Shown here in pieces: positions 1-42,771 of a DNA stretch of 42,771 nucleotides. The notes below the pieces were generated by a model. That model saw nothing but the letters and a program-made list of their open reading frames with translations, had not been told where the DNA came from and made no database searches. Source of the stretch: Planctomycetota bacterium. GTDB lineage: Bacteria > Planctomycetota > Phycisphaerae > WQYP01. Within the stretch, counting starts at the first letter, position 1. Each line of letters begins with the position of its first letter. The position numbers and the translations under genes are program-made. The DNA is taken from positions 1-42,771 of the forward strand of contig JAKBMM010000023.1 of the NCBI GenBank assembly GCA_021831565.1, read 5' to 3'.

Positions 1-1020
1 CCGGGCAATCTCCATCGAATCGCCGCATATCCAGCGCGGCTTGATTCCTTTGCGGCATATCGCCTCCGCTTGGTGGCGGTTCGCTTCAATCTGCTCGGCC
101 CGAAGATCAACGCCGGTGTATTCACGCAGCAGCCGGGCGCCCACAATACCACGAACCGATCCGCCGGCGAATGGATCAAGAACAGTACCGCCGGGCGGGC
201 AGAACCAGCGAATGCAAAGCTCACAAAGAACCGGATCGAAAATCGACGTGCCCGACAGCCCGGTTTCGTCAATGGGTTTACTGTTCGATCCCATCCAAAC
301 CGTATTCTTGCCCGATCCGCCGCCGGGCCGAACGTTGCGGGCGGCTATAGCGTTGAGCGAGGCGATGCCCTTGAAGCAAAGGCCGCGTTTTCCATAACCA
401 AACCGCTGGGCCGCTTCCGAATAATCCAGGGCATTGCTCTGGCGGCCAAGCTCGGACTGGATGCCCAGGGCGATCCAGCTTTGTTTGCGGCGCTGCCACC
501 AGCCTTGCCGGGCGTCAAGCACGCTGAACGGCGATACGCCGAAAGATTCGGACAGCGCGCCAGTGTTACTTCCCGGCTCGGCGTTACCATCGGTGCCAGG
601 TTCGCCGGGCAAGTTAATCGGGGAATTGAGCATCGCCTTTTCTTCATCGGTAAAATCCAAGAGCCGGGCAAGCTCCGGCGGAAGCGAGCCGAGTTGCTCA
701 AGCAAGCGGTCGGAGTCCCATGAAGCCAACTCGCCGCTGCGGTTATCGACAAGGGCGTAGCCTCGCGCCGCAGCGCCGGTAAGACGAGTCCGCACAACCG
801 CGATGCTCTTCCAGCCCAAGGCTTGCGCCGCCAGAAGCGTGCCGTTGCCGGCAATGACCATGCCCTCGGCGGTTATGACGATGGGTTTTTGCTGGCCGAA
901 GCGTTGCAGGGAATTTTTGATCGTGGCCAGGTTGCGCGCGTTATGCGCCCGCGCGTTTTGCGGATCAAGTCGGATGCTCGCCAGCGGCACACTTTCAATT
1001 TTCAGGCTTGGCGCTTGCAC
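1..1020 (-). CDS. ParB-like nuclease domain fused to DNA methyltransferase, 3' end outside the window
   Basis: A 340-codon reading frame runs off the left edge of the window. The N-terminal ~100 residues read as a ParB/sulfiredoxin-like domain: LASIRLDPQNARAHN, then QKPIVITAEGMVIAGNGTLL, the usual 'I.GNHR'-like box. After an acidic linker, residues ~285-320 carry the methyltransferase AdoMet site, PPGGTVLDPFAGGSVRG followed by YTGVDLRAEQIEANR. The catalytic DPPY/NPPY motif would lie beyond base 1. Such fusions are common in phages, where they modify DNA or protect it from restriction. The GTG start at 1020 has a GGAG eight or nine bases upstream and overlaps the end of the terminase-like gene by 26 bp, so the two are probably translationally coupled. 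Target base (N4-C or N6-A) cannot be told without the missing part. Confidence 0.75.
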   Translation of the reverse strand, partial: MQAPSLKIESVPLASIRLDPQNARAHNARNLATIKNSLQRFGQQKPIVITAEGMVIAGNGTLLAAQALGWKSIAVVRTRLTGAAARGYALVDNRSGELASWDSDRLLEQLGSLPPELARLLDFTDEEKAMLNSPINLPGEPGTDGNAEPGSNTGALSESFGVSPFSVLDARQGWWQRRKQSWIALGIQSELGRQSNALDYSEAAQRFGYGKRGLCFKGIASLNAIAARNVRPGGGSGKNTVWMGSNSKPIDETGLSGTSIFDPVLCELCIRWFCPPGGTVLDPFAGGSVRGIVGARLLREYTGVDLRAEQIEANRHQAEAICRKGIKPRWICGDSMEIAR

Positions 1021-1531
1021 CGTTTTCTTTCTCCGTGGTTTGCGCGTAGCTTTGTAAATGCCGATATACATCATCCACAAAGCGCTGCAAGTCGCTCTGT
1101 ATCCGCGCTTGCTTATCCGGCGGCAATCCCCAAAGCGTCGTCAATCCAGGCAGGCTTTCCAGCGCCGCCTTGACGATCCCGGCATGTTCCACGAACATAT
1201 CTTTGACCGCCGATAGCGGATAGGTTTTTCCCTCGCGCTCCAATCGCTCGACTTCAAGCTGATAACGCCGAGCAAGCCACAACTGCGTTTTCACTTTTGC
1301 CGCGACCAATTCCCGGCTGCCCGCCATCGCCGGACGACCAGGATCGCCCGTTTTAGAGTTAACCTTCATCCACGAGGCAAGCTCTGGAAGGCTCAAAAAG
1401 TATTGGCCGTTGCGCTTTTCGCAAGGTGCGCCTTTTTTGAGATAATCCCGCAGGGTTTGGACGTGTATGTCCAGCGTGGTCGCCGCGTCCAAAAGGCTGG
1501 TATCACGCTTGATTTTCAACTTCGCACCCAT
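995..1531 (-). CDS. Terminase small subunit-like (Nu1-type) DNA-packaging protein
   Basis: The 178-residue protein starts with a winged-helix-type segment (LLDAATTLDIHVQTLRDYLKKG, residues ~10-32), then a basic linker (GDPGRPAMAGSRELVAAKVK) and a helical stretch rich in Leu/Arg/Glu (LWLARRYQLEVERLEREGK). That order, an N-terminal HTH that reads a packaging site followed by a coiled region that binds the large subunit, is the one known from lambda Nu1-like small terminases. ATG 1531 is chosen because an AGGAG lies 8 bases upstream. A TTG two codons earlier is too close to that site. It sits directly before the ParB-methyltransferase in a leftward phage module; the large terminase would be expected left of the window. 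An alternative is a generic phage MerR-like DNA-binding protein. Confidence 0.55.
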   Translation of the reverse strand: MGAKLKIKRDTSLLDAATTLDIHVQTLRDYLKKGAPCEKRNGQYFLSLPELASWMKVNSKTGDPGRPAMAGSRELVAAKVKTQLWLARRYQLEVERLEREGKTYPLSAVKDMFVEHAGIVKAALESLPGLTTLWGLPPDKQARIQSDLQRFVDDVYRHLQSYAQTTEKENGASAKPEN

Positions 1532-1660
1532 TTTCAAATCTCCTAAAGTGAGTGATTATTTAATTCGTGGCGCGGCAAAACTTTGACAAATAATGCGACT
1601 CGTTAACCGCATTCATTTCAACACTTGAGAAAGAACCTATAGCTAAATATTCCCATATTA

Positions 1661-2245
1661 TCATAGTCCTATATCCCTGTTTTGCGTATCAATGCGGATA
1701 ACCTCGCGGCCCAATTCTTGCAGTTGCTCGCCACAAAGCTGATTACAAATTAAAAGCCGCTGGGCCAGCCGCACAACGATGCGGTCGTTGACAGACAAGG
1801 CGCGTTGGACTAACCGGTGGGCACGACCTTCAATAATGGCACGGTTCCGACAGCCGCACAGTAACTCCTCGATTCCGCCCAAGTCGCCCGTCCATAGCGA
1901 GCCGGACTGCTCGGCGGTTTGGTCAAAGCGAAAGCGTTCAACGGCTTGTGCTTCGCGCCGTTCGTGGCGAGGCGTTGGCCGCTGGCATGGCATCGTGGAT
2001 ATAGGTAATACAGTTAGTCGCCGATGACGGAACATATTCGCACCAAGCGAACCGGCGAGGAGGACGGCGGCGCGCCGGGAGCGTTTAGCGCCGGGCGTAA
2101 AACGAACATGCGTGGTTCCCGATATAGCCCCCGCAATGATCCGCAGGTCGATCTGTCGCACAGAAAAACCCAAGGCCAAAGCGGTTATTGCGTGCGAGGC
2201 TTCGTGCAAGGCGATTTTGGAAAATTCGCGCTGGGTTTCCGTCAT
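1661..2245 (-). CDS. Phage-type M41-like (FtsH peptidase-domain) zinc metallopeptidase
   Basis: The 194-residue protein begins MTETQREFSKIALHEASHAI. HEASH fits the HExxH zinc motif at residues 14-18, with the flanks seen in M41 (FtsH) peptidase domains (family: AxHEAGHA). Downstream, LLAGSLGANMF matches the 'LLGGRxAE' helix, GDLGGIEELL resembles the acidic third-ligand helix (SDLxxA), and the C-terminal RLVQRALSVNDRIVVRLAQRLL resembles the closing helices. No AAA+ domain or transmembrane segment is present, so this is a stand-alone peptidase domain of the kind found in phage and mobile-element modules. Its ATG overlaps the previous stop in TAATG. The role is unknown; prohead or host-protein cleavage are guesses. 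The middle (residues 75-110) is Arg-rich and aligns poorly, so a small frameshift is possible. Confidence 0.55.
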   Translation of the reverse strand: MTETQREFSKIALHEASHAITALALGFSVRQIDLRIIAGAISGTTHVRFTPGAKRSRRAAVLLAGSLGANMFRHRRLTVLPISTMPCQRPTPRHERREAQAVERFRFDQTAEQSGSLWTGDLGGIEELLCGCRNRAIIEGRAHRLVQRALSVNDRIVVRLAQRLLICNQLCGEQLQELGREVIRIDTQNRDIGL

Positions 2246-2892
2246 TACTGCGGCTCCAACTGTTTCCGCCAGGAAGTCAGGTTACTTTGATGGCGCTTTT
2301 CTTCACTAATTAGCGCAAGCAATTGCTCCCGGCGTCGGTGATGCGGCGCGGCCTCGTTGCGAATCGTCCCCAAAAAGTTTTGGAGCTTCGTTTCGAGCTC
2401 ACCAATTTTGGTCTCAACCCGTTGTGTTTCGTCGTCGATGTCCGGGTGCTGCTGAAGGAATTTTTCGGCTTCGACGGCCCGCATCGCATCAGCCAGGTCG
2501 GTTTCAAGTTGTCGCCCGGTTTCGCGCGCGAGCTGGGTAAGCTCGATGGCTTCGTCGTCGGTCAAACGAACATTATGAGCTTGGCGGTCGAGCAGGCCGA
2601 GCAGGCGCACAACCTTGTCCCGTCGTCTTGCGCGCAATGTGGCATCGGCCTGGCGCTCAATCAACCCTCTCGCCTGCTGCACCGGAGATAGCGAGATGGA
2701 TTCAGCCGCTACGCCCGCCTTGACCGCTTCCGAGTAGCGAAGGAGACGCAGACTTCCGTCGGGCTGCGGCAAGCCGACCCATTGATCCGGATCGATGCGT
2801 TGGTCGACCTTATCGGGTTGCGGCGGCGCGGTCGGCGGTTGATAGCGGTACAAACCTGAGGGCGGCACGCTGATGGGTTTTGTTTCGGCCAT
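2245..2892 (-). CDS. Hypothetical phage protein with coiled coil
   Basis: I do not recognise this 215-residue protein. ATG 2892 is preceded by GGAG at 5 bases. The N-terminus is Pro/Gln rich (PPSGLYRYQPPTAPPQP), followed by a segment with WVGLPQPDGSLRLLRYSEA. The rest is almost all helix with heptad-like Leu/Glu/Arg spacing, especially EKFLQQHPDIDDETQRVETK and onward to the C-terminus. It has no Cys and no signal peptide. It is translationally coupled to the M41-like peptidase downstream (TAATG). Its place between replication genes and packaging genes suggests a phage structural or accessory protein, for example a scaffold-like coiled coil, but nothing in the sequence proves that. Confidence 0.5.
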   Translation of the reverse strand: MAETKPISVPPSGLYRYQPPTAPPQPDKVDQRIDPDQWVGLPQPDGSLRLLRYSEAVKAGVAAESISLSPVQQARGLIERQADATLRARRRDKVVRLLGLLDRQAHNVRLTDDEAIELTQLARETGRQLETDLADAMRAVEAEKFLQQHPDIDDETQRVETKIGELETKLQNFLGTIRNEAAPHHRRREQLLALISEEKRHQSNLTSWRKQLEPQ

Positions 2893-3063
2893 TGTAGCTC
2901 CTTCGCCTAAGCACCGGCCAGTGGCGCGCCTCCGAGCAACGCCACCAGCCGGGCGAATCATCCACCCTTGGCCCAAAAGCCAAAACGTGGTCAATTACCG
3001 GCCCGAAAACAGCGCTTTTGCTGGCGTTTCTGCGCGCCGCGTGGTTCAAAAGAGGCTCAATGC

Positions 3064-3465
3064 TCACGATCCATTCTCCACGTCTTCGGTGGTGGCAGCA
3101 CATTCGCCGCCGTAGCCGCGCGATGCGGATAGCGGCGCGGTGCTCATTGCCAGACACGACCGGGCAGTTTGGTTTAGGTGTAATCTTTTGTAAGTGCTCA
3201 ATGAAATTCCGATCCGCGAGGCAATCATTCTGTTCGGCGCTGTGGGACATTCCGCCACGCAAGCGGCGGTGCGAGCACGAAGCGCCGTAATCTGGTCGGG
3301 CGTGAATACGCGATGCCTTGTGCGCCGCGCCGGGCCGGTTTGCCCGGCGGCATGGATGATCGCAGCCGCAAAAGCCTGCTGGACGTCCGGCGGCAGGCGC
3401 GACCAAGCTGCGATAACCGCCTGAAGCAGCGGATCGGCGTTAGGGTTGGGCGTTAAAGAGGACAT
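3064..3465 (-). CDS. Small hypothetical protein with AWxxLP repeat motif and HTH-like C-terminal half
   Basis: A 133-residue protein; ATG 3465 has GGAG six bases upstream. Residues 10-42 (DPLLQAVIAAWSRLPPDVQQ and following) form an amphipathic helix pair of the pattern DPxL...AWxxLP...A..AAG. The same pattern occurs in the 48-residue reading frame at 6698-6844. Residues ~50-95 (FTPDQITALRARTAACVAEC, then RMIASRIGISLSTYKRLHL) look like a helix-turn-helix of the recombinase or sigma-like type. The C-terminal 30 residues are low complexity. It lies 15 bp downstream of the TubC-like gene on the same strand, so it is probably in the same transcript. A DNA-binding regulator of the element is the best guess. 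Confidence 0.45.
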   Translation of the reverse strand: MSSLTPNPNADPLLQAVIAAWSRLPPDVQQAFAAAIIHAAGQTGPARRTRHRVFTPDQITALRARTAACVAECPTAPNRMIASRIGISLSTYKRLHLNQTARSCLAMSTAPLSASRGYGGECAATTEDVENGS

Positions 3466-3480
3466 TTTAATCTCCGTGCT

Positions 3481-3768
3481 TCAATTCAGTTCCGTCGGCG
3501 ACCACAACCGCGAATCCAGCGGCCAGCGGCTCCATGCCTGGGCGCCGCTGCGGCCAACGTAAAGCGTAAGCTTGGCCGGGGCTTCACCGGTCGCCATCCG
3601 CGATGCGGCCTCGGCCCGCAATAGGATGAGAATCTGCTGCTTGTGTACCTTGGCGTAGGCGAGCAGTTCCGGCGTGAGCAAACTCTTCTTTGCCCGCAGA
3701 ACCAGTTCGGGGCCATCGGCCAGAACCTTAATTCCCCGCTGTCGAAAAATATCCAGTATCGTGGTCAT
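3481..3768 (-). CDS. TubC N-terminal docking domain-like protein
   Basis: A 95-residue protein. Residues 1-50 (ILDIFRQRGIKVLADGPELV, then LTPELLAYAKVHKQQILILL) fit the TubC N-terminal docking fold: a short helix, a beta pair with 'G..L....', then LTPELxxxxxxHKxxILxLL. In PKS/NRPS systems this domain mediates subunit docking. Stand-alone versions also occur beside DUF3987 or primase genes in mobile elements, where the function is not known to me. The start overlaps the stop of the DUF3987 gene by ATGA (3765-3768), so the two products are made together and may interact. The C-terminal 45 residues (WSRWPLDSRLW) are unassigned. Confidence 0.6.
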   Translation of the reverse strand: MTTILDIFRQRGIKVLADGPELVLRAKKSLLTPELLAYAKVHKQQILILLRAEAASRMATGEAPAKLTLYVGRSGAQAWSRWPLDSRLWSPTELN

Positions 3769-5891
3769 AGCCTCTCCTCCATGTCTTGGACCGCCGCAAA
3801 CAGGTCGGACTCGACCTGCCGGGCCTCCTCCACGGCGGCGGTGTCCTCGTCCATCGCCACCGGCACGGCGTCCGCCGGGGGCGGTTCGTCCGCCATGACA
3901 TCGTCTGCTGGATCATATTGGGGGGGGGTATCGGTATCGGTCGCCGGGGTGTCTACGGTGTCTACGTCTACGGAACCTGCCGAATCCTTAAGGTTTGAGG
4001 GGGTACCGTAGACCGTAGACGTGTAGACGGGCCGGATCACGAACCGCTCGGCGGGCCTGCCGCCACGGGGGCCGGGCGGAGAATCGTCCCATCGTCCGTG
4101 GCCGGCGCCAACCAACTCCGACAATGCCGCGCGGGCGACTCCCACGGGCTGGTAGCGGCGGGACGCCTGCGCCAGCTCACGCGGGGTGATCTTGCCGCCG
4201 CGCCGCCGGATCAGCTCGATCAGCTCGCGCTGCCGCCGGTCGTCGGTGTCCTCCCCATACAGCCTCTCGGCCTCGGCCCGGAACCACGTCGCCAGCGTGA
4301 TACCGGCCCGCATCGCCTCGCCATCCACGATGGCGGCGGCGGGGGTGCGGGCCAGCATCATCACCAGCGCCAGCCGGGCCGCCTGCTCCTCGATTTTCGC
4401 CAGGGCCGCCGCCACCGGGCCGTCCGACTCCGCCGTGCGCCGGGCATTGGCGTCGTACCACTGTCGCCACTGCGCGCGAGCCCCGGCGTCCATATCCAGC
4501 GTCACCGGCTCCGGCTCGCCGTCGGCATCCACCCCCATCGGTATCGCCAGCAGACCATCCACCGTCCGCGCCCACGCCTCACGGGTAGAGATGGATACAT
4601 CCGCATCCGTCCACTTTTTCGGCGGCGCCGCGGGGGCGGCAAAGAGAATCCGCGCCATGAGTCCGGACTCGACGCGCTCGCGCGTCATGGCCCGGCGGAG
4701 TATCGCGGGCTGTATGCCCCCGATGATGGATATCGCCGCGCGCGGTATATGGATGATGCGCTGGTCGCCGGTCTTGCGGTTGACGGTGAATGATTCAGCC
4801 CTATGTATACTTAGCCATCGCTGCATATCTCCGGCATCCCGGTAGGCATCCATACCTTCCAGCCAGCCGCCCAGCTCGTCGCGGGCCAGCAGCACGCCGC
4901 GCGGATTCATGGCCAGTACCACCGCCATCGCCTCCAGGGTCGTGTCGTCCAGCACATACTGCGCGCAGACGGGGGCCGTCGGCTCCTCCGGCGGCTCTTC
5001 CTCGCCCGAAGACTTTTTCCAGCGGGCGACATCCCGCTCGTGGCGCAGCGTGTCGGCGCGATGTGTCGCCACAGCGTCCGCGTAGGCTCGGAAAGCGTCG
5101 CTCTGGTGGCGGCGCAGGGGGCGTAGCGCGTGCTCCATCGGCGGGGATTTGCCCGTGCCGCTGGGGCCGACCACACACGCCCAGATCAGGGCCGGCGCGT
5201 GCCAGGTATCCCGCAGTCGCAGCGTGCGACTATTGCCTATTGCGGCGGCGGCGGTGGCCAACATCGGCAACGCCACGTACTCCGGCGGGATACCCATGAT
5301 ACGCGCGTACTCATTTACATATCGGCGCATCACCGGCGGCAGCGCGCCGACCGGGAATGGTTCCCGCGGCGCAGGCGACTCGGACGGCTCATCCGGCGCG
5401 GCGGGCGATGCGGCGGCGGCAAGCTCGGTCGCCAGCGGTGCGATGTCGGAGGCTGGCCACCCGGCGGATGCGGCCTGCCGGACGCGGTGGGCGGCGATAA
5501 TGATCTCGCGCCGGCGCTGCGCCTCCCGCACGCGCTCGAGCCCGGGCGTCCACACCGACCTCATGGCCAGCCCGGTCAGTGCCTCGCGCAGCCACGACTC
5601 CATCTCCGGCGTGCGCAGATTCCGGCGGCGCAGCTCGTCGGCGACCACCGATGGAGCGAGGTCGCCGTCGCGGCGATAGAGCTGCTCCAGCACCGGCCAG
5701 AGCTGGCGACAGTACGTATCGGTATAGCTAGATAGATCGATCCCGGCGCCCAGTGCCTCGGCCATGCGGGCCGGATCCTGGAGGACGGCGGCGAGCAGGT
5801 CTCGCTCGGACGCGGGCGCGGCGGGGAGTGCCTGCGGCGTATCGTCGGCGGCGGCGGCGGGACGCGGTCGTGCGGTGGTGGTGGCCGTCAT
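3765..5891 (-). CDS. DUF3987-type P-loop protein with DnaB-N-like front domain (primase/helicase-like)
   Basis: The 708-residue protein starts at ATG 5891, overlapping the HTH gene's stop by ATGA. Residues ~28-95 (ASERDLLAAVLQDPARMAEA ... LAPSVVADELRRR) resemble the N-terminal domain of DnaB helicase. Residues ~180-640 are DUF3987-like: Walker A GPSGTGKS at 242-249, a Walker B-like GVLLARDELGGWLEGM at 332-347, and the conserved IGGIQPAIL segment further on. The C-terminus has a winged-helix-like stretch (ELIELIRRRGGKITPRELAQ) and an acidic, Thr/Asp/Val-rich tail. DUF3987 proteins are replication-associated in phages and plasmids; the biochemical activity is inferred. GC content here is visibly higher than in the flanking phage genes (runs of gcggcggcg), a sign of separate ancestry. 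Confidence 0.75.
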   Translation of the reverse strand: MTATTTARPRPAAAADDTPQALPAAPASERDLLAAVLQDPARMAEALGAGIDLSSYTDTYCRQLWPVLEQLYRRDGDLAPSVVADELRRRNLRTPEMESWLREALTGLAMRSVWTPGLERVREAQRRREIIIAAHRVRQAASAGWPASDIAPLATELAAAASPAAPDEPSESPAPREPFPVGALPPVMRRYVNEYARIMGIPPEYVALPMLATAAAAIGNSRTLRLRDTWHAPALIWACVVGPSGTGKSPPMEHALRPLRRHQSDAFRAYADAVATHRADTLRHERDVARWKKSSGEEEPPEEPTAPVCAQYVLDDTTLEAMAVVLAMNPRGVLLARDELGGWLEGMDAYRDAGDMQRWLSIHRAESFTVNRKTGDQRIIHIPRAAISIIGGIQPAILRRAMTRERVESGLMARILFAAPAAPPKKWTDADVSISTREAWARTVDGLLAIPMGVDADGEPEPVTLDMDAGARAQWRQWYDANARRTAESDGPVAAALAKIEEQAARLALVMMLARTPAAAIVDGEAMRAGITLATWFRAEAERLYGEDTDDRRQRELIELIRRRGGKITPRELAQASRRYQPVGVARAALSELVGAGHGRWDDSPPGPRGGRPAERFVIRPVYTSTVYGTPSNLKDSAGSVDVDTVDTPATDTDTPPQYDPADDVMADEPPPADAVPVAMDEDTAAVEEARQVESDLFAAVQDMEERL

Positions 5892-6163
5892 GGCATCACC
5901 GCCGATCCGCCGGCCTCGCCGGCGAAGTGGCCCTGCGGGTCGCGGCGCAGCTCGCCGGCATATCCCTCGCGCGCGGGCAGCCCACGTATGTATGCAGCTA
6001 CATCTGTCTCCCGATACCGGACGAGGCGCCCCAGTCGTACCGCGCGGATGGCGCGGCTCGCGGTCAGCCGCTCTACCTGTCGGCGGGACACGCTCAGGAG
6101 CCGCGACAGGTCGCCCACGGACATGAGCCGGTCCGGGGCACTCGGCGGGGTGGTGGTACGCAT
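5888..6163 (-). CDS. Excisionase-like helix-turn-helix protein
   Basis: A 91-residue protein. Residues ~14-66 (RLMSVGDLSRLLSVSRRQVE, then IRAVRLGRLVRYRETDVAAYI) fit the HTH_17/MerR-like excisionase fold, with the final 'R[YF]...D...YI' typical of the family. The start at 6163 is supported by GGAG eight bases upstream; an in-frame extension further upstream has no such site. It is the first gene of a coupled HTH-DUF3987-TubC cluster (ATGA overlaps at both later junctions). Members of this family either aid excision or autoregulate the element's early operon. With the attachment-site candidate only 0.7 kb away, both are plausible. Confidence 0.65.
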   Translation of the reverse strand: MRTTTPPSAPDRLMSVGDLSRLLSVSRRQVERLTASRAIRAVRLGRLVRYRETDVAAYIRGLPAREGYAGELRRDPQGHFAGEAGGSAVMP

Positions 6164-6445
6164 ATACTGATCTCCATATATTCGGCGGTCGGCGGCGGTA
6201 CACGCGCCGCTCTGCCGCCTCCGGGAACCATTAGCCGCGCGCGCCGCGGCAAATGGGGATTTTTCGTCGCGCGAGCGGCAAATGTAATGATTCCTAAATA
6301 CATGCCGCGCGGAAATGGCCGTAAACATTGAACAAATGACGAAAAACGCGATGATTCAATTATACATGAGATTTTTTTGGGATTTTTTGCGGGGAGTTTT
6401 TGCGGGCGGTGGTGAACGGGCGGGCTCGCGGCTATTCTGAAAGTC
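6164..6445. promoter_or_regulatory. Divergent intergenic control region of the element
   Basis: A 282-bp spacer separates the leftward HTH operon from a rightward small ORF. The part nearest the operon is GC-rich. The part from about 6,290 to 6,400 is AT-rich (aacaaatgacgaaaaacg, attcaattatacatgag), unlike its surroundings, and holds T-tracts. This is where early promoters of the element should lie. I could not identify a clear -35/-10 pair or a clean inverted repeat, so only the location is proposed. Confidence 0.35.
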
Positions 6446-6619
6446 ATGGGCATTGCCAACACCATCACTTACATCGTTACGGCGGTAGGCATACCGACCA
6501 TCGTTGCCGCGCTGATCTACGTGGGGCGGAAACTTCACGCGCTGGACGTGGTGGAAAAACAGATTGCGGACGTGGCAAAGAAACTGGATGCCTTCTTGGA
6601 CAAGCCCAAAGCGGGATAG
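6446..6619 (+). CDS. Small single-pass membrane protein with helical tail
   Basis: A 57-residue protein: MGIANTITYIVTAVGIPTIV continues into AALIYVGRK, one hydrophobic segment (~residues 4-26) followed by a charged amphipathic helix (LHALDVVEKQIADVAKKLDA). The hydrophobic-then-heptad pattern is regular, while the opposite strand gives only Arg/Pro-rich noise, so the rightward reading is favoured. The ribosome site is weak (GAAAG two bases before ATG). Small proteins with one TM and a coiled tail are common in phages as holin or spanin-like accessories, but there is no lysis gene nearby to support that. It points away from the rest of the element. Confidence 0.45.
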   Translation: MGIANTITYIVTAVGIPTIVAALIYVGRKLHALDVVEKQIADVAKKLDAFLDKPKAG

Positions 6620-6697
6620 CCGGGCCTCGGCGGGACAACGGGCCAAAAAGCGTCCGGCCTCCGCCTGATCGGGCGCCCATATCGCCCCGCCGCGCTT

Positions 6698-6844
6698 TCA
6701 CCGGCGGCTTGTCTTGCCCCCGGCGGCCTCGGCCATGCCGAGCAAGGCTTTGCGGATAGGTCCCGGCAGGGATGGCCAGATAGCGGCCAGCCGGCCAAGT
6801 TCCGGGTCGGTTTGTCCCTTATTTGTCCCACGGATGGGGGCCAT
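6698..6844 (-). CDS. 48-residue ORF carrying the DPxL-AWxxLP motif
   Basis: The frame reads MAPIRGTNKGQTDPELGRLA and on through IWPSLPGPIRKALLGMAEAA to a Lys/Arg end. It matches the N-terminal pattern of the 133-residue protein at 3064-3465 (DP-L, aromatic W, LP, then a helix ending AA-G). No good ribosome site precedes ATG 6844, and the same frame continues upstream into the tRNA-Asp remnant. It could be the C-terminal scrap of a recombinase or another gene cut at the attachment site rather than an independent gene. The motif, repeated within one element, argues against chance. Confidence 0.35.
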   Translation of the reverse strand: MAPIRGTNKGQTDPELGRLAAIWPSLPGPIRKALLGMAEAAGGKTSRR

Positions 6845-6885
6845 TGTTTGTAAGTGCTTGAATTTCAAGTGGTTGCGGTTTATAA

Positions 6886-6935
6886 GCATCGGATTGTCGA
6901 TCCGAAGGTTGCGGGTTCGATCCCCGTCGCCCTCG
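6886..6935 (+). other. 3' half of a tRNA-Asp(GTC) gene; probable attachment site (att) of the element
   Basis: The sequence contains a full anticodon arm (TCGGA-TTGTCGA-TCCGA, anticodon GTC), a 5-base variable region, a T-arm (GCGGG-TTCGATC-CCCGT) and the 3' acceptor strand CGCCCTC plus discriminator G. The matching 5' acceptor GAGGGCG and a D-arm are absent upstream, where the sequence is phage-like, so this is not a complete tRNA. A retained 3' tRNA half at the edge of phage genes is the usual mark of tyrosine-recombinase integration. The intact gene should be at the element's other end, left of this window. The antisense reading gives the well-known spurious peptide GDGDRTRNLRIDNPM. Confidence 0.7.
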
Positions 6936-6939
6936 TTGG

Positions 6940-7033
6940 TATAATACACACGCCGAACGCTAGATTTAGCGTACCTACCTGCGTTGGGAAGCGCGGTTTC
7001 AAAACCCCAGATGTTCAGTATGGTACTGAACAT
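6940..7033 (+). promoter_or_regulatory. Promoter-like box and two perfect inverted repeats before the integrase remnant
   Basis: TATAAT occurs at 6940-6945. ACGCTA-GATT-TAGCGT (6957-6972) is a perfect 6-bp-arm inverted repeat. ATGTTCAGTA-TGG-TACTGAACAT (7011-7033) is a perfect 10-bp-arm inverted repeat. The second ends 17 bp before the ATG of the integrase fragment, overlapping where a repressor would block transcription or translation. No T-run follows either repeat, so they look like operators or recombinase arm sites rather than terminators. No convincing -35 lies 16-18 bp before the TATAAT. Confidence 0.4.
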
Positions 7034-7050
7034 CGGTTTGGAGCCACGCC

Positions 7051-7582
7051 ATGCCCTACCAAACGTACATTCCCAAGTACGGCCACCACAAAGCCAGCGG
7101 CCAAGCCGTCGTCCGCTTGGACGGCCGTTACTTTTACCTAGGTCCCTACGGCAGTGCGGCCAGCCGGCAGGAATACGACCGGCTGGTAGCGCATTGGCAA
7201 ATCGCCGGTCGTTGCCTGCCCGAGGCTGGACCCAAGAGCGTAGCGCAGATCATGCTGGCCTCCGGGCGCTACCTGCACCAGTACTACCACTGCCCGCTCA
7301 AAGGGTTCCACAAGGACATCCACGCGTGGAAGATGGCCGTGCGGCCGCTGAAGGCCCGCTACGCCCACATGCGGGCCTTGGGTACCTTGACCCGGAACCG
7401 ATGTGTCATACGCCTGAAGGACAAACCAAATCCTGGCCACAGCCAACAGGACCGCGGCATCCGCTAGGGCACCCAAAAAGTCGGCAGGAACAGTTGAGGA
7501 ACCAACGTTCACGGTCATCAGCGATGCCACGCCCCTTCAGGAGACGGCCTTGAAACTTCTGGGTTTGTACCCAGTACGGTGA
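7051..7582 (+). pseudogene. Eroded tyrosine recombinase (integrase) N-terminus plus unrelated-looking 3' fragment
   Basis: ATG 7051 has GGAG seven bases upstream. The first ~110 residues (PKYGHHKASGQAVVRLDGRY, FYLGPYGS, EYDRLVAHWQIAGRCLPEAG, then a helix ending VRPLKARYAHMR) match the N-terminal arm-binding/core-binding region of planctomycete-type phage integrases. Homologues are ~350-400 residues with a C-terminal R...HxxR...Y catalytic domain. Here the frame loses similarity near 7380 and stops at 7467. A second frame (7418-7582) reads EEPTFTVISDATPLQETALK and ends LLGLYPVR; it looks like a true C-terminus of some protein but I cannot assign it. No catalytic domain is present, so the gene is dead as a recombinase. 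Confidence 0.6.
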
Positions 7583-7698
7583 AGGGCAATAAGAAAGGAA
7601 ACCCTTGAAACCAAAGGTGTTTTACGCCTTTTGTGGGGGGAACTATGGGATAGATGAGAACTGGTCTCACTTAAGATGCGGCAGATTCCACCTGCGGC

Positions 7699-7726
7699 TT
7701 GTCGCCCCCGCATTGCGGTTTACAAT
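7699..7726 (+). promoter_or_regulatory. Candidate tatD promoter giving a near-leaderless transcript
   Basis: TTGTCG (7699-7704), a 16-bp spacer and TACAAT (7721-7726, five of six to the -10 consensus) precede ATG 7733 by only six bases. Transcription would start at or next to the start codon. No Shine-Dalgarno sequence lies before this ATG, in agreement with a leaderless message. The -35 match is weak. Confidence 0.4.
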
Positions 7727-7732
7727 ATCCTT

Positions 7733-8515
7733 ATGCTTATCGACACGCACTGTCATTTGACCTATGTCGGCTTGGCCGAGCGGCAGGATGCCGTGGTCCA
7801 GCACGCGGTGGCGGCGGGTGTTAAGCGTTTGATAACCATCGGCACCCATCCGGTGGATCACCTGCCGGCGCTGCGAACCGCGGAAAAGTTCCCGGAGGTT
7901 TTCGCTGCCTTAGGAATCCATCCGCAACACGCCCACGAAGTGGAGGCGGACTTTATCGCGCCATTACGCGATGCAATTACCGCGAATCGGCGTGTGGTGG
8001 CGGTGGGAGAGTGCGGTTTGGATTACCATCATGAATCGGCGCCGGCGGATATCCAAAAAAAGGCTTTTCTGGCCCAGCTTGCATTGGCGGATCAACTTCA
8101 TAAACCCGTTATTTTGCACGTGCGCGACGCTCATGCGGACGCCTTGGCGATCCTGCGCGATTTCCGGCATCTACGTTTCGTAGTGCACTGCTTCAGCGGT
8201 ACACCACAAGAGGCCAGGCAGTGGATTGAATTAGGGGCGTATATCGGTTTTACGGGGATTATCACTTACAAAAACGCGCCGGACGTTCGTGCCGCCTGCC
8301 AATTGGTTCCCGCGGACCGCTTGCTCGTGGAAACCGATGCTCCTTACCTGTGTCCCCAGCCGGTGCGGAAGAACAAAACCAACGAACCAGCCTTCGTGAC
8401 GCACGTGGCGCGGCAGGTGGCGATGGAACGAGGTATTACATCTGAAGAGGCGGCCGGAATAACCACGCGCAACGCCCACCAACTATTTGGTCTGGATGGT
8501 TTTTGTCAATCTTGA
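7733..8515 (+). CDS. tatD: TatD family metal-dependent DNase
   Basis: A 260-residue protein of normal TatD length. All metal and catalytic residues of the family are visible: H6xH8 in DTHCHL, E93 in VGECGLDYHH, H129 in VILHVRDAH, H152 in FVVHCFSG and D202 in VETDAPYL. TatD proteins are TIM-barrel 3'-5' exonucleases/DNases acting on DNA ends and, in some bacteria, in oxidative-damage repair; the cytosolic role here is inferred from family. The chosen ATG begins exactly at the conserved MLIDTHCHL. An in-frame extension upstream lacks similarity. The gene stands alone. The stop codon lies inside an 11/12-bp tandem duplication (8506-8529). Confidence 0.95.
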   Translation: MLIDTHCHLTYVGLAERQDAVVQHAVAAGVKRLITIGTHPVDHLPALRTAEKFPEVFAALGIHPQHAHEVEADFIAPLRDAITANRRVVAVGECGLDYHHESAPADIQKKAFLAQLALADQLHKPVILHVRDAHADALAILRDFRHLRFVVHCFSGTPQEARQWIELGAYIGFTGIITYKNAPDVRAACQLVPADRLLVETDAPYLCPQPVRKNKTNEPAFVTHVARQVAMERGITSEEAAGITTRNAHQLFGLDGFCQS

Positions 8516-8529
8516 CATCAATCTTGACC
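8506..8529 (+). repeat. 12-bp-period tandem duplication across the tatD stop
   Basis: TCAATCTTGAC occurs at 8506-8516 and again at 8518-8528. The tatD TGA stop (8513-8515) lies in the first copy. It is one of four short tandem duplications with 12-15 bp period in this window. Confidence 0.8.
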
Positions 8530-9235
8530 AACCTTCACCTCCATGGTAACATACATAACTTGGAAGGTAGCCTCTCGTGACTTTGTCGCAAAAGTGTATG
8601 GCGGCCTTCCTGATGAGACGCAACTCGAGGAGTTGACTCGGCTTGGCGAGGCTTTAGTAAAGCCTCTCACCCCGGTTCCAATTGACAGAAACCGGGTGGG
8701 TATGCATGCCGTTAATTGTCCATTCGTCCGGCATGACATGTCGGCGGGCGGGCGCGATCCGAAGAACCGGATCGTATAGATCGACAAATGGTGAATCAGC
8801 AAAGGCTTATCTTCTGAAATCCCTTGGGGTGTCCCATGGTTCGAGTCTTTCCCGATTTTCGCATGGCTTGCGTGGTGCGGGAGTCGGCGGAAACGCCGGG
8901 AGATTCACGAACCCGAAACGTGCCTATGTTCGCCGACGGTGTTTCAATCCTTTGTCTAAAACCGGTGTGCGAACAGTTCCAAAGGGGCTGACTTCTCCCG
9001 CGGACACAAGCTGAATTTTTCCATTTGTCATCTGGCGGCAGGCGTACGGGCGCTGGAGCGTCTGTGGGAAGCTGTTGTGGTTGGCTTGCGGCCGTTCAAC
9101 TCTTCGCCGGTAGCGTGCTTCGGCGGAATCCGTGTATTGATACCCTGGTCCGCCGCCTCATGGGCGAGCCGACGTGGGGATCGCCGGCGGCGCCATTGTA
9201 TGACGGTCTGGATAAGAAAGGATTGAGGGTTGGCC
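8516..9235. other. 720-bp gene-free stretch rich in inverted repeats
   Basis: No convincing protein gene lies here. A 78-codon rightward frame at 8543-8779 has no ribosome site or recognisable product. Instead there is a run of hairpins: CAACTC-GAG-GAGTTG (about 8620-8634), GAGGCTT-TAGTA-AAGCCTC (8648-8666, perfect palindrome arms of nine), CCCGGTT..AACCGGG (about 8671-8697), CGATCCG-AAGAAC-CGGATCG (8755-8774) and CGGCG-GAAA-CGCCG (about 8890-8905). Four to five compact stems in ~300 bp suggest a structured RNA, a long leader of the RNase Y gene, or both. I found none of the hallmark strings of RNase P RNA, tmRNA or SRP RNA. Confidence 0.4.
8820..8987 (+). ncRNA. Candidate rod-like structured RNA (6S-like layout), low confidence
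   Basis: The two ends can pair: CCCTTGG (8821-8827) with CCAAAGGG (one bulged A) near 8979-8986. Further in, GTTCG (about 8840) pairs with CGAAC (about 8970). Inside are CGCA-TGGCT-TGCG, a GNRA-capped CGGCG-GAAA-CGCCG hairpin, and GAAAC..GTTTC. A ~168-nt RNA with a closing stem, an open middle and terminal hairpins is the general layout of 6S RNA, but I cannot show the conserved central bubble. It might equally be the leader of rny. Confidence 0.22.
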
Positions 9236-10861
9236 ATGTTTTATACCGATTGGGTTGCCGGCCTGGGGCTTTACCAGGCATCATCTTCTCCCGCCGCCAT
9301 CGCCCTCCTCTTCGATGTGCTCATCGGCGCTGGCGGACTGGTGCTGGGAATTTTCGCGGCGTTTCTGATCGCCAAAATACGCGGCGGGTCCGCCCTGAAG
9401 AGGGGACGGGCGGAAGCGAAAAGAATCATTGCGGATGCCGATCGCCGGACGGGCGAGTTGGTCAAGCAGGCGGAACTGGCCGCCCAGACCGAAGCGCTTA
9501 AAATTCGCGCGCAGGCCGAGCGTGAAGTGGAGACGCAGCGTGCGGAAATGCGCAATATCGAACAGCGCCTTCTCAAGCGCGAAGACACGCTGGACCAGAA
9601 ACTCGACACCCTTACGAGCAAGGAAAAGAATCTCGAATCGCTGGAAAAAAGTCTTTCCGAACGGAACCGCGCGTTGCAGGCCAGGGAGGCGCAGGTGGAT
9701 CAGGCCCTCGCCCGTGAAAAGGAAATTCTGCTGCAAATAACCAATATGTCGATCGATGACGCCCGCCAGTTGCTGCTCAAACGGGTGGAAGACGAGGTTC
9801 GCCATGAAATGGCGGCTCTGGTTGAAAAAATCGAGGAGCAGGCGCGGGAGGAAGCCAAGCAGCGTTCCGCCAACATCATGCTTCAGGCCATGCAGCGCTA
9901 CGCCGCCGAAGTCACCAGCGAAGGCACAACCAAATCCGTCGCCATTCCCAACGACGATATGAAAGGCCGCATTATCGGTCGCGAGGGGCGTAACATACGC
10001 GCCTTTGAGCAGGCCACCGGTGTGGATGTGATCATTGATGATACCCCCGGCGTGATCACGGTGAATTGCTTTGATCCGATTCGCCGGGAGATCGCCCGCC
10101 TTACCATGGAAAAGCTTATTGCCGACGGGCGCATCCACCCCGCCCGCATCGAAGAAGTGGTCGAGGGCGTGCAGCGAGAAATGGATAATCACATCCGCCA
10201 GATCGGCAAAAAAGCCGTTCTGGAGGCCAATATCAGCGGCCTGCACCCGAAAATATCGGAGATGCTCGGCCGGCTGCACTACCGCACAAGCTACGGCCAA
10301 AATGTGCTTCGACACTCCCTGGAAGTCGCCTATCTTTCGCAAATGATCGCCGATGAGCTGCGCCTGGACGGTGCTTTGGCCCGCCGGGCGGGTATGCTTC
10401 ATGACATCGGCAAGGCGATGGATCATGACCAGGAAGGCGGCCATCCCGCCCTGGGTATGGAATTCTGCCGTAAATTCAACGAACCGGAAGCCGTCCTTAA
10501 CGCCATCGGCGCCCACCACAGCGATATACCCGCGACCACGCCTTATACGCCCATCGTGATGGCCGCGGATGCCATCAGCGGTGCCCGGCCCGGCGCCCGG
10601 CGCGAATCGCTGGAACGCTATATCAAGCGTTTGCAGGACTTGGAGAACATCGCCAATAGCTTTAAGGGCGTTCGCCAGGCCTTCGCCATCCAGGCGGGAC
10701 GGGAAATTCGGGTGATCGTGGATCCGGATCGTTGTGACGATGCGACCGCCCGGCTCATTGCCCGCGACGTGGCCAGGCGCATTCAGACGGAGTTGACGTT
10801 CCCCGGCGAAATTCGTGTAACGGTATTGCGCGAAGTCCGCGCGGTGGAATTGGCGCGATGA
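9236..10861 (+). CDS. rny: Ribonuclease Y, membrane-anchored endoribonuclease
   Basis: A 541-residue protein, the usual RNase Y length (~520). Order of parts: an N-terminal transmembrane segment (~residues 19-46), a long coiled coil rich in Glu/Arg/Ala (~50-195), a KH domain with GRIIGREGRN at 244-253, an HD domain with the H-D pair in MLHDIGKAMDHD (H389, D390), and the C-terminal RNase Y-specific region ending in the conserved GEIRVTVLRE. The enzyme makes initial cuts in mRNA and is the centre of turnover in bacteria lacking RNase E. ATG 9236 is chosen because GAGGG lies six bases before it; a TTG two codons upstream would be too close. Its 700-bp upstream region is full of hairpins and could be a regulated leader. 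Confidence 0.95.
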   Translation: MFYTDWVAGLGLYQASSSPAAIALLFDVLIGAGGLVLGIFAAFLIAKIRGGSALKRGRAEAKRIIADADRRTGELVKQAELAAQTEALKIRAQAEREVETQRAEMRNIEQRLLKREDTLDQKLDTLTSKEKNLESLEKSLSERNRALQAREAQVDQALAREKEILLQITNMSIDDARQLLLKRVEDEVRHEMAALVEKIEEQAREEAKQRSANIMLQAMQRYAAEVTSEGTTKSVAIPNDDMKGRIIGREGRNIRAFEQATGVDVIIDDTPGVITVNCFDPIRREIARLTMEKLIADGRIHPARIEEVVEGVQREMDNHIRQIGKKAVLEANISGLHPKISEMLGRLHYRTSYGQNVLRHSLEVAYLSQMIADELRLDGALARRAGMLHDIGKAMDHDQEGGHPALGMEFCRKFNEPEAVLNAIGAHHSDIPATTPYTPIVMAADAISGARPGARRESLERYIKRLQDLENIANSFKGVRQAFAIQAGREIRVIVDPDRCDDATARLIARDVARRIQTELTFPGEIRVTVLREVRAVELAR

Positions 10862-10874
10862 AGCGAGCGGCCGC

Positions 10875-10903
10875 TTGGCCTCTTTTGCTTCTGGTTCTAT
10901 AAT
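10875..10903 (+). promoter_or_regulatory. Promoter of the tRNA-Leu gene
   Basis: TTGGCC (10875-10880) and TATAAT (10898-10903) are separated by 17 bp. The transcript would begin about six bases before the mature tRNA 5' end at 10916. The -10 is a perfect consensus and the -35 matches four of six positions. Confidence 0.65.
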
Positions 10904-10915
10904 CACCGCATCTTC

Positions 10916-10999
10916 GCCGGAGTGGCGGAACTGGCAGACGCGCTGGATTCAAAATCCAGTTCTCGCAAGAGAGTGTGGGTTCGATTCCCTCCTCCGGCA
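10916..10999 (+). tRNA. tRNA-Leu (anticodon CAA)
   Basis: The 84-nt gene has acceptor strands GCCGGAG / CTCCGGC with discriminator A, an anticodon arm CTGGA-TTCAAAA-TCCAG (anticodon CAA, reading UUG), a long variable arm (TCTCGCAAGAGAGT region) as expected for class II tRNAs, and a T-loop TTCGATT. CCA is not encoded. It lies between rny and hisH. The start of hisH is only 20 bp downstream, so tRNA and hisH may share one transcript. Confidence 0.95.
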
Positions 11000-11019
11000 T
11001 ATTCGGATGCTACGGGCCG

Positions 11020-11634
11020 ATGCTTGCCATTGTTGATTACTCCATGGGCAATCTGCGAAGCGTTCAAAAGGCCTTTGAACGGCTGGGCTTTCCCGCATGT
11101 ATTGTTCGTTCGCCGGACGAAGTCCGCCGGGCCGACCGGCTGATTCTGCCGGGAGTTGGCGCCTTCGGCGATGCGATCGGCGCCTTGGAGAAAACCGGCC
11201 TGGACCGGGCGGTGAAAGAATTCATCGCCACGGGACGGCCTTTTCTGGGAATCTGCCTCGGCCTGCAACTCCTGATGGAAAAAGGCTGCGAAGATGGCGA
11301 ACATGCCGGCTTGGGCGTCATTAGGGGCGATTGCGTTCGTTTTACCGTGGACTCTCCGCCGTGGAATCTCAAGGTGCCGAACATGGGCTGGAATGCCATT
11401 AAGTTCCGGTCCGACATTCCGCTTTGGCGCGGAATACCGCCGGAGTCCTATATGTATTTCGTGCACAGTTACCATGTGCGCCCCACGGACGAGAGCTGGA
11501 TTGCGGCCACGGCGGACTATGGCGGGGAATTTGTCGCCGCGATCGGAAAAGACAACGTAATGGCCACGCAGTTTCATCCGGAAAAAAGTCAAAGTACGGG
11601 GCAAATGATATTGCGGAATTTCGCCGAGTTGTAA
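11020..11634 (+). CDS. hisH: Imidazole glycerol phosphate synthase glutaminase subunit HisH
   Basis: A 204-residue class-I glutamine amidotransferase. It opens with IVDYSMGNLRSVQKAFE, which is typical of HisH, and has the oxyanion segment LPGVGAFGDA (43-52), the nucleophile C79 in FLGICLGLQLLM, and H186/E188 in TQFHPEKSQ. VPNMGWN and YFVHSYHV are HisH-specific. HisH releases ammonia from glutamine for HisF, which makes imidazole glycerol phosphate and AICAR in histidine synthesis. HisF and other his genes are not in this window, so the pathway is dispersed. ATG 11020 follows the tRNA-Leu closely with no strong ribosome site. The gene is followed by a clear promoter for the next unit. Confidence 0.95.
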   Translation: MLAIVDYSMGNLRSVQKAFERLGFPACIVRSPDEVRRADRLILPGVGAFGDAIGALEKTGLDRAVKEFIATGRPFLGICLGLQLLMEKGCEDGEHAGLGVIRGDCVRFTVDSPPWNLKVPNMGWNAIKFRSDIPLWRGIPPESYMYFVHSYHVRPTDESWIAATADYGGEFVAAIGKDNVMATQFHPEKSQSTGQMILRNFAEL

Positions 11635-11716
11635 ACTTCGTGTAGCCGTGTGGCTTTTCTCAAGGAACGCGGAATGGCGCCTATAAAAAAATTCCGAAAA
11701 AATTCCCTGATTTTCC

Positions 11717-11745
11717 TTGACAATCCCCTTCTCCGCGATTAGAGT
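11717..11745 (+). promoter_or_regulatory. Promoter for the lipoprotein-pseudopilin unit
   Basis: A perfect TTGACA (11717-11722), a 17-bp spacer and TAGAGT (11740-11745, four of six) predict a transcript starting near 11752. The first supported start codon is at 12041 and the pseudopilin starts at 12268, so the leader is ~290-515 nt. The stretch 11752-12040 has no gene I can support and no riboswitch I recognise. Confidence 0.55.
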
Positions 11746-12040
11746 AATAATTGAGTAGCGGATCACTGGAGTATTTTATCCGTCCAGTGTGTTCATCAGT
11801 GCCGTTGAGGCCGCCCTCATATTCCTCCTCATTCGGCTCCAGAGATACCGCTCTCCAAAGTGTGTGTCCGCTTTGTCCGGGTTCCATGGGGCTCGTCGGG
11901 CGGGCGGAAGAAAAGTTTTCGTCTGGGTTCTCGGTCTGTTACAATGAGTTTGTGGCCTCGGTGGCCACATCGGAAACTGGATCGCAAGCGTCCGTGTAGT
12001 GGCGAGGGCCAAGGCCCGCCGAAAAACGGATGGGGTTTTT

Positions 12041-12187
12041 ATGATGGGCCGTGCGGCCTGTGCCCCGTTTGTTTATGGACTCATCCTCTTATTATGCGGG
12101 CTTGGAGCCTGTGACGTTGGAAACATTATTCGCGTCATAGTGCTTGGGCCGCCTGCGGGGCGCGAGCGAAATGTGAACGTCGGTTGA
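12041..12187 (+). CDS. Very small putative lipoprotein
   Basis: A 48-residue frame begins [10 protein letters not shown], followed by a hydrophobic stretch [18 protein letters not shown] is a lipobox with the modified Cys at ~23, leaving a short mature peptide ([16 protein letters not shown]). GGATGGGG lies five bases before the ATG. The stop overlaps nothing and the pseudopilin gene starts 80 bp later on the same strand. Small lipoproteins of this kind are easily missed. I cannot exclude that it is a chance frame in the leader of the next gene. Confidence 0.4.
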
Positions 12188-12267
12188 AAAAATGCTGCTC
12201 ACGGCGCGTTGCCGTGGAGTGGCAATCAGCCGTCGGTAATTGTGGTCTCTTTTTTGGAGGACCTCTC

Positions 12268-13395
12268 ATGAGGAACCGTCAAAATCACAAATTCGATATC
12301 CGCCGTGGCGGACAAAGAACCGGTCAAAGAAAAAGAAAAGGTTTCACTCTTATTGAGCTGCTGGTGGTGATTTCGATCATCGCTCTGCTCATCGCCATCC
12401 TTCTGCCAAGTTTGGCCAGGGCTAAGGAACTGGCCAACCGTACGGTTTGCTCGGCCAATATCCGCGGCATTATTCAGTCGATGATCACGTACGCCCAGAG
12501 CAACAACGGTACGTTTCCGGTTACTAATCCGGCGACCGGGCTGACCTACGATAATACGCCGATCACTCCCACAGGTTGGAGCAAAGGAATTGCCACTACA
12601 ACTTATGCGACGGTCGATACTTGGTATGTCACACCGGGTAGTAACCCCCCAGCTCCGGCCAACCAGGTAGGCGATGTGCTCAGCGGTCCATGGATGCTGG
12701 TTCTGGAGGGTTATTCAGTTCCAAAGGCCTTTATTTGCCCGTCTGATCCTCTCACCAATACCGGCCCGTCGCTTGAGTATATCACAGGAATTGGAGCGAC
12801 GTCCACAGCGTACCTTGGCAACTTCGGAATAACTCAGACAGTATTGTCATCCATTGGATCCCCCACTGCCGGTACAGCCACGCAGCACCCTGCCGACGGC
12901 GAAGGTGAAAGCTATTCTTTCGCTTTCCCGTGGGTTGACATTGGTGGAACCCTTGCTGTCGGGGGCTGGTGGAATTCCAACAATGCTTCCACCAATGTAC
13001 CCCTTGTGAGCGACATGGCTCCGATCAGCTCCAATGCCGCCCCCACCGGATCCACATATCTCCGACACACAACCACCAATCCCAATACCAACACGTATGG
13101 GGATTACATCTATAATTCCGGAAACCACAACGGTGCTGGTCAGAATGTGGGCTACGGCGACGACCATGTGAGCTGGACAAAGAATCCCTACGTCGGCCAA
13201 AATCAGGACAACATCTTTACGTATGAAACGGCTGGTTTTGGCGGGAATGGTCTCTCGCCAAGCGTTACGCAGACGAGCCTGAAGCAACCGGGTGATGGTA
13301 TCACGGCGCCCGCAATCCAAACCGCTTCGCCGCCGTATGACATCTGCATGACACCGGTGCGGGAAGTTAACGCCGCCCAAACACCGGCTTGGTAA
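12268..13395 (+). CDS. Prepilin-type cleavage/methylation domain protein (pseudopilin-like)
   Basis: The 375-residue protein has a basic leader (RKRKG) and the prepilin peptidase site G25-FTLIE, with E30 at position +5, followed by a hydrophobic helix [20 protein letters not shown]. It then has the [19 protein letters not shown] segment typical of planctomycete pseudopilins. The rest is Gly/Thr/Asn/Pro-rich, with strand-forming surface-type sequence ([14 protein letters not shown]-like). Such proteins are numerous in Planctomycetes. A role in type II secretion/pilus-like structures or at the cell surface is inferred. ATG 12268 is firmly set by GGAGG seven bases upstream. The common C-terminal 'H-x9-DG' box is not obvious. 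A strong terminator follows. Confidence 0.85.
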
Positions 13396-13440
13396 TCTCG
13401 GATCGCCGGGATCGGCGATGCGGTCAATAACCTATAGCAT

Positions 13441-13470
13441 AGCGCGGGCTGAAAGCCCGCGCTTTTTTTT
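13441..13470 (+). terminator. Intrinsic terminator after the pseudopilin gene
   Basis: GCGCGGGCT (13442-13450), loop GAA, AGCCCGCGC (13454-13462), then eight Ts. A perfect nine-bp GC-rich stem and T-run make this a textbook rho-independent terminator. Confidence 0.92.
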
Positions 13471-13473
13471 CAG

Positions 13474-13479
13474 CTATAA
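13474..13479 (+). promoter_or_regulatory. Consensus -10 box directly before the ABC exporter start
   Basis: TATAAT lies eight bases before ATG 13488, immediately after the preceding terminator. No -35-like hexamer is found at 16-18 bp because that position is inside the terminator stem. If used, the message would be leaderless. No ribosome site is seen before ATG 13488. Confidence 0.35.
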
Positions 13480-13487
13480 TCCTCCGT

Positions 13488-15488
13488 ATGAAACCCAGTC
13501 GCCAACGATTTCAGGAATTTCGCCGGAAAGTTCGTCAGGGTCTGCTCCAGGGCGATCGGCTCCGGGAACCTGAGCACCGGAGTGGAGAATCGGCCGGGGT
13601 AGCCCACCACAGTGTCCCCAGCCACGATAAACATGTCTTTAAATTCACCAGGCGGCGACTGCTGGAAGAATACCGGCTGATGCTGCGGGGCTATTACGGA
13701 TCGCTCGCCATGCTGATCGTGGTGGTGGTGGTCAGTTCACTTGCAGCGCTGGTCTCTCCGTTTATTCTAAAGCTGCTGATCGATTATGTCTTTCATGACA
13801 AGCCCCTGCCGATGGTTTCGCTGTTGCCACATGGCTCTCTGCGCCACTGGTTGATGGTTTCAGCGGTACATGGACTGGCGTTTCTGGCGTTGGCGCTGGC
13901 GGCGGCGGAAGCAATATCAGTGGCGGCATCGTGGGCCCGGCTGCTGGCGATCCAGCGTTTGAATTACCGCCTGGCGGCGACGCTGCGGCAGCGGCTCCAT
14001 GCGCATCTGGCCACGCTGCCGCTGGGGCAACTGGCCGAGTACCGCACCGGCGGCATTATCAGCCGGATCATGAGCGATACGGACCAGGTGGTGGGCGGGG
14101 TACAAAACGCGATTGTAAACCCGACGGCGGCAGCATTTCGCATCGCCTGTATCCTGGTGATTTTAATTGCGACGAGCTGGAAACTTTTCCTGATCGCCGC
14201 CGCCTTGATTCCTCCCGTAATTGTGATCCATCTGCTAGTTTTTCGGCGACTGCGGCCCCTGTGGCGGAACATCCAGGATGATCGCAGCATGCTTTCGGCG
14301 CGGGTCAGCGACATGTTCGCGGGCATACGGGTGGTGCGCGGCTTCCGGCGCGAGCGCAGCGAGGGAAGAGAATTTGGCGCCCGCCAGCTCACCATGGTGC
14401 GCAAACAGTATTACACCTCAGTGCTGGGGCGCCTGCTGATGACGGGCTGGTCAATTTTCGTGCCGATGATCGGCATCGCGATTGTCTGGTTCGGCGGCCA
14501 AATGGTGTTGGCGAAGAAACTCACCGTGGGCGATCTGGTCATGTTTGAAACCTACGCCTTAATGCTGCTGGGACCGATTACGCAGATGATCGATTCCATG
14601 CAGAACCTGCAGCAGAATCTCGGAGCGCTGGACCGGGTCTGTGACGTGCTCAGCCAGCCGCCGGACATGCCGGATCGGGCCGGGGCCGTCGGCCTGGGGA
14701 CCCGGAAAGTGCGCGGAGACATTGAACTGCGCGACGTACGTTTCGGCTACCGGCCGGGACAGACGGTACTGGATCGCCTGAACTTGCGCGTGCCGGCGGG
14801 CTCAACACTGGCGGTCGTGGGACCATCCGGCGGCGGCAAAACCACGCTGGTGAATTTGATCGCCCGGTTTTACGACGTCAGCGGGGGGGCAATTCTATTG
14901 GACGGCGTCGACATTCGCGACATACGAATGCAGGATTATCGGCGGCTTTTCGCCATGGTGCTTCAGGATGTATACCTGTTCGACGGCACGGTGCGGGACA
15001 ACATCGCCTTTGGACGGCGGCATGCGACCGCGGAGAGAATTCAAGACGCGGCGAAGAAGGCGTATGCGCACGAATTCATCATGGCGATGGAAAAGGGCTA
15101 CGATACGCCGATCGGGGAGCGCGGGGCAAAACTTTCCGGCGGAGAAAAACAGCGGATCGCCATCGCCCGCGCGATTCTGGCCGATCCGAACATTCTGGTA
15201 CTCGATGAGGCGACCAGCTCGCTGGATACGCAAAGCGAGCGGCTGATCCAGCGCTCGCTGGAAGAGTTGATGCGTAACCGCACGACCATCGCGATCGCTC
15301 ATCGCCTGAGCACAATTATCAAAGCGCACCTGATTGTGGTACTGGTGGAGGGCCGGATCCAGGAATGGGGAACACACCAGGAGCTGCTCTCCCGCCGGGG
15401 AATGTACCACGTCATGTTCACGCAGCAGGCGCAGCGGCGCCGCGCGCCGTCGCTGGATCTCGTGGAATGGGAAAAGGCTGTCAAATAA
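13488..15488 (+). CDS. MsbA-like ABC exporter (fused membrane and ATPase domains)
   Basis: A 666-residue half-transporter of the ABC exporter type. Residues 1-60 are a polar extension with His/Arg/Glu. The six-helix membrane domain spans ~65-375 (SLAMLIVVVVVSSLAALVSP is helix 1). The ATPase domain follows: Walker A GPSGGGKTT at 445-453, Q-loop MVLQDVYLFDGTVRDNI, signature LSGGEKQR near 549, Walker B ILVLDEATSS near 569 and the switch IAHRLST. All catalytic residues are present, so a functional homodimer is expected. Substrate (lipid, drug or polysaccharide precursor) cannot be told from sequence. The next gene follows on the same strand after 110 bp. The N-terminal extension is unusual; a downstream start near the membrane domain is possible. 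Confidence 0.93.
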   Translation: MKPSRQRFQEFRRKVRQGLLQGDRLREPEHRSGESAGVAHHSVPSHDKHVFKFTRRRLLEEYRLMLRGYYGSLAMLIVVVVVSSLAALVSPFILKLLIDYVFHDKPLPMVSLLPHGSLRHWLMVSAVHGLAFLALALAAAEAISVAASWARLLAIQRLNYRLAATLRQRLHAHLATLPLGQLAEYRTGGIISRIMSDTDQVVGGVQNAIVNPTAAAFRIACILVILIATSWKLFLIAAALIPPVIVIHLLVFRRLRPLWRNIQDDRSMLSARVSDMFAGIRVVRGFRRERSEGREFGARQLTMVRKQYYTSVLGRLLMTGWSIFVPMIGIAIVWFGGQMVLAKKLTVGDLVMFETYALMLLGPITQMIDSMQNLQQNLGALDRVCDVLSQPPDMPDRAGAVGLGTRKVRGDIELRDVRFGYRPGQTVLDRLNLRVPAGSTLAVVGPSGGGKTTLVNLIARFYDVSGGAILLDGVDIRDIRMQDYRRLFAMVLQDVYLFDGTVRDNIAFGRRHATAERIQDAAKKAYAHEFIMAMEKGYDTPIGERGAKLSGGEKQRIAIARAILADPNILVLDEATSSLDTQSERLIQRSLEELMRNRTTIAIAHRLSTIIKAHLIVVLVEGRIQEWGTHQELLSRRGMYHVMFTQQAQRRRAPSLDLVEWEKAVK

Positions 15489-15561
15489 ATAAATGGACAC
15501 GCAACAAATTTACACGGAACCGGGAACGTCCGCCGCGCGGAGAACGTATGGAGGTTGAAGA

Positions 15562-15588
15562 ATGACGCAACGCGCCAAGGCGCGGTGA
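15562..15588 (+). other. Possible 8-codon leader peptide before the flavocytochrome gene
   Basis: ATG 15562 encodes MTQRAKAR and stops at TGA 15586-15588. A perfect GGAGG lies seven bases upstream, a stronger ribosome site than the one before the real gene. The peptide's coding sequence contains the palindrome CGCGCC-AA-GGCGCG (15571-15584). The main gene starts 11-14 bp after its stop, so translation could be coupled or controlled through it. It could also be a coincidence. Confidence 0.3.
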
Positions 15589-15598
15589 AACAGGGCTT

Positions 15599-16963
15599 AT
15601 GATGAGTCAAACCGCAAGACGCCGGCCCATCGCCACGATGGCGATCCTTTGGATTGTACTTTATACCGGTGCGGTACTGCTTCCTGTGGTTCTGGCCAAT
15701 ACTCTCTCCTGGGCGCATCGCCCGGAGAGCGGATTTCTCCTGAACCTTTCGCGTAATCTCGCCTTGGCGGGATTGAGCATTCTGGCCCTGCAGTTCGTGG
15801 TCGCCGCCCGCCTTCAATGGATCGAGGCTTATTTCGGCCTTGATGCGATTCTCTGGTTCCATAAGGCGATGGCCGTCTTCGCCGTGCTGATGCTCCTGGC
15901 CCATCCGCTGTTGATTGCCTGGGGCCATGGCAACTGGACGATTCTGACTCGCCTTGTCGTGCCCTGGCCCGTGCAACTCGGAAGAATCGCTCTACTGCTT
16001 TTGCTGGCAGTGGTCGGAACCTCTCTTGGGCGGCGGGTTTTCCGATTGGAGTATGAACGCTGGCGACGCCTGCACAATGTCTTGGTGCTGGCGGTGCTGG
16101 GACTTGGGTTTGTGCACGGCCTGATCATGGGTTCGGGGAGGCATGGCGATTTGTCCACATGGCCCATGCGCATCCTCTGGAGCGGGCTTTTTCTGATTGC
16201 CCTGGCCGCCTACCTCCACCATCGCTGGTTTGCCCCACGCCGAAACCGGCTGGCGCCCTGTGAAGTGATCGCGGTGGGGCGGGAATCACACGATGTCTGG
16301 ACGATAAAAGTTCGAGCGACGCTAAATGGCAATGGCCGCAGGCATCTTCCAGGCCAATTTTATTTTATCACCTTTCTGGATTCCGCCTTGCCCGAGGAAG
16401 AACACCCTTTTTCCATCTCCTCCAGCCCCACGGAAAATGGATATCTCACGTTCACGATCAAAGCGGCGGGAGATTTTACGCAATCCATCGCCTCCCTTCG
16501 CCCCGGCGATCGAGCGATGATCCGCGGCCCCTTCGGCCGTTTCTCTCATATCCTGCGATCCGGACGCGAAGATATCGTTTTCATCGCCGGAGGTGTGGGG
16601 ATCACGCCATTGATCAGTATGCTCCGTTACATGCGCGACACGGGTGACCCGCGCCGTGTGGTTCTTATTTTTGTCAATCGCGCGCAAAGAGATATTTTGT
16701 TTCGCGATGAGTTGGAGAAGATGCAGCGGGTGGGCCGTCCGCAACTGCGTGTCATTCATGTCCTGAGCCGGCCGCAAGGGGCTTGGAACGGAGAAACAGG
16801 ACGTTTGAACCACGAAATCATGCAAAAGTATATCAGCGACTTGGTTGGAACGTCTTCATTTTATATCTGCGGACCTCTCCCCTTGACCCGTCTTGCGATC
16901 AAGATTTTACGGCAGATGGGTGTCTTTCAAGCGGATATTCACACGGAACAGTTCACTTTTTGA
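15599..16963 (+). CDS. Ferric reductase-like flavocytochrome (NADPH oxidase/FRE-type)
   Basis: The 454-residue protein has a six-helix membrane half and a soluble flavin half. Four heme-ligand histidines are placed as two pairs 14 apart: H88/H102 (WFHKAMAVFAVLMLLAHPLL) and H159/H173 (RLHNVLVLAVLGLGFVHGLI). The FAD-binding segment is HPFSISSSP (~276). The NAD(P)H domain has FIAGGVGITPLISMLRYM and a C-terminal YICGPLPL. This architecture moves electrons from NAD(P)H across the membrane through two hemes to ferric iron or oxygen; which acceptor is used is unknown. The second ATG (15602) sits six bases from AGGG and may be the true start. No iron-uptake genes are adjacent. Confidence 0.88.
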   Translation: MMSQTARRRPIATMAILWIVLYTGAVLLPVVLANTLSWAHRPESGFLLNLSRNLALAGLSILALQFVVAARLQWIEAYFGLDAILWFHKAMAVFAVLMLLAHPLLIAWGHGNWTILTRLVVPWPVQLGRIALLLLLAVVGTSLGRRVFRLEYERWRRLHNVLVLAVLGLGFVHGLIMGSGRHGDLSTWPMRILWSGLFLIALAAYLHHRWFAPRRNRLAPCEVIAVGRESHDVWTIKVRATLNGNGRRHLPGQFYFITFLDSALPEEEHPFSISSSPTENGYLTFTIKAAGDFTQSIASLRPGDRAMIRGPFGRFSHILRSGREDIVFIAGGVGITPLISMLRYMRDTGDPRRVVLIFVNRAQRDILFRDELEKMQRVGRPQLRVIHVLSRPQGAWNGETGRLNHEIMQKYISDLVGTSSFYICGPLPLTRLAIKILRQMGVFQADIHTEQFTF

Positions 16964-16980
16964 AGAACCGCCGGAAGGTC

Positions 16981-17016
16981 CAACCCGGAGGGACGCGGCC
17001 CTTTTGGCCCGGGTTG
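16981..17016. terminator. Hairpin between convergent genes, possible bidirectional terminator
   Basis: CAACCCGG (16981-16988) pairs perfectly with CCGGGTTG (17009-17016). The loop can form an inner AGGG/CCCT stem. It lies 18 bp past the flavocytochrome stop and before the convergent Wzz-like gene. The T-run is poor (TTGTTGT), so efficiency is uncertain. Confidence 0.45.
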
Positions 17017-17129
17017 TTGTCGCCTCGATTCCCAGCCCCATCCCCAACCGGGGTTGCGCGCGCCGTCGCTCCTGGCCGACAACCAAAATGACCGACGTCG
17101 CGGCTTGGCTATCTTTTCCAACAGGCTTC

Positions 17130-19358
17130 TTACGCGTGGGGCAGGGATTTTTTCTCTTCCTGGCGCGGAGGGGCGCCTTGCCCGGCATATTCGAAGAAGG
17201 CGCGGTAATTCTGACGAAAATAGCCGGCGCTCCACGACTGCGCGGCGTTGAGCACAATACCCAGGAGATTCGCCCGGATCAGGCCAAACTGGTCGCGAAT
17301 ACGCGCCACCGTGCCCCGGGTCGTCAAACCCGCCCGTAGAACGGCTATGACGCCGTCAACCTTCGCGGCCAAATTGATGGAATCGGAAACGAAAGTCAGA
17401 GGCGCCCCGTCGAAGATGATCATATCGAAGCGGCCGCGGAGCTGCGCCATGATATCGGGAAACGCGCGATGCTCGGTGATTTCGTTGGTCGCCCGGGTGC
17501 GGGAGCCACAGCCCAACAGGTAGAGAGTGGGCAGATCCGGATTCTGGACAATCGCCTGATCCAGCGTCGCACGTCCGGCGAGAACGTCGGCCAGTCCCAC
17601 GGATGGAATATTCGTATACACCGATTGGAGCACCGGGCGATAGAAGTTGGCGTCGACCAATAGTACGCGAAGTTCGCTTAACGCCGCGCCGTTGGCCAGA
17701 TTGCTCGCCACAGTGGAAGTGCCGCCACCTGGTGAAAAACCGGCGACCAGAATCGTTTGCAGCGGCTTTTCTCCCCCGGACGCCGCCAGTCGTCCGCGTA
17801 TCTGACGGAAAGACTCGGCGGTCATCGAGCCGGGCGAAGTACGAATGCAGGTCATGGGATTGCTGGTAAGCAGCGGGTCGTCCGCCTGTTCGGGAATAAA
17901 TCCAAGGAGGGGAAGCCGCATGATCGCCGTAATATCGCGCGGAGTCCGCACACGGGTATTGGTCAACTCAATCAGATACGCCAAAGCCATGGCCAGCAGC
18001 AGTCCCAGGGCGGTTCCCAATCCAAGGAAATGGGAAAGGATGGGGTAACTCATTCTCTTGGCCGGAGTGGCGCTTAGTTTGAGAATCACACGGGAAGCGT
18101 TTTGCGAACGGCGCAAATTGAGAAGAACCGCGCGATTCGTCAGATCTTTTAGAATGTGCTGCTGGGTTTTCAAGGCTCTGGCCCTGTTCTCGTAGCCGGC
18201 CAGGGCCGCATCCATATCCCGTACCAGCCGCTGTTGCTGATCGCGTCGATGGCGGGCGTCAACCGCCATGGCTTGGGTGGCGCTCACATCCGTCGCGGCG
18301 GTCTGCTCCATCTGCAGGCGTGCCCGGGCCTCGAGCTTTTGCCGGAGTCGATCAATCTGTCGCCGCACGCTGGCTAGGCGAATTTCCAGAGCAATGGTGG
18401 AACGGTGTTCCACTCCCAGCGTGGCCTTGGAAACCGCGATGTTCTGTTTAAGGGAAAGCAAGGTCAGGTGCAACTCCCGCAGGCTCGGGTCTCTTTCCAC
18501 CATCTCCTGCATCGCCGGGGTCAGGGTAAGCGTGTTGTTCTTCACCTGCCGCTTGATCTCTTGATAACTCGCCTGCGCCTCTTGAACCCGCAGCTCCGCT
18601 TTAATGAGTAAACCATTCAGCTCGGTGAGCATGTTGGCCATCACGCCGCGCCGTTCGATCAGACCGGGAACATCGTGCGAAACCCGATAGGTCTCCAGCT
18701 CCGCCTGCATCGCCGCCACGCGATCTCGAACCTTGTGTTCCGCCGCCGAGACGGATTTTGCTTCGCGCGAGAGGCGGCGCTGTTCTTCGTTGCTGACGTA
18801 TTGCGAGTATACGCCGGCCACGGCGTTGACCAGATCGGCGGTTTCGCGCGGATCATGCCAATACATGGTAATTTGAAAGTCATTGGTGTGAAGTATGGGC
18901 GATACGATCAGATCGTGCTTGAGACTGTCGAGTGGATCGACCGGGTGGGCCGCCAGCCACGTGCTCTTGCGTTGCGGGTCATTCGGATACCGGTAGTTCT
19001 GTTGGAAGGCCGGAGTTTCCAAGGCGCTTCCCAGGATGGTCGGACTGCGGACAATGACAATCTGATCATTCAGAAGGCGGGTGACGGTCGAACTGCCCGG
19101 TGCGACAAGATTATACTTGGAACGTTCCAGGGGATTGGGAAGCGCGGGTTCCACCTTAAAGACCGCCGTGGCGCGGTAGCGCGGATCAAAGACGCGAAAG
19201 GCCAGGTAAAGACCGGTCCCCAGGACCAGACCAAGCACTGTGCCCAGCACAATGAGCCACTTATGCTTTTTTAACACAAAATCCAGCTTGGGTCCCGTGG
19301 ATACCGGAAAACCTTCCGGTTGCGGTGCGGCGATGGTAAGGGCGTTGGACTGCGTCAT
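17130..19358 (-). CDS. Wzz/BY-kinase-like polysaccharide chain-length protein with degenerate P-loop
   Basis: The 742-residue protein starts at ATG 19358, with GGGAG five bases upstream. Residues ~25-60 hold the first membrane segment (KKHKWLIVLGTVLGLVLGTG); a large periplasmic coiled-coil region follows (~60-440); the second membrane segment is near 445-475 (ILSHFLGLGTALGLLLAMAL). The cytoplasmic domain (~520-742) resembles CpsD/Wzc tyrosine kinases: AGFSPGGGTSTVASNLA at ~540-555, Walker A' VLLVDANFYRP, and Walker B-like MIIFDGAPLTFVSDS. Kinases normally have GEGKST; here the lysine is replaced by Thr (GGGTST). A C-terminal Tyr cluster remains (SAGYFRQNYRAFFEYAG). It may regulate polymer length without normal phosphotransfer. 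It is the last gene of the exosortase/EPS locus. Confidence 0.85.
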   Translation of the reverse strand: MTQSNALTIAAPQPEGFPVSTGPKLDFVLKKHKWLIVLGTVLGLVLGTGLYLAFRVFDPRYRATAVFKVEPALPNPLERSKYNLVAPGSSTVTRLLNDQIVIVRSPTILGSALETPAFQQNYRYPNDPQRKSTWLAAHPVDPLDSLKHDLIVSPILHTNDFQITMYWHDPRETADLVNAVAGVYSQYVSNEEQRRLSREAKSVSAAEHKVRDRVAAMQAELETYRVSHDVPGLIERRGVMANMLTELNGLLIKAELRVQEAQASYQEIKRQVKNNTLTLTPAMQEMVERDPSLRELHLTLLSLKQNIAVSKATLGVEHRSTIALEIRLASVRRQIDRLRQKLEARARLQMEQTAATDVSATQAMAVDARHRRDQQQRLVRDMDAALAGYENRARALKTQQHILKDLTNRAVLLNLRRSQNASRVILKLSATPAKRMSYPILSHFLGLGTALGLLLAMALAYLIELTNTRVRTPRDITAIMRLPLLGFIPEQADDPLLTSNPMTCIRTSPGSMTAESFRQIRGRLAASGGEKPLQTILVAGFSPGGGTSTVASNLANGAALSELRVLLVDANFYRPVLQSVYTNIPSVGLADVLAGRATLDQAIVQNPDLPTLYLLGCGSRTRATNEITEHRAFPDIMAQLRGRFDMIIFDGAPLTFVSDSINLAAKVDGVIAVLRAGLTTRGTVARIRDQFGLIRANLLGIVLNAAQSWSAGYFRQNYRAFFEYAGQGAPPRQEEKKSLPHA

Positions 19359-19540
19359 GATTACTCCCGATGGTACGCTACACGAGTGATCTCTTTGGCG
19401 ATAAACGTCCACAAATACTATAAAACGGCGCGAAAGTCACGCGCCAGTGGGAAAATTCGCCGGCCATTGGCCATACACCTCTGACCGCGGTCCACAGATC
19501 GTCGTCGCTTGCAAACGCCAACCTGCGCACATGGCAAACA

Positions 19541-22500
19541 CTATCGGGCCTGCCCTTTAAGCTTCTTGAGCAGAGATTCTTCTTCCCGTTCTACAATCAG
19601 ATCCTTGCTCCGGCGGGCCGCCACGATACCCGCTTGCAACACCCGGCGTGCTTCCCGCGGCCTTTTTTCCGCCACAAGCACCCGCGCCAGATGATAATAC
19701 GCGGTGGTGGGGGGGGCATGATGAATACTTCGGCGCAAAGCTTCATAAGCCCCGGAAGTATCACCATTAAGAAATCGCACCCACCCGAGTGTATCGAGAA
19801 TGCTTGCGTTATATGTGTACGCTCCTCCCCCCTGCAACTTCGCCGCCAGAGTATTGGCTTTCTGAGCAAAGGCCAGGGCGGCGCGCGGGTCTTTGAGCTT
19901 CACGGCCAGCAAATAAGCCAGATTGTTCAATAGATCCGGATTATTGGGATCCAGTTTAAGCAGCGCCAGATAATTGGTTTTTGCCTGGATATATCTTCCT
20001 GATTCATAGTTGGCCAACGCGGCCAATCGCAGCGCGTACAGTCGCACCATTCCGGCCGGTTTGTTCGCCAAGGCCTTCTCGGTCAACGCCAGAGCTTCCG
20101 GCAGGCGATGGTGGGAGAACTCCACCATCGCCAGAGCCGCGTTGATTAACGCCCCATCACCCGGATGACGGTTCGCCAGTCCGCGCAGGCCGGCCAACGC
20201 AATTGTCGCGCCTTGTTTACCTTTCATTGTCGTCGTGTAACGGTTCACTATGTCTAGAAAAATCGCCGGATCAGACAATGTCAACTTCAGCGCATGCACA
20301 AAATCCACGGTGCCGGCGGCAAACTTGCCCAGCCCCGCGTAGGCCGTTCCGCGCGCTACATACAGTCCAACCTCTCCCGGCGTGATGGCGATTGCCTCGC
20401 CGGCCACGTGCACGGCGGTGGCATATTGTTTCAGGCTCAGCAGGGAGTCCAGGTACGCCAGCGCGGCGAGGGAACCCCGGTTCGCAAGCCGGTAGGCGCG
20501 CCGCTCCACCGCCAGAGCGTGCCGCCGGCGCCCCTGGAGCATGTCCAGGCGACCTTGGAGAACAAGCCATTCCGGATCTTTAGGATATCGGCGGATGCTC
20601 TGCGCCAGCAGCAGGCGCAGGCGGGATAAGGGTCGAATGGTTCTAAGCGTGGCGGCGTATTCGCTTTGGTCCGATGGGGGCAGGCGGAGATATTGCGTGC
20701 TCAAGGCCAGGAGAAGTTGCGCGTAGCCGACCCGCGCCATCGGATAATCCGGACTGATCGCCAGCGTGCGTACATATTCATGGACGGCTTCCGCATCGTG
20801 ATTCGTTCGGATGTACAGATTCGCAAGGAGAAGTCGGGCGGGCACGTTGTCGGGCGCCAGGCCAAGCAGCGTGACCAGATCGCCGATCGCGTGCTCCAGA
20901 TTTCCACCGGGAGTTTCGGCCAGAACCGTGGCCCGGTCGTAAAGAGCGTGGGTATCATGCGGATTGACCGCCAGGGCCGCGTTAAGCGCCACCAGCGCCG
21001 CGGGCAATTTCCTCTGGCGTAACAGCGCAAAGCCCTTGAGCACCAGGGCTTCTTCGTCATGTGGATTCTTGGCAAGAATGGTGCGATTGAGTATCGCCAG
21101 ACCCTGTGCCGGCCGCCCCGCCCGGATGAGCGTCTCCACATAGCGCAGAAGGACCGTTCGGTGGCCGGGTCTGGCCTTATACAGGAGCGCGTAGTATTTA
21201 AGAGCTTTCTTGAATCGCCCGTATTTGAAAAACATGTCGCCAAGCCGCCGCTGAACAACGGTACGGCCGGTTGGCTGTACTTTCAGCGCCGATTCATAAA
21301 GCTGCGCTGCCTGACTGAGGCTGTTCTGCGACTGGTAAAAATCGCCCAGCAGCAACCGTCCCAGGAAAGCAATCGATGGTTTGGCATTTTCCGCCAGTTT
21401 TTCATAAAGAGCCTGGGCTTTCAAGGGCGTGTGATCCGCCAGGTACAGCGAGCCGAGCTCTTGCGTCATCTTGATATGATTGGGATTCGCTCGGAGAGTT
21501 TTTTCCAGCAGGGCAATGGCCCGGGGTAAATCTTTGGAGCGGGCATAAAGCAGAGCCAGCCGCCGGACGTTATGAATATTATTCGGATCATTTTTGAGAA
21601 TGGCCCGGCGGCGGGTGATCTCCGGTCCGGGTGGACCGTAAAGATCGGCCAGGGTGTAATGCCATGATTTGAACTGGGCGTCCAGGGGATAGTAAGCCAT
21701 ACCCTGATTGATCAAATCGCGCGCCTGAGCCAGCGCTTGCGGGCCGGGCTGGGAAAGATAATAGGGAATAAGCGTTTTGAGGACGATTAAATCATCGGGC
21801 TTGCTCTGCAAGGCCCCCTTGAGATCGGAAATACCGGTCTGGATATTGCCGGACGCCAGGAGCGCCATGCCATAATAAGCCTGCAGGACGGCATTGTTCG
21901 GATGTTTGCGGCGCACCGGTCGCAGCGTGCCGACCGCCGCCGCCGGATCACCCCGCGCCAGGTCCAACCGGGCCTGGAAGAGCGCTCCGCCAAGACCGTC
22001 GATATTCAGAGCCGCGGCTTTGGCGGCGATCAGGGAAGCGCTCTTAAAATTCTTCTGAATCAGCGCCAGTTGAAATTGTGTGGAAACGACTTCGGGATTG
22101 GCGGGGCTTATTTTCGCCGCCTGGGCCGCCGCCGCGTTTGCCTGGGTAAATTGTCCGGCGCCCAGATAGAAGCGGGCCAGAATCAGATTGCGCCGCAACG
22201 GATCCGATATTTTTCCGATCGCGGCCAGTTGCGTCCGCCGGGTCTGCCGGGCCGGTACTCCCGGCACAACGAGCTGGACCACATTGCCGCTTAAGGATGA
22301 TATCTTCACCTGCGGCAACGCGGCGCCCGGTTTATGCAACCGATCACTGAGCAGAACGAACTCCATATTGTCTGGCGATGCCTGGACCGCCCGGTCCACG
22401 ACTTGCGCGGCTTGGGTCCGCTGATTCAGCCCCGCCAGCGCCGCGTAGCCGAGCATGACCACCCGGGGATCCGCCGGCATTTGTTTAAGCCATGGAGATA

Positions 22501-24232
22501 TGGTGGACCATGCCTTGGAATAGCGGCGCTGCAACAGGTTCAGCCGGGTCTTGAGCAAAGCCAGGGATAAATTTTTGGCTGTGTTGACATGCGTCAGAAC
22601 CGTTTCCAGATCGGCCAGCCGGTTCATTTCCGCCAGCGCCTCGGCTTTGATAATCGTGGCGCGTGGATTGCCCGGCTGAACCTTAAGGACCTGGTCGGCG
22701 GTTCGCAGCGCAGCCGTCGGATCCGGCTTGAGAAGCAGCGCGGCTCGGTCCAGCATGATGGCGGGATTTCCGGGAAGATATTGGTCGATGCTATTGAGCT
22801 GTTTTAAAGCGGATCCGGACTGCCCCCGCAACTGGTACACCCGTGACTGAAGCTGCTTATCAAGAAACCAAAGGTTTGCTTCGGCGGAATTGCTCGGCGA
22901 GAGAATCGTTGCACCGCGTTTGAGCCATCGGAGCGCGGAACTGAGTCTGCCCCGGTCCAACCGCAGCCGCCCTCGGTAAACGTACACCCACGGCGATTCC
23001 GGCGCCCGCCGGGCGATCCAGGCCAGATATTTGGCGGCCTTGGCCAGATACGATTTCTCCTGGGGCGAACCGGCCGGAACCATCTCGGCCAGCTCCAGGT
23101 ATGCCCGCGTCAGTTGTTCGTTGGCGCGGGGACGAAGCAGCGATTGATTCACCAGCGGTGTGATGCCTTTGCCGCCGGCAAGATGCTCCAGCGACTGTTC
23201 CAGGTAAATGACCGCCTGGTCGGGGCGCTGCTGGTGCAGATAAAAGTCGCCCAACTCCAGGTAGTTGAGCATCTTGCCTGGTTCCAGGGCGATGAGTTTT
23301 TTCCAGACGCCCGCCACCACCGGCACGGAGGCGTTTTGCGCCATGAGCAACCGGATGTAAATAGTCAGAACCCGGGGGCTTTTAGGCGCCAGTGTCAAAG
23401 CTCTGTTGATCGCCCGCGTTGCGGCGGCTTGTCCTTTCGGCAGAGACTGATGGATACCCGCCAGCGCCGCCCACCCCTGGGCGTTGTGCGGATATTTTTT
23501 CAGAATCGAATCCATGATCCCTGTCGCCCGCTGGCGCAGGACCGCCGCCCGCCGGGGGCCAATGACGCGCTGTCGCAATTTCGTTTGTGCCTCTTCCAGG
23601 AAAAGCTCCGCCAGTGCGGCGTGGGCCTTGATGCTCGAAGGAGCAAGCCGGCAGGCCCGCTGAAGATCGCGCGCCACCTTGACATAACGCGCGTTGCTCA
23701 CGCCCGCCACCCCCGCCAGTTGCATGAGTTGTCCTTGACCGTAAAGACGCCAGGCGCGGGCGTTTTTCGGGTCCAGACGAATCACATGTTTGGCGGCCCC
23801 GGCCAGAAGGGTTGCCGTGCCTGTCCCGGTTATGTGCCACCGCGCCATCTGGTCGTAGGCGTTCAGGAGGCGAAGCCGGGCCGCCAGCAGCGAAGGATCA
23901 ATCTGCACCGCTCCCCGCCAGCGCCCGATCGCTTTCCAGAAGCGGCGCGGATGTTGGGCGGTGTACCGGTAGTAAACGTCTCCCAATTTCACCAGAAGAT
24001 CGGCGGTCTGGGGCAGGTGATGGGTATTGCACACGAGCACCGCCCGCTGGTAGCGGGCGATGCCCACGTCGATATGTCCCGCCTGCAGCGCCTGCTTGGC
24101 GCTGGCCACCAGCCGGGCGGGATTGTTCTGGTATACGTGTATCCCGTAAACGATACCGAAGACGCCGGCGACAATCAGCACGAGGATCGTCACGAGCAGT
24201 ATAAGAAATTTTGTATTGACACGTCTGGCCAT
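19541..24232 (-). CDS. Giant tetratricopeptide-repeat protein of the exosortase/EPS locus
   Basis: A 1563-residue protein with an uncleaved-looking N-terminal membrane anchor (FLILLVTILVLIVAGVFGIV, residues ~9-30), then repeated 34-residue helical pairs to the end. Typical TPR units have A at 8 and 20 and P at 32, as in ALEQSLEHL..., AQAAKISPANPEVVSTQFQL, ALKYYALLYKARPGHRTVLL and LLKLDPNNPDLLNNLAYLLA. Roughly 30 or more repeats fit. The organisation resembles PEP-CTERM-system TPR proteins (PrsT-like) that accompany exosortases and exopolysaccharide export; no lipobox is seen, so it is anchored by a helix instead. ATG 24232 has AAGGA five bases upstream and lies 36 bp after the EpsI-like gene. 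A periplasmic scaffold for polymer synthesis or export is inferred. Confidence 0.85.
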   Translation of the reverse strand: MARRVNTKFLILLVTILVLIVAGVFGIVYGIHVYQNNPARLVASAKQALQAGHIDVGIARYQRAVLVCNTHHLPQTADLLVKLGDVYYRYTAQHPRRFWKAIGRWRGAVQIDPSLLAARLRLLNAYDQMARWHITGTGTATLLAGAAKHVIRLDPKNARAWRLYGQGQLMQLAGVAGVSNARYVKVARDLQRACRLAPSSIKAHAALAELFLEEAQTKLRQRVIGPRRAAVLRQRATGIMDSILKKYPHNAQGWAALAGIHQSLPKGQAAATRAINRALTLAPKSPRVLTIYIRLLMAQNASVPVVAGVWKKLIALEPGKMLNYLELGDFYLHQQRPDQAVIYLEQSLEHLAGGKGITPLVNQSLLRPRANEQLTRAYLELAEMVPAGSPQEKSYLAKAAKYLAWIARRAPESPWVYVYRGRLRLDRGRLSSALRWLKRGATILSPSNSAEANLWFLDKQLQSRVYQLRGQSGSALKQLNSIDQYLPGNPAIMLDRAALLLKPDPTAALRTADQVLKVQPGNPRATIIKAEALAEMNRLADLETVLTHVNTAKNLSLALLKTRLNLLQRRYSKAWSTISPWLKQMPADPRVVMLGYAALAGLNQRTQAAQVVDRAVQASPDNMEFVLLSDRLHKPGAALPQVKISSLSGNVVQLVVPGVPARQTRRTQLAAIGKISDPLRRNLILARFYLGAGQFTQANAAAAQAAKISPANPEVVSTQFQLALIQKNFKSASLIAAKAAALNIDGLGGALFQARLDLARGDPAAAVGTLRPVRRKHPNNAVLQAYYGMALLASGNIQTGISDLKGALQSKPDDLIVLKTLIPYYLSQPGPQALAQARDLINQGMAYYPLDAQFKSWHYTLADLYGPPGPEITRRRAILKNDPNNIHNVRRLALLYARSKDLPRAIALLEKTLRANPNHIKMTQELGSLYLADHTPLKAQALYEKLAENAKPSIAFLGRLLLGDFYQSQNSLSQAAQLYESALKVQPTGRTVVQRRLGDMFFKYGRFKKALKYYALLYKARPGHRTVLLRYVETLIRAGRPAQGLAILNRTILAKNPHDEEALVLKGFALLRQRKLPAALVALNAALAVNPHDTHALYDRATVLAETPGGNLEHAIGDLVTLLGLAPDNVPARLLLANLYIRTNHDAEAVHEYVRTLAISPDYPMARVGYAQLLLALSTQYLRLPPSDQSEYAATLRTIRPLSRLRLLLAQSIRRYPKDPEWLVLQGRLDMLQGRRRHALAVERRAYRLANRGSLAALAYLDSLLSLKQYATAVHVAGEAIAITPGEVGLYVARGTAYAGLGKFAAGTVDFVHALKLTLSDPAIFLDIVNRYTTTMKGKQGATIALAGLRGLANRHPGDGALINAALAMVEFSHHRLPEALALTEKALANKPAGMVRLYALRLAALANYESGRYIQAKTNYLALLKLDPNNPDLLNNLAYLLAVKLKDPRAALAFAQKANTLAAKLQGGGAYTYNASILDTLGWVRFLNGDTSGAYEALRRSIHHAPPTTAYYHLARVLVAEKRPREARRVLQAGIVAARRSKDLIVEREEESLLKKLKGQAR

Positions 24233-24268
24233 GTTGTTCCTTTTGCATCATGCCGCGGCGGCGCGCGT

Positions 24269-25114
24269 CTAATTCGCCGGCGCCGTTGTTTTTGCAACCC
24301 GCGCCGCCGGGCGCCGCCGGGCCTTGGCGCTGGGAGACCGGGCGTTAAGTTTTTTCCAATTCGGCAGACACCGTTCAATCGCCGGCAGGGCGGCGCGCAG
24401 GAACGCCGCGATTTGTCGCCGCGCCACGGCGCGGGTACACGGGCCGCGCACGTCGATTTCGATTTTGGCGTCGTAGCCGTACTTGCTGCGGCGGCGCCAG
24501 AACAGTTCGCTCACCTGCTGGGGATCGGCAACGTAGCGTCCGTCTACCTGAAAGGTGTAGGCGGTGTTGATGTACCGCCCGCCATGCGTCTGATTGATGA
24601 TCAGCGGCAGACCGGAAAAACCGCTTTCCGGCACGGCAAACGATAGAAATCGCATGGGCATGTTGGATACCGTTCCATTGGCGTGGGGGACGTTGTGAAT
24701 CACGATCAACGAGTCATAGATGCGTTTGAGGCCGATGCCGATCCAGCAGACATTCGGCACATGAGGGGTGGCGAAATCGGTCGGATAGTAGTTGAGATTC
24801 AAGGACACAATCGCGCCCGGCGCGTGGAGCGGCAGGCGGCTGTCCCAGTATTTGCGCAGCAGGTATTCGTGCGTACCGAGCACCTGTACGACATCCGCGC
24901 TGAGCTTGCTGTCCACCCATCCCGGGCGCACCCGGAACGGCGGTAAAACTTTCGGCAGGGTATACAACGGCCTTTGCAGCGGCGTGCGCAGTTTCTGGAG
25001 CACCACGTGAAAAGACTTTTGCGCCAGAACAAGCGAGACCAGTCCGCCGACAAGTATCGCCAGAGCGACCACGAGCGGCAGATATCGCGCCGGAATTGTT
25101 TTCGGATCGCTCAT
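24269..25114 (-). CDS. EpsI-like (DUF3485) exosortase-associated protein
   Basis: A 281-residue protein with an N-terminal membrane segment (YLPLVVALAILVGGLVSLVL) and an extracytoplasmic domain. Features shared with EpsI/DUF3485 proteins are an early VVQVLGTHEYLLRKYWD segment, strand VSLNLNYYPTD, and HVPNVCWIGIGLK around the family's conserved H..P..C. The central FSGLPLIINQTHG and RYINTAYTFQVDGRYVADP continue the domain. The tail is Arg/Ala/Lys-rich. The start overlaps the exosortase stop by ATGA (25111-25114). In other bacteria EpsI is either fused to or next to the exosortase and is needed for exopolysaccharide or protein sorting. Similarity is moderate, so the name rests on both sequence and position. 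Confidence 0.65.
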   Translation of the reverse strand: MSDPKTIPARYLPLVVALAILVGGLVSLVLAQKSFHVVLQKLRTPLQRPLYTLPKVLPPFRVRPGWVDSKLSADVVQVLGTHEYLLRKYWDSRLPLHAPGAIVSLNLNYYPTDFATPHVPNVCWIGIGLKRIYDSLIVIHNVPHANGTVSNMPMRFLSFAVPESGFSGLPLIINQTHGGRYINTAYTFQVDGRYVADPQQVSELFWRRRSKYGYDAKIEIDVRGPCTRAVARRQIAAFLRAALPAIERCLPNWKKLNARSPSAKARRRPAARVAKTTAPAN

Positions 25115-26145
25115 GACGCTTTGGCTCCCAACGGTGCGGATGGCTGCCCGGCCCGCTCCTCCACCAATAGATTCGACGCAATCAGGTCGATGATCCACGC
25201 CGCCCCGATCTGGAGCAAAAACGCCGGGATCAGCATGAGCAGACCGAGGCTCGCGTGGGTGCTTCCCCGCGCCCATTCGGAGCCGGCCGTCACAAAAAGT
25301 ACGCCGGTTAAGGTGACACGGAGTGCATTGCAGGCGATGGCGATCGGCAAAGCGCACAGGGCCAGCACTATTTTCTGCCACATGGGCCGCTGGCTGGAAT
25401 AGGCCAGTGCGATGGCCAGTGCAAAAAAAGCCGTCAGCATCCGTATCCCGCTGCACGCCTGCGCCACGTTGAGAGATTCCCAGTGCGTGCCCACCTGAAT
25501 GTGAACCTGCGTGGCCGTGCGAATGGCGTTGACGCCGAACAGCGGCAGCAGGTGAACGCCCGCCGATGCGGACAGGTATTGCAGCGGAGTGGTGAACTTG
25601 ACGTAAAGAGCCTGCGGCGGATTAATCATGAAAATAAGATAACAGATCGGTAACCAGAGTATTTTCATCTGCTCCCACCCCAGCAGCCAGAGCACGAGTC
25701 CGAAAAGCACCACAAACATGCTCAGATGCGAGAACTGAATCTGACCACAGATCAGGAACAGCGTCTGGACGGACACGCCGAATGCCAGCAGGGCCAGTCC
25801 CAGCGGATGGTGCTTCACGGGCAGGCTTTGGAGCGTCGGCCATTGCAGATAGACAAAAAAGGCGCTGATCAAGGGTATCACAAAACCCATGCTGAAATTA
25901 GGGTTGCTGTACCAAACGGCCAAAAGCTGAAGAAAATTGATTCGATAGAGCAATAGGAACGCCGCCGCCACCAGCCCCAGAAGCGCCCATTGTCCGGGTG
26001 TTGCGCCGCCGGAAACCCGCGCGATTTGAATTGGACCCGTCCGCGTATAGTCAAAGCGCATCTGCGGCGTATCGGCGTTGCCGGTCGCACTGGGCGCGGG
26101 GGCGTGTCCATTCACCGCGGTTACTTCGGTTCTTCGCCATTTCAT
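25111..26145 (-). CDS. Exosortase (membrane transpeptidase)
   Basis: A 344-residue polytopic membrane protein with about eight hydrophobic helices. The catalytic triad of the exosortase family is clear: C231 in NVAQACSGIRML, R276 in ACNALRVTLTG and H297 in GSTHASLGLLML. Exosortases cut PEP-CTERM-like tails and attach proteins to the cell surface or polymer; the substrate tail motif for this one is not known. ATG 26145 has GGAG eight bases upstream. It follows the Wza-like gene by 84 bp and is coupled to the EpsI-like gene. No protein with a C-terminal PEP-type tail is encoded in this window, so its targets are elsewhere. Confidence 0.92.
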   Translation of the reverse strand: MKWRRTEVTAVNGHAPAPSATGNADTPQMRFDYTRTGPIQIARVSGGATPGQWALLGLVAAAFLLLYRINFLQLLAVWYSNPNFSMGFVIPLISAFFVYLQWPTLQSLPVKHHPLGLALLAFGVSVQTLFLICGQIQFSHLSMFVVLFGLVLWLLGWEQMKILWLPICYLIFMINPPQALYVKFTTPLQYLSASAGVHLLPLFGVNAIRTATQVHIQVGTHWESLNVAQACSGIRMLTAFFALAIALAYSSQRPMWQKIVLALCALPIAIACNALRVTLTGVLFVTAGSEWARGSTHASLGLLMLIPAFLLQIGAAWIIDLIASNLLVEERAGQPSAPLGAKAS

Positions 26146-26229
26146 GGATTCCGCTCCGCCTGGCCGCCACATGTCATCTGGTGAATTTTAACATGAAGGC
26201 GCTTAGGCGCAATAAGGATTTACACTATC

Positions 26230-27846
26230 TTATGGCGGCTGAATAATGGTCGGCTGAATGTAAAAGTTCCGGTCATAGGTAAAGCCAAAACCATAACTGG
26301 CGGCAAATCCGTTGCGGATAACCGCCAGGGGATAGGCGAATACATCCGTACCGACGTTGAGCACATCATTGGGTTTGAGGAATATATCCGGCTCTTGGCC
26401 ATCAAAAATGGCCTGCAGGTTGACCTGGATGATGGTTTCTTGGTTACGCCCGATGCGGCGAATCAATTCGCAGCGGCGCGGAATAGCCAGTGTGCCCAGA
26501 TTGCCGGCGGCGGCGACCGCCATTTTCAACGTGATTCTCTGGCCGGTCATGCTGTAGACACCGGGCCGATTCACATTTCCCATGACATAATAGTATTTGG
26601 GTTCCACCGCCGGCACATTGATGATATCGCCGGCGTGGATCACGATGTTGTAGCGCGGGTCTCCTTCGCGCAGCTTCTTGATGGGAATCCGTATGATCTT
26701 TTGCGCCAGATATAACGGCGCGTGCGGTTTTTTACTCCGGGCATTGACGAAATTGTAGACGAGCGGAGGCGCCGGGAGAACTACCGGGCGGGTGGCGGCC
26801 GGCGCGGGGCGGGTGGCGGCTTTCATTTTGACCCAATGATGGTTCAGATATACATAATTTGGCGCAGGCGCCGTGGCGGGTGGAGAAACCGCGCGCCGCA
26901 ACAAGCTCCGCAAATTCTCCGTTGGCCGCGTGGACGGCGCCGGTCGGGTGGAGGTTTTCTCGCCAAGCCTCCGGGCGATCTGTTCGAGCATCCGCGCCGG
27001 CGAAGAGCTTGTTCCTGTCGTTTCCGCCGCGCCGGCCTTCGGTCTCGCTGCGCCGCCAGGCCGCGCTTTCGGCGCCGTCTTGGCGGATTCGGGGCGAATC
27101 ACGTAGAGCCAGCGCATGCCCGGCTGGAGCGGCACGTCGCCCGCCAGCGCCAGCGCATCGAGCAGGCGGAAGTCCGGCGACATGATGTTATAAGTGCCGG
27201 GGTGCAGCGCGGCCCCAATGACTGAAAACACTCTGCGCCGAGCCTCGGTCAGGGCGATGTTCACCTGCGGACCGGGCTGGTGGGGACCGGGAGGCGACAT
27301 CTGCCCGCTTTGGATCAGTTTCTGTATAATTACGTCGCGAAGCCGGCGGGTCGTTAAGCCCGCCGCATGAATGGTTCCTATGAAATCGAGAGTAATATCG
27401 CCTTGTGTATTGATCTGCCGGGTCTGCACCGATTCCTGGCCGGGAACCACCAGTTCAAACACGGAAACAGTGACCACATCTCCCGGCCCGAGCAAATAAG
27501 GCTTATGAGTGGGAAGCAGATCCGCCGCGGTTGGCGGTACCGAATCTTTCCAGGGATGCGCCGGCGGATCATCCACGGCCAGGGAGTCGAGAATCGGCCA
27601 GGTCACCGGCTGCACGCGCCCCCAGGGGTTGGCCTTGTCAAACCGGCCCACTTCCGACGGGTTGAGAAACGAGTTGCGAAGGTTCAGGTAATTGCAGCCG
27701 ACCAGAGAACCGGCCGCACCAGCCAGCAGGGCCATTCCTATCACTTGATACAACGCGCGACGGCACCACATGGCGTGTAATTTTTTCACGAAGAAGCTCG
27801 CGAGGGACCACCGCGGCTCCAAACTGCGAGTTTCCATCCGACCCAT
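26230..27846 (-). CDS. Wza-like polysaccharide export lipoprotein (Poly_export/SLBB)
   Basis: The 538-residue protein has a long signal sequence with lipobox LVGC (C51), then the polysaccharide-export domain: YLLGPGDVVTVSVFE, VQTRQINTQGDITLDFIGTI, HAAGLTTRRLRDVI. A Pro/Ala/Thr-rich insert (~residues 250-350) follows. SLBB-like soluble-ligand repeats come after it (YNIVIHAGDIINVPAVEPKY, YYVMGNVNRPGVYSM, NDVLNVGTDVFAYP). Wza-type proteins form the outer-membrane channel for exopolysaccharide. ATG 27846 has GGAG nine bases upstream; an internal Met at 26 would give a more usual 26-residue signal. It is the first gene of the leftward EPS/exosortase locus, and its upstream region carries palindromes. 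Confidence 0.9.
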   Translation of the reverse strand: MGRMETRSLEPRWSLASFFVKKLHAMWCRRALYQVIGMALLAGAAGSLVGCNYLNLRNSFLNPSEVGRFDKANPWGRVQPVTWPILDSLAVDDPPAHPWKDSVPPTAADLLPTHKPYLLGPGDVVTVSVFELVVPGQESVQTRQINTQGDITLDFIGTIHAAGLTTRRLRDVIIQKLIQSGQMSPPGPHQPGPQVNIALTEARRRVFSVIGAALHPGTYNIMSPDFRLLDALALAGDVPLQPGMRWLYVIRPESAKTAPKARPGGAARPKAGAAETTGTSSSPARMLEQIARRLGEKTSTRPAPSTRPTENLRSLLRRAVSPPATAPAPNYVYLNHHWVKMKAATRPAPAATRPVVLPAPPLVYNFVNARSKKPHAPLYLAQKIIRIPIKKLREGDPRYNIVIHAGDIINVPAVEPKYYYVMGNVNRPGVYSMTGQRITLKMAVAAAGNLGTLAIPRRCELIRRIGRNQETIIQVNLQAIFDGQEPDIFLKPNDVLNVGTDVFAYPLAVIRNGFAASYGFGFTYDRNFYIQPTIIQPP

Positions 27847-27897
27847 GATCTACATCTCCGAACAGGGCTAGGCATACCTAAGCATAAGAAAAAATGA

Positions 27898-27936
27898 GCG
27901 GGACGTCCCGCCGCCGCGATCCTTGGTTCATGAACC
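27898..27936. promoter_or_regulatory. Two perfect palindromes upstream of the Wza-like gene
   Basis: GCGGGACGTCCCGC (27898-27911) and GGTTCATGAACC (27925-27936) are perfect palindromes 13 bp apart, 50-90 bp upstream of the Wza-like start. Read leftward, the first is followed by TCATTTTTTCTT and could also act as an attenuator (five-bp stem, ACGT loop). The second overlaps the rightward promoter candidate at 27923-27952. Both look like regulator-binding sites for the EPS locus or the divergent gene. Confidence 0.4.
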
Positions 27937-27952
27937 CTCTATTGTGTATAAT
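27923..27952 (+). promoter_or_regulatory. Rightward promoter candidate in the Wza-phosphoesterase spacer
   Basis: TTGGTT (27923-27928), 18 bp, TATAAT (27947-27952). It points to the metallophosphoesterase gene 550 bp away, so a long leader would be made. The GGTTCATGAACC palindrome sits on the -35/spacer, where a bound repressor would block it. Confidence 0.4.
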
Positions 27953-28010
27953 CTTATCCGCTGACCAACCCGCGCCGGAGCGCAAACCGGCTGGATCGCC
28001 GGCACAACAA

Positions 28011-28036
28011 TCCGCAGTATAACTCCGCAGTATAAG
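28011..28036 (+). repeat. 13-bp tandem duplication
   Basis: TCCGCAGTATAAC (28011-28023) and TCCGCAGTATAAG (28024-28036), identical at 12 of 13 positions. Confidence 0.85.
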
Positions 28037-28293
28037 GATACCACGAGATTGCCCCGGCCTCAATGGTGTCCGCATATTCAAGCATTCATCGCCTGGTGTC
28101 AAGCCATACCTGAAAAAATTGCCGCCCGCAGCACTACTATTTATCGGCCATCGGACTGATGAAAGTTAACCCGATACCACTCGCTTTGTTGAGGGATGGC
28201 ATTTTTTCGAGTGAACCCGGAGGAACCGGATGGCATGAATGTTTCCGCTAAGACGGCGTGCCGGACGACTCGCCTCTTTTCCGACTCTTCCCT

Positions 28294-28319
28294 GCCTACT
28301 GTCAGGGCCTACTGTCAGG
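28294..28319 (+). repeat. 13-bp exact tandem duplication inside a hairpin
   Basis: GCCTACTGTCAGG occurs twice without a gap (28294-28306, 28307-28319). The flanks CCTGCC and GGCAGG pair with each other, so the two copies sit in a potential stem-loop. Confidence 0.85.
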
Positions 28320-28502
28320 CAGGCCGGAAAATTGCCACGCGTTTGTGATCGAAGGCCTGTGGCGGCCTCGCTATCTCATCAAACAGGCGCTAACATGGAA
28401 ATGAGCCGTGGCCTCGGTACTGGCGCCTCGCCGCACGGCGCCGGCCACAGCCCTGTAAATTCAGGCGGTTGCTCCGCACCCAGGCACGCCGGGATCGCTT
28501 GT

Positions 28503-29273
28503 ATGTTGCGCTTATACATGGATACCATTCATCTTCCCGTACCGGCGCTTCCGCGCCTTTTTGACGGCCTGCGCATTCTGCACTTATCCGATCTGCACAT
28601 CACGCGGTGGACACCGCGGTTGACGTGCTGGCGGCGGCGGTTGGGACGGCTCCGTCCCGACTTGGCCGTGATTACCGGTGATCTGGGACACCGAAGCTGG
28701 CGCTGGCGCCAGTCGCTGCCCAACATTCTTCACCTGCTGCAGGCGGTGCATTCGCCGCTGGGGTTTTATTTTATTCTCGGCAATCATGATTCTCTGGAAC
28801 TGGGACCGGCGCTGGTGGAACATGGATTCGTCATGCTCGCCAATCAGTCCGTGATTCTCAAACGCGGGTTGCAGCGCCTGGCATTGATCGGCCTGGCCCA
28901 GCATCGCCGCTTGGATACCGATATTCCCGCCGCTCTGCGCGACGTATGGCCCGGCGATTGCAAGCTCATGCTCATGCACTATCCCGACCTGGTGCAGGCC
29001 GCGGCCGCCGCCGGAGCGGATGTCTGTCTGGCCGGGCATACCCACGGCGGCCAGATTTGTTTGCCGGACGGACGGCCCCTGATCCGCCAGGATACGCTGC
29101 CGCCGCGCCTGTGCACGGGCGTCCACCGGATGGGGCGCACGTGGCTGGTCATCAACCGTGGAATTGGCGTGGCGGGCCTGCGCGTACGCCTGTTCTGCCC
29201 GCCGCAGGCCATCATGCTCGTGCTGCACCGCGCCGCCTGCGCGGACGATCAGATCAGGAATAGTCTTGCATAA
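28503..29273 (+). CDS. Calcineurin-like metallophosphoesterase (YkuE/YaeI type)
   Basis: A 256-residue protein with the full motif series: D30xH32 in ILHLSDLHITR, D60 in LAVITGDLGHR, N94-H95 in FILGNHDSLEL, H159 in LMLMHYPDL and H179/H181 in LAGHTHGGQ. The GHTHGGQI..PDGRP order matches the YkuE/YaeI group, which acts on membrane-related phosphoesters such as lipid A precursors in some bacteria; the substrate here is unknown. ATG 28503 is chosen because the family normally begins just before the 'DGLRILHLSDLH' strand; the in-frame ATG at 28395 would add unrelated sequence. No strong ribosome site precedes either. It converges with the ASCH gene. Confidence 0.88.
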   Translation: MLRLYMDTIHLPVPALPRLFDGLRILHLSDLHITRWTPRLTCWRRRLGRLRPDLAVITGDLGHRSWRWRQSLPNILHLLQAVHSPLGFYFILGNHDSLELGPALVEHGFVMLANQSVILKRGLQRLALIGLAQHRRLDTDIPAALRDVWPGDCKLMLMHYPDLVQAAAAAGADVCLAGHTHGGQICLPDGRPLIRQDTLPPRLCTGVHRMGRTWLVINRGIGVAGLRVRLFCPPQAIMLVLHRAACADDQIRNSLA

Positions 29274-29308
29274 AAATGTCCATATCTCTGCCTGCTCGGC
29301 TGCGCGGA

Positions 29309-30001
29309 TCATTCCCTATTGACGGCACGCACCGGCTCCAATGGTCGATGGGTCAGAACATATTGCCGCAGGATTTCCCGCTGGTCGGGTTTCATCAGAC
29401 GCGATGGACTCGCAGCGATGTGCGCCGCTCGGCGCGGCGGGTGCGCTGCCGCGGGTTCCAGATCAATCCCGGCACGCCGGGGGAGGGCGCGGGAAATATT
29501 CGCAGGTGGCGGATCTCGTTGAATCTCTTTTGACTGCGCGGCGTTTTCATCCTCGGCAACGCTTGGGCGCTCCGGCGCCGGAGCGCCGGTGGCCGGGTGG
29601 GTGCGACTTGCCGCGCCCGGTTCGATCGGCCACTGAAATACCACGCGAAACAACCGTTTGCCCGCCGGTATCACCGGGTAATGTCGCTCCAATTCCGCCA
29701 GCAATTCGGCGCGGTTGGAAAAACCGTCCGCGATGGCGTCCGCATCAGTCAAGGCGTGGAAATCCGCCAACTCCTCCACGCGAAGGATACGCAGCCTGCC
29801 CAGACCCGGCGTGTAACTGATCTGGCCGGCAAAGACGATGGGACGCGACCAGAGACGAATGGTCTGGCTTTTTTTTCCCGCCCGCACCAGCGCCACAAGA
29901 TGTCGTTTGAGCAACAGCACGACCAGAAAACATAACTGCCGCGCCGGAAATTTGCCAATTTTGGCCGGAGCACCCTTGCCGCGCCGCCCGTACAATCCCA
30001 C
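29309..30001 (-). CDS. ASCH (PUA-like) domain protein with low-complexity tail
   Basis: A 230-residue protein. Residues ~25-130 form an ASCH domain: LLLKRHLVALVRAGKKSQTI, the usual 'GxKTxxxR' corner, then RLRILRVEELADFHALTDAD and LAELERHYPVI...RLFRVVFQW. ASCH domains are RNA-binding or nucleoside-processing folds related to PUA. The C-terminal ~100 residues are Ala/Pro/Arg-rich and likely disordered. The GTG start at 30001 has GGGAG five bases upstream. That site is part of the hairpin CCCGG-TTGA-CCGGG, so translation may be controlled by structure. It is 43 bp behind the last sugar-operon gene on the same strand and may be read through. Confidence 0.65.
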   Translation of the reverse strand: MGLYGRRGKGAPAKIGKFPARQLCFLVVLLLKRHLVALVRAGKKSQTIRLWSRPIVFAGQISYTPGLGRLRILRVEELADFHALTDADAIADGFSNRAELLAELERHYPVIPAGKRLFRVVFQWPIEPGAASRTHPATGAPAPERPSVAEDENAAQSKEIQRDPPPANISRALPRRAGIDLEPAAAHPPRRAAHIAASPSRLMKPDQREILRQYVLTHRPLEPVRAVNRE

Positions 30002-30044
30002 ATGGGCTCCCGGTCAACCGGGCGCAAAGATAGTCGCAGTGGAG

Positions 30045-30956
30045 TCAGCTCCCGCGTCGGACCGTTCTATTCCCGTCCGGCCAATAGGTTTGGATTTTAT
30101 CGCGTAAAAAGGCCGCGCTTTGCCGCAATTGTTCCATACCCTCAACGCCATCTTCGATGCTGATCCATCCATCAAATCCAACCGACCGCAACTCCGAAAA
30201 AATAGCATCGTAATTGTTAAGTCCTTTGCCAATCTCGCCATGCCTTAACCGTTTGGCGTAACCGACGCTGTCTTCCTCGCGCCGCAGATCCGCAATGGTT
30301 CCCTCCGCAAGATAACGGTCGCTGGCGTGCATGGTAACGACACGGCGTTTGATACGCCGTAGAAGTTCCAGAGGGTCTTCCCCCGCCAGAATGGTATTGC
30401 TCGGGTCGTAATTCACGCCGAAATGGGGCGATTCAATGCGCTGGACCAGATCGCAGAAAACATCCATTTTCTGGGCGAATTCAGGAAACTTCCAGTAATT
30501 ATCCTTGTAGTGATTTTCCAGCGTCAAGGTTACCCCATTCGCCGTCGCGTACTCCAAACACGCTTCGATGCATTCGGCCGCGTAGCGAATGCCATCTTCC
30601 CGGCTCACTTCCGGCCGGCGCTGGCCGGAAAGCACGCGACAAAATTGACCGCCCAGAACGGCGGTCATATCGATCCAGCGTTTTTCCTGTTCAATCTGGG
30701 CGATGCGGAAGGCGGGATCGGGATGGGTAAAATCCGGGGAACAACATATCATGGGGATGCAAAGTCCATGGTCTTGCGCTATTCTTCCCGCGATCGGCCA
30801 CTGTCTGCTGTCTTTGAGCTCGCGGAATCCGCTGTAAAACTCCAGCCCCTGAATATCCAGCGTGGCCGCCAACTCAATCCACTGCCGCAGCGACAGCGAG
30901 CCATCGATGCACAGGGCATCCAGAAACGCCTTGGGAAATGCCGCCAGTCGTGGCAT
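30045..30956 (-). CDS. Sugar phosphate isomerase/epimerase (AP-endonuclease-2 TIM barrel), second copy
   Basis: A 303-residue xylose-isomerase-like TIM barrel. Metal-site segments are visible: TLTLENHYKDN (Glu), FGVNYDPSNTI (Asp), RVVTMHASDR (His) and GWISIEDGVEGME (Glu). The N-terminal ALCIDGSLSLRQWIELAATL and GLEFYSGF are typical of the group that includes L-ribulose-5-phosphate epimerase-like and inosose dehydratase-like enzymes. The Glu/Asp/His set implies a divalent metal and a 1,2-proton shift or 3-epimerisation of a keto sugar. It is the last gene of the operon. Its ATG overlaps the SDR stop (TGATG), with GGAG eight bases upstream. It differs from the other isomerase at 31789-32697, so the two are not a recent duplication. 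Confidence 0.85.
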   Translation of the reverse strand: MPRLAAFPKAFLDALCIDGSLSLRQWIELAATLDIQGLEFYSGFRELKDSRQWPIAGRIAQDHGLCIPMICCSPDFTHPDPAFRIAQIEQEKRWIDMTAVLGGQFCRVLSGQRRPEVSREDGIRYAAECIEACLEYATANGVTLTLENHYKDNYWKFPEFAQKMDVFCDLVQRIESPHFGVNYDPSNTILAGEDPLELLRRIKRRVVTMHASDRYLAEGTIADLRREEDSVGYAKRLRHGEIGKGLNNYDAIFSELRSVGFDGWISIEDGVEGMEQLRQSAAFLRDKIQTYWPDGNRTVRRGS

Positions 30957-31798
30957 CAGTTATTCTCCTTCGCCGGATGGCGGCGGAGCACGGGACCGGA
31001 AGCATCATAAACGCCCTTGAGCAAGGTGTTCTCCTTTACTGGATTGCGGCCGATCACAGGGTACTGTTCCAGGTCCAGAACCGTCCCGGATAGAGGCCGG
31101 CTTTCGTCATTGAGCCAAAACACCGCGGCGGCGGCGATATGTTCGGGAGTGAGAATACGGCCCGAGGGCGCAAATTCCCCCGGTACGCGTTCCGGCCAGT
31201 CCGCCGGCAATCCTTCCGACATTTTCAGCTTGTATTCATTGGGCGTAAGAATCCAGCCCAGGTTGAAATGGTTGACCCGTACCCCCCGGGCGGCCAAGGC
31301 GTCGGCCAGATTTCGCGACAACGTCATCAAGGCGCCTTTGGATATGCTGTAATCCAACTGATTGGTCTCGCCGGTATAGGCGTTGACCGAACCGATGTTG
31401 AGCACGCTTCCCTTGCTTCGTTGGAGCTGTTCCAGGGCCGCCTGGATCAGCAGCAGCGGAGCGCGCACGTTAATCGCCATCACCCGGTCAAACAGGGCGG
31501 CGTCCGTCGTATGAATATTGCTTCGCACAACCCAGGCGGCGTTGTTGACCAGGCCATCCAGGCGGCCGAAAGCCGCCAGTGCCGCCGCCACGATTCGTTC
31601 GGGCGCCTTCGCGTCCGACAGGTCGTCGATATGCAGGCAAGCGGCGGAACCCAGCGCGGCGGCGACGCGCTCGCCCACCTGGCGCTTCGAGCCGTGTATA
31701 AGCACCTTGGCCCCTTCCGCCGCGCAGCGGCGGGCGATGGCTTCGCCCACACCGGTCGTACTGCCGGTGACGATGATAACCTTGTCTTTCAAGCGCAC
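30956..31798 (-). CDS. Short-chain dehydrogenase/reductase
   Basis: A 280-residue SDR of the classical type. The cofactor motif TGSTTGVGEAIA is at 11-22, followed by LVNNAAWVV. The catalytic set is Ser in VLNIGSVNAYTGE, then Tyr/Lys in YSISKGA. The C-terminal ~30 residues (YPVIGRNPVKENTLLKGVYD) are longer than a minimal SDR. NAD(P)-dependent oxidation or reduction of a sugar or polyol hydroxyl is expected. The start is GTG 31798, at the start of the VRLKDKVIIV strand, with GGAGG about ten bases upstream; it overlaps the preceding isomerase gene by 10 bp. Fifth of six overlapping catabolic genes. Confidence 0.88.
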   Translation of the reverse strand: MRLKDKVIIVTGSTTGVGEAIARRCAAEGAKVLIHGSKRQVGERVAAALGSAACLHIDDLSDAKAPERIVAAALAAFGRLDGLVNNAAWVVRSNIHTTDAALFDRVMAINVRAPLLLIQAALEQLQRSKGSVLNIGSVNAYTGETNQLDYSISKGALMTLSRNLADALAARGVRVNHFNLGWILTPNEYKLKMSEGLPADWPERVPGEFAPSGRILTPEHIAAAAVFWLNDESRPLSGTVLDLEQYPVIGRNPVKENTLLKGVYDASGPVLRRHPAKENN

Positions 31799-32697
31799 GA
31801 TCGGGCGTCCTCCCAGACTTTGTAAAATCCTCGTCGTCCCTCTTCGATGACCCAGGCCGGATCTGCCCGCCAGAGGGAATCGGGTAGATCGTGGCTGGAG
31901 AAAATCTCCAGACAATAAGCCCCCTTGTAACCCGCCCGATCCAGGGCGCCCAGCAATGTCGGCCAGGGAATGATTCCCTGCCCCGGTAAGACACGATCGC
32001 CCAATCGTCGCGGCTGTTCCCGCGGCCAATCGCACACATGTACGCCAAATAGCCGTTGGCCAAGACCGGTGATCCGCCGGGCGATGTCCGGCTCATGCCA
32101 TACGTGCCATACGTCCAGCATCAGACCGAAATGGGGATGATCCACGTCTTCAATCAACCGCAAAGCGTCCCCGAGCGTGCAGATAAACGTATCGGCATTC
32201 ATCAGAATGGGATTCAATGGTTCAAACATAATTCGCACGCCGTGATCGGCGGCGTACCGGGCCAGATCCGGGTAGAATTTACGGGCCGCTTGATGCGCCA
32301 GCCGAAAATTATGGCCTGGCGCATTGCCGCTGATGGTTACCAACGGCAAATTTTCCCCCGGAAAACTCTCGGAAAACAGATCGATCGTTTGCCGGTACCG
32401 CCGCAACCGTTCCGCGGGATCATTGATGTTCGGGCACATGGAGTCCTCGAAAAGAGCATGAACCCGCGGCTGAACGCTGGTAACTTTCAGCGGGCCTTCC
32501 TTGAGCCGGGCCAATTGCTCCCGCGCTTCGCCCCGGTCGGTTGAGAGTTTGCGTTCACAGACCTCGATGCCCGCTACGCCGAGCCGGCGATAGAGCGCCA
32601 CATCCTCCGGGAAGCTTTGATCCCAGGTGGTGAACTCGCTGACGGAAAAAAACGGTAGCGGTAAAGGATCCATGGGTCTCCCGGCGTCTGGAATCAT
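31789..32697 (-). CDS. Sugar phosphate isomerase/epimerase (AP-endonuclease-2 TIM barrel), first copy
   Basis: A 302-residue TIM barrel of the same superfamily as the gene at 30045-30956. Metal-ligand strands are VRIMFEPLNPI (Glu), FGLMLDVWHVW (Asp, His), LFGVHVCDWP (His) and GAYCLEIFSS (Glu). The LDVWH..HE arrangement is close to the hydroxypyruvate-isomerase/epimerase (IolI/Hyi-like) groups. The product would interconvert keto or inosose-type intermediates. ATG 32697 overlaps the dehydrogenase stop by ATGA; a second ATG eight codons later has GGGAG four bases before it and may be used. Fourth gene of the operon. Confidence 0.85.
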   Translation of the reverse strand: MIPDAGRPMDPLPLPFFSVSEFTTWDQSFPEDVALYRRLGVAGIEVCERKLSTDRGEAREQLARLKEGPLKVTSVQPRVHALFEDSMCPNINDPAERLRRYRQTIDLFSESFPGENLPLVTISGNAPGHNFRLAHQAARKFYPDLARYAADHGVRIMFEPLNPILMNADTFICTLGDALRLIEDVDHPHFGLMLDVWHVWHEPDIARRITGLGQRLFGVHVCDWPREQPRRLGDRVLPGQGIIPWPTLLGALDRAGYKGAYCLEIFSSHDLPDSLWRADPAWVIEEGRRGFYKVWEDARSCA

Positions 32698-33716
32698 GGT
32701 TTAAGCAAAGCCTTGACAATTCGTCCGCTGTGCATTTTTTCAAAGGCCTCCTGCCATTGGTCCAATGCCCAGATGCCGCCGATGATCGGCGTCACGTCGA
32801 GTTGCGCCGAGGCCAGCAGGTCGATCACGCGTTCCCATATCGGCCAGTTATGGCTGAAACTGCCCTGCAGCGTAATGTTCTTTTGTACCAGCGGGTCCAG
32901 CGAAAAGCCCAGCGGCTGCGGCCCCCAGCCCACCTTGCTGATCCATCCGTTGGGGCGGACAATTCGCAACGCTTTTTGTAAAGTCGCCGAAACGCCCGCG
33001 GCGTCAATCACGCCGTCCACTCCCAGCCCGTCGCCTTGTCCGGTCCACTCGTCGAGGCCCTCTATCATCGGAAGGCAGCCGTATTTTCGGACCACTTCCA
33101 GACGGGTACGGTCGCGCTCCAGACCGACGATGGCCACCGTTGCTCCGCAGAGCCGGGCCACCGCAGCGCATAGAATGCCGATGGGGCCCGGGCCAAAAAC
33201 CACCACGCGATCGCCGGGTTTGATGGCGGCGTTATAAACCACCGCGTGGTAGGCTACGCAGCATGGTTCCGTCAGCGCCGCTTTCTCAAACGTCAGATTC
33301 GCCGGCAGCCGATGCAGACACCGGGCGGGAACCCGCACGAAGCGTGTCATCGCCCCGTTTACGCCATAGCCGAATCCCTGGCGCGTCGGATCTAAGTTAT
33401 ACAGACCCTGGCGAGACATGGGGTTGTTCGGATCAATGACCGCCGCCGTCTCGCTTACCACGCGATCGCCCGGCTGCCATCCGACCGCGCGTTCGCCAGT
33501 CTCCTGGATTACGCCTGCGAATTCATGACCCAGGACCACGGGATAGTTCACCGGCCAGCTATGATCGCCCGTCCATTGATGCAAATCGCTGCCGCATACG
33601 CCGACCGCCGCAACTTCCAGCAGCACGTCTTCCGGACCGATCGTGGGACGCGCTGTCTGGCGGAGTTCCACGCTATGCCTGGCCGCCGCAAAATTGACCA
33701 CCGCCATATCACTCAT
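32694..33716 (-). CDS. Zinc-type medium-chain dehydrogenase lacking the structural zinc cluster
   Basis: A 340-residue MDR of the threonine/sorbitol dehydrogenase type. Catalytic zinc ligands are C41 (GVCGSDLHQW), H64-E65 (LGHEFAGV) and E150 (LTEPCCVAYHAV). The Rossmann motif VVVFGPGPIGILCAA is at 172-186 and GLERDRTRLEVVRKYG follows. The loop where four Cys usually bind a structural zinc (~residues 92-118) reads VIDPNNPMSRQGLYNLDPTR and has none, so that site is missing. It likely oxidises a sugar or polyol hydroxyl with NAD. ATG 33716 has GGGGAG seven bases upstream and overlaps the UroD-like gene by 8 bp. An in-frame extension 18 codons upstream lacks support. Confidence 0.88.
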   Translation of the reverse strand: MSDMAVVNFAAARHSVELRQTARPTIGPEDVLLEVAAVGVCGSDLHQWTGDHSWPVNYPVVLGHEFAGVIQETGERAVGWQPGDRVVSETAAVIDPNNPMSRQGLYNLDPTRQGFGYGVNGAMTRFVRVPARCLHRLPANLTFEKAALTEPCCVAYHAVVYNAAIKPGDRVVVFGPGPIGILCAAVARLCGATVAIVGLERDRTRLEVVRKYGCLPMIEGLDEWTGQGDGLGVDGVIDAAGVSATLQKALRIVRPNGWISKVGWGPQPLGFSLDPLVQKNITLQGSFSHNWPIWERVIDLLASAQLDVTPIIGGIWALDQWQEAFEKMHSGRIVKALLKP

Positions 33717-34908
33717 GTTTTGACTCCCCGCTCTGGGAGCGGTTGGATGATCCATTACCCCGGGTGGCATTGTAGTCGTCTACGATTTTCCCGACCAACC
33801 GCACCCGTTCGATCTCGCCATGCGACGAGACCTCGTCGCTCGCGCCGAGAATCAAATGAGGCGCAAAGAGGTCGATGCATTTTTTCGCGCAGTCGATCAA
33901 CGTTTGTTCGCTGTACGTAGGGTCGAAAAAAACCGCCGGTATGCCGTCCAGTAGAAACATATCGCCCAGGGCCTTTTTGGTTTCCTCCAACGTCACGTCA
34001 CCCTGGGGCAGCGGAGTGATCGCCTCGATGCCGTCCAGACCGGTTTCCCGGGCGTAAGGCAGCAACGGCTTGCACAGACCGTCCCAGTGGGAGTAAACGA
34101 ACTTGCCGGCCGCGTGCAGCCGCCGGCACCATCGCTGATACAAGGGCAGAATATGCTTCTCGAAGAGCTTGGGGGACATGGTTCCGGCGTGCAGATTATC
34201 TCCAAAATTAATCAGATGAATCGGGCGGGCATTGATTTCTTCGATGAGCCGTTCTTTCAACAGGATCAAGGCCTCAAAATAGCGCTCGCACGTGGCCGGG
34301 TAATCCTGCAATGCGTAGGTCGCGGCCTCGATTCCCATATCGTTGATGTATAAATGCTGGAGCGTGGTGCGGGGAAAATTCATCGTCGGAGCGCCCAATC
34401 CATGCCACTTGGCCGCGACGCGGTCGAATACCCGCTGATCCCAGGACCAGGACATCCGCTCCGTCCGCCAGGCGGCGACTTTCATTTCCTCTTCGTCGGA
34501 AACAGGCCACTTAATCGGCTTGTGCCAGGGACTATCCTTGCTGCGGCGATAGATGGCGCGCTGGCTGCCAACTGGCGTGTCCCAACGCAGTTCATAGTCG
34601 CTCGCATCAAGGTCCCGGCGGGAAAACCGCACCGCCGCATCATCTTGGCACTTGCAAGCGCCTTCGTATTCATACACCCGGTTGGAACAGCCCAGCGCGC
34701 GGTAGATCTGGGGCAGGGACATTCCCGTATAAGGCGCGGGCAGGGCTTCGCCGGCGAAAATTTTGTCGTCGTACCATGCTAAAATACGCGGCTGCCAGAT
34801 GATTTTGCCCCCGGCTTTTCCGAAGGCTACGTCAAGATGCAATTGCGCCAGATCACGGTGGCTATGATCGGTGGGACGATCTGCCGTTTCTGTGGGCGGT
34901 GTGCTCAT
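33709..34908 (-). CDS. Uroporphyrinogen decarboxylase-family (UroD-like) protein
   Basis: A 399-residue protein with the UroD/methyltransferase TIM-barrel order. It has N-terminal IIWQPRILAWYDDKIFAGEA, a central INDMGIEAATYALQDYPATC-type helix, HLINFGDNLHAGTMSPKLFE (the conserved 'D.....s...f..f..P'), FVYSHWDGLCKPLLPYARET and GLDGIEAITPLPQGDVTLEE, and ends with ILGASDEVSSHGEIER. Family members include heme-pathway UroD and corrinoid-linked methyltransferases (MtaA/MtbA-like). The His/Cys/Asp placement and size do not fit heme UroD. In planctomycete and related clusters such proteins sit with sugar genes and have no assigned reaction. No corrinoid protein is adjacent. ATG 34908 overlaps the previous stop by ATGA. 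Confidence 0.78.
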   Translation of the reverse strand: MSTPPTETADRPTDHSHRDLAQLHLDVAFGKAGGKIIWQPRILAWYDDKIFAGEALPAPYTGMSLPQIYRALGCSNRVYEYEGACKCQDDAAVRFSRRDLDASDYELRWDTPVGSQRAIYRRSKDSPWHKPIKWPVSDEEEMKVAAWRTERMSWSWDQRVFDRVAAKWHGLGAPTMNFPRTTLQHLYINDMGIEAATYALQDYPATCERYFEALILLKERLIEEINARPIHLINFGDNLHAGTMSPKLFEKHILPLYQRWCRRLHAAGKFVYSHWDGLCKPLLPYARETGLDGIEAITPLPQGDVTLEETKKALGDMFLLDGIPAVFFDPTYSEQTLIDCAKKCIDLFAPHLILGASDEVSSHGEIERVRLVGKIVDDYNATRGNGSSNRSQSGESKHE

Positions 34909-35612
34909 GTCTTTGGTTTTTTTTCCTCTCCATAAGCGTGTACTTTTTGACAGATCAGCCGCAGGGATTCTTCGACGTTGCCGCCGGCGGTCTTGAAGGC
35001 GTCGGCGTCAATCGTCAGAGGCGCTCCGAGCACAACCAGCGGCGCGCCGTATTCGGGTGTGCGCACCGCCTGCTCAATGGTCAGCCCGCCGACCGCCTGC
35101 ACCGGTACGCGCACCGCGGCGACCACCGCGCGCAGTTGATCCAAGGGACTCGGCAGGCGTTGTCCCCGCGCCGCAATGCCGCGGCGTTCGTCGTAGCCAA
35201 TGTGATGGATGACAAAATCGCAGCCCATGTCTTCCAGGTAGCGGGCGCCCGCCACCATGTCCGGACAAGCCAAATTGTCGCCCATTACTTTCAGATGGTA
35301 ATCGCGTCCGGCTTTGACCACGCAACGGATGGTTTCTTCATGCGCCCGCGCCATCACGACTACATGGGTGGCGCCGGCTTTGGCCATCAGCTCCGCTTCC
35401 AGGTAGCCGCCATCCATGGTCTTCAAGTCCGCAACAATCGGTATGTCCGGAAATTCCTTTCGCAGCGCCCGCACACCGTTCATACCTTCCGCGATGATCA
35501 GGGGTGTGCCGGCCTCCAGCCAATCGACTCCGGCGCGCAGGGCCATTTTGGCGGTATCGAGCGCCTCCTCAATTTGGATGACATCAAGGGAGATTTGCAC
35601 GACTGGCCGCAC
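34905..35612 (-). CDS. HUMPS-family hexulose-6-phosphate synthase/3-keto-gulonate-6-phosphate decarboxylase-like
   Basis: A 235-residue member of the orotidine-monophosphate-decarboxylase suprafamily. Active-site residues match the known numbering: D10, E33 (WLEAGTPLI), D62-x-K64-xx-D67 (IVADLKTMDGG), D112 and H136 (VIHHIGYDERR). The HxGYD stretch resembles hexulose-6-phosphate synthase more than the decarboxylase, where an Arg follows the His. The enzyme either condenses formaldehyde with ribulose-5-phosphate, retro-cleaves a hexulose phosphate, or decarboxylates a 3-keto acid phosphate. No 6-phospho-3-hexuloisomerase is adjacent, which weakens the ribulose-monophosphate reading. It starts at GTG 35612, with AAGGA eight bases upstream, and is the first gene of the operon. 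Confidence 0.85.
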   Translation of the reverse strand: MRPVVQISLDVIQIEEALDTAKMALRAGVDWLEAGTPLIIAEGMNGVRALRKEFPDIPIVADLKTMDGGYLEAELMAKAGATHVVVMARAHEETIRCVVKAGRDYHLKVMGDNLACPDMVAGARYLEDMGCDFVIHHIGYDERRGIAARGQRLPSPLDQLRAVVAAVRVPVQAVGGLTIEQAVRTPEYGAPLVVLGAPLTIDADAFKTAGGNVEESLRLICQKVHAYGEEKKPKT

Positions 35613-35672
35613 GGCTCGGTTCCTTTATGCACACATAGCTCAGGCCGCTTTCGACGGAAGAAACTTTTGGGG

Positions 35673-35741
35673 TTATACGGGGGGCTTGCTGTTTTGGTCA
35701 AGCGCGTTCACAAGATCCTCGGGCACAAGATCCTCGTCCAT
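35673..35741 (-). CDS. 22-codon small ORF ahead of the sugar operon
   Basis: ATG 35741 is preceded by a perfect AAGGAG eight bases upstream. The peptide reads MDEDLVPEDLVNALDQNSK then PPV and stop. The DEDLV/EDLV repeat comes from the 15-bp-period duplication at 35709-35736. It ends 60 bp before the GTG of the first operon gene and could be a leader peptide or a short protein. It is very acidic and has no stem that would form an attenuator. The same frame is open further upstream, so the start is uncertain. Confidence 0.35.
   Translation of the reverse strand: MDEDLVPEDLVNALDQNSKPPV
35709..35736 (+). repeat. 15-bp-period tandem duplication
   Basis: CACAAGATCCTCG at 35709-35721 and again at 35724-35736. 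It falls inside the small ORF, where it duplicates five codons in frame. Confidence 0.85.
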
Positions 35742-35797
35742 GCCTTCAACTCCTTGTCGCCGGGGCGGAGAGCGTGGCGCGATATTTTGTAACGGTT

Positions 35798-37813
35798 TTA
35801 GCGATTGGCCACAAAATGCTCTCTTGCCGCCACAGCCTTATAACTAAGCCAGTTGGAAAGAAACCGCATATAAGTCTGGGTGACAATCTGGCTGCCGGCG
35901 TATCGCTGGAGGACCGGTGAATCAAGCATGTTGACCGGAATCGGATGCACCCCGACGAGTTGCATCACGAATACATCCAGGCGGGATCCAATATTCACGC
36001 TTGTGGTTGGTTTTTCGACCGCTGGTTCCGGCGCGCCGACATGGGCGGTTTTCCCGGCCTTCGTCCCGGAGGCCGGGGAAACAGAGGCGTCCGTGGCACG
36101 AGTTCGGCTGGAATGGTCCTGGATACGCTGGTTCTCTCGAGCCAGCTTGAAAGCCGCGCGTGTTAGTTGGCCCAGCCGTCCACGAATGCCGGGAATCTGC
36201 GCTGGTGCGATGCGGAAAATAGGCTCGCCAAGATAGTTATATCCCAGCGGTCTTTCCACGTCCGGCGCCAGTGCGGTAAACGCCGGCGGCGTAATGAGGG
36301 ACAGACCTTTGGTTTTGGCCAGCGCCGCTAGAGAGATTTTTCTGGCTTTCTCAGCCAGTCTGCGGCCGCGGCGGATGTTCAATTGGTATGCCTCAAGCAA
36401 TCGGGCATCACGAATTACGGCGGTGCGGACTTGGGAAAGCGATGTCGGGTCGTGGGCGGGACTCACGGCGGTGATACGGTAAATGTATTCATTGCCGTGT
36501 TGATCCTCGAGCACCGGTCCTTCACGCCCCGCCTGCAAGTGCAGCAACAGGCCAATGCCTTTGGCGTGGGGATCCAACTCATGAATTTTCAGCGCCAGCG
36601 TGCGCAACCCCAGGGGTTTGTTCCATCCGCTTTGTTTCGTGACCGCCTGGCCGATGCCGCGAAGGCTTGCCAAACCGGCTGCATCAAGCCAGTGATCCCA
36701 GCGGCCTATTTCAGGCCGGTAATGAAACCGGTTTGCCAGCGCCAGGGAAAGGCGATGATATGATAGCCACCTGGATCGCGGCAAGGGCTTATAAAAGCCG
36801 CTGATATCGGGTTTTTTCCACACCTTGGCCGTCTGGTGCAGCGTCCAATCCGTCATACGGTGAAAAAGGATATCAATGTGGCGATCCAGTTGCCGGCGAA
36901 TCAGGATGTTTTTGACTTGTTCGAACGTCTTGTATTGTGGATGGGCCGGCGCTGTGGTGGTTGTTTTTTGGGGTTTGATTACAAACTTGTTCCGATGGGC
37001 CTTGTAATACCGGTAAGCCGTCTGTACATCCTCCAAGGTTGGTTGCATGGTGGCGCGAACGGCGGCGCGGTCAAATTTCATGAACTCAAGTTTCACTCGG
37101 TTCGGGTACCGGTAGCCGAAGGGATAATGATGGCCATCGATCCGCGGCGGCTCTCGGGACTGGTTCGGATTCCACGGCAATACCCCGCGGTATGTCGTGA
37201 AAAGATGCGCAAGCATAGCCGCGGATGGCGCCGGCTGGGAAGCGGCGATATGGGCTGCGGAAAGGCGCACGTAATCAATCCGCACTTTCGAAGAAAGTTC
37301 GCTGATGTAATGCAGCAACTGCGGTTCGCTGGGCAGCGTCGCGCCGTAGGCGAAATTGGCCAGTTGATTGATGGCGTCGAGATCCGCCACTGCTTGCACC
37401 ACATTTTCCCGAACGTAGACCGAATTTTCCAGCAACGTCGCCACTTGCCGCAGGACAGTTTTGCTCTGCAACTGGTCGCGCACGTCTTGAACATTCGCCA
37501 GGAACCCATTACGCGTTGCTTCGTGTAACAGCAGATAAAACTGGAGGCTGGCCCGGGAAAGACTGCGGCCGCTGAGCCACCCGAGTCGATCCGCAAAATA
37601 GGGGATTCTCCGCAAAACATTCACATCGATTTGCACCCGCGTAAGCTGGCCGTTGGTCAGCGGGTGGCCGTCGAGTTTGCCCACCACAAAACCCGCGCTG
37701 CTGGTCCCCATGCTGGCCGTGTAGGAGATACCGACCAGAAAGGTGATCATGAGGATCACGCCGAAGAAAGCCATCAGTGGCTTGCTGTACTTGCGCATTA
37801 ACTTGATCGACAT
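35798..37813 (-). CDS. Membrane-anchored SurA/PpiD-like periplasmic chaperone
   Basis: The 671-residue protein begins MSIKLMRKYSKPLMAFFGVI, a cytoplasmic basic stub and one membrane helix (~residues 13-32), followed by a SurA_N-like segment (VVGKLDGHPLTNGQLTRVQI...). The long remainder is helical with a Tyr/Arg-rich middle and a Ser/Thr/Pro/Lys-rich stretch near 580-620. This matches PpiD/SurA N-terminal chaperones, which hold unfolded outer-membrane or periplasmic proteins. A parvulin catalytic domain is not convincing, so peptidyl-prolyl isomerase activity is doubtful. AAAGG lies about six bases before ATG 37813. It sits alone between dnaA and the sugar operon on the same strand. Confidence 0.65.
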   Translation of the reverse strand: MSIKLMRKYSKPLMAFFGVILMITFLVGISYTASMGTSSAGFVVGKLDGHPLTNGQLTRVQIDVNVLRRIPYFADRLGWLSGRSLSRASLQFYLLLHEATRNGFLANVQDVRDQLQSKTVLRQVATLLENSVYVRENVVQAVADLDAINQLANFAYGATLPSEPQLLHYISELSSKVRIDYVRLSAAHIAASQPAPSAAMLAHLFTTYRGVLPWNPNQSREPPRIDGHHYPFGYRYPNRVKLEFMKFDRAAVRATMQPTLEDVQTAYRYYKAHRNKFVIKPQKTTTTAPAHPQYKTFEQVKNILIRRQLDRHIDILFHRMTDWTLHQTAKVWKKPDISGFYKPLPRSRWLSYHRLSLALANRFHYRPEIGRWDHWLDAAGLASLRGIGQAVTKQSGWNKPLGLRTLALKIHELDPHAKGIGLLLHLQAGREGPVLEDQHGNEYIYRITAVSPAHDPTSLSQVRTAVIRDARLLEAYQLNIRRGRRLAEKARKISLAALAKTKGLSLITPPAFTALAPDVERPLGYNYLGEPIFRIAPAQIPGIRGRLGQLTRAAFKLARENQRIQDHSSRTRATDASVSPASGTKAGKTAHVGAPEPAVEKPTTSVNIGSRLDVFVMQLVGVHPIPVNMLDSPVLQRYAGSQIVTQTYMRFLSNWLSYKAVAAREHFVANR

Positions 37814-37923
37814 ACCGGGCCTTTCCCATCGCGAACCGGTTTACCGGCGTTTCCGCTTACGGAGTTTCCGCGAAAATATGAGCATAAACCAATTGAGGAA
37901 GATGGTAAATCAAACAAGGTATT

Positions 37924-39366
37924 TTACGGTGGCCGGCGAAGCTGGGCGGCAATGTGCTGGAGTATCTCCGCCATCGCCTGATGGCGCGGTCCTTCCGGTG
38001 TGTTCCAGTAGATGACGGTGCCGGCGGCGATCCGGGCTTCGATCCGCTGGCAGGCGCCGATCACGGTGGAATGGTTGCGACCGCCGATGGCTCGGCCGAT
38101 ATCGGGGAAACTCATGTGGGAATGCTGCCGGGCCAGATACATAGCCACCGCCCGCGCGGTCGCGGTAAGGCGCCGGCGGCTGGCACCGATTAGCGCGCCG
38201 GGCGGGATGGCAAAAAAATCGGCTGCGGTTTTCACGATGCGGTCGATGGCCACGGGGGCCGGCGGTCGCAAACGATCGTGAAGTTCGCGGATCAGTTGGG
38301 CGGCGGAAGACTTGCCGGAAGCGTTGTTGGTCGCGCGCTCCCCCAGTTCGCTCCGTGCGACCATCTGGACGGCCAGCCCTTCCAGTTCGCGCACGCTGGC
38401 CACGGGCGCCTGCGCCAATTGCATCAGAATCACGTCGCTCACGCGCCACTGGTGGTGGTTCAAAAATCGGCGGAGAATTTCCAGGCGTGTGGGCAGATCG
38501 GGTGGATCGATCCGGATGACCATGCCGCTGACGAAACGGCTTCGCAGCGCTTCGCTCATCGCGGCAATATCTCGGGGCGAAGAGTCGCAAGCGAGAATCA
38601 CCTGGCGGTTGTTGGCGTCGATCTGGTCGAAGGTGTGAAGGAATTCTTCCTGCGTGCCGCGTTTGTTGGCGAAGAAGTGCACGTCGTCGATGGCCAGCAA
38701 GTCGGCTTGCCGCAGGCGCCGGCGAAAACTTTCCATGCGATTGGTCTTGATCGCTTCGAGGAACTCGTTGGTGAACTGTTCTCCGGTTAGATATAACCAG
38801 CGCTTCTCTGGATGCGCTTGGCGCAAGTAATGACACACGCCCTGAAGCAGGTGCGTTTTACCCAGCCCGCACTGGCCGTGGATGAATAGCGGGTTGAACT
38901 CTCGGCGCGGATCATCCGCCACGCGCCGCGCCGCGTGGTAAGCAAGCTGATTGGTCGGTCCGGCGACAAATTCCTCAAGTCTATAGCGTGGATTCAGACG
39001 GGCGCCGCCCGCTGGGGCGTAATCCGGGCGAGAAGGCGCCGGCGGGGCGGGTTCCGATCGGGAATCGCCCGCGATCGGCTGGGGCGCCAGTTCGATCTCA
39101 AGCTCCGGTTCCCCGCCCAATACGGCTTGCGCGACCGCTCGAATATCCTGAAAAAATTTGTTGCGAATCCAATTGGCGGCGAAGGCGTTACCCACCACCA
39201 CACGCAAATGATGCCCTTCGGCGATCCAGTGCGTCTTGCCATCAAACCATTGCTCAAAGCGGATCGGACCGATGCGCTGCCGCAGAAGATCGGGTATTCG
39301 GGCCGAATATTCCGTGGGGGCGATAAAACCGGCGGTTTGCTCCCTGGCGGGCGCGGCGATGGACAT
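37924..39366 (-). CDS. dnaA: Chromosomal replication initiator DnaA
   Basis: A 480-residue protein with all DnaA domains. Domain I is IPDLLRQRIGPIRFEQWFDG; domain II is a Pro/Ala linker (~95-125). The AAA+ domain has Walker A GQCGLGKTHL (164-173; most DnaA proteins have GGVGLGKTHL), Walker B LLAIDDVHFFANK (223-235) and RSRFVSGMVIRI. The DNA-binding domain IV carries MSFPDIGRAIGGRNHSTVI. It unwinds the origin in its ATP form. ATG 39366 has AAAGGAG six bases upstream; the longer in-frame reading upstream is Arg/Pro-rich and unsupported. The 600-bp spacer upstream has DnaA boxes and an AT-rich segment. Confidence 0.95.
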   Translation of the reverse strand: MSIAAPAREQTAGFIAPTEYSARIPDLLRQRIGPIRFEQWFDGKTHWIAEGHHLRVVVGNAFAANWIRNKFFQDIRAVAQAVLGGEPELEIELAPQPIAGDSRSEPAPPAPSRPDYAPAGGARLNPRYRLEEFVAGPTNQLAYHAARRVADDPRREFNPLFIHGQCGLGKTHLLQGVCHYLRQAHPEKRWLYLTGEQFTNEFLEAIKTNRMESFRRRLRQADLLAIDDVHFFANKRGTQEEFLHTFDQIDANNRQVILACDSSPRDIAAMSEALRSRFVSGMVIRIDPPDLPTRLEILRRFLNHHQWRVSDVILMQLAQAPVASVRELEGLAVQMVARSELGERATNNASGKSSAAQLIRELHDRLRPPAPVAIDRIVKTAADFFAIPPGALIGASRRRLTATARAVAMYLARQHSHMSFPDIGRAIGGRNHSTVIGACQRIEARIAAGTVIYWNTPEGPRHQAMAEILQHIAAQLRRPP

Positions 39367-39584
39367 GAGCGACTCCTTTCCCGACGTGTATGACGAACCA
39401 ACCGGCGGACACCACCGGGGTGGAGCCGCCGCCGGGAAACCGTCCTGGTCGTTCAAACGCGTGGGCGATCCGTCGCCTTCCCGATGAAATTTCGCTCTCG
39501 CCGCCGCGGGCTGTTTACTCCCCGCGCCGGCGGCTCTTCTCATGCGGCGCCGCGGAACCCGCCGGCGGACGCACGGTGGAGAAA

Positions 39585-39917
39585 AGCGGAAACAACATAA
39601 TCATAATTACTATATATCAACAATTCAAAACTTTCATCAAACGCGAGGCGCTGCAACCTTCCCGCCTGGCGCCAGCGGCGGCCGGTTCCGTCCGGCCGCC
39701 GCGTGTTGCTTTCCCGCGCCCGTACGGTTGTTTTTTCCGCAGCCGCGGGAAGTCGCCTCGGCGGCCATGTATTAGCATTTGGCGAGGGCTGTTCGCAAGA
39801 GATATTTTTCAGTTTTCTTATCCACAATATGCCAGTTCCGGGAGAAACCGGAACTTACGAAAAGAAAAAATACTTTTGCACCGGTTACGCACAAGGTCCC
39901 CGAAAAATTGTGCATAA
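39585..39917. other. oriC: Candidate replication origin (oriC) with DnaA boxes and AT-rich segment
   Basis: Within the dnaA upstream spacer (39367-39982) are a perfect DnaA box TTATCCACA at 39818-39826 (+), TTATGCACA on the minus strand at 39909-39917, and a one-mismatch box TTACGCACA at 39885-39893 (+). About 170-230 bp away lies the most AT-rich run of the region (39585-39644: ataatcataattactatata, then caattcaaaactttc), a likely unwinding element in otherwise GC-rich DNA. Location next to dnaA and box clustering are the usual marks of a bacterial origin. The spacer contains no gene I can support. Confidence 0.7.
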
Positions 39918-39982
39918 ATTGTCGCGCTGCCGGTTAACCCCGGATGGAACACGAAGTTATGCGTCCCGTGGCGCCGTGCCGC

Positions 39983-40945
39983 TCACCGCGCCGCGGCGTT
40001 TCCGGGCGTGCCGATCAGTACGCGCCGCTCGCCGGTAACCCGGTAATGAGCGCGGCGGTAAAGTCGCAGCGCCGGTGTATTGGCCTTGTCCACCGCCAGA
40101 ACACACCACCGGCTGTTTCGCTTTGCCATGGTATACAGAACATATTTCATCAAGGCGGTTCCCATGCCGCGGCGCCGGGCTTCCGCGCTCACCCCAAGGT
40201 AGACCACCTCCAACGTTTCGCGCTGGCTATGCCAGGCCATCAGCAGCGCCCCGCGGGGGCGCCGGTTCTCCATCGCCAGCAGCCACAGCGACGGATCGAA
40301 CGCCGCCGCCGCCTGATATCCGGCGATGACATCGTCTATGGAGCGAAGGCCGGTGAGCATGGGACAGTCCAGGGTATTTTCATAGCTGGCCACAATGGTG
40401 CGGGCGAAGAGCTCATGGTTGGCGGGGGAATAAGGCGTCAGGGTTATCCCGGCTGGCAAAGCCGGCCGCGGTTCGAATAACGGGCGGGCTCGCTGCATGT
40501 AATACAGATTCGCCAAATCCACAAAACCACCGGCATGGAAGGCTGAAATTGAAAAAAAATCTTCGATATCCGCCACCGCCTGCGCCAACACCACACCCGC
40601 GACGTGGGCGTCGCCAACGGCGGCGGCGATACAGGCGCCGGTGGCGTTGGCGGACTCCGGTTGGCAATTCCGATTCGTGATGTAAAAAAGGGCGGATTTT
40701 CCAGGATGCGGTATCCAGAGGCACGCGGCAAGAACCCGCCCTCCGGCGATCGCTAGAACCTGCCGCTGGGTATTCACGTTGTAGCGGAGGCAGTAGGCTT
40801 CCAACGACTCGCGCCGGCGCCGGGTTTGCGAATCGCAAGATTCCGACACATCTTCCGGCCCCCGCAAAATGCACTGGAGGCCACGCCGGGCCATTTCCGG
40901 CGAGCCGGGCCGTACCAGGTCGTAATATTTTGTTTGCCTGCTCAT
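39983..40945 (-). CDS. GNAT-family N-acetyltransferase
   Basis: A 320-residue protein. The C-terminal half has the acetyl-CoA motif LEVVYLGVSAEARRRGMGTA (R-R-x-G-M-G-T pyrophosphate loop) followed by LMKYVLYTMAKRNSRWCVLA and the closing NTPALRLYRRAHYRVTGER. The N-terminal half looks like a second, degenerate GNAT repeat (VLAIAGGRVLAACLWIPHPG), so this may be a tandem GNAT protein like mycothiol synthases. Substrate unknown. ATG 40945 has only a weak GGA upstream. The next gene on the same strand, a UbiA family protein, lies 47 bp upstream; the pair may form an operon. Confidence 0.8.
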   Translation of the reverse strand: MSRQTKYYDLVRPGSPEMARRGLQCILRGPEDVSESCDSQTRRRRESLEAYCLRYNVNTQRQVLAIAGGRVLAACLWIPHPGKSALFYITNRNCQPESANATGACIAAAVGDAHVAGVVLAQAVADIEDFFSISAFHAGGFVDLANLYYMQRARPLFEPRPALPAGITLTPYSPANHELFARTIVASYENTLDCPMLTGLRSIDDVIAGYQAAAAFDPSLWLLAMENRRPRGALLMAWHSQRETLEVVYLGVSAEARRRGMGTALMKYVLYTMAKRNSRWCVLAVDKANTPALRLYRRAHYRVTGERRVLIGTPGNAAAR

Positions 40946-40992
40946 GTTGGCAAGTCCGGAACATTCCCTGTTCCTGTTGCGAATGCCGCCGG

Positions 40993-41973
40993 CTATCGGG
41001 ACGCCGCCGCCCGCAACACGCGATACTGCGGCTTATGGGGCGAGCCTCTTCCCAGAAGGCGCAGGATTACAAAAGCCGCCACGGCAATGACGCCAAGAGC
41101 CAGAATGACCAGTGCGGCGAGTGGTTGACCATTGGACGCCAATAACATCGAATCATAGATGAACAACCAAAACAGGCCGATCTGCATCACGCGTTGGCCT
41201 CTTACGCGAGGGGGTATTTTACGATTGAAGAATATTACGCCGGCCCATAGGAAATACGCGGTGAAGGCCAACCCCAGCCCCAGCGCGTCGAGTAGAAAAG
41301 AACGATTGATCTGATGCCAATATACCATGGCCGCCAACATCAGGCCGTTGAGGAACAGAAGACCGGCTGGAATGGCGGCAACATCCTTGAGCTTCAGCCG
41401 CGGCCGTTTGGATTCCAGGTAATAAGCCGCTGTGCTGACCAGGGTGATATGCGTAAAGAGCAACATGGATAGCAGAAGAAAATGGGAATCTGGTTTGCCG
41501 ATCAGACAATTGAGCGCGCGGATCAGGCCCAGGGTAAGCAGACCGATGGCGCCCAGATATTTGGCCGCGGCATTGTAAAATACGATCAGTAGGGCTACTC
41601 CCATCGCCAGCAGCAGCGAAATGGGCATAAGGACGTGCCGCTGATAAACGATCAACATGGCCGCGGAAAACAGGCTCAGCAGAAGAAAAAGCAGGCTCAA
41701 AACGGTAGCCGCGGCCGGTGAAATTCGTCCGCTGGGAATGGGCCGCCACGGCGCAAAAAGCCGATCGCGGCGCGCATCGAGTAAATCGTTCAGAACCATA
41801 CCGAAACTGTATAGGAAAAAGGAAGTCGCCCCGGCTAGAAGCAGGGACACAACCAGGTTGGCCGGCGCCGGATGGCCGGGACCATGGAGAAACATAATGG
41901 TCCATGTGTCGGCAACGGCTGTAAAAGCCAGCGCGACTCGCATCAGTTGCAGGGTGGCCAGAAAACGCGACAT
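40993..41973 (-). CDS. UbiA-family prenyltransferase
   Basis: A 326-residue polytopic membrane protein with about nine hydrophobic helices. The first Asp-rich motif is NDLLDARRDRLFAPWRPIPS (NDxxDxxxD, metal-diphosphate binding). The second region reads FYNAAAKYLGAIGLLTLGLI then RALN, which corresponds to the usual YxxxKR..G/D..Y stretch but with fewer acids. The family transfers prenyl chains to aromatics or sugars in quinone, heme or lipid synthesis; the EboC-like subset found in bacterial Ebo clusters is similar in length. Acceptor is unknown. I prefer ATG 41973 (MSRFLATLQLMRVAL), which has a GGA seven bases upstream, over the in-frame ATG at 42015. Confidence 0.82.
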   Translation of the reverse strand: MSRFLATLQLMRVALAFTAVADTWTIMFLHGPGHPAPANLVVSLLLAGATSFFLYSFGMVLNDLLDARRDRLFAPWRPIPSGRISPAAATVLSLLFLLLSLFSAAMLIVYQRHVLMPISLLLAMGVALLIVFYNAAAKYLGAIGLLTLGLIRALNCLIGKPDSHFLLLSMLLFTHITLVSTAAYYLESKRPRLKLKDVAAIPAGLLFLNGLMLAAMVYWHQINRSFLLDALGLGLAFTAYFLWAGVIFFNRKIPPRVRGQRVMQIGLFWLFIYDSMLLASNGQPLAALVILALGVIAVAAFVILRLLGRGSPHKPQYRVLRAAASR

Positions 41974-42102
41974 CAGAAAATCCGTCTCAAAGAGTATTTT
42001 CCACCGCCGATACATTGTTAAGTGTACCTGTTCGACGGACTTTTTTCGTCCCGCCGCCGGCCGTGGGTCTTGCCTGGGCGTGGCAATTTTTCCGGGCGGG
42101 GT

Positions 42103-42609
42103 CTAATTGTTGTGTAACATGGCGATTTTCCAGTATTGCGGCCACTGGTTGCTCTGTTCCATGGCTTCCAACGCCATAACCGCCTCGGCGTTGTCGGCAT
42201 CCCAGCGCATTCCTGATCCGCGCACGCGGTCGGACAATACACGGCACTGGCTTTCCATCGGGCCACTGCCGATCTGCCAGCCCTTGGCGATAAACTCCGG
42301 ATACCGAATCATCTCCCGCCGATCCGACACGTAGTTGATGAGGCGATCCGCCTCCTTCCGTTTCGTGCCGCGTGTAGTTTTTCGCAAGTCCAGCAGGTCA
42401 TTCCATATCCTTCCGTAGCCCTCGTGCTTGACGCCGTGCAAAAGCTCGGCAACCCATTTGTCGCCCAATGGACTGTTCTCCCCGAATACCATGTTTTTGG
42501 TTTTATGCACGTTTTGTCCAAGATGGTAAAAGTCCAGTCCCACCGCATCTGACTCATCCCCACTTTTGCGGGCGACTTTCGGCCTGGGCTTGACAGTAGG
42601 GGCATAAAA
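42103..42609 (-). pseudogene. Truncated ISKra4-like transposase (C-terminal part)
   Basis: The frame runs from 42609 to its stop at 42103. It carries LDFYHLGQNVHKTKNMVFG (second Asp of the DDE set), then PEFIAKGWQIGSGPMESQCR and SDRVRGSGMRW, the hallmark GSGxxES...R..GMRW of ISKra4-family transposases. It ends WPQYWKIAML. The N-terminal half, with the first catalytic Asp, is missing. An overlapping leftward frame at 42554-42679 (ILCPYCQAQAESR, a possible zinc-ribbon scrap) may be a piece of it in another phase. The element is therefore non-autonomous. A 7-bp-arm hairpin ACCCGAG/CTCGGGT lies at 42612-42640, beside the fragment. Confidence 0.6.
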
Positions 42610-42677
42610 TTACCCGAGTCCGCATGGAACGGGCTCGGGTGGTCCACCCAGGCACAATCGACTGAAAGGAATCGGTC

Positions 42678-42771
42678 ATGCGTCGTAAGGATACGACCGC
42701 GTGGGTGGTCTGCGTCTGCGCGGTAACTCTTCGTTTATCACAAGCTAAAACGCTCGCTTCCCTGGTGGCTG
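42678..42771 (+). CDS. Start of an IS4-like transposase, truncated by the window edge
   Basis: ATG 42678 has AAAGGA seven bases upstream. The 31 codons in view read MRRKDTTAWVVCVCAVTLRL then SQAKTLASLVA. The Arg-Leu-x-x-x-KTL..LV segment resembles the N-terminus of IS4-type planctomycete transposases, which carry the DDE domain further on. It points outward, away from the ISKra4-like remnant, with the CCCGAG/CTCGGG hairpin about 40 bp upstream. With so few residues the family is only a proposal. Confidence 0.4.
   Translation, partial: MRRKDTTAWVVCVCAVTLRLSQAKTLASLVA

Follow-up and report, generated by a model that had tools for sequence, protein, structure and literature searches.

Genes at the locus

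The window, the whole 42,771-nucleotide stretch analysed, is contig 78 (C78) of a 2.8 Mb genome. The phylum is Planctomycetota; the survey genome G103 and the Planctomycetota isolate OFTM49 have their TubC_N matches at these same places. Near its start lies a module of three genes on the reverse strand. The operon's first gene (5888-6163) encodes an HTH_17/excisionase-family DNA-binding protein of 91 aa (Pfam HTH_17, 40.2 bits; NCBIfam TIGR01764, 39.9 bits). It is followed by a gene for a 708-aa DUF3987 protein, a putative replicative helicase/primase-type ATPase (3765-5891; Pfam DUF3987, 226.9 bits; PHROG DNA helicase, E=7.5e-36), in which the Pfam match spans residues 202-546 and profile positions 3-363 of 364. 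The third gene (3481-3768) encodes a stand-alone TubC_N protein of 95 aa, a beta-hairpin docking (betaHD) domain at residues 7-51 that scores 31.1 bits against a Pfam cut-off of 26. Both gene junctions are 4-nt overlaps, at 5888-5891 (HTH/DUF3987) and 3765-3768 (DUF3987/TubC_N), and all three proteins exceed the Pfam curated cut-offs, confirming the HTH-DUF3987-TubC trio joined by ATGA overlaps that the initial annotation had described.

The label "helicase/primase-like" is fair for the DUF3987 protein because of its PHROG match. DNA unwinding by the DUF3987 family is predicted only, as it also is in PMC5862659, which assigns DUF3987 a predicted role as the helicase of mobile-element replication. 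A DnaB N-terminal domain is found in the window protein only below threshold (Pfam, 16.1 versus 23 bits), and identity as a DnaB-type helicase is not met on that criterion. The N-terminal part (residues 7-152) has a second match at 37% identity elsewhere in the same genome (G000:C71:157852-158289). Following the conserved core is a low-complexity, probably disordered tail rich in Pro, Asp, Glu and Thr (3765-4050, reverse strand, boundary approximate), which closes with the predicted docking motif, or SLiM, QDMEERL (3768-3788, reverse strand). The motif is acidic, has a hydrophobic last residue and carries charges that complement the betaHD domain.

The TubC_N gene of the window is the only TubC_N match in its genome. 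The C-terminal part of its product finishes ...AWSRWPLDSRLWSPTELN and includes a segment, SRWPLD, that recurs in the relative L177; neither a zinc ribbon nor an integrase is attached. Identity as an NRPS/PKS assembly-line subunit is not met, the protein being a 95-aa stand-alone one whose partner is DUF3987 and not a carrier protein.

Base composition is uneven across the trio. The HTH and DUF3987 genes reach 72% and 70% GC (GC3 0.79-0.82), whereas the TubC_N gene (60% GC, GC3 0.71) is close to its neighbours, and GC3 falls from 0.82 in the DUF3987 core to 0.45 in the tail. The GC-rich part is the HTH gene and the helicase core, so the higher GC once ascribed to the whole module holds for these and not for the rest. 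Because the TubC gene itself is not GC-rich, composition is not taken as a main argument for exchange; the modular exchange read from GC-rich codon use is weakly supported in the window, although exchange is evident in another genome (see below).

The integrated element

The module occupies the tRNA-Asp end of an element integrated at tRNA-Asp(GTC). The 3' part of this tRNA gene marks the attachment-site end of the element (6885-6937, forward strand), and its 53 bp are identical to an intact tRNA-Asp gene that adjoins a tyrosine integrase on contig C20 of the same genome (G000:C20, about 24827-28416). A third copy of the site, 44 bp long, lies at G000:C53:42382-42425. A DNA methylase gene is interrupted both at the C20 end and at the start of the window. 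The two contig ends do not overlap, and it is by inference that the C20 and window parts are probably one element of roughly 10-11 kb. The same element carries a ParB-like/DNA methylase gene (window 1-855) and a terminase-small-subunit-like gene (window 995-1531). Together with the integrase and DUF3987 genes, these resemble the content of a phage satellite, a likeness that remains unproven; the parts are located on C20 and C78, the element spans the contig break, and capsid genes were not systematically sought. Searches of viral contigs, plasmids and phages for close relatives of the window proteins turned up almost nothing.

Past the tRNA fragment, and close to it, is a short ORF (window 7051-7467) without a significant family match in profile searches. 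It has what we take to be a resemblance to a planctomycete integrase N-terminus and is possibly the relic of another integration.

Pairing of TubC_N proteins with replicases

In 294 Planctomycetota genomes, TubC_N profile matches fall into two groups, giant frames of NRPS/PKS type and short stand-alone genes. The stand-alone genes lie directly downstream of a large same-strand ORF at 25 of 27 loci, and in 22 of those 25 the upstream partner is recognised, by profile or homology, as a mobile-element ATPase or primase type. Recognised partners comprise DUF3987, AAA_25, DUF3631, DUF3854 (with DUF927 in one), Toprim and one UvrD-like helicase; the three unrecognised ones are L074 (unscanned), L080 (weak AAA match only) and L085 (no family). 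Pseudomonadota have the same arrangement at 19 stand-alone TubC_N loci, where every upstream protein scanned (10/10) is a primase-helicase, a D5_N SF3 type among them. The pairing is thus seen in both phyla and involves several helicase/primase types that are unrelated to one another, a point that a survey of DUF3987 neighbours for TubC-like genes had been proposed to check.

The pairing is common and spans helicase types; it is not obligatory. Within the class of the window protein, 27 of its DUF3987 relatives were examined and 9 have a betaHD-like gene directly downstream; since most DUF3987 genes lack an adaptor, it is not essential to DUF3987 function. One stand-alone TubC_N gene (L061) has no adjoining helicase, and its downstream ORF looks by eye like a serine recombinase. 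A broad TubC alignment yielded no stretch conserved enough for scanning contigs, and a consensus-based contig scan returned only a few loci, one of which is the integrase fusion L105.

A shared C-terminal motif, probably for docking

In megasynthases, an N-terminal betaHD domain binds a short C-terminal motif of the preceding subunit, the last five residues of which form a strand along beta2; contacts include the salt bridges E28/R96 and R24/E98 and a Gly that packs on Tyr27 (PMC9113145, PMC6195595). The upstream proteins of genuine NRPS pairs in the survey end in REEGAI, EREEFVF, WEEVEL, RESGEL and similar sequences. Mobile-element helicases end in motifs of the same kind: FEEGVL, WGEEGEL, REVGEL, RERGTL, FEDGVI, DWEEVP and DYEEF. 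By a PSSM built solely from 19 NRPS motifs, element helicase tails score above control gene ends (p=4.7e-9) and also above control ends with an ATGA-type 4-nt overlap (p=3e-6). The window motif scores moderately (-2.2, with about 8 of 87 controls higher), and MEERL is only moderately typical of a docking SLiM.

A rigid six-residue PSSM overlooks shorter registers such as DYEEF, and a simple tail rule, along with covariation, was therefore used instead. The rule, which was written after the tails had been seen, demands a hydrophobic last residue and an acidic residue within the preceding five. It fits 19 of 21 DUF3987 proteins with a betaHD gene versus 2 of 26 without (p=5.5e-9). The window tail (...QDMEERL), charged with a hydrophobic last residue, meets this betaHD-partner criterion. 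At L096 the motif EDEWGSL was spotted first, and a divergent betaHD-like gene was found behind it afterwards. An exception is L097, where a DUF3987 protein ends in EYLDTEVF and the next gene, judged by eye, is DnaB-N-like and not betaHD.

Charge covariation between adaptor and tail

Covariation was assessed in 74 cognate pairs (55 element, 19 NRPS) by an unbiased scan for charge complementarity in which all betaHD columns were combined with all SLiM positions. The strongest three of the 204 couplings are 28 x -6, 24 x -2 and 28 x -4 (max-statistic permutation p<=0.0005). Two of them, 28 x -4 and 24 x -2, coincide with the two salt bridges seen in the solved Kj12 structure, since R96 and E98 are positions -4 and -2 in the 99-residue 6EWV chain. 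Arg or Lys occupies -6 in 12/13 pairs with an acidic betaHD residue 28 versus 0/26 with a basic one (p=3e-9), and element pairs alone give 9/10 versus 0/20 (p=7e-7). An aromatic betaHD residue 27 goes with Gly at -3 (p=7e-5 in element pairs). When the three charge contacts are taken together, the element pairs give 53 attractive combinations and 2 repulsive ones, a difference unmatched in 5000 re-pairings. These p-values are uncorrected for shared ancestry, and related sequences inflate them.

In the window pair, betaHD E24 and R28 face SLiM R(-2) and E(-4)/D(-6). The charges are complementary with reversed polarity, a reversal that also occurs in some megasynthases (PMC6195595).

Structure models of a homologue

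The structure models represent not the window pair but the homologue L083, translated past its stop codon; the window protein was not folded. In L083, as in L082, the adaptor is in frame past the helicase stop codon, so tail and adaptor can be folded as one chain. AlphaFold models the L083 adaptor as a helix, two strands and two helices (alpha-beta-beta-alpha-alpha). The docking domain superposes on the AerJ betaHD (8aqq) at 1.7 A rmsd over 51 columns (TMt 0.72), and also on EpoB and Bamb_5915. In a trimmed L083 chain, which offers no other sheet than the betaHD hairpin, the tail segment AWVDF stays a strand (pLDDT 69 overall). The model places the L083 tail as a strand on the betaHD hairpin, with moderate confidence at the strand itself (pLDDT about 62). 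Foldseek searches with the L083 models gave no match at E<=0.001; betaHD matches came at E about 1, which alone is not significant, and the search with the full model is uninformative because the docking domain is small.

Exchange of motors, and possible adaptor cargo

Two loci in one genome (G167) bear on exchange directly. L082 and L083 are 90% identical in their adaptors, 70% in their tails and 64% in their N-termini; their central ATPase cores are unrelated and belong to different families, DUF3987 and AAA_25. Here the motor has been exchanged and the docking parts retained.

Adaptors also differ in what they carry. A C-terminal zinc ribbon (CYxC...CxxCHPPxPG) is present on the adaptors L063, L075, L081 and L146, and L100, which has no adaptor, has a similar zinc ribbon fused directly to its DUF3987. 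At L105 (4935-6623, Planctomycetia JAPLNP010000625.1) a single protein joins the TubC_N domain to a tyrosine integrase, and the protein encoded upstream has the C-terminus GWEEGDL. About ten Planctomycetota loci have an integrase gene that follows the adaptor at a distance of at most 600 nt. Because of these zinc ribbons, the L105 fusion and the nearby integrase genes, recruitment of accessory DNA-transaction modules to the helicase via the adaptor is plausible but unproven.

Proposed mechanism and competing explanations

The initial annotation had suggested an adaptor role for TubC-like domains in replication proteins, and the recurrent pairing, the predicted interface and the covariation at known docking contacts now lend this good support. 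The TubC-like protein is best read as a betaHD adaptor docked to the C-terminal SLiM of a mobile-element replicative helicase/primase, to which a probability of about 0.8 is given in the absence of any binding or replication assay. The final five to seven residues of the DUF3987 protein, at the tip of a flexible tail, would form a short linear motif. This SLiM may join the betaHD hairpin as a third beta-strand along strand beta2, held, as in NRPS/PKS docking, by salt bridges between betaHD 28 and SLiM -4/-6 and between 24 and -2, and by the hydrophobic C-terminal residue. The adaptor would then tether an accessory part to the helicase non-covalently, whether its own C-terminal module, a zinc ribbon or, at one locus, a fused tyrosine integrase. 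The operon, the family assignments, the association, the motif and the covariation are computed observations. Physical interaction of the adaptor with the helicase tail is a strong inference made without binding data, and a role for the adaptor in replication, or as a link between replication and integration or excision, is a weak one.

The SLiM might instead be a by-product of translational coupling, in which a Shine-Dalgarno sequence and the ATGA overlap dictate terminal Glu or Gly and Leu and no docking takes place. Most pairs do overlap by 4 nt, and the Glu pair of many tails comes from a GAGGAG-like sequence; many tails gain Glu codons from the overlapping downstream ribosome-binding site, an effect that the controls lessen and do not abolish. 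Yet other 4-nt overlaps fit the tail rule in only 3 of 34 cases, two of which are TubC pairs initially missed, and DUF3987 genes that overlap other genes lack the motif. The L082 and L083 tails are alike despite gaps of 51 and 15 nt, and coupling leaves unexplained both the charge covariation with betaHD 24 and 28 and the link between Gly(-3) and aromatic residue 27. This explanation is largely refuted and is considered very improbable.

A second alternative, unlikely if somewhat less so, is that the TubC-like protein serves the element in DNA binding or regulation, its place in the replication operon being incidental and its Pfam match reflecting a shared small fold. The proteins are small, some have zinc ribbons, and DNA-binding genes abound nearby; such a role nevertheless fails to predict a shared C-terminal motif, the co-inheritance of tail and adaptor when cores are swapped, or covariation at the docking contacts. 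TubC_N takes its name from NRPS/PKS proteins, where most of its annotated copies are found, and genuine NRPS copies occur in the same genome sets; this might suggest a cryptic biosynthetic docking relic carried on the element by chance. The stand-alone copies, however, have replication genes as neighbours, with neither carrier proteins nor condensation domains beside them, and no other TubC_N match occurs in the window genome, which leaves this origin scarcely credible. Docking of a betaHD adaptor to the replicase tail remains the preferred explanation.

Relation to known systems and significance

The window pair and its relatives share several features with the betaHD/SLiM pairs of NRPS/PKS systems (TubC, EpoB, Kj12ABC, Bamb_5915, AerJ): a TubC_N match above cut-off, an alpha-beta-beta-alpha-alpha fold in the modelled homologue, a C-terminal SLiM on the product of the immediately preceding gene, and contacts of residues 24, 27 and 28 with -2, -3 and -4. 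They differ in that the partner in the elements is a helicase/primase and not a carrier protein, and in that the betaHD domain is stand-alone or integrase-fused (L105), not fused to a condensation-type enzyme. The primase-helicases of mobile genetic elements with DUF3987, DUF927, VirE, RepA and D5 ATPase domains have the same interchangeable ATPase cores; these are fused, and the available part of PMC5862659 describes no docking partner, whereas the window module adds a non-covalent adaptor. PICMI phage satellites (integrase, AlpA-like regulator, DUF3987/DUF5906 primase) are small integrative elements with an integrase, an HTH/excisionase-like gene and a DUF3987 replicase. As far as the accessible portion of PMC10803314 goes, PICMIs have no described betaHD adaptor and lack terS, whereas the window has a terminase-small-subunit-like gene.

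The docking mechanism is known from megasynthases, and its use in mobile-element replication appears to be undescribed in the open-access literature searched, where no paper was found that names TubC with DUF3987 or betaHD-type docking in mobile elements (subscription papers lay outside the search). A broader proposal, advanced tentatively and with less than even confidence, is that a portable betaHD/SLiM code is common to megasynthases and mobile-element replisomes and that, in the elements, it joins interchangeable accessory modules (zinc ribbons, an integrase, unknown ones) to helicase cores that can likewise be exchanged, and perhaps in this way links replication to integration or excision.

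The betaHD/SLiM pair is one of the chief means of re-engineering assembly lines for peptides and polyketides, and the literature consulted describes it in no other setting. Its use in mobile-element replication would make the docking code a general one, not specific to biosynthesis, and raises the question of which setting came first. The elements would offer numerous orthogonal pairs from nature whose specificity rules can be read, and a testable partner would be at hand for DUF3987 and its related helicases, which are uncharacterised.
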